Shown here piece after piece: positions 1-33,353 of a DNA stretch of 33,353 nucleotides. Under the pieces are notes generated by a model that saw only the letters and a list, made by a program, of their open reading frames with translations, did no database searches and was not told the DNA's origin. Origin of the DNA: Candidatus Giovannonibacteria bacterium RIFCSPHIGHO2_02_FULL_45_13. Lineage in GTDB: Bacteria > Patescibacteriota > Minisyncoccia > UBA11713 > 2-01-FULL-45-33. The stretch lies in NCBI GenBank assembly GCA_001778635.1, contig MFHO01000010.1, forward strand, positions 33,418 through 66,770. The letters run 5' to 3'. The position numbers and the translations under genes were made by a program. Every line of letters starts with the position of its first letter. Within the stretch, counting starts at the first letter, position 1.

Positions 1-85
1 CGTCGATAATGCCTGTGGATACCGCTATTGACACGATTTATCAGCTTGCTATAATGAAAGTACAATTTGGGATTTTCCCACTGAT

Positions 86-106
86 CCCCGCCTAAAAAGG
101 GCGGGG
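86..106 (-). terminator. GC-rich hairpin downstream of the PemK/MazF-like gene
   Basis: CCCCGCC-TAAAAAG-GGCGGGG, 7-bp perfect stem just 3' of the stop codon; no long U-tract, so terminator function is tentative. Confidence 0.45.
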
Positions 107-114
107 TGACGATT

Positions 115-516
115 TTATGAGCCGTAAAACTTCAAAAATTCTTCTTTAACTTTCTTAAAATCAACGCCATCTAATTCGCCGATTCTATTGGTAAGGCGTT
201 TTTTATCCAAAATCCTTGCCTGATTCAGCATTATCCAGCGTTTTTCCTTATGGATTGTAATTTCTACATACCAGCTACCCCGTTTTTCCTGCTTGGTAAT
301 GGGCAGTCCCAAAAAAGAATTACCAGTCAATTTGCGAAAAACCAGAACCGGCCTGCGGAATTTTTCTCCTTTTCCGAACATTTCCTCACCTAAATTTATT
401 CCTAAACTGCACCACCAAATATCTCCCTGCTTAAAAATTATTTTGGTTTCCTTTCTCCACAAAACCGATTTTAGTTTGCACCAATCTTGCAAAGTTTTTA
501 TATAATCGGCGATCAT
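115..516 (-). CDS. PemK/MazF-like toxin-family protein
   Basis: Translation has KQGDIWWCSLGINLGEEMFGKGEKFRRPVLVFRKLTGNSFLGLPIT, typical of MazF/PemK-like proteins. Confidence 0.75.
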   Translation of the reverse strand: MIADYIKTLQDWCKLKSVLWRKETKIIFKQGDIWWCSLGINLGEEMFGKGEKFRRPVLVFRKLTGNSFLGLPITKQEKRGSWYVEITIHKEKRWIMLNQARILDKKRLTNRIGELDGVDFKKVKEEFLKFYGS

Positions 517-551
517 TTACAAACCTTATCAAACCCCTCGCATGTTTTCAA

Positions 552-1040
552 TTATAAAAAAATAACTCCGAAAATCGGGAGGATTGTCCACCATTTGGCG
601 ATTACAGGGTCGGCAAAAAGCTTAAGGACAGAAGACGAAAGATTTAGAGTATTATTTTTAATCAGTTCCGCCGGAGCCAGCGACAAAATTGACGCCGCAA
701 GAAACCCGGCCGCTAAAACGGCGAGCAAAATAATTTCCCACCAAACGCAGTTATCGTGCGCTTGCCTGGCAAACGCGCGGGATAAAAAGAGCGCTAAAAG
801 CAAAAGCGCCGCCAAAAAAATACCCGCTCTGAACATAAAAATCTCATTCGGAGCGCGTCCGCCTAAAATAGAATCAATCGGGAAATAAGGAAAAATCACA
901 AGCAAAACGTAAAGCGCGAGCATTGTAAGCGCCATTTTTTTCTTGCCTCCCGAAATCCCCCAAAAAAATCCAGCCGCTACAAGCATCAAAACAAACACCA
1001 TATCCCACGCGGGGTTCTTGAGCATAGATAAGTATGTCAT
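552..1040 (-). CDS. Hypothetical integral membrane protein
   Basis: 162-aa ORF with several hydrophobic segments, co-directional with the dnaJ operon. Confidence 0.6.
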   Translation of the reverse strand: MTYLSMLKNPAWDMVFVLMLVAAGFFWGISGGKKKMALTMLALYVLLVIFPYFPIDSILGGRAPNEIFMFRAGIFLAALLLLALFLSRAFARQAHDNCVWWEIILLAVLAAGFLAASILSLAPAELIKNNTLNLSSSVLKLFADPVIAKWWTILPIFGVIFL

Positions 1041-1049
1041 ATGCCTCTA

Positions 1050-2120
1050 TTATAAGCCTTCTTTCTCCAAATCCGAAAGGAGTTTTTTGGCTTGCGGTGA
1101 AAGTCTTTTTGGAAGTTTTGGATAGAGGCGGATTAAAAGATCGCCGCGTTGAGCGCGCGCTTTCGAAACTCCTTTTCCGCGAAGGCGCAGAAAGTCGCCG
1201 GATTTTGAAAGCTCCGGAATGCGCACAGAAATTTTGCCATCCAGAGTATCAATAGTTTCTTCTCCGCCCAAAAGCATGCGAGAAACAGGCAAATGCAAAT
1301 CCATCAAAATATCATACCCCTCGCGCCGGAAAATATGGTGCGGTAAAACATGGATTCTAACATAGAGGTCCCCTGCTTGGCCTTTGGAAACTTCCTCCCC
1401 CAAACCGGTAAGTTTTATCGCCTCTCCATCGCGGATTCCGGGAGGAATCACTATTTCAATGCCTTGAGATTGCCTTAAAACTCCAGCTCCGCGACACTGC
1501 TTGCAAGCGCGCTCCGGCGCCTCACCGCGCCCGCGGCAATGAGAACATTCTGCAAGAGAGGTGAAAGAACCAAAAAGCGAACGGCGCGTTTCGCGAACAG
1601 TGCCAGTACCCTGACAAGTCGCGCATTTTTTCAGGCCTGTCCCCGGCTCTGCGCCAGCACCTCCACAAATTTCACATTTTGATGTTTTTTCAATAACAAC
1701 GCTACGATTTCCGCCAAAAACGGATTCTTGGAACGAAATATCAATGCCCAGAGAGATATCACTGCCGCGCTTTTGACGCCGAGCGCCCGTTCTGCCGAAA
1801 CCACCAAATCCGCCAAGAAAATCTTCAAAAATATCGCCAAGGTCGGCGCCGAACCCGCCTTCAAAGCCAGAAAAATCGAATCCTCTGAAACCTCCGGCTC
1901 CGCCTTGCTGTGAAAAAGTTTGCCCGAACTGATCATATTGCCGTCTTTTCTGATCGTCTCCCAACACCTGATAGGCTTCATTGATTTCTTTAAATTTTTT
2001 CTCATCACCCCCTTTTTTATCCGGATGATGCTCATGCGCCAACTTTCTGTACGCTTTTTTGATTTCCTCCTGCGACGCACCATTCTTCACCCCCAAAATT
2101 TCGTAGTAGTTTTTAGACAT
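1050..2120 (-). CDS. dnaJ: Chaperone DnaJ
   Basis: J-domain [11 protein letters not shown]...[10 protein letters not shown]-rich region, four CxxCxGxG-type zinc motifs. Confidence 0.97.
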
Positions 2121-2148
2121 GATTTATGCTGCTGATTATAAACTGGTT

Positions 2149-2514
2149 TTAATCCTCGATCCAAAAATTTAAATACCGTTCCTCAACTCCGTGTTTTGCC
2201 GCGTACTCTCTACACTTTTTGTATTCTTTTGATTTTAACTCTTTCTCTAGCGGCATTTTAAATATTTTCTCCGGCAAAACAACGTACAGTATTTTCTTAT
2301 TCCAAAAATGTGCGTACCAAGCATCTTTCATCTCTCTAGCAAAAATGTTGAGCGTTTTGTTAACGTCTTTATCAGTTATCTTTAACTTAAAATCATGCCA
2401 AATCGGGACTGGGGGATATTCTGGATGGCGTTCAACAATAACCTTAATCTTATCGAATTTATTTAAAACCGTTGGATTTTTTAACGATTCTGACAAAACA
2501 AATCCTTTAAACAT
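2149..2514 (-). CDS. Hypothetical protein between dnaK and dnaJ
   Basis: Start re-assigned to the internal Met (MFKGFVLSESLKNPTV...) 2 nt after the dnaK stop; the longer ORF to 2676 overlaps dnaK. Confidence 0.65.
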   Translation of the reverse strand: MFKGFVLSESLKNPTVLNKFDKIKVIVERHPEYPPVPIWHDFKLKITDKDVNKTLNIFAREMKDAWYAHFWNKKILYVVLPEKIFKMPLEKELKSKEYKKCREYAAKHGVEERYLNFWIED

Positions 2515-2515
2515 G

Positions 2516-4411
2516 TTACTTTTTCTCCCCGTCCACATCTTTATAATCTGCGTCCTTAACGTCAGGCCCTTTATCTTCCGGTTTTTCGCCCTGCTTATAC
2601 ATCGCTTCGCCGATTTTGGAGAGAGATTGCGCCAAGGCGGTTTCTGCGTTGCGGATTTCAGAAACATTATTGCCATCTTTTGCTTTTTTTAACACCTCTA
2701 TTTTTTGATTAACCTCGTCTTTAACAGCCTGATCTACTTTACCTGCCTTGCCGTCAGGCAGGTCTCCTGCATCTCTCAAAGATTTCTCCGCCGTATAAAC
2801 CAATGCGTCTGCGCGGTTTTTGGCCTCAATTAATTCTTTCTTTTTTCTATCCTCATCAACATGCAACTCCGCATCTTTTTTCATTTTCTCGATTTCATCT
2901 TTAGATAGTCCAGTGGAAGCTTCGATGCGAATTGATTGTTCCTTGTTTGTCGCCTTATCCTTGGCTTTCACCGACAAAATTCCGTTGGCATCAATGTCAA
3001 AAGATACCTCAACCTGCGGCATGCCTCTGGGAGAGGGCGGGATCCCGTCCAAAATAAACCGCCCCAAAGTTTTGTTGTCCGCGGCCATCTCGCGCTCGCC
3101 CTGCAAAACATGTATTTCCACAGACGTTTGGTTATCAGCAGCGGTTGAAAAAACCTGCGTCCGCGCAACCGGCACTGTCGTATTTTTTTCAACAATTCTC
3201 GTCATAACCCCTCCCAAAGTCTCAATCCCAAGCGAGAGCGGCGTAACATCCAATAACAAAACATCTTTTACATCCCCCTGCAAAATCCCCCCTTGCACAG
3301 CAGCGCCAACCGCTACAACTTCATCCGGGTTAATGGAGAGATTAGCCTCTTTTCCAAAAAGGTTTTTTATTCCTTCCTGAATTGCAGGCATTCTAGTCTG
3401 CCCTCCCACCAGAACGATCTCATCAATATCTTTTAATTCAAATTTGGCTTCGCGGACAACATTTTTGGTAATTTCAAAAGATTTCTCCAAATAATCTCTC
3501 ACCAAATCCTCAAGTTTGGCGCGAGCAAGCTTCATAAGCAAATGCCTGGGGCCGGAGGCGTCTGAAGTGATGAAAGGAATATTTATTTCCGTTTCCAGCG
3601 CGGTTGACAACTCGTGTTTCGCTTTTTCCGCAGCCTCTCTAAGACGTTGGAGGGCCAGCGGATCTTTGGTTATATCAACTCCGCTTTCTTTTTTAAATTC
3701 GCTGCCGATATAGCCGATGAGCTTTTGGTCAATGTCATCTCCGCCTAAATGCGTATCCCCGCCTGTCGCTTTCACTTCAATAGTATCTGCGGTAATTTCC
3801 AAAACGGATAGATCAAAAGTCCCGCCGCCGAAATCATAGACCACAATTTGCTCATTTTTTTTCTTGTCTAAACCGTAAGCCAAAGCGGCCGCAGTAGGCT
3901 CATTTAAAATTCTGCGGACTTTAAACCCCGCGATTTCTCCGGCCGCTTTTGTGGCTTGGCGCTGCGAATCATCAAAGTACGCCGGCACTGTTATTATGGC
4001 CTCCTCAATTTTATCGCCGAGTTTGGCTTCGGCGTCCGCTTTCAGCTTTGCAAGCACCATCGCGGACACCTCTTCGGGTCTGTACCATTTTTCATTAATT
4101 TTAACGTCAACCCCGCCGTTTTGTGATTCGCGCATTTCGTAAGGAAGCAGGGTTTTGTCGCGCTTGACCTCCGAATCGCTAAATTTGCGTCCTATCAAAC
4201 GCTTCACAGAAAAAATTGTGTTTTTGGGGTTTGTGACAGCTTGGCGCTTAGCCAAAATACCAGTCAGCCTTTCTCCGGCTTTTGAAAAAGCAACAACGGA
4301 CGGAGTCGTGCGGACCCCCTCCGCGTTTTCCAATATTTTCGGAACTCCTCCCTCGACAATCGCCATCGCCGAGTTGGTTGTTCCTAAGTCTATCCCAAGT
4401 ATTTTTGCCAT
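2516..4411 (-). CDS. dnaK: Molecular chaperone DnaK (Hsp70)
   Basis: [55 protein letters not shown]. Confidence 0.98.
2741..2763. repeat. Palindromic element inside dnaK
   Basis: ACCTGCCT-TGCCGTC-AGGCAGGT, 8-bp perfect stem, translated in frame as DLPDGKAG. Confidence 0.75.
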
Positions 4412-4484
4412 GAAATTATAATACTAATCTACTAATTTTATTCGAATGATACGAATATACAAATTGATTTGTTGCATTTGCATA

Positions 4485-4985
4485 TCATTCGTTGATTTGA
4501 ATTTCATAATGCCCAACTTTTACTTTTGATGGGCGCAGGACCCGGTTATAAATAGTGTATCCTTTTTGTAGCTCTTCTAAAACCGCACCGTCTTTTTCTT
4601 TTTCTGAAACCTCAACTTGCTCTAAAGCCTCATGATAAAGCGGATCAAATTTTGCGCCCCTGGCCTCTATTGGTTCTACTCCATCTCTTTTTAAAATTTC
4701 CCTAAGCTGCGCATAAATATGTTTATCGCCGGCAATTTCTAAAGAATCAGCCACAGCCAGCATTTCCCGCAAAACCTTCTCCGCCGCGAATTTCACGAAT
4801 TCCGCACGTGCTTTTTCCTCGTCTTTTCTCGCGTTTATAAAATCTGCCTTCGCCCTCTGCCAACCAGCCAAATATTCCCCTTTTTCTTTTTCGCATGCTT
4901 TCAAATTTTCACGCAACTTTTTTAATTTATCAACCAGCCCCTCCTCTTCTATAACTTCGTTTTCAATGCTTTCCTCGTCTGGCAT
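4485..4985 (-). CDS. grpE: Nucleotide exchange factor GrpE
   Basis: Coiled-coil N-terminus, [43 protein letters not shown]. Confidence 0.93.
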
Positions 4986-5691
4986 GTTTTTTATTCTTAC
5001 TTTTAATATCCTTTGCCGCGTATTTTAAAACCGACGCGGCTTTTTCGTAATTCATTCGTTTGGGTCCGGCAGAGAAAACGGCGCATCTCCCCAATTCATC
5101 GTCATCAAAAAATACACTTGCTATTCCGAATCCGCTGACGCGAAAAGTTGGTTCATAATCAAACTTTGCGTTTTTTTTCAGCTCCAGCAAATTGCTTTCC
5201 ATGTTTTCTGCAAAATCCGCGAACTCGGCGGCTAAATTACGTTCCTCGAACTCCGGGGAACGCAAAACTTCAGACATGCCTCTTGCAAAAAATTTTTCTT
5301 CGGTGTCCAAAAGGCCAACGCCAGAAAAAAGTTTAAGATGGCCGGCAATCGCGCGCGAAAGCTCATCAAAAGCAAAGCCTGTCTCTTGCTCCATATTCTC
5401 AAAAATTTTATCAATGCGCGCGCAGAGCTCTGCTTCCGGCTGTCTCACAGACATTAAATGCCCGATAAAATAGCGATAACCTTTTTCGGTTGGCGCCCTT
5501 CCAGCGGAAGTATACGGCTGGTAAAGATATCCTTCTTTGTCCAGCGCGAGCATCGTATTGCGAATGGTCGCCGGGCTTACCTCCAACTTCAAACCTCCAA
5601 CCACCATGTTAGAAGATATCGGAAAAGCGGTGTGGACATAATCCCGCACAATAAACCCTAAAATATCCTCTTTTCTCTGATCTAGTCTCAT
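4963..5691 (-). CDS. hrcA: Heat-inducible transcriptional repressor HrcA (short form)
   Basis: Winged-helix N-terminus: [45 protein letters not shown] directly upstream. Confidence 0.93.
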
Positions 5692-5727
5692 TTTTTCGTA
5701 CTATTCGTAAAAATTCGTACTTTCGTA

Positions 5728-5756
5728 ATCTTAGCAAATTAGCACTCTCTCTGCAA
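5728..5756 (-). promoter_or_regulatory. Predicted sigma70-type promoter of hrcA operon
   Basis: On minus strand TTGCAG-N17-TAAGAT; the -35 lies within CIRCE. Confidence 0.6.
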
Positions 5757-5765
5757 GAGTGCTAA
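5739..5765. promoter_or_regulatory. CIRCE operator
   Basis: Perfect TTAGCACTC-N9-GAGTGCTAA. Confidence 0.97.
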
Positions 5766-5797
5766 CGTATGAAAATCAATCTGGTTTCGAACACAAT

Positions 5798-6211
5798 TTA
5801 CCGTTTCGCCCACTGCGGGGCCTTCCTTGCTTTTTTGAGGCCGAATTTGCGACGTTCTTTCATCCGCGGGTCGCGTTTTAAAAAGCCGAGTTGTTTTAAA
5901 GTTTTTCTGTACAAAGGATCGGCTTTTAAAAGCGCGCGGGCGATGCCCATTCGCAAGGCTTCAGCCTGCGAATGAATTCCGCCGCCTTTTATCTTTGCAG
6001 TAACCTTAAACGCGCCTTCTTGGCGCACGGCTCGCAAAGCGTCTTCGGAGATTTTTTTAAGAGTCGGGGTCGGGAAATAAACAGCATGAAGCTTATCGTT
6101 TACTAAAATATTTTCTTTGCCGGTTTTGTCTTGAAAAAGCCTCACACGAGCCACAGAGGTCTTGCGCCGGCCAACAGCTTCAAAATATTTAGCGCTATCT
6201 GTCTTCGCCAT
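5798..6211 (-). CDS. rpsI: 30S ribosomal protein S9
   Basis: YFEAVGRRKTSVARVRLF...DPRMKERRKFGLKKARKAPQWAKR. Confidence 0.97.
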   Translation of the reverse strand: MAKTDSAKYFEAVGRRKTSVARVRLFQDKTGKENILVNDKLHAVYFPTPTLKKISEDALRAVRQEGAFKVTAKIKGGGIHSQAEALRMGIARALLKADPLYRKTLKQLGFLKRDPRMKERRKFGLKKARKAPQWAKR

Positions 6212-6554
6212 GATAAATAATTAAATTTTTAATCATTCCCTTTTTCAAACGATTCCTTGGAAGCATTCCGGAAATGGCGCGGCGCAAAACTTCGCGCTTG
6301 TCCTTTTTTGCCACCTCCAAAGCACTTATAGTTTTTCTACCGCTTGGATAGCCAGAATAGCGCGCGTAAAAACTGTTTTTTAGTCTTTTTTCGGAAAAAT
6401 TTATCTTGTCAACGTTTTTTACGATCACTTTGGGTAACACTGTCCGGTGCGGCAGAAAATCCGCGTCAGTTTTTCCGCGCAAAGCCAAAGCTATGTTGGA
6501 CGCAACCCGCCCTAATTTTTTATTCGCAGCATCTATAATTATTTCGCGTTTCAT
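6195..6554 (-). CDS. rplM: 50S ribosomal protein L13
   Basis: DAANKKLGRVASNIALALRGK...AISGMLPRNRLKKGMIKNLIIYHG. Confidence 0.95.
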   Translation of the reverse strand: MKREIIIDAANKKLGRVASNIALALRGKTDADFLPHRTVLPKVIVKNVDKINFSEKRLKNSFYARYSGYPSGRKTISALEVAKKDKREVLRRAISGMLPRNRLKKGMIKNLIIYHGEDR

Positions 6555-6859
6555 ACGAATTCTATAATTGCCATCTTGGCTGCGTCGCTCTTCCGCGGCA
6601 AGAGTTTTATAATGCGCGTATACCCGCCCTTTCTTTCTCGATATTTTGGAGCAATTTCTTTAATGAGTTTTTTCGCGGCCTCCGCAGAAAGAAACTTGCT
6701 TGACTTTTCAGCGCGCGTAACCAGCTTTTCGGCAACTCCGCGCAATTCCTTAGCCCGCGCAAGCGTTGTTTTTATTTTGCCCCTCATAATCAAGGCCTCC
6801 GCAAGACTTTTAAGAAATGCCCGCCTTTGATTTTTTTCGCGGTGGAATTTGCGCGCCAT
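6551..6859 (-). CDS. rplQ: 50S ribosomal protein L17
   Basis: FHREKNQRRAFLKSLAEALIMRGKIKTTLARAKELR. Confidence 0.95.
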   Translation of the reverse strand: MARKFHREKNQRRAFLKSLAEALIMRGKIKTTLARAKELRGVAEKLVTRAEKSSKFLSAEAAKKLIKEIAPKYRERKGGYTRIIKLLPRKSDAAKMAIIEFV

Positions 6860-6869
6860 TGTTAATCGC

Positions 6870-7805
6870 TTACTCTCTTAATGCTAATCCCAATTTTGCC
6901 AAGGCTTTTTTTATTTCCGAAACAGCTTTATCGCCTATTCCTTCCAGCTCTTTAATTTCGGCTTCTGAGTTTAGCGCGATATCTTCCGGCAATCCAATTC
7001 CGGCAGCTAAAAGAGCGTTTTTGGTTCTTGCGGAAAGCTTCATGCCTGCGAATTTTTTCTCAACTATTTCTTTGCCGGCCTCGCTGCCACGGACAGGCTC
7101 TTCGCTCTTTTCATCGCTTACGAAAATATCCAGTTGCTCAATTTGTTTTTTCATAATCACAAGAGCCTGTTTGAAAGCTTCGCGAGGAGAAATTGTCCCA
7201 TCGGTTTCTATAAACAATCTCACAAGATTATAATCCGTGCGGTCGCCAACGCGCATATTTTCAACTTCGTATGTGGCCCTGCGAATCGGCGTGAATATCG
7301 CGTCTAAGACAAGAGTGCCGACTGAAACTTTGTCTTTCATCAATTCTTCAGACGGCACAAATCCAATTCCTTTTTCAATTATCAATTCCGCGATAAAACG
7401 CGCGCCTTTGTCGGTTAAAGTAGCGATATGCTGATCGCGGTTTAAAAGTTCCAATTGGGTTGGGCATTTTACGTCCTTGCCTTTTATTTCTTTCGCGCCT
7501 TTTGCGTCTAAAACCGCTGTCTCCGGCCCGTCTCCGTGCAGCTTAAACCGCAATTGTTTTAAATTTAACAAAATCGTGACAACGTCTTCCAAAACGCCCG
7601 GAAGCGTCATAAATTCATTACTGGCCCCTTCAATCTTCGCGCGAGTTACCGCGGCGCCCGGCAAAGAAGAAAGTAAAATTCTCCGCAGCGAATTGCCGAT
7701 AGTGTGCCCGTACCCCGGGTAAAAGCCTTCTAGCTCGTAGACCCCCTTACTCTCATTTTCCGAAACGACCTTGGTATGCACCGGAGAAACAATATTGTAG
7801 TCCAT
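6870..7805 (-). CDS. rpoA: DNA-directed RNA polymerase subunit alpha
   Basis: EGFYPGYGHTIGNSLRRILLSSLPGAAVT and C-terminal alpha-CTD. Confidence 0.98.
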   Translation of the reverse strand: MDYNIVSPVHTKVVSENESKGVYELEGFYPGYGHTIGNSLRRILLSSLPGAAVTRAKIEGASNEFMTLPGVLEDVVTILLNLKQLRFKLHGDGPETAVLDAKGAKEIKGKDVKCPTQLELLNRDQHIATLTDKGARFIAELIIEKGIGFVPSEELMKDKVSVGTLVLDAIFTPIRRATYEVENMRVGDRTDYNLVRLFIETDGTISPREAFKQALVIMKKQIEQLDIFVSDEKSEEPVRGSEAGKEIVEKKFAGMKLSARTKNALLAAGIGLPEDIALNSEAEIKELEGIGDKAVSEIKKALAKLGLALRE

Positions 7806-7820
7806 AAAATAATAAAATCT

Positions 7821-8423
7821 TTAACGCGAGTAATATTCGACTATTGAACTTAAATTATATGATTTAATAAAATCTTCTGCTTGCGGCAGAGAAACGACTT
7901 TGCCTTTAAAATTTGTCTTATCCAATTCCAGCCAAGCCGGCGGGGCATATTTTTTAAGCGTCGCGCCTAAATCAACAAACAAAGCTCTCTGGCGGCTTAA
8001 AGAACGAATTTCTATTTCATCTCCGACTTTCAGCCTATGCGAAGGTATTGTCACTTTTTTGCCATTCACGATAACATGTCCGTGATTTACAATCTGCCTC
8101 GCCGCAGCCCTGGTTTGGGCAAAACCGAGGCGATAAGTAATATTATCCAACCTCATCTCCAAGCTTGCAACAACCGCTTCGCCAGTCGGCACAGAGCGCT
8201 GTGAAATTGCTCTTAGCACATAATTTCTGAATTGCCGCTCTCGTAGGCCGTAAAGAAATTTCACGCGCTGCTTGTCGCGCAATTGCGCCCCGAATTCTGA
8301 AAGTCCTCTTCGGAACGCTTTCCCGTGCACGCCGGGCGGATAGGGTTTGCGCTTATACGCGCACTTCTCTCGTCCGCACACGGACATACCCAATCTTCTG
8401 CATGTTTTACAATTAAGTCTCAT
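7821..8423 (-). CDS. rpsD: 30S ribosomal protein S4
   Basis: S4 domain: RLDNITYRLGFAQTRAAARQIVNHGHVIVNGKKV. Confidence 0.97.
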   Translation of the reverse strand: MRLNCKTCRRLGMSVCGREKCAYKRKPYPPGVHGKAFRRGLSEFGAQLRDKQRVKFLYGLRERQFRNYVLRAISQRSVPTGEAVVASLEMRLDNITYRLGFAQTRAAARQIVNHGHVIVNGKKVTIPSHRLKVGDEIEIRSLSRQRALFVDLGATLKKYAPPAWLELDKTNFKGKVVSLPQAEDFIKSYNLSSIVEYYSR

Positions 8424-8854
8424 ACTCTGCGCGATTTAGAAGGCCTCGGACCGTTATGCGGAATCGGCGTAATGTCTCTGATAGAATAGACATCGAAGCC
8501 TTGGGCAACGAATGAGCGCAGTGCCGCGTCTCTCCCCGCGCCAACGCCATTTACCAGAGCATTTAATGTTTTAATGCCGGCCACTTTAGCCTTCTCTCCT
8601 AAAAATTCGGCTACTTTGGTCGCAGCGTACGGAGTGCCTTTTTTTGCCCCGGAAAAACCCAGAGACCCCGCGCTTGCGGATAAAATAACATCGCCACTAG
8701 TGTCCGAAACGGAAATAATGGTATTGTTGTAAGTTGAAAGTATATGTATTACTCCTTCGGTGAGTTTCCTCTTTGGCGCGGCAGATTTAACCGCGGCGGC
8801 TCTCCCGTCCTCGGTCGTCAAATCAACTTTTTGAATTATGCGTTTTTTCCCCAT
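8420..8854 (-). CDS. rpsK: 30S ribosomal protein S11
   Basis: GVIHILSTYNNTIISVSDTSGDV...DITPIPHNGPRPSKSRRV. Confidence 0.97.
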   Translation of the reverse strand: MGKKRIIQKVDLTTEDGRAAAVKSAAPKRKLTEGVIHILSTYNNTIISVSDTSGDVILSASAGSLGFSGAKKGTPYAATKVAEFLGEKAKVAGIKTLNALVNGVGAGRDAALRSFVAQGFDVYSIRDITPIPHNGPRPSKSRRV

Positions 8855-8855
8855 T

Positions 8856-8881
8856 TTATTTATAGTGAGCTTGTCGAACTA
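8856..8881. repeat. 26-nt intergenic repeat, copy 1
   Basis: ttatttatagtgagcttgtcgaacta, identical to 9267-9292; includes the rpsM stop codon. Confidence 0.9.
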
Positions 8882-9265
8882 TTTTTTCTCTAGTTTCCTC
8901 TTCCCGGACATCATGGTCTTGCGGACATTGCCGCGCCTCGTGCGGGAATTTGTTTTTGTCCTTTGCCCTCTTACCGGCAAATTTCTGGCGTGTCTTGAGC
9001 CGCGATAGGATTTTATGTCTTTTAAGCGTTTTATATTTAAAATAATTTCGCGGCGTAGCTCGCCCTCAACTTTATGTTTTTTTTCAATAATATCCCGTAG
9101 CCTGCCGATTTCCGGAGCAGTCAAATCCTTAGCGCGCTTATTCTGATCAACCTTGGCCGAGATCAAAATTTGTTCCGCCGAAGACCGGCCAATGCCGTAA
9201 ATATACGGCAAAGATACGGAAATTTTTTTATTATCTGGGATATTTACCCCCGCGATGCGAACCAT
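8879..9265 (-). CDS. rpsM: 30S ribosomal protein S13
   Basis: [34 protein letters not shown]...[25 protein letters not shown]. Confidence 0.97.
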
Positions 9266-9266
9266 A

Positions 9267-9292
9267 TTATTTATAGTGAGCTTGTCGAACTA
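9267..9292. repeat. 26-nt intergenic repeat, copy 2
   Basis: Identical to 8856-8881; includes the rpmJ stop codon. Confidence 0.9.
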
Positions 9293-9403
9293 GCCCTGTC
9301 TTTGTTTATGTTTCGGATTCGGGCAAGTTATAAAAACTCGTCCGCCCCTGCGTACGACCTTGCATTTATTACATCTTGGTTTTACCGAAGCTCTTACTCT
9401 CAT
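9290..9403 (-). CDS. rpmJ: 50S ribosomal protein L36
   Basis: Below the ORF-track size cutoff; manual translation [37 protein letters not shown]. Confidence 0.95.
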
Positions 9404-9404
9404 A

Positions 9405-9626
9405 TCATAATCTTTTTATAATCCGCCCGCGCGCGTCATCATAAGGGCTAAATTCCACTAAAACGCGGTCGCCGACCAATACTTTAATGTAATTTACGCG
9501 CATCTTGCCCGAAAGATGGCCTAGGATTTCCTTGCCGTCTTCCAGCAAAACACGGAACATTGCCGAAGGCAATGCCTCAATCACTTGCCCTTCCTTTATA
9601 AGCTTATCTTTAGACGACGCGTGCAT
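9405..9626 (-). CDS. infA: Translation initiation factor IF-1
   Basis: [46 protein letters not shown]. Confidence 0.96.
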
Positions 9627-9644
9627 TAAACAATAAGTATCTGT

Positions 9645-9673
9645 ATCTTAGCTTTACTGCAAAATAATGTCAA
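9645..9673 (-). promoter_or_regulatory. Predicted sigma70-type promoter for infA/ribosomal operon
   Basis: Minus strand TTGACA-N17-TAAGAT upstream of infA. Confidence 0.7.
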
Positions 9674-9678
9674 TACGG
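9655..9678. repeat. 24-bp direct repeat, left copy
   Basis: tactgcaaaataatgtcaatacgg, identical to 11284-11307. Confidence 0.9.
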
Positions 9679-9683
9679 TATGG

Positions 9684-9752
9684 TTAATCAAGTAATTGTA
9701 GAAATTCTTCAACAATAATTTCCTTACCAGAAAGAATCGGTAACTGCGACAT
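9684..9752 (-). pseudogene. Truncated hicA remnant
   Basis: Manual translation MSQLPILSGKEIIVEEFLQLLD*, resembling the HicA N-terminus only; just downstream of a hicB-like gene. Confidence 0.6.
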
Positions 9753-9755
9753 AAG

Positions 9756-10010
9756 TTAGAGTGTAATAGTGTGCAAACTCAATTCTTTTGGGTGATAAGA
9801 TTTAAGAGCCTCGCTATTTTCCTTTTCTTCAGCGACCAAATAAATAACTTCTCTAATATTTCTTAATGCCTCGTCTAAGGTTTTCCCTTGTGCGTAGCAG
9901 CCCTCTAAGATTGGGCATTCGACAACATAAAACTCGTCCTCATCCTTTTCCGCAACAAGAGGAAGCTGTAAATTACGTAATTTTGACAAAATTTTGGATT
10001 TATTAGCCAT
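9756..10010 (-). CDS. HicB-like antitoxin-family protein
   Basis: LPLVAEKDEDEFYVVECPILEGCYAQGKTLDEALRNIREVIYLVAEE. Confidence 0.8.
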   Translation of the reverse strand: MANKSKILSKLRNLQLPLVAEKDEDEFYVVECPILEGCYAQGKTLDEALRNIREVIYLVAEEKENSEALKSYHPKELSLHTITL

Positions 10011-10060
10011 ATATTCCAGAGTATCACATGGCTCAAAAAACTGTCAAATATAGCCTTGTT

Positions 10061-10098
10061 CGTTAAAAATAAAAATTGGCGATCCGGGATCGCCAATT
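10061..10098 (-). terminator. Rho-independent terminator of the coiled-coil gene
   Basis: AATTGGCGATCC-G-GGATCGCCAATT 12-bp stem followed on the minus strand by TTTTATTTTT. Confidence 0.85.
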
Positions 10099-10115
10099 CA
10101 TATGCGCCTAAGAAT

Positions 10116-11246
10116 TTAAAAGGGCGCATTGTTATCAATCCTATACAAAATACCGTAAAGCGCTGCATTTTTAAGATCACTCCGGGCTTTTCGCCAATCT
10201 GGATACTTGCCAATCCGCATTTTGGCTGCGGAGTCTGTAGGGTCCGGCCGATCTACATCGGCAAACGATCTAAGAAGATTAACAAACTCTCGGTTTAACG
10301 CCTCTCGATCAATGGAAACAAGTTCCGAATTCCTGCCCCAGCGAGTTTCGGCATAAATTTCTTGTAATTTTTTTGCGTCCTCATCAATTTTTTCATATTG
10401 CGGTTTCAGTGACTCTTGGAGCTTGCAAGAATTATCATACGCGTCAGTCACGGCGCCAAAAAGAACTTTTTGAGACAGGATATTATCTATGGCTCTTTTT
10501 GAGCTAAAATCCCAAAACCCAAGCCTTTCGCGCCTATCTAAAAGCTGGGAAAGGTAAGCATTAAAAGAGCCTTGTCGATCGAATGGCCCAAGCTGATGCT
10601 TAACTGGACTCTTTTCGCTAAGCTTATCGCTTTCTACCTGCGTCATTTCTTTCACTTTCTCACGAGCTTCTATTTCAACATCGTCTGCGTCTTTACTTTG
10701 TTTATCCAAAAGATATTTTTCCTCACCCAAAGCCTTGATCTTTTCCGCCAACATAGCGAATTCTTTTCGCGTCTCCTCTTTGAGCGCCGCCTCCCTTTTT
10801 AACCTTTCTGCCTTTTGCGCCTCGAGCTCGGCCGCTTCTTTTTCTTTTAATTTTTTAATAACCTCGGGATTCGCTTTGATTGTGTCAACAAATGTGTCAA
10901 CAAAAGTATTGATAACCCCTCTCTGCCTCTCAAGATCAGAAACTAATCCTTTGACGTCGGCCGAGTTTTTAAGGTCTTCTTCGTCAAGCTTCCCGTTTTT
11001 TTCCATCTCATTGTAATAATTCAGAGTTGCTTGCGCTTCGCCAAGCAATTGTTTATTTTGCTCCCGTTCGGATCTCAACCCTTCAAGCTCTTCTAACATT
11101 TTCTGAATGTGCGCCTCTTTCTCAAGCTCCGCTTTGGCCAACTTGCTTTGATGCAATTCTCTCATTTCGCGCAACGCCTCAACTGACGGCTTTTTTGCGT
11201 CTCCCATGTCGCCCTCCTTTTGTGCTGGTTGTTGTTCGTTAATCAT
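10116..11246 (-). CDS. Hypothetical coiled-coil protein
   Basis: 376-aa charged, Glu/Lys-rich predicted coiled coil. Confidence 0.75.
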   Translation of the reverse strand: MINEQQPAQKEGDMGDAKKPSVEALREMRELHQSKLAKAELEKEAHIQKMLEELEGLRSEREQNKQLLGEAQATLNYYNEMEKNGKLDEEDLKNSADVKGLVSDLERQRGVINTFVDTFVDTIKANPEVIKKLKEKEAAELEAQKAERLKREAALKEETRKEFAMLAEKIKALGEEKYLLDKQSKDADDVEIEAREKVKEMTQVESDKLSEKSPVKHQLGPFDRQGSFNAYLSQLLDRRERLGFWDFSSKRAIDNILSQKVLFGAVTDAYDNSCKLQESLKPQYEKIDEDAKKLQEIYAETRWGRNSELVSIDREALNREFVNLLRSFADVDRPDPTDSAAKMRIGKYPDWRKARSDLKNAALYGILYRIDNNAPF

Positions 11247-11282
11247 TAGGATAGTTTAACCTTACTTAGTCTATTGATACAC

Positions 11283-12560
11283 CTACTGCAAAATAATGTC
11301 AATACGGCTGGGGATGGCGTTAAAACTGCGATAAAACGGCTTTATCCAGAATGGGCGTACTTTGATTTCGGCGCGCGAAAGCCCGGGAAAAGCATCGAAC
11401 ATAGCGCTGGCATCGTAAATCTCGTTTTTAACAATAAAATTCTTAATCAACTCATTGTCAATCGCCGCTTCTATTTCCATTTGTCCAGAAATTTTAATAG
11501 TGAAAGTTTCAGCGTCAAATTTATACCCGATAAGCGCGATCTTTAAATCATCGAGGTTGGTTATGCGCAAATTAGATACATTCAAAGCCGTAGCCGCCGC
11601 GTTATCCTTAAGAAGCAATTCTTCTAAAGCTTTTCGCGGCACAATCGTGCCTCTTATTTCGCCGTCAATCATAAAATCAAAATTGTTGTTTTGAGAAACA
11701 GCAACCCCAACAGGCGGATTAACATTTTCTTTAAGAACGGCGTAATCCGCCGACGGAACAAGTAAAAATTCGCTTTGAGGAATTTTATCCTTAAGCAAAT
11801 TGACCGCTTCCTTCTGCGCTTTCAAAATAATCTGCGCCGAAGCTTTATCGCGGTCGCTCTTTCCGACAACAAGCTGTTCGCCGGAAGCGCCTCCCAACAT
11901 TTCAGTTTTGGACCGCGCGAAAACAAGTTCATATTTAGGAGAGTCCTTAAATCCGGGTATCGTAAAATCTGAAAGTCCTATATTGTACTCTTTGCCAGGC
12001 TTATCCGCAGAAACGGCAACCTCAATGGAACCTGGCGTTGTTTTCCCCCCGTCCAGCCGCGCACCCGGGACTACAACCGTGCGCGGAATACGAAAAATTT
12101 TCCCTTCGGGAGATTCAAGCCTTGTGGAAGAAATGAGAACTTGCGGGGCTTTGGATTTATTAAAAATGACAACATTGCCTTCGGCGCGGATTTCCTGCGA
12201 TTTTTTTTCCGTTGCGTTAAACGCGCCGCCCCTTGAATCTTCCAGGGCCACTGTTTTGAAAATCAAGCCTCCGTCAGCTGGATTCTTGGATAAAATTATT
12301 GTTTTCTCGGCAACGGCAGTCGTAGTTTTTGGCGACAAAATCACTTCCAATTTAGCTTGAAATAGCCCGACACCGAATAAAAACGCGGCGATAACGGCGG
12401 CGAACAAGACAATTTTCTTTTTCTTTTTTTTTCTAGCTATGGAAACAGGCGGTTTTATTGACGGAGCGGGCCCCTGAAAAAGCTGGGAAGTAATTTCTTT
12501 CTTTGGCGCGATAACTATATCAGAAATAATTCGCTTGCCGCTGGAAGGAATAGTGTTCAT
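11283..12560 (-). CDS. Hypothetical single-TM protein (baseplate-J-like/assembly-type, tentative)
   Basis: Cytoplasmic N-terminus, TM IVLFAAVIAAFLFGVGLF, beta-rich exterior; overlaps the start of the PilM/FtsA-like gene operon by 4 nt. Confidence 0.6.
   Translation of the reverse strand: MNTIPSSGKRIISDIVIAPKKEITSQLFQGPAPSIKPPVSIARKKKKKKIVLFAAVIAAFLFGVGLFQAKLEVILSPKTTTAVAEKTIILSKNPADGGLIFKTVALEDSRGGAFNATEKKSQEIRAEGNVVIFNKSKAPQVLISSTRLESPEGKIFRIPRTVVVPGARLDGGKTTPGSIEVAVSADKPGKEYNIGLSDFTIPGFKDSPKYELVFARSKTEMLGGASGEQLVVGKSDRDKASAQIILKAQKEAVNLLKDKIPQSEFLLVPSADYAVLKENVNPPVGVAVSQNNNFDFMIDGEIRGTIVPRKALEELLLKDNAAATALNVSNLRITNLDDLKIALIGYKFDAETFTIKISGQMEIEAAIDNELIKNFIVKNEIYDASAMFDAFPGLSRAEIKVRPFWIKPFYRSFNAIPSRIDIILQ
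11284..11307. repeat. 24-bp direct repeat, right copy
   Basis: Identical to 9655-9678; overlaps the 3' end of the 11283..12560 CDS. Confidence 0.9.
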
Positions 12561-13702
12561 GGCGTCAAAAGCGCTAAAGAAGATAAAATCACATCGCCGC
12601 CGCCGCGTAGCCAGTTTTGCGAAGCCCCGGCAAAAAAATCGCGGAAGATTTCTGCGTTGAAAATTTGGATATCTGCTGCAATATTATAATCTCGCTTCAA
12701 ACTTTCTTTCAAAAACCCGGCGAAGAGCGCGAGATCCGCGCCGCCTCCAGTCAGCATAATTTTGCGCGTGTAGTTTCCGGACGCAAACTGCCGTATCGGC
12801 TCCTGGAGCGCTAAAAACCAATCAGATAATGCAGGCGTAAGCACTTTTTCAACTTTTGTTTTTATCGCTTCATCCAGAGCGCCAGAAGAATATTTTTTAA
12901 TTAAAGATTCGGCTTCGGCAGCGTCGATTTTCATTGAGGCCTCTACTCTCCGCATTAAAGTCCGGACACCGAAAGCCGCCGCGCCGTAACGCTGATTTAC
13001 ACAAGCATCTGCATCAAAAATCGTGGTCATTTCTCCACCGATATCCATCGCAATGCCATGCTCGTAAAGATTGCCTGTGGATTTAAGCGCTTTGCGGAAA
13101 ACGGCGGCGTCTGAATAATAAAAAACGCCGCTTTTCGGGAAAAACATTTCCTTGGCGCTTTCTACGTATTCTTTTAAAGTCGGGCTGATTGAAGTAAACA
13201 TAATCGCGGCTTCCAAAGATTTGCCTTTATACCGGTTGGCGCTATCAACTTCGTAACCATTGACGCGCATGCTTAAAATTTCATGTCCGACAATTGCCAG
13301 CATTTTGTCCATAATTTCGTCTCTCAATGATTTTACCATCCGATTAATTTCTTCTTCGGTAATTGCCGATGAAGAATTTGCGCGCGTTATTTTTCTTTCC
13401 GTTGTTTTGTCCACGCAAAACGGATCGGCAAATCCAATCATAATTATGTCAAAATGGCGCAAAACACCGAAAGCGTCTTTGAAAACTTTTATAAAACCGT
13501 CCTTTAGAATATATGGCAACTTTTCCGCAACTCCGCCCAATTGATATCCAAATAGGTCAATTGGGTACCTTAAAACTTTCAAAATCTCTGTTTTTTCGCC
13601 TTCATGCCTTACAGCTGCAGCAGCCGATATGGAGGCAGTGCCTAAATCAATTGCCAAAACATGAGTCCTGCCGCGCTCTCTTTTAAAAAAATCCAGCAAC
13701 AT
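12557..13702 (-). CDS. PilM/FtsA-like actin-fold ATPase
   Basis: VLAIDLGTASISAAAA, HGIAMDIGGEMTTIF, KIMLTGGGADL. Confidence 0.8.
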   Translation of the reverse strand: MLLDFFKRERGRTHVLAIDLGTASISAAAAVRHEGEKTEILKVLRYPIDLFGYQLGGVAEKLPYILKDGFIKVFKDAFGVLRHFDIIMIGFADPFCVDKTTERKITRANSSSAITEEEINRMVKSLRDEIMDKMLAIVGHEILSMRVNGYEVDSANRYKGKSLEAAIMFTSISPTLKEYVESAKEMFFPKSGVFYYSDAAVFRKALKSTGNLYEHGIAMDIGGEMTTIFDADACVNQRYGAAAFGVRTLMRRVEASMKIDAAEAESLIKKYSSGALDEAIKTKVEKVLTPALSDWFLALQEPIRQFASGNYTRKIMLTGGGADLALFAGFLKESLKRDYNIAADIQIFNAEIFRDFFAGASQNWLRGGGDVILSSLALLTP

Positions 13703-13730
13703 AAGTTTATTATAACAAATTGCGTTTGCA

Positions 13731-15128
13731 TTATCCTGCTTTAATATGCAATTCGCGGAGCTGTTTTTTTGTGAGCCCGCTTGGGGAATCCATCATAAGA
13801 TCGCGGCCGTCGCCGGTAAGAGGGAAAGCGACTACCTCGCGCATGGCTTCTTCCTCTGAAAAGATCATCATCAAACGATCAAGCCCCAAAGCTATGCCGC
13901 CATGAGGAGGGGCGCCGTATTCAAACGCCTCCAGCATATGTCCAAATTTTTCTTTAATCTCTTCTTTGGTGTGCCCCAAAATTTCAAACACTTTCTCCAG
14001 CACCTCCGCCTTATTGATGCGTATCCCCCCACCCCCCACTTCGTGCCCGTTGCACACCAAATCGTATTGAAGAGAAATCAAACTCTCCAAATTTTTCCCG
14101 CGCATTAACTCATTAACGTGCTCCGGTTTAGGCGCAGTAAAAGGATTATGAGAATAAGTGAGACACCCATTCTCATCTTTCTCAAACACAGGAAAATCCA
14201 CAACCCAAGCAAAGGCAAGCTCTTTGGAACCTTTGTTTTGGCGCAAATCAAATTTATCTGCTCCGAATTTTTCCATCGCCTCTTGATAAGTAAACGTAGG
14301 AAACGGCTTTTGCGTTATTTTCTGTCCGATTTTCTCCGCCGCATAAATTACCATTTCTTCGATAAAATTCATCACATCTTTTTGCTCCACAAAGCTCATT
14401 TCAATATCAATTTGCGTATGCTCAAAACCTCTGTCGGCTCTTGTATCCTCGTCCCTTAACGCGCGCGCTATCTGAAAATACTTCTCAAGCCCCGCAACCA
14501 TCAAAAGTTGTTTATATTGTTGCGGCGACTGCGGCAAGGCATAAAATTTGCCGGGATGCAGACGAGATGGCACAACAAAATCTCTCGAACCCTCTGGGGT
14601 AGACTTCGTAAGCAATGGCGTTTCTGTTTCGACGAAATCTCTTTCATACAAAAAATCGCGGATGTGTTTCGGGAACTCGCTCCGCAAAATTAAATTTTTT
14701 TGCAGACGGCCTCTTTTTAAATCAAGATATCGGTGTTTTAGCCTAATATCTTCTCCGATCTCGCGGCCGTCTGACGCAACATCAAACGGCGGGGCTTTGG
14801 CTTCGGCCAGAATTTCCAGTTTGGTCGCCTCAATTTCAACATTGCCTGTCGCAATATCCGGATTCCGCATGCCCTCTGGCCGCTCTTTGACAATGCCATC
14901 AATTTTTACAACCCACTCTGGACGAAGTTTGTCGGCAAGTTCAAGCAAATTCGGGTTTCCGCCAGAGACGGATCCGCCTTTGGCGGAAAAAACAATCTGA
15001 ACTAACCCCCACCTATCCCGCAAATCAATAAAAATAAGCTTACCGTGGTCGCGCCTTCCGCCCACCCAGCCCATCAAAGTCACGGTTTCCCTTATTTTAT
15101 TTACAGTATCTTTAGTAAGCGTGCGCAT
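13731..15128 (-). CDS. aspS: Aspartyl-tRNA synthetase
   Basis: OB-fold N-terminus; FVETETPLLTKSTPEGSRDFVVPSR; ALPQSPQQYKQLLMVAGLEKYFQIARALRDED; GIALGLDRLMMI. Confidence 0.95.
   Translation of the reverse strand: MRTLTKDTVNKIRETVTLMGWVGGRRDHGKLIFIDLRDRWGLVQIVFSAKGGSVSGGNPNLLELADKLRPEWVVKIDGIVKERPEGMRNPDIATGNVEIEATKLEILAEAKAPPFDVASDGREIGEDIRLKHRYLDLKRGRLQKNLILRSEFPKHIRDFLYERDFVETETPLLTKSTPEGSRDFVVPSRLHPGKFYALPQSPQQYKQLLMVAGLEKYFQIARALRDEDTRADRGFEHTQIDIEMSFVEQKDVMNFIEEMVIYAAEKIGQKITQKPFPTFTYQEAMEKFGADKFDLRQNKGSKELAFAWVVDFPVFEKDENGCLTYSHNPFTAPKPEHVNELMRGKNLESLISLQYDLVCNGHEVGGGGIRINKAEVLEKVFEILGHTKEEIKEKFGHMLEAFEYGAPPHGGIALGLDRLMMIFSEEEAMREVVAFPLTGDGRDLMMDSPSGLTKKQLRELHIKAG
14956..14989. repeat. 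Palindromic element inside aspS
   Basis: TTTCCGCCA...TGGCGGAAA 9-bp arms with nested TCCGCC-TTT-GGCGGA; encodes FSAKGGSVSGGN in frame. Confidence 0.7.
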
Positions 15129-15132
15129 ATTA

Positions 15133-16701
15133 TTATGCTACAGGAAGTTCCGCAAAAAATGTACTGCCCTTTCCAACCCCTTCCGATTCAGCCCAAACAC
15201 GGCCTTTGTGGTCTTCCGCGATTTTTTTCACAAAATAAAGCCCCAAACCAATACCCTCCGGACGCTCTTTTTGGGCAATTTCAGTTCTGCCAAATTTAGT
15301 AAAAAGACGCGGCAGCTCATCCTGCGGTATGCCCACACCATTGTCTTGAATGGAAAGCAGCAGCCGTTGTGATTTCGGCCTTAGAGTTATCAAAATCGGC
15401 CCAATTTTGGAATATTTCAGAGCGTTATCTACTAAATTGACGACAATCTCGCGCAGCTTGTCTGCGTCTCCGAAAACGCTAAAAGCTCTGTTATTTTCAT
15501 TTTTAAATTCTACCAATATGCCTTTTGGTTTAAATATTGCATCAAATTCTTTTATTATCTCGTCAACAACATCATCCAGATACATTTTTTTGAACTCGTA
15601 TTTTATTTTGCCCGCCTCAATTCGGGAAAGATCCAAAAGCTCCGCGACCAATTTAATCAACTGATTGGTGGCCGTGGAAACTCGACTCAACGCGCCGCGC
15701 GCTTTTTTGTCTATATCCCCGAAGGAGCCTTCCAGCACCAAAGAAGTGTATCCTTTGATCACCGTCAGCGGCGCCCGCAATTGATTCCCGGCCAAAGAAA
15801 TAAATTCCGATTTGGCCTCATCAAGTTTTGTAAGTTTCTCATTGGCATTCTCCAGATTGTGCGCGAGCTTTTCAATTTCTTCCCTAGTGCGAACTTCCCG
15901 CAAAACACTGCGGATAAGCAAATACCCAAAAAATCCGACGACGACCAGCGGTGTGAATTTTCTCACAAGCTCTCCGCCCGATTGTGAAAGCGCGGTTTCA
16001 ATAACCGCAGATAGCCATATTAAAAAAACAAAAAGCTCCATGGCAATAACCTTCGCGTTAAGCAATCGATGGCGAGCCAGCGCGTAACTTACAAGAGCCA
16101 CCCATATGATAGTTGTAAGCGGACCCATCCAAATAAACCGAGAGTTATAAAAAAGAGGCAGCGCCGCGAAAGTTCCGAGAGTTATCAAAATAATCTGTTT
16201 TTTCAAAGCGGAGTCAGATGCCGCGCGATATTTTTTTAAAAGCTCGCGAAACGCGAGTATAAAAAACAACCAAAGATGAATATAGAAAAGAAGGCGCAAT
16301 GGCCCGTAAACAAAATATCCGGCAACGCCTATTTTCCAGCCGCCTTTGATAATCAGGTCGGTAAAAAAATAAAAGAAAAAAAAGACGACCGAGGGCAGAA
16401 ATATTGCTGTTTTTTTTCTGAAACTTAGCGCATTTTCTTTTGTGAAAAGCAAAGTAAAATAATAGAAAGTCGGAGCAATAAGCCCGCCAGCGAAATAAAT
16501 AAGGCGCGCGAAAAAGTCAGTAAGAGTTTGATTAGTGGTCCATAAAAAAAATCCAATGCCAAACCCCCATAAAGCCGCAGTGAAAGCAAAAATAGCATAT
16601 GCAGCTGTCGCCGGAAGTCGGCGAGGCTGTAGAAAAAAAACAACGGCTATCAAAAAATCAATCGCGGAAACCACAAAAACGGCTAAAACCTGCTGTGTCA
16701 T
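15133..16701 (-). CDS. Membrane sensor histidine-kinase-like protein
   Basis: Multiple N-terminal TMs; H-box region FISLAGNQLRAPLTVIKGY; N box VVNLVDNALKYSK; G boxes DNGVGIP and GIGLGLYFVKKI. Confidence 0.9.
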   Translation of the reverse strand: MTQQVLAVFVVSAIDFLIAVVFFLQPRRLPATAAYAIFAFTAALWGFGIGFFLWTTNQTLTDFFARLIYFAGGLIAPTFYYFTLLFTKENALSFRKKTAIFLPSVVFFFFYFFTDLIIKGGWKIGVAGYFVYGPLRLLFYIHLWLFFILAFRELLKKYRAASDSALKKQIILITLGTFAALPLFYNSRFIWMGPLTTIIWVALVSYALARHRLLNAKVIAMELFVFLIWLSAVIETALSQSGGELVRKFTPLVVVGFFGYLLIRSVLREVRTREEIEKLAHNLENANEKLTKLDEAKSEFISLAGNQLRAPLTVIKGYTSLVLEGSFGDIDKKARGALSRVSTATNQLIKLVAELLDLSRIEAGKIKYEFKKMYLDDVVDEIIKEFDAIFKPKGILVEFKNENNRAFSVFGDADKLREIVVNLVDNALKYSKIGPILITLRPKSQRLLLSIQDNGVGIPQDELPRLFTKFGRTEIAQKERPEGIGLGLYFVKKIAEDHKGRVWAESEGVGKGSTFFAELPVA

Positions 16702-16711
16702 ACACTATTAT

Positions 16712-17782
16712 TTATCTCCCTAAAAATATTTTTGCAATATCGTGATAAGTTATGAAAAGCATCAAAATAATGAGAACAGTAAGCCCGATGCTATGCACAA
16801 GCGCGCTTGTTCTTACAGAAATACGTTTTCTGCGGACTGCCTCTATTAGCACAAAAAACAGCCGCCCGCCGTCCAAACCCGGAAACGGCAGAACATTAAT
16901 CACTGCAAGATTTACCGACAAAATCGCCGCCAGCATAAGTACTGTGCGCGCGCCGAAATTAATCGCGGAAGAAGTGATATTAAAAATTCCTACCGGGCCG
17001 GCGACCTGAATGTTAGCCGTTTCCCTATTTGCCAAATTTTTTAAAATTTCCAAAAAACCCAAAACCGTGTCTTTTAAAACCTGCCAAGTGAGACCAGCGC
17101 CATCAATCGGAGCGACGTACAATGACGATTTTTCAATACGAACATAACCAAGCGCCACCCCCAAAGAGCCTTCACCCTCCGGAGGATTTTCGCGCGCCAG
17201 AACGGCAAGTTCAATCTCCTCTGTTCCGCGGAGCAACGAAACACGGATATTTTTGCCATGATTTTCTTTAACAAAATTTTGAAAATCTTCTATTTTCGCA
17301 AAGCCGGTAACCTGGTCGCCAACACTCATACCGGCAGTCTCGGCAGGAGATCCTTGCGCCACCTCTATAATAGTTACTTTAGCGTCTGGATAAAAACTTA
17401 TCTTCTCCCCAGACAGCAACTGCGGCACGCCCAAAGCGCTTATCGCGGTAAATAAAAAATAGGCCAGCAAAATATTCGCAAAAACGCCGCTTGCCAAAAC
17501 CAATGCTCTCGTCCGCGCAGGCTTTGAACCAAAGCTTTGCGGCTGGCCCGCGTCATCGCCTTCCTCACCAAAAATTTTTACAAATCCGCCGAAAGGCAAA
17601 AAATTAAGCGAGTAAAGCGTGCCCTTTCCATCCCGCCACAAACTTAAAATCCGCGGCGGAATGCCAAAACCGAATTCCTCAACTTTTATTCCGAACGCGC
17701 GCGCCGCGAAAAAATGTCCAAATTCATGGGAAAGCACCAGAACAAGCAAAATTACTATAAAAATAAGTGCCGCGATTATCAT
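16712..17782 (-). CDS. RseP/SpoIVFB-type M50 site-2 protease with PDZ domain
   Basis: HEFGHFFAARAFGI, PDZ region, INVLPFPGLDGGRL; start moved to the internal Met (MIIAALIF) because the longer ORF overlaps frr. Confidence 0.9.
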   Translation of the reverse strand: MIIAALIFIVILLVLVLSHEFGHFFAARAFGIKVEEFGFGIPPRILSLWRDGKGTLYSLNFLPFGGFVKIFGEEGDDAGQPQSFGSKPARTRALVLASGVFANILLAYFLFTAISALGVPQLLSGEKISFYPDAKVTIIEVAQGSPAETAGMSVGDQVTGFAKIEDFQNFVKENHGKNIRVSLLRGTEEIELAVLARENPPEGEGSLGVALGYVRIEKSSLYVAPIDGAGLTWQVLKDTVLGFLEILKNLANRETANIQVAGPVGIFNITSSAINFGARTVLMLAAILSVNLAVINVLPFPGLDGGRLFFVLIEAVRRKRISVRTSALVHSIGLTVLIILMLFITYHDIAKIFLGR

Positions 17783-17790
17783 TGAAAATT

Positions 17791-18342
17791 TTAAATCGTC
17801 ATAATCTCTTTTTCTTTTTTCTCCGTCATTTCTTCTATTTTTTTGTTTATTTCTTCCGCCATGTGCTCCATCTTTTCCTTTTGAGAAAATTTTTGGTTCT
17901 CCGAAATGAGCTTTGAGCGTTCTTCCTCCTGAATAGTTTTCCAAATTTCATCGCGCCGCCTGCGCGTTTTAATGCGCGCTTCTTCGGCCTGCTTGCCTAC
18001 AATTTTAACAAACTCTTTCCTTCTTTCTTCGGTCAACGCCGGGAAAACAACGCGCACCTGATCTTTTTCGGATATGATAGATACGCCCAAATTTGCTTTT
18101 TCGAGCGCCTGCTCGATCGCCGGAAGAATAGTCCTATCCCAAGGCCTGACAATTATGCTTTTTGGATCAGGCGAAGACAAAGCCGCAACGTGCATAAGCG
18201 GCGTAAGCGTGCCGTATGAATCAACCATAATACTTTCAAGCACAACCGAAGACGCTCTTCCTGTGCGGATTTTTTTTAATTCTCCTTCAAATTTCGACAG
18301 AATATTTTTAAATTCTTTCTCTTCGGCGATAAAATCTATCAT
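17791..18342 (-). CDS. frr: Ribosome recycling factor
   Basis: IRTGRASSVVLESIMVDSYGTLTPLMHVAALSSPDPKSIIVRPWD. Confidence 0.97.
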   Translation of the reverse strand: MIDFIAEEKEFKNILSKFEGELKKIRTGRASSVVLESIMVDSYGTLTPLMHVAALSSPDPKSIIVRPWDRTILPAIEQALEKANLGVSIISEKDQVRVVFPALTEERRKEFVKIVGKQAEEARIKTRRRRDEIWKTIQEEERSKLISENQKFSQKEKMEHMAEEINKKIEEMTEKKEKEIMTI

Positions 18343-18920
18343 AAAATCATATTAATATATTCTCCGGCTAGGCGATTGTTGATCGTAGGGTCGCCCGAAA
18401 ACTTGCAAATCGCGAGCAGCTTTTCAAACTTTAAAACATTGTTTCGCGTAGGCTGCAATCTGGCGCTTGTTTCTGCACGGGCTAAAGCCTTTTTAATTTT
18501 TTCTTCAAGTTCATCTCCGCCGCTTTTACCGTAAACAAGGTCTTTTTTCCAAAAACGAAAAACGGAAAAACGCGATTTTATGGTCGGCAAAAGAGCGCGT
18601 GTATTGTTTGTCGTGGCAATTATAACGCACCTCGGCGGCGGCTCCTCCAAAATTTTCAGCATGGCCGGGGCCGCTTCGCGGCCCAAATTCTCAATAGTTT
18701 TAATTAAAAAAATATTTTTTTGGGAAACAAGCGGGCTTTGCGAAGCTCTTATTTTCAGCGCGCGAACGTCATCAATTGTAATGGGATTGTTTTCTATCTT
18801 TAAAAAATCCGGGCTATGCGCGTAATCGGCCCCGAGAAAATTAGTTGCCAGACTCTTTATCTCGTCGTTTTTTCTTGCCTCGTCGTTGCCGGAAAATAAA
18901 TAGGCGTGCGATACAATCAT
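18339..18920 (-). CDS. holB: DNA polymerase III delta'-like ATPase
   Basis: AYLFSGNDEARKNDEI, IFLIKTIENLGREAAPAMLKILEEPPPRCVIIATTN. Confidence 0.75.
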   Translation of the reverse strand: MIVSHAYLFSGNDEARKNDEIKSLATNFLGADYAHSPDFLKIENNPITIDDVRALKIRASQSPLVSQKNIFLIKTIENLGREAAPAMLKILEEPPPRCVIIATTNNTRALLPTIKSRFSVFRFWKKDLVYGKSGGDELEEKIKKALARAETSARLQPTRNNVLKFEKLLAICKFSGDPTINNRLAGEYINMIL

Positions 18921-19933
18921 CGTTTGGCGACTATGCTCTTCTTATAAGCGTCGAGATGTTCCAGAGCAATGCCTGTGCCTTTCGCGACGCAGTAAAGAGC
19001 GTCTTTAGCAACCGCGGTCGGCACTCCAGTTGACCTGCTGACCAAAACGCTAAGATTTCTTAAAAGCGATCCGCCGCCGGTCATTACTATACCGTTTTCA
19101 ATAATATCTGACGCAAGTTCCGGAGGAGTGTTATGCAAAACCTGCTTGATAGCCTTTACAATATCTCTCAACTCGCCGTCAATGGCTTTCGCGATTTCAT
19201 TGGTGCGGATATCTATTGACCTCGGCAGACCCGTTAAAAAATCGCGCCCTTTGATCGACATAGTCAACTCTTCATCCAAAGGGATTGCGGATCCTATGTT
19301 CAGTTTAATTTGTTCTGCGGTCGAATCTCCGATCGCGAGATTAAACTGTTTTTTGATGTAGTCGGAAATTGCTTGATCGATTTTATTGCCGGCGACTTTT
19401 GCGGAAATTGAACTTACAATGCCGCCCAAAGAAATCACGGCGGCATCGGTTGTCCCGCCGCCAATATCAACCACCATATGCCCGCTAGGTTCATGAATCG
19501 GAATGCCTGCTCCGATGGCGGCAAGCACCGGTTCTTTAACAACGTAAGCGGATTTAGCGCCGGCCTTGATCGCGGCTTCAACCACAGAGCGGCGCTCGGT
19601 CGAAGTAACTCCGGCCGGCACAGATACCAAAACCTCCGGGCGAATCAAATTCCAGCGGCCTACTGTTTTTGAAATAAAATAACGAAGCATCGCCTCGGTT
19701 ACGCGGTAATCCGCGATAACGCCGTCTTTCATGGGGCGGTACGCTATAATGGTTTCCGGCGTGCGGCCGATCATCACTTTGGCTTCATTGCCAACGGCAA
19801 GCACTTTGTTTTCAGGAAGAGCGACAGCCACAACCGACGGCTCGTTTAATAAAATCCCCTTCCCCGGCACATACACCAAAGTATTGGCCGTCCCCAAATC
19901 TATCCCAATTTTTTTGATAAAAAGATTGACCAT
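18917..19933 (-). CDS. mreB: Rod shape-determining protein MreB
   Basis: KKIGIDLGTANTLVYVPGKGILLNEPSVVA, VVDIGGGTTDAAVISLGG. Confidence 0.97.
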   Translation of the reverse strand: MVNLFIKKIGIDLGTANTLVYVPGKGILLNEPSVVAVALPENKVLAVGNEAKVMIGRTPETIIAYRPMKDGVIADYRVTEAMLRYFISKTVGRWNLIRPEVLVSVPAGVTSTERRSVVEAAIKAGAKSAYVVKEPVLAAIGAGIPIHEPSGHMVVDIGGGTTDAAVISLGGIVSSISAKVAGNKIDQAISDYIKKQFNLAIGDSTAEQIKLNIGSAIPLDEELTMSIKGRDFLTGLPRSIDIRTNEIAKAIDGELRDIVKAIKQVLHNTPPELASDIIENGIVMTGGGSLLRNLSVLVSRSTGVPTAVAKDALYCVAKGTGIALEHLDAYKKSIVAKR

Positions 19934-19975
19934 GAATATGCCTCATTTATAGCATTTTATCGCCCGCGAAGCAAA

Positions 19976-20200
19976 TTATAGTAATTTTATAAATTCTTCC
20001 ACCGAAAGGTCGAGATCATCAATTATTCCTTTTAAGGTTTTCTTATTAATATCTTGTCCAGCATGCGCTGGAACCGTGACCCTGCGGCCATCGGAGTTTT
20101 TAAATTGCGCGTGACTCCCGACCCGATGATGTTCAAAAAATCCAAGGTGGTTTAAAACCCGGATAAGTTCAATGGGTTTTACGATAGGCAATTTAGGCAC
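19976..20200 (-). CDS. hicA: HicA-like mRNA interferase toxin (GTG start)
   Basis: VPKLPIVKPIELIRVLNHLGFFEHHRVGSHAQFKNSDGRRVTVPAHAGQDINKKTLKGII; catalytic-type GSH motif; in-frame extension upstream overlaps hicB. Confidence 0.85.
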   Translation of the reverse strand: MPKLPIVKPIELIRVLNHLGFFEHHRVGSHAQFKNSDGRRVTVPAHAGQDINKKTLKGIIDDLDLSVEEFIKLL

Positions 20201-20214
20201 AAAGCGATTTTTAC

Positions 20215-20466
20215 TTACGTTAAAGCAAGCTCCTGAAAAGAAATTGACTGCACCATCTCCAACGCGTTTTCTTCTTGGGGCACCGGTTCGCTGTCTTTCA
20301 AAAGGCCCCGCAGGTGGCAAATGGTAGCCTCTTTTAAATTTTGTCTTACTTTCTCAATATCGTCGCCTTGGGTATGCAGACCTTTAAGCAACGGTACAAA
20401 GCCGTGGTACCCGCCATCCTCGCTGGGTTCAATAATTACTCGGAAAGTATAGTTATTAGACTTCAT
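20215..20466 (-). CDS. hicB: HicB-like antitoxin
   Basis: FRVIIEPSEDGGYHGFVPLLKGLHTQGDDIEKVRQNLKEA. Confidence 0.85.
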   Translation of the reverse strand: MKSNNYTFRVIIEPSEDGGYHGFVPLLKGLHTQGDDIEKVRQNLKEATICHLRGLLKDSEPVPQEENALEMVQSISFQELALT

Positions 20467-20626
20467 AATTGCATGATAGCGCTTGCAATCAAAAAGTCAA
20501 TGTCACATCCCCCGCCGTGGATTTAAAAATGACCTCCACACACAAAAACCAAATTTGCACTTAGACAGCTATAGCAGTGAAACTGCAAATCTATTTTGGC
20601 AAAACCATTAAGTGGTGCAGCGCAAC

Positions 20627-21952
20627 TTACTTAACCCTCTGAATATCTGCGCCTAGCGCGCGGAGCCTTTCGTCTATTTTTTCGTGGCCGCGGTCGATTT
20701 GATAAATATTTCCGATTTGAGATTCTCCGTTTGCGATGAGCGCGGCCATCAGAAACGCAAGCCCCGCTCTAATATCCGGCCCTTCTAAATTCCACCCGGT
20801 TAAATTAGATGGGCCTTGCACTATCGCGCGATGCGGATCACAAAGAATAATCCGCGCACCCATCTTATTCAAATCTTCCGCATAATTTAAGCGGCCTTCG
20901 AAAATAGTTTCGTGTATCATGCTGGCACCTTCCGCCTGCGTCGCAAGAACGACGTATGGCGCCTGCAAATCTGTGGCGAAGCCGGGATACTCCTTTGTTT
21001 GGATATTAACCGCTCGCAACTTCGCTGCTCGCTTTAAGGTAATGGATGGGAATAGCGAATGATCGTTATGCGTTATTTCAAATTCTGCGCCAGCGGCTTT
21101 TAAAACAGCAAGCAGCGCAGTAAGCTCCTCGGCCGGAAAATTTTTAATTGTCATTTCTTTTGCGGCGGCGGCTCCGAGGATCGCAAAACTCCCGGCTTCT
21201 ATGCGGTCGGGCGGAGCAAAAAAAGGCGCTTTTCCGGAAAGCGGCTTTCCGGCGCGACCTTCAATGGTTATAGTGTGCGTGCCGGCTCCGCAAATCTCCG
21301 CACCATTTTTATTCAGCCAATCGGCCAAGCTCATAATTTCCGGCTCCTGTGCGGCGTTTCTTAAAATCGTCTGTCCATTTGCCAAAACTGCCGTCATCAT
21401 AAGCCCCTCGGTTCCTGTAACGCTTGGAACTCGAAAAGTAAAATCGCACCCTCTCAAACCTCGAGGCGCGCTGATTGCATAAGCAGGAATAGAATGAACG
21501 ATTTCGCTTCGCGGGAAAACATCCGATGTTTTTGGGGATTTAACATCGGATGTTGAGGAGCGAAGCGAAATCTCCGCTCCCATCGCGCGCCAACCATCTA
21601 GAAAAACATCAATCGGCCGCCCGCCTAGACTCGTCGGCGAGGCTGGCGCGCCTATCACGCATCCTCCCGGGTGCGGGAAAGAAGATCGCCCGAATCTTGC
21701 AAGCGCCGGACCGACAACTAAAATAGAAGCGCGGATTTTTTTAGCGATTTCATAATTTAATTGCCCGCCTTTTATATTTTCTAAAAGCTCTTTCATTCTT
21801 TTGATGTCTTCAATTTCAGGAAGATTTTGGAAAACAGGCGTTCCGGAAAACAGCAGCGATGCCGCCAAAGCCGGCAAAGACGCGTTTTTTGAACCGGATA
21901 CGGCGATTCCGCCTTCAAGCAATTTGCCGCCTCTCACTAAAAATTTTGCCAT
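20627..21952 (-). CDS. murA: UDP-N-acetylglucosamine 1-carboxyvinyltransferase
   Basis: SGSKNASLPALAASLL, PGGCVIGA...RPIDVFLDGW, VPSVTGTEGLMM, YPGFATDLQ. Confidence 0.95.
   Translation of the reverse strand: MAKFLVRGGKLLEGGIAVSGSKNASLPALAASLLFSGTPVFQNLPEIEDIKRMKELLENIKGGQLNYEIAKKIRASILVVGPALARFGRSSFPHPGGCVIGAPASPTSLGGRPIDVFLDGWRAMGAEISLRSSTSDVKSPKTSDVFPRSEIVHSIPAYAISAPRGLRGCDFTFRVPSVTGTEGLMMTAVLANGQTILRNAAQEPEIMSLADWLNKNGAEICGAGTHTITIEGRAGKPLSGKAPFFAPPDRIEAGSFAILGAAAAKEMTIKNFPAEELTALLAVLKAAGAEFEITHNDHSLFPSITLKRAAKLRAVNIQTKEYPGFATDLQAPYVVLATQAEGASMIHETIFEGRLNYAEDLNKMGARIILCDPHRAIVQGPSNLTGWNLEGPDIRAGLAFLMAALIANGESQIGNIYQIDRGHEKIDERLRALGADIQRVK
21500..21572. repeat. Nested palindromic element inside murA (doublet plus outer inverted repeat)
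   Basis: Outer 13-bp IR GATTTCGCTTCGC/GCGAAGCGAAATC; inner AACATCCGATGTT and its inverse AACATCGGATGTT; encodes ISLRSSTSDVKSPKTSDVFPRSEI. Confidence 0.85.
21620..21648. repeat. Imperfect-hairpin insertion in the conserved murA PGGCxIG-RP motif
   Basis: 27 nt (21620-21646) encode PASPTSLGG between GCVIGA and RPIDV; CGCC-t-AG-a-CTCG/CGAG-g-CT-GGCG can fold. Confidence 0.75.
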
Positions 21953-21994
21953 TACTCTTAATTTATGATAAAATTGTCCTAATTACAACGATCT

Positions 21995-22927
21995 ATGTTA
22001 ACCAAAACCAGACGCCGCATACTTTTTTATTCCTCAATATTTGTTTTTTTTGTTGCAGCCATCCCGATACTTCTTTATAGTTTTGGCTACGGGATTTCGC
22101 GCGATTTTAAGATTTCGAAAACAGGAGGAATTTTCATACAAACCTCCGAGGCGGGAGCGGACGTTTTTGTCGGTTCAAAACACAAACGCACATCGCTTTT
22201 GGGAAAAAGCGGGCTTATAAAAAATCTGGTGCCCGGAATATATAAGGTTTCCGTGCGGAAAGAAGGTTTTTGGGACTGGGAAAAAAGTCTGGATGTTTTC
22301 TCGGAAACAGTTACGGCTCGCACGGTACTTTTGGTGCCGCGAAATCCAAGCGGCAAAATTTTGGGCACAACAACCCCGCAGATCAAAAAAACAAAACCGC
22401 CGTACGCGTCTATTAAAAAATTCTGGGCGATTCCTAAAACAGAAGACTTTATTATATTGGGGGAGGACAAGAAGTTTTACAAAAACAAAGAGTCTTTTGA
22501 TATTTATCAGGAATTTGGAACAACAACCGCAGAAATTTTATTAAGCAAAAGAGAAAGCATTTTTGATGAAACTTTTTCCCGCGTAATTTACTGGGACAAA
22601 AATTCCATAAATTCTTATTGGTTCGCAGATTTAGACCAAATGCCGCAATGGGAAAAACAATTGAAAATTGGGGATTTAGAACCGCGAGCTACAAAACTTT
22701 TTCAAACAAATAAAGCCATCCGAGCGGTTGCTCAATATCCCGGCTGGCCGGATTGGCTCATTATTGCGGTGTCAGACGGTGTTTGGGCGACGGAGATGGA
22801 TTCCTACGGCGGGCAGAACTCTTTCCCGATTTACCAAGGAAAAGAACCGAAAATAATATCAATAGAATCTGAACAAAGTATTATTTTTGACGACGGTAAT
22901 TATCTCGAAATCTTCTTGCCTTCTTAA
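21995..22927 (+). CDS. PEGA-domain-like membrane-anchored protein
   Basis: N-terminal TM; GGIFIQTSEAGADVFVGSKHKRTSLLGKSGLIKNLVPGIYKVSVRKEGFWDWEKSL. Confidence 0.75.
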   Translation: MLTKTRRRILFYSSIFVFFVAAIPILLYSFGYGISRDFKISKTGGIFIQTSEAGADVFVGSKHKRTSLLGKSGLIKNLVPGIYKVSVRKEGFWDWEKSLDVFSETVTARTVLLVPRNPSGKILGTTTPQIKKTKPPYASIKKFWAIPKTEDFIILGEDKKFYKNKESFDIYQEFGTTTAEILLSKRESIFDETFSRVIYWDKNSINSYWFADLDQMPQWEKQLKIGDLEPRATKLFQTNKAIRAVAQYPGWPDWLIIAVSDGVWATEMDSYGGQNSFPIYQGKEPKIISIESEQSIIFDDGNYLEIFLPS

Positions 22928-23585
22928 GCCTCCAGGCCTCAATTTTTTTATGGTCGCCGGAAAGCAAAACTTTCGGGACACGATACTTTTTATTAAATAT
23001 CTCCGGGCGAGTATATGAAGGGACACCGACTCCGTAACGTTTTTCCTCAAGCGACTCTCCTGTGCCTAAAACGCCCAGAATGTGTCTGGAAACGGCGTCA
23101 ACAATAACCATAGCCGGCAATTCCCCGCCGGTTAGGACATAATGACCGATTGACAAATCCGAAATCCGAAATCCCAAATCCAAAACGACTTTTTTAATTC
23201 GTTCATCAACGCCTTCGTAGTGCCCGCAGATCATTATAATGCGCTTATATTTTTTGGCAAAATTTGCCGCCATTTTTGAATTAAATTGTTTTCCGGAAGC
23301 GGAGAGAAGAACGATTAAGACGTCGGACGTCTTTGACTTAGACGTCCGACGTCTAAGTTTTAAAATTGACTCTAGCGCCTTCGCAATCGGCTCAATCTTC
23401 AGAACCATCCCGGGTCCTCCGCCATACGGTTTATCGTCCACCTTCTTATGCTTATCGCGAGAAAATTTTCTCAAATCCCAAATTTTAATTTCTACAAGTT
23501 TCTTTTTCTGCGCACGCTTAATTATGGACTCATTAAAATAGCCGTGGGAAACCTCTGGAAAGATGGTAAGAATATCAAACCGCAT
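22881..23585 (-). CDS. trmD: tRNA (guanine37-N1)-methyltransferase TrmD
   Basis: MRFDILTIFPE, KPYGGGPGMVLKIEPI, MICGHYEGVDERI, SIGHYVLTGGELPAMVIVDAVSR. Confidence 0.95.
   Translation of the reverse strand: MRFDILTIFPEVSHGYFNESIIKRAQKKKLVEIKIWDLRKFSRDKHKKVDDKPYGGGPGMVLKIEPIAKALESILKLRRRTSKSKTSDVLIVLLSASGKQFNSKMAANFAKKYKRIIMICGHYEGVDERIKKVVLDLGFRISDLSIGHYVLTGGELPAMVIVDAVSRHILGVLGTGESLEEKRYGVGVPSYTRPEIFNKKYRVPKVLLSGDHKKIEAWRLKKARRFRDNYRRQK
23155..23182. repeat. 4x7-bp tandem repeat inside trmD
   Basis: AAATCCG AAATCCG AAATCCC AAATCCA; encodes the DLGFRISDL segment. Confidence 0.85.
23317..23358. repeat. Inverted palindrome doublet inside trmD
   Basis: AAGACGTC-G-GACGTCTT (23317-23333) and ACTTAGACGTC-C-GACGTCTAAGT (23336-23358); encodes LRRRTSKSKTSDV. 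Confidence 0.9.
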
Positions 23586-23610
23586 AATTGACAGAAATAT
23601 TGTAGCATGC

Positions 23611-23639
23611 TAGCTTAAAAAACAGAAGAGAGATCGCAA
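23611..23639 (+). promoter_or_regulatory. Weakly supported promoter of the zinc-ribbon gene
   Basis: TTGACA-like hexamer with a TAGCTT-like -10 around 17 nt downstream; approximate coordinates. Confidence 0.3.
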
Positions 23640-23650
23640 AAGGAGGCCGG

Positions 23651-24085
23651 ATGGCTCAAAAGCTTGAAACTGCTGAAGACTTTTTGAAAGTAGCGGGCGC
23701 GTTGCGGAACGAAGAAAGCGCGCCTCACGAATACACAATAATTGATTTCGGATATTGCACGATCTGCAAGCAAATAACACAATATCAAGCAAGTCTAGGG
23801 CCTGATGGGTACAGCAGGTATTGCCTAAAGTGTAATAATACGTTTTCCGCCCATTACCGTCGTATTGCTGGATGGAAAAAGTACGAACAATATATTGTAG
23901 ATTTGGAAAAGCTTCCTCAAGCAGGGTTTGCACAAGTGCCCACGCTATTACAATTACGATCGAGAGAAAATCAGAAAAACAGCTTCAAGAAGAAATTGGC
24001 CAGAACATTGCGAGAGAAAAGCGCAATTCTTAAAACCGCGGCGGACGAAGTGTCGATCTTAGTCTCAATCAAAACCGGCGATTAA
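23651..24085 (+). CDS. Hypothetical zinc-ribbon-like protein
   Basis: Strong SD AAAGGAGG before ATG; paired cysteines CTICKQ...YCLKCNN. Confidence 0.65.
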   Translation: MAQKLETAEDFLKVAGALRNEESAPHEYTIIDFGYCTICKQITQYQASLGPDGYSRYCLKCNNTFSAHYRRIAGWKKYEQYIVDLEKLPQAGFAQVPTLLQLRSRENQKNSFKKKLARTLREKSAILKTAADEVSILVSIKTGD

Positions 24086-24096
24086 TCTCCGGTTTT
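24071..24096 (+). terminator. Hairpin overlapping the stop codon of 23651..24085
   Basis: AAAACCGG-N10-CCGGTTTT followed by ATGTTTTT. Confidence 0.6.
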
Positions 24097-24116
24097 ATGT
24101 TTTTATATTTTCTAAA

Positions 24117-24145
24117 GCAAAACCCCGCCTAAAGCGGGGTTTTGC
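24117..24145. terminator. Bidirectional terminator between convergent genes
   Basis: GCAAAACCCCGC-CTAAA-GCGGGGTTTTGC, 12-bp perfect stem. Confidence 0.8.
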
Positions 24146-24182
24146 AGTTAAGTCGCTTTCGGCAACTTAAAAATAAAGTTGA

Positions 24183-24512
24183 TTACAACTTTAGGTCGTC
24201 GACGACGTCGTCAACGCCTCGTCCGCCACGCGGCACATGAGTCGAGCCTTCCGGCTCCTCGATTTTGAGGTTTACTCGCGCGTGGTTTTTGATGCCCACA
24301 ACGCGAAGCAGCGTGCGCAGCGCATTTGCAGTATTACCTTGCCGGCCAATGAGCTTGCCGACGTCCTCCTTGTCCACTTTCACGGACAAAAGAACGCCCA
24401 TCTCATCAACCTTGCGGCTTACTTTTACCGCATTAGGGTTGTCTACCAGCGCTTTTACTACATACTCCAAAAATTCCTCATCAGAGTACGTACTAGATGC
24501 TTTTGCAGCCAT
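24183..24512 (-). CDS. KH-domain RNA-binding protein (KhpA/YlqC-like)
   Basis: LEYVVKALVDNPNAVKV...VDKEDVGKLIGRQGNTANALRTLLRVVG. Confidence 0.88.
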   Translation of the reverse strand: MAAKASSTYSDEEFLEYVVKALVDNPNAVKVSRKVDEMGVLLSVKVDKEDVGKLIGRQGNTANALRTLLRVVGIKNHARVNLKIEEPEGSTHVPRGGRGVDDVVDDLKL

Positions 24513-24570
24513 TGGTTAAATCTGATTATCTTCTAATACCGATTTTCGACCTTTCAGGATTATATTCCCA

Positions 24571-24861
24571 TTATACTCCCTCTACAGATTTTGTCAACCC
24601 CTTAGCTTTATTAATCTTGGGAGCCTCAATTATTTTCGCTTTAACCAACATGTTGTTAGCAGTAGCTGAAAGCTGTGCGCCTTTCATAAGCCAATGCTTA
24701 ATACGGTCATTTTTCAGCTGTGTTTTTTTGGTTTTTGGGTTATATGACCCTAGAGACTCTAAATAAGCTCCGCTTCGCGAAGCGCGACGCGATTCCGTCA
24801 CAACCAAACGAAAGTTCGGGTCATTTTTCCTGCCTACACGCTGAAGCCTGATAATTAACAT
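24571..24861 (-). CDS. rpsP: 30S ribosomal protein S16
   Basis: MLIIRLQRVGRKNDPNFRLVVTESRR...LGSYNPKTKK; internal Met chosen as start. Confidence 0.94.
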   Translation of the reverse strand: MLIIRLQRVGRKNDPNFRLVVTESRRASRSGAYLESLGSYNPKTKKTQLKNDRIKHWLMKGAQLSATANNMLVKAKIIEAPKINKAKGLTKSVEGV

Positions 24862-24893
24862 AATAAGCAGTTTAGAAAAATACAAAAGCCCTG

Positions 24894-25919
24894 TCAACCC
24901 GACAAGGCTTTTACTCTGTTAAAACAATCAACGAATGTATCCGGGCTTGCTCCGTATTCGCAAATCGCGTGAATGCTATGTAAAAACGGAGTATCCAAAG
25001 AATTTTTCTGCGCGATTCGCCAAAGCGTTTTTATAGATTCGTAGCCCTCAATCGTATTGCTTTTTGTGTAAGCTTCAATTGCATCTCTTGAAAGATATTT
25101 CGCAAGTTCATGTCCAAATTTTTTATTTCTGGATTCTCCGCGGCAAGTTACATAAAAATCGCGCTCAACGGCTGGCGAATGAAGTGTTTTCGGGTTAGCG
25201 CCTGCGGAGTTCAAAAATGTTTTCATCTCATCAAGCGCCAACCAAATATACTCAAACGCGGCTTCCGGGCTCGCAAGCTTCTCTAAAAGTCCGTATCCGG
25301 GCGCGCAAGCGTTTTTGAGACAGCCTCCCAAGCTTACCCCAATTAAATCGGTGGTACCCACTAAATGCAGGTCCGAATTTTTAAACAATGCTTTGAGCTT
25401 TTTAATAACGCCGATGTTTTTGCTGGCGCAGGAAATAAAATGCGCCTGATAGGGTTTTACAATTTCCCTCGCGAAAGTCGGTCCGGACATCACAGCGAAA
25501 TTTTTATACCCAAAAAACTCCGAATTATTATACAACATCACGCCCCAAGGAACATCTCCAAAACTATCAAAACCCTTTGAAAGCAAAACCAATATGGCCT
25601 TGGGATTAATTTCCAGGCATTCTTTAATTTTTAAGAACGCTTGCCCGATATATTTGGTCGGCACGGCCAAACAAATTACATCGGCGGATTTTGCCGCTTC
25701 AAAATTGTCAGTAAATTCCATCCGTGGGAGCATTACCCCGGGCAAATGAAGATAGTTGGTTTGTTGGGTTCCGTTTCTTAAATTGTAAATGAGATCTTCC
25801 TGGCCCTGATCATACGGTTGAATCAACAAAGTGACATCATTGCCTGCGCTAGCAGCAACGATCGCCATTGCGGTCCCAAATTCCCCTGCGTCGCACATAA
25901 AAACCCTAAACGCCTTCAT
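24894..25919 (-). CDS. NAD(P)-dependent glycerol-3-phosphate dehydrogenase-like protein (divergent)
   Basis: DAGEFGTAMAIVAASAGNDVTLL, SKGF, SGPTFAREI, SLGGCLKNACAPGYGL, TIEGYESIKTLWRIAQK. Confidence 0.8.
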   Translation of the reverse strand: MKAFRVFMCDAGEFGTAMAIVAASAGNDVTLLIQPYDQGQEDLIYNLRNGTQQTNYLHLPGVMLPRMEFTDNFEAAKSADVICLAVPTKYIGQAFLKIKECLEINPKAILVLLSKGFDSFGDVPWGVMLYNNSEFFGYKNFAVMSGPTFAREIVKPYQAHFISCASKNIGVIKKLKALFKNSDLHLVGTTDLIGVSLGGCLKNACAPGYGLLEKLASPEAAFEYIWLALDEMKTFLNSAGANPKTLHSPAVERDFYVTCRGESRNKKFGHELAKYLSRDAIEAYTKSNTIEGYESIKTLWRIAQKNSLDTPFLHSIHAICEYGASPDTFVDCFNRVKALSG

Positions 25920-26506
25920 GTGTCCAACTCTTTTGTTTTCTCCCGAAGTCGCTCCATAAGTGCCGCGAAATCGTACTTTCGTATAATTCTATCGAATTGG
26001 GAGCGATAGCTTGAAACAATGCTGACGCCCTCCACAACAATGTCGTAAGCCTTCCACTTCTCGCTAGAAAGCCGTAATTTGTAAAGCATTTGAAACTCGT
26101 CTTGCGGCGTTTTTATTTTTACCTCTACTTCCGCAAAATCGCCGTCTATCCTTTCTTTAAAATAATTGATTTCTACTTTGCCGATATGCTGAAGCGAATT
26201 AAGAACATTGCTGCGATAAAAAACTTCCACAAAGCGGCTGAAGACTTTTACAAACTCTTTCTGTTCTGCTTCTGAAATGGCGCGCCAGTGCATGCCAAGC
26301 GAACGCTTAGCCATTTCCTCAAAATCCATTCGCTCCAAAATGATCTGGCGGATAGCCTCGCGCCGCGTTTCTGTCTTCAATTTTTCTATAGTTTCCTTAA
26401 CTTGACTCATCGGCGGTGGCGCGGCAAAAGCAAATGGAACAAAAATTAAAAACGCCAAAAACAAACAGTTTTTTTTCACAAATAACCCTCTTATCAATCT
26501 GCGCAA
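25916..26506 (-). CDS. MlaC/Ttg2D-like phospholipid-binding family protein
   Basis: Signal-like N-terminus; MDFEEMAKRSLGMHWRAISEAEQKEFVKVFSRFVEVFYRS...WKAYDIVVEGVSIVSSYRSQFDRIIRKYDFAALMERLREK. Confidence 0.85.
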   Translation of the reverse strand: MRRLIRGLFVKKNCLFLAFLIFVPFAFAAPPPMSQVKETIEKLKTETRREAIRQIILERMDFEEMAKRSLGMHWRAISEAEQKEFVKVFSRFVEVFYRSNVLNSLQHIGKVEINYFKERIDGDFAEVEVKIKTPQDEFQMLYKLRLSSEKWKAYDIVVEGVSIVSSYRSQFDRIIRKYDFAALMERLREKTKELDT

Positions 26507-26509
26507 ATC

Positions 26510-27277
26510 CTAGCGCAAATACTTGAATTTGTTAAGAGCGTGCTCTTCCAGTGTCGCGGCGTAATGCGCAACGCCGTCTTTATCGGTCAGATAATAAAAA
26601 TAAGGAGACGGAATCGGGTTTATTGCCGCTAAAATCGTGTCCAGTCCCGGATTGGAAATTGGGCCAGGAGGCAGGCCTCTGTAGCGGTAAGTGTTGTAAG
26701 GAGAATCGTATTTCAAATCCTCCGCGGTCAGAGCATGGCTAGCTTTACCTAAAATGTAAGTTAGCGCGGCATCCACGTTCAAACCTATGCTGCGCTCCAG
26801 CCTTTTCCATAAAATCCCGGCAACTATTTTTCTGTCCTCCGCGCTTTTTACTTCTTCTTCCAAAATTGAAGCCATGATAATAATATCGCGCAACGTTTTA
26901 TGTTTCAGCTTAATTTGATCAAGAATCTCCGGCGTAATTTTTTTATCAAAATGATCGCGCATTTTTTTAATTACATCCTCCGGTTTAGCGTCTTTATAAA
27001 AACGGTAGGTGTCCGGGAATAAATATCCTTCTTGGCTCTGCGCAGCGCTAACAAACACATTTTTTGAAAAAATGCCCAACTTTTCAAAAGTTTCTCCTAT
27101 CTGGCCGACATTGAATCCTTCCGGGATTGTAACTGCGATCTCGCGCGACGCAACCAATTCTCTGTTTTTTCTCCCCACAATCTCCGGGAGTTTGATGAAT
27201 ACATAAAGCAAAATAAACGCCGCGATTACTGCTGTCCAAATTAAATATCTATTTAAATAATTTTTATTTTCTTCCAT
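26510..27277 (-). CDS. mltG: Endolytic transglycosylase MltG (YceG-like)
   Basis: QEGYLFPDTYRF, IIMASILEEEVK, VDAALTYILGK, SPYNTYRYRGLPPGPISNPGLDTILAAINP. Confidence 0.95.
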   Translation of the reverse strand: MEENKNYLNRYLIWTAVIAAFILLYVFIKLPEIVGRKNRELVASREIAVTIPEGFNVGQIGETFEKLGIFSKNVFVSAAQSQEGYLFPDTYRFYKDAKPEDVIKKMRDHFDKKITPEILDQIKLKHKTLRDIIIMASILEEEVKSAEDRKIVAGILWKRLERSIGLNVDAALTYILGKASHALTAEDLKYDSPYNTYRYRGLPPGPISNPGLDTILAAINPIPSPYFYYLTDKDGVAHYAATLEEHALNKFKYLR

Positions 27278-27959
27278 TTGTATCTGTAATTAACGGCACG
27301 AAGGCAAAGCCGGAGTGCTCAATAGTATCAAATCCATGCGCCATATTGACGGTGGCGGTTTTATTTTTTTTAATAAACCCACACACCAAACAATTTGGTG
27401 TGTGGGTAAACTCAAAAATGCTGTGGCCTATCGGGGCTACAATTTTGCCGCCTGTTTTTAATTGGTTTTTCCAAGCTTCCGGCACTGTTTCTCCAGCCGC
27501 TGCGGCAATAATCTTATCAAACCCTCCAATCTTTTTGGCAATTTCCGGAAGACCCAAAGTGCCGTCTTGGCAGAAAAACTTTACATTCCTGGAAACTAAG
27601 TTTCCACTTGGAAACTTAGTTTCCAAGTTGGCTTTCCCCCACTCGCACAACTTAGGCACCCGCTCAATCGCATAGACATTGGCTCCGCAATACACCAAAA
27701 GCGCCGTCTGCCATCCGGAGCCGTAGCCAATTTCCATAATGTTGTCGCCGGGCATAGGATCTAAAAGTTCCAGCATAAACGCCACCGTCCACGGTTGTGA
27801 AATCGTCTGCCCTTCGCCGATTGAAAGCGGCTCGTCAACATAGGCATAATCCTCAAATTCTTTTGGCACGAAATTTTTCCTCTCCACCGCTCGAAATGCC
27901 TCAATCAACCTCGGATTTTTCAACACGCCTTTTTTGATTAAATCGTCTGTTAAAGCCAT
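27264..27959 (-). CDS. pcm: Protein-L-isoaspartate O-methyltransferase
   Basis: EPLSIGEGQTISQPWTVAFMLELLDPMPGDNIMEIGYGSGWQTALL. Confidence 0.93.
   Translation of the reverse strand: MALTDDLIKKGVLKNPRLIEAFRAVERKNFVPKEFEDYAYVDEPLSIGEGQTISQPWTVAFMLELLDPMPGDNIMEIGYGSGWQTALLVYCGANVYAIERVPKLCEWGKANLETKFPSGNLVSRNVKFFCQDGTLGLPEIAKKIGGFDKIIAAAAGETVPEAWKNQLKTGGKIVAPIGHSIFEFTHTPNCLVCGFIKKNKTATVNMAHGFDTIEHSGFAFVPLITDTNGRK
27377..27407. repeat. Perfect hairpin inside pcm
   Basis: ACCCACACACCAAA-CAA-TTTGGTGTGTGGGT, 14-bp perfect stem; encodes THTPNCLVCG. Confidence 0.9.
27590..27628. repeat. Palindrome doublet inside pcm
   Basis: TGGAAACT-A-AGTTTCCA (27590-27606) and ACTTGGAAACT-T-AGTTTCCAAGT (27606-27628); encodes NLETKFPSGNLVS. 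Confidence 0.9.
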
Positions 27960-27992
27960 GTCTAAATTTTAGCACAAACACATCCCTCATCT

Positions 27993-28015
27993 TGTCCGAA
28001 ACTTAGTTTCGGTCA
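27993..28015. repeat. RAYT-associated palindrome, copy 1 (supplies RAYT stop codon)
   Basis: TGTCCGAAACTTAGTTTCGGTCA; 17-nt palindrome at 27996-28012. Confidence 0.9.
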
Positions 28016-28653
28016 TCTAATAATAAGTAGTCGTCATTTCTGGCAGTTTCAATAAAACGCCCCACCTCTTTTTTATCAAAATCAAAATAATTGAGCAGGA
28101 AATCTGTCTTCAATAATTTCCCCCATCTGTTTTCACTTATATAATCCTGGAGACTGGACCAAGGATATTTATGCTCCCGTCTTTTCCAACCTTTGATATC
28201 TTTGGGATTAAGATGCGCGTACGCCAGTGCTCGCAACAAATAATTATCTCCGTTTAAATATTTGGCATCAAAAGTTCTTTCAAAAACATGCCCGCGTCTT
28301 TCATACTTCAAATTAAAATACTTTGCATAGCTAACAAGCAGCTTATGCATAAACAAGGAAATGTTGCCATCTTTTTTTTCGCGCAAAATCAAATGAAAGT
28401 GATTCGGCATAAAACAAAAACCGATTATATCTACAAGCGGCTTGCCTATATCCACCCTTCCATCTCTAATGTCCGAAACTAAGTTTCGGTCATAGAACCG
28501 ATCTAGATGTGCAATGTCGCGTTTTCCATTAGCCACAAATAATGTAGTTAAAAATCGTTTGTAGTCGCGGTCAGTACTAAACAAAGCCATATCGCCAATC
28601 ACGTGAGAATAAACGTGATAATATTCTCCTTCCGTAAAAGCGCACTTACGCAT
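28003..28653 (-). CDS. REP-associated tyrosine transposase-like protein (Y1_Tnp / RAYT)
   Basis: YYHVYSHVIGDMALFSTDRDYKRFL, HUH-type motif CFMPNHFHLILREK, FERTFDAKYL. Confidence 0.9.
   Translation of the reverse strand: MRKCAFTEGEYYHVYSHVIGDMALFSTDRDYKRFLTTLFVANGKRDIAHLDRFYDRNLVSDIRDGRVDIGKPLVDIIGFCFMPNHFHLILREKKDGNISLFMHKLLVSYAKYFNLKYERRGHVFERTFDAKYLNGDNYLLRALAYAHLNPKDIKGWKRREHKYPWSSLQDYISENRWGKLLKTDFLLNYFDFDKKEVGRFIETARNDDYLLLDDRN
28470..28492. repeat. RAYT-associated palindrome, copy 2 (inside the RAYT ORF)
   Basis: TGTCCGAAACTAAGTTTCGGTCA; encodes DRNLVSD in frame. Confidence 0.9.
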
Positions 28654-28667
28654 AATACCACCATTAT

Positions 28668-28690
28668 TGTCCGAAACTTAGTTTCGGTCA
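28668..28690. repeat. RAYT-associated palindrome, copy 3 (upstream of RAYT start)
   Basis: TGTCCGAAACTTAGTTTCGGTCA, 15 nt upstream of the RAYT start codon. Confidence 0.9.
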
Positions 28691-28703
28691 AGTTAGTAAA
28701 TAA

Positions 28704-28727
28704 AAAACCGCGATTGCTCGTGGTTTT
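28704..28727 (-). terminator. Terminator of the HIT-family gene
   Basis: Minus strand AAAACCACGA-GCAA-TCGCGGTTTT (one mismatch) followed by TT. Confidence 0.65.
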
Positions 28728-29328
28728 ATTTGAAATACGGCTTCAATCTCTTTACTGTTTCGCTCCATAATTTTTTATCCAGCTCCGAATCCATATTGCG
28801 CCAATTTGCGCGTTCAGGCCGACCGAGAGCTTCCGCTACAACTATCCGCAAATACTGCGGAGGCGCCGACGGGTTCCACATCACTCTCATTCCCCACAGA
28901 TCTTCCCAAAGCAAATATGGCTGTTTGCGCTTCCGATACAAATTACGCAAATCACTTAATGACACAACGCAGTCAACGTCATTTTTATAGAAATTATCCA
29001 GAATACGTTGTGTAATAATTTCAATGGCAGGCACAATATGCAAATGCGCGTGTTTTACTGTTTGGCCAACAATCCCATGCTCAAATACTATTCCAGGCGC
29101 TATGCCATATTCCACCAAATTCGCTTCAAATGTTTTTACTGCCAAATCTCCCAAAAGCTCAACTTCTTTCTTCCTCATCGCCCCAACACACTCCACATGT
29201 CGCTTCGGCGCCAAAAGAACATATCCGCCGTCGGTTATCTGCCCCAAAGTCGCAATTATCCAAAAATCTTTCGTTTCCCCGCAAAGCCGCTCTTCAAATT
29301 GGCTCCTGTCGCAAAAAACGCAGTCCAT
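28726..29328 (-). CDS. HIT-family nucleotide hydrolase/transferase-like protein
   Basis: CVFCDRSQF...GYVLLAPKRHVECVGAM...GIVGQTVKHAHLHIVPA (HxHxH). Confidence 0.85.
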   Translation of the reverse strand: MDCVFCDRSQFEERLCGETKDFWIIATLGQITDGGYVLLAPKRHVECVGAMRKKEVELLGDLAVKTFEANLVEYGIAPGIVFEHGIVGQTVKHAHLHIVPAIEIITQRILDNFYKNDVDCVVSLSDLRNLYRKRKQPYLLWEDLWGMRVMWNPSAPPQYLRIVVAEALGRPERANWRNMDSELDKKLWSETVKRLKPYFK

Positions 29329-29393
29329 TGAATGTCCTTTTCATCTTATTTAAAGATAACTCTCCCATCCCCTCCTTGTAAACACCTACCCCC

Positions 29394-29444
29394 TTCCCCT
29401 TCCCAAGGAAGGGGAAAAACAACACCCTCCCCTTCGGGGAGGGT
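29394..29444. repeat. Intergenic pair of hairpins
   Basis: TTCCCCTTCC-CAA-GGAAGGGGAA (29394-29416) and ACCCTCCCC-TTC-GGGGAGGGT (29424-29444). Confidence 0.8.
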
Positions 29445-29454
29445 AAGGGTGGGG

Positions 29455-29487
29455 TAAGAAAAAAGCTCCGCGTTATTGCGGAGCTTT
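29455..29487 (-). terminator. Terminator overlapping the stop codon of the 902-aa gene
   Basis: Minus strand AAAGCTCCGC-AATAAC-GCGGAGCTTT then TTT; stop TAA lies in the loop. Confidence 0.85.
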
Positions 29488-32181
29488 GACTTCTTCTTTT
29501 TTCCCATGTTGAGAGCTGAACACGTCAAGATCATGATCATGCAACAGCCGCTCCATAAACCCGTTGTTTTCCCTCTCGTAACCCGACTCTATTGGAGAAC
29601 CTCTAAAGCCGGTTTCAACTTCATACACCTTGCCTTCAAAAGACCTTATCTTGGTAATATTTACTCCAAAATCGGTCCTTTTCATTTTATTATCTTCAAA
29701 GAACGTCCTTAAAAGCAATGTCGGACACTGCACCATGTGCCTTGCGCCGATATTTTCTTCAGACTGCTGCATATCAAACGCCGTGTGCCAATTGCCAGCT
29801 ATAACAACTTGCGCATCCGAGTATTTTGCCAAAAGCCTTTCCGGCGGAATGCTCAATGTTTCATTGCGAGCAGTATGCGGATGGATGATTTTAACTTTGA
29901 CTCCGCAGGGCGTAACATATCTGATTTTCTCGTCGGGCAAATCCTTGAAAATCTTGGAATCAACAAACGCGCTAAGCGTTAGAAAATCTAGCTCAAGCGA
30001 GAAAAGTTTCAGTGTTTTTGAAATCTCACTCATCAGAAATTCTTTGAGTTTGTCGCGGAAATATGCCAGCGCTTTTACCGCGTCTCCAGTCTGCCAAAGA
30101 TCGTGGTTGCCCGCGCAATACGCGAAATCCACAAGCGACAAATTCATGCCGGAAAGCAATGCTTCGCGCGTCAGCAACTCGGGCTTTTTATCTTTCATAA
30201 AATCGCCGAACCACACTTTGAATGGAAGAATCATGCCAGTGCCAACCAACAAAGCGTAAACGTGTTCTTGCGTATTTAGATCCAGCCCCCAAAACACCTC
30301 TCCGCGTAAATGCAGATTGTGCACTTTAGAGCCCTGAATTCCATCGCCTGCGATTACAAGAGTGGAGGCGCGGTTTTCCAAAATGATCCGCGGCAGAGCT
30401 TCGAGCATAAATTTTACATCTGTAAGTACTGTGCCATCCGGATAAGTCGCCAAAGCGTGAACGCAGGCGCCGGAAACTATAGCTTCCTCGCAAAACTTTT
30501 CCGGCCATCTGTATCTGATCTTGCTCTGCAGAAAGCTATTTGAAAAATCGTAGAGTCTCCGTTTCTCATCATAAATAAGCCCGGCGCGAAAACGTTCAAG
30601 AGCATCTGCGGCGTTTTTAATTTCTTCCCTGGGCTTACCAAGTCTATCTGCCAAAACACCAAGAAACGTCGGGCGCTCTTTAATAACTTCGATGATGCTT
30701 TTTTGAAGATCGGTAGCGCTTGGCGGCACCTTGATAAGAGAACGTTCGTTGCGCACCAATTCCTTAAAATCGGAGAAAGTTACTGTATAATTGCCGTCTT
30801 TGCGAACCTTTACTACCCTAGTACCAACCTCGCTCTCGGCATCGTCTTTAGTTTCTCTCTCCGAAGGAACATGCAAATTCGGCAGGCCAATATAAGGACA
30901 CTTTGCCTCGCCAACAGCCGGTTTATGAATGCTGACACCGTATCCGCCAAAAGCCGCGAAATTCGGCGCGTGCCCAAGCACTTTAAGAATTACTCTGATC
31001 TGGCTTTGGATTTTTGTGCTTGCGAATTTAGAACGAAGACCGGTGCGCTGCAATGAAACAGGCAGCAAATTAAACGCTTTCTCAAGATGCTTCACCAAAA
31101 GAGGCTGATCATTTTTGTCTCCCCAATAAACGATATCGTCTCTAAGTTCAGCCAACTCTTTAGCTATCTCCGCCCCTATCCCTTTATCCAGAATAGGGCT
31201 GGTGAGAATATAAAGTTTAACCCACTCGCCATCCGGCTTTTTCAATCTTGGAAGACACATGGAAAGCTCTTTGGCAATTTGCATTAAATACATCTGCTCC
31301 CAGAGCGCTTTTTCGTCCCGTTTTTCGCCTTTTAATGCGCTTCGCAGATAAGGAAGCATTTCGCGCCCATCGACCAAACCTCCGGCCAAAATAGAAAAAT
31401 GCGCTCCGTGTGTCTTTTGAATATATTGATTAAGGTCTCCCAAACCCTCTCTAAATCCTTCGCTGCCGTAGTACAGTCCGGAGAAAATACAAACATTCGC
31501 GCCATTGCCGTAATATTGTTCAATTGGCATTTCGATCGGAAAAACCTTGGGCTCACGCAAATCAAATCCTTTGCGCGATATCGCGGCTTTTTTTTCATCT
31601 ATAAACAGCGAATAGCCGTGCGCATCCAATGGCTTGCGAAGGCTTTCAACGCACTTTTGTACTTCCGCCTTCCCTCGCACACCAAGTTCTACGGCAAGAT
31701 CCGAAAAATCAACACCAAGCGGGGCCTTGATTAGATACCCGAGCAAGACCTGCTGTTTATCAGTAAGTTTGGCACTGGTTACGGCTTTTCCGTTTTGCCC
31801 ATTTACCGAAGCCGCGCCCTTCAAAGTCCTCGTGCCGGCTACACCGAGCTGTTTGGCCAAAGTATGAACTTGGCTTGGCGTTACTTCAGGAAAAGTTTTG
31901 GAAATGGACCCCCTAACTTCAGCAATCGGGGCAGATGGATACACTTTTCTAAATTTCTCCCGCTCTTCTGGCGAGAGTTTTTCCGCAAGCTGTATTTTGG
32001 GACGCTTGATTTTAAAATCGCTAAACTTTCTGCGCGCTGTGGACCAAAGCGGCCTCACGCCGCCTCTTTTTTCAATAGCATCCAGAATCTCGTCCACTGG
32101 TTTGTCCTTGATGGAAATTAAAAACTTCCGACCAAGTTTTTCCCAAGCAATTTGTTTGCTGCTGCGTGATTTTTCAGCCAT
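29473..32181 (-). CDS. 902-aa protein with HTH/winged-helix-like segments and two metallophosphoesterase-like regions
   Basis: LVIAGDGIQG, YCAGNHDLW, VVIAGNWHTAF resemble MPE motifs; upstream region VCIFSGLYYGSEGF...ILAGGLVDG resembles a degenerate MPE core. Confidence 0.65.
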   Translation of the reverse strand: MAEKSRSSKQIAWEKLGRKFLISIKDKPVDEILDAIEKRGGVRPLWSTARRKFSDFKIKRPKIQLAEKLSPEEREKFRKVYPSAPIAEVRGSISKTFPEVTPSQVHTLAKQLGVAGTRTLKGAASVNGQNGKAVTSAKLTDKQQVLLGYLIKAPLGVDFSDLAVELGVRGKAEVQKCVESLRKPLDAHGYSLFIDEKKAAISRKGFDLREPKVFPIEMPIEQYYGNGANVCIFSGLYYGSEGFREGLGDLNQYIQKTHGAHFSILAGGLVDGREMLPYLRSALKGEKRDEKALWEQMYLMQIAKELSMCLPRLKKPDGEWVKLYILTSPILDKGIGAEIAKELAELRDDIVYWGDKNDQPLLVKHLEKAFNLLPVSLQRTGLRSKFASTKIQSQIRVILKVLGHAPNFAAFGGYGVSIHKPAVGEAKCPYIGLPNLHVPSERETKDDAESEVGTRVVKVRKDGNYTVTFSDFKELVRNERSLIKVPPSATDLQKSIIEVIKERPTFLGVLADRLGKPREEIKNAADALERFRAGLIYDEKRRLYDFSNSFLQSKIRYRWPEKFCEEAIVSGACVHALATYPDGTVLTDVKFMLEALPRIILENRASTLVIAGDGIQGSKVHNLHLRGEVFWGLDLNTQEHVYALLVGTGMILPFKVWFGDFMKDKKPELLTREALLSGMNLSLVDFAYCAGNHDLWQTGDAVKALAYFRDKLKEFLMSEISKTLKLFSLELDFLTLSAFVDSKIFKDLPDEKIRYVTPCGVKVKIIHPHTARNETLSIPPERLLAKYSDAQVVIAGNWHTAFDMQQSEENIGARHMVQCPTLLLRTFFEDNKMKRTDFGVNITKIRSFEGKVYEVETGFRGSPIESGYERENNGFMERLLHDHDLDVFSSQHGKKEEVKAPQ

Positions 32182-32260
32182 TTTCTTCCCTCTTTTTCAA
32201 TTCTACACACATATTAGCGGGTGTGTGGATAAAGTCAATTGTGAATAAATACGTTTAACT

Positions 32261-32266
32261 TATAAT
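32261..32266 (+). promoter_or_regulatory. Candidate -10 element of a possibly leaderless transcript
   Basis: Perfect TATAAT ending 6 nt before the ATG at 32273. Confidence 0.5.
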
Positions 32267-32272
32267 AAACTT

Positions 32273-32527
32273 ATGGAAAATCAATCAGGCATGCAGGTCA
32301 AAATAATGGTCGGCGTCGTTATTTTAGTAATTTTAGGCTTAGCACTTTGGTATTACTACGGCCGACCCAAAATAGAGCCGGTCAAAACCGCCGAAGACGC
32401 AATTGAGGCCATAAGCGCGCCCACCCTTGACGTCAAATCTAATCCAATCGAGGGAAAGGTGCCGGAGTTAAATCCGGTAGACCGCGCCAATCCGTTTAAA
32501 GACGCTTATAAGAATCCATTTGAATAA
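32273..32527 (+). CDS. Small single-TM hypothetical protein
   Basis: 84 aa, N-terminal TM VGVVILVILGLALWYYYG; 1-nt spacer to the next gene. Confidence 0.7.
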   Translation: MENQSGMQVKIMVGVVILVILGLALWYYYGRPKIEPVKTAEDAIEAISAPTLDVKSNPIEGKVPELNPVDRANPFKDAYKNPFE

Positions 32528-32528
32528 T

Positions 32529-33353
32529 ATGAAAAAAATACTTATTTTAACGGGCTTGCTGGTATTTGTTTTGTTTACAGCTCAAGCCCAAACCACAGGG
32601 AACGCCACATTATCTTTGGTGAAAGATAAAAGCAGCGATCTTTTTATTTTGACTTTAGGCGATACAAATGGCATCAAGTCTTTTAATTTGGAATTCCAAA
32701 CAACGGATAAACTCCCCTACGGCGGCGACCTTTCCGGATGTCCCAGAAGCAGAAAAATTGATAATATTGCCGCAATTAATGATTTAGATCTTGCCAAAAC
32801 CGTAAAAGCGATAATAGTTGACTGCGGCGGCGAAGAAACCGAGTTCGAAATTTCCTCCGTGGATGCGAGCGGCCGGGCCCAAGTGAAAAAATTGAGCAAG
32901 GAGCCTCCACCGCCGCCTCCACCGCCACCCTCGCCCGCTCCTACTCCGGCGCCAACTCCTGTAGAACCCAAAAAAGAACTCGACTACCCAATCGCCGCAT
33001 TAGGCAATTGCTCAAGCGAAGAATCGTGCAAAAAATATTGCGACGGTCCGGCGAACATGGAGCGCTGTATCGCGTTCGCCGAAGAACATAATTTGATACC
33101 GCGGGAAGAAATTGAGCGCGGCAAAAAATTTGTAAAGGTTGTTAAGGGCGGCGGAGGGCCTGGCGGATGTAAAACCGAAGCCGCTTGCGAAAGCTACTGC
33201 AATGATATCGGGAAAATTGATGAATGCGTTAAATTTGCCGAAGAACATAATTTTTTAAGTGCAAAGGAGCTTGCAGAAGCCAAAAAAGTCAAAGCGGCGT
33301 TAGACGCAGGCAAAAAATTTCCCGGTGATTGCCGCAATAAAAAAGCCTGCGAA
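32529..33353 (+). CDS. Secreted Pro-rich, Cys-repeat surface protein (3' truncated by window end)
   Basis: Open to the edge so missing from ORF track; MKKILILTGLLVFVLFTAQAQ signal; PPPPPPPPPSPAPTPAPTP linker; repeated CxxxxxCxxYC...C(I/V)xFAEEHNxL units. Confidence 0.85.
   Translation, partial: MKKILILTGLLVFVLFTAQAQTTGNATLSLVKDKSSDLFILTLGDTNGIKSFNLEFQTTDKLPYGGDLSGCPRSRKIDNIAAINDLDLAKTVKAIIVDCGGEETEFEISSVDASGRAQVKKLSKEPPPPPPPPPSPAPTPAPTPVEPKKELDYPIAALGNCSSEESCKKYCDGPANMERCIAFAEEHNLIPREEIERGKKFVKVVKGGGGPGGCKTEAACESYCNDIGKIDECVKFAEEHNFLSAKELAEAKKVKAALDAGKKFPGDCRNKKACE

Follow-up and report, generated by a model that had tools for sequence, protein, structure and literature searches.

The RAYT gene and its palindromes

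The window, i.e. the whole 33,353-nt stretch of DNA analysed here, contains a RAYT (REP-associated tyrosine transposase) gene on its minus strand at 28003–28653. The gene is a 216-aa ORF with the HUH motif H85-x-H87 and a probable catalytic tyrosine, Y145. Its product matches Pfam Y1_Tnp (PF01797) at 26.4 bits (cut-off 23), and H85 and H87 are invariant. So is Y145, which aligns with the YIYINP segment of the E. coli protein (a Y-x-x-x-N-P motif) and which we take, from knowledge of the family, to be catalytic. A PDB sequence search gave 0 matches, and the top Foldseek match of an AlphaFold2 model (pLDDT 83.5) was 4er8_A, the E. coli RAYT-REP complex (E 4.1e-05). A first-pass annotation of this DNA had read the gene as a RAYT with cognate palindromes, and these results agree with that reading.

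The source genome (833 kb in 36 contigs), whose closest named relatives are Candidatus Giovannonibacteria, has eight Y1 loci, plus one weak fragment. None is a near-identical second copy of the window RAYT, as all the others have at most 57% identity to the window protein. The gene is thus single-copy, as domesticated RAYTs are, with no IS-like spread, and we do not place it in IS200/IS605, in which the whole element is present in several near-identical copies. The genome also has a second RAYT (L015), with the same architecture and an unrelated palindrome.

Three exact copies of the 23-mer TGTCCGAAACTWAGTTTCGGTCA are found at the stop codon, inside and upstream of the RAYT gene, just as first described, where shuffling gives an expectation of 0. 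Copy 1 (27993–28015) is the 3' flanking palindrome and supplies the stop codon TAA. Copy 2 (28470–28492) is translated: it encodes Y54–I62, with the core DRNLVSD at residues 55–61, and its centre lies 27 codons before the HUH motif, at a position which we call site A and which is ~200 nt from the 5' palindrome. Copy 3 (28668–28690) is that 5' flanking palindrome; its closeness to the start codon stands, with a spacing to the ATG of 14 nt in place of the 15 nt originally given. The reported alternation of the central base (T/A/T across the three copies, plus strand) is also correct. It needs no further explanation because the reading frame demands it: the centre of the internal copy is T on the coding strand (TTA, Leu), and an A there would make TAA, the stop codon given by copy 1.

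The first-pass annotation had proposed a genome-wide search for the 23-mer, and it is indeed present elsewhere: there are two further exact copies (C8:20230 and C10:6658) and one with a single mismatch in rsmA (C32:15646). The core GAAACTWAGTTTC has 12 sites in the genome versus 0 for a reversed control, and its flanks divide it into two families, one cognate to the window RAYT (TGTCC..GGTCA/GGACA) and the other of the form ACTTGG..CCAAGT. The ACTTRG family has 28 sites, a set that overlaps the 12 core sites. Most sites away from RAYTs are within open frames of at least 150 codons. With such low numbers, mostly in open frames, these palindromes do not fit the classical definition of REPs as mostly extragenic and high copy.

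Internal copies in other RAYTs

We surveyed 196 distinct RAYTs, nearly all from Patescibacteria, of which 188 have a flanking palindrome. Start codons were chosen by rule. For each gene, the best ungapped match of the coding sequence to the flanks was compared with 200 protein-preserving synonymous-codon shuffles, and matches with p≤0.015 and a score of at least 10 were considered significant. The internal match to the gene's own flanking palindrome was significant in 91 of the 188 RAYTs, a count of related and hence non-independent genes, not of events. Ungapped matching misses diverged copies (e.g. L023, L034, L037, L039 and L068 are near or below the threshold and have a recognisable or partial copy at site A). 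Exchanging flanks between genes reduced the count to 3/188. A chance origin of the palindrome copies is ruled out by this swapped-flank control, the synonymous-shuffle null, shuffling and the reversed control. An assembly artefact is unlikely, as the copies come from many independent genomes, including single-contig ones (L204 in G183 and L230 in G059).

Nearly all internal copies (90/91) are at two positions: 68 at site A (15–36 codons before the HUH motif) and 22 at site B (65–80 codons after it), windows which together make up 38 of ~204 codons. In the remaining 97 RAYTs, the best matches are non-significant and scattered along the gene. Site A lies between the first helix and the HUH strand, in a segment to which no part of the E. 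coli protein aligned, and site B starts ~10 residues after the tyrosine aligned with E. coli YIYINP. Several genes have copies at both sites with the same peptide (e.g. L061, L089, L094 and L124), and nearly every gene of the ACTTRG group has at least one of the two. At each site three frames are used, one of them dominant (50/69 at site A and 19/22 at site B), a sign that these loops have gained copies several times. In 76 of the 91 genes the internal copy is cognate to both flanks, the internal palindromes are all odd-length, and the copies show no preferred relative orientation. The centre of most 5' copies lies 20–42 nt before the start codon, most often at −26.

The first-pass annotation had regarded a copy embedded in the transposase's own coding sequence as an oddity. 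It is instead a recurrent feature of RAYTs of this class, found at two positions and evolving with the flanks. By the kinship labels of the genome search, an internal copy is present in 78 of 108 RAYTs (72%) in the class of the source genome and in 10 of 69 from other classes. The ~28% of the same class without one have intact flanks. The survey method detected no internal palindrome in three Clostridia relatives, nor in the E. coli rayT control, whose flanking REPs it also missed. A recent one-off insertion in the window gene is ruled out, as the site is present in both close and distant homologues. Related RAYTs with and without a copy have similar loop lengths, and a simple gain by fixed-length insertion is not visible.

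One gene, L050, has its own palindrome at site A and the palindrome of another REP family (CCAACTTAGCGGTCCGACCGCTAAGTTGG) at site B (about codon HUH+70), which is a cross-insertion between RAYT systems.

Concerted change of internal and flanking copies

In the clade of the window RAYT, the internal segment aligns without gaps as D-[LR]-N-[LP]-[VI]-[WS]-[DG], and its DNA follows each gene's own palindrome. For example, L027 has GACCTAAATCCGATTTGGGGC internally and GACCCAAATCGGATTTGGGGC as its flank, and L028 has GACCTAAACCTGGTTTGGGAC and GACCTAAACCTGGTTTGGGTC. When each internal copy was compared both with its own flanks and with the flanks of the closest relative having a different REP, its own flanks matched better in 86 genes, worse in 4 and equally in 1. 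Pairwise alignments show identical arm and loop changes in every copy (L091/L040, L112/L123 and L098/L095). At site A, internal copies have 1.35 and 1.58 mismatches per 19 nt relative to the flanks, and at site B 0.32 and 0.68; the two flanks differ from each other by 1.22 (site A genes) and 0.68 (site B genes); overall, the difference between internal and flanking copies is not significant. The internal hairpins pair at 8.77 of 10 positions, versus 5.17 expected from synonymous codons, and pairing exceeds this synonymous null in 80/91 genes at p≤0.05.

Conservation of position, and of frame within a clade, is what one would expect if the peptide were kept for the sake of the enzyme, with the palindrome incidental. 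However, the peptide varies with the REP (DRNLVSD, DLNLVWD, DLNPIWG, QLGGLAAKL and FVRSRAFN), and the internal sequence tracks the gene's own flanks, so the peptide is not what is conserved. Homologues that keep DRNLVSD with other codons, which the first-pass annotation had named as evidence against its reading, were not seen: DLNLVWD, DLNPIWG and the others each follow their own REP. Conservation at the protein level is contradicted by the synonymous-shuffle null, which the matches exceed, by the comparison of own and relatives' flanks and by the pairing test, and we consider it extremely unlikely.

The internal palindrome is therefore a true cognate copy, found at two surface-loop positions, gained in different frames and changing together with the flanks.

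A different possible role for the peptide is that the loop translated from a REP helps the enzyme to recognise that same REP, in which case replacing all copies at once would re-specify the enzyme. Two observations favour this: closely related enzymes (69–74% identity outside the site) have changed to another REP in every copy simultaneously, and site B is close to the aligned tyrosine. However, different frames of similar palindromes give different peptides, and some RAYTs that lack an internal copy (L017 with its ACTTGGGTGTC family, L249 and L251) likewise have cognate REPs scattered through host genes. We therefore think self-encoded specificity of this kind very improbable. We are just as doubtful of its fullest form, in which the REP would be a self-matching cassette: the internal copy would encode the loop that tunes the enzyme to its REP, the enzyme would rewrite all copies, and enzyme and target specificity would switch in a single step.

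Palindromes in frame within host genes

Palindromes also occur in frame within other genes of the window. In pcm, two overlapping palindromes of a sister family (ACTTGGAAACTWAGTTTCCAAGT and a truncated neighbour, 27586–27630) are translated as NLETKFPSGNLVSR, and in relatives the corresponding loop is shorter, unrelated in its residues or occupied by another palindrome-like segment. In trmD, the palindrome ACTTAGACGTCCGACGTCTAAGT (23336–23358), which is the REP of the second RAYT (L015), is translated as LRRRTSK. By Pfam calls, the host genes with palindromes in their open frames include pcm, argS, lepA, trmD, rsmA, an MPG glycosylase, a prepilin peptidase, a family 1 glycosidase and a ROK kinase; where a host gene has no Pfam call, its name is our reading of the sequence. 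The first seven named are conserved genes with an in-frame palindromic insert of the kind known from Rickettsia palindromic elements (RPEs).

Comparison with relatives shows such loops in several states, and in trmD the REP at this place differs between genera. The trmD loop has the ACTTAGACGTC palindrome in genomes G000, G001 and G006 and is shorter in G004 and G005, and the trmD of G003 (L278) has two different ACTTGG-type REP palindromes side by side in one loop (ALGNPVTKSLGGRAAKL). The rsmA segment varies in sequence between relatives as the REPs of the window RAYT clade do: in G000 it is the window RAYT palindrome with one mismatch, and in G008 it resembles the REP of that genome's own RAYT (L026). 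Its length is constant in 6 of 7 alignable relatives. ACTTRG copies use two main reading frames in host genes and one in RAYTs.

Two side observations concern these genes. Orthologues of rsmA (L011 and L263–L268) have REP-like palindromes at one place, which vary between genera as RAYT REPs do with no change in length. The ACTTGGAAACTWAGTTTCCAAGT family and its near variants are dispersed in genes (L001, L005, L010, L012 and L246), and we found no RAYT in the genome with that palindrome, making it an orphan REP family.

Origin and maintenance of internal copies

The first-pass annotation had offered two possibilities for the embedded copy: autoregulation or self-insertion. We favour self-insertion as the origin, because copies occur in several frames and in two loops and because palindromes behave in the same way in host genes. 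More fully, we propose that RAYT-cognate REPs settle in frame in tolerant loops, chiefly the two within the RAYT itself, and are rewritten afterwards together with the flanking copies, an account to which we give an even chance of being right. REPs mobilised by RAYTs would land in coding DNA, and purifying selection would remove them except where a loop can accommodate about eight extra or altered residues. Because a single-strand transposase would act near its own gene, the two loops of the RAYT itself would be hit most, and such a cis preference would account for RAYT genes being hit far more often than others. Resident copies would later be overwritten by the currently active REP, via RAYT-driven REP-for-REP exchange or conversion, which would preserve length and frame and keep the copies alike. 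On this account the internal copy need not confer any benefit. A point against it is that we know of no RAYT in which REP exchange has been demonstrated.

Four observations also count against settling and rewriting. The deep retention of internal copies and their near-perfect agreement with the flanks could equally mean selection as a binding site. The constant length of the rsmA segment means that simple insertion is not seen there. ACTTRG copies in RAYTs are always read in a single frame, suggesting that few events, and not frequent new insertions, gave rise to them. Finally, the same-class RAYTs without a copy have intact flanks.

In the autoregulatory alternative, the internal and 5' hairpins would act as an operator, bound by the RAYT as ssDNA or mRNA and limiting its own synthesis or activity, with the copies coevolving as the enzyme's specificity drifts. 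The internal copies are kept as well as the flanks are, most 5' copies sit at the distances before the start codon given above, and the presence of A or B in nearly all ACTTRG genes suggests that the two sites are interchangeable. On the other side, a substantial minority of same-class RAYTs and most of those in other classes do without a copy yet have good flanks, the same palindromes occur in unrelated housekeeping genes (rsmA and trmD), and the copies have no orientation preference. We also know of no work establishing RNA binding by RAYTs. Autoregulation is possible, though we consider it unlikely.

The internal hairpin could alternatively be a functional third end, cleaved to release a piece consisting of the 5' REP, the N-terminal coding part and the internal REP, which would be self-limiting or a REPIN-like unit. 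By sequence, all copies would be equally good substrates, and in the window gene the distance from site A to the 5' copy would suit such a piece. However, genes with site B would give a very different piece, and the orientation of copies is random. There is, in our view, little chance that this explanation is correct.

Relation to known systems

REPs flanking RAYTs are established (Nunvar et al. 2010, PMC2817692), as is RAYT-REP coevolution (Corneloup et al. 2021, PMC8266576). The genes described here share with these RAYT/TnpAREP systems (REPtrons) a Y1 HUH enzyme encoded between two cognate palindromes, dispersed non-autonomous copies, a separate enzyme for each REP family and enzyme-REP coevolution. 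They differ in that the cognate palindrome is also within the coding sequence at two recurrent positions, dispersed copies are mostly in genes and number only tens per genome, and there is no GTAG tag. GTAG is a feature of classical REPs, as described in a paper on RAYT groups 2 and 3, while here the GTAG/CGTC tag is absent (GTAG is found at 4 of 596 hairpin feet examined). Window-type genes are thus RAYT-like with untagged REPs, and in this respect resemble TIRYTs.

REPs within other genes, and RPEs, are established in the main text of Di Nocera et al. 2013 (PMC3733652). The intragenic GTAG/CGTC REPs described there are likewise translated in frame in housekeeping genes, many of them for DNA/RNA metabolism, and their termini supply stop codons. 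That main text mentions no REPs within RAYT genes, no concerted evolution with flanks and no Patescibacteria, and its tag motifs are absent here. Its TIRYTs are also tyrosine transposase genes with flanking untagged (no GTAG) terminal inverted repeats; they differ in that an internal cognate copy is not described in the main text, and here each flank is a self-complementary hairpin. RPE-1, RPE-4 and RPE-6, as presented there, are palindromes of a small genome that lie in frame within essential genes, which is also the situation here. Here, each palindrome family matches a resident RAYT, except for the one orphan family. For RPEs, we know of no cognate transposase that has been assigned. We found no description of a REP within the coding sequence of the RAYT itself in the literature searched, which excluded preprints, supplements and most subscription journals.

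The genes described here bear on how RAYTs and REPs remain matched although each changes quickly. They provide a large natural series in which all copies near or inside the gene change together and one of them is constrained by frame, so that sequence comparison and a simple cleavage assay can tell homogenisation from selection. They also matter for annotation: palindromic repeats shape Patescibacteria proteins, and peptides such as QLGGLAAKL and NLEAGLPSG are translated repeat, not conserved protein.

Other intragenic repeats

Two further repeats were seen in these genomes. The C-terminal part of pcm (27366–27418) has an in-frame 25-nt inverted repeat (ACCCACACACCAAATTGTTTGGTGTGTGGGT core) in a stretch of ~18 residues (around THTPNCLVCGFIKKNKTATVN) that is missing from orthologues, and it is perhaps another intragenic palindromic element. 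The peptide PPAGG recurs in frame in unrelated proteins (L001, L255 and L269, with CCGCCAGCTGGCGG in L269), which suggests a further family of intragenic palindromes.
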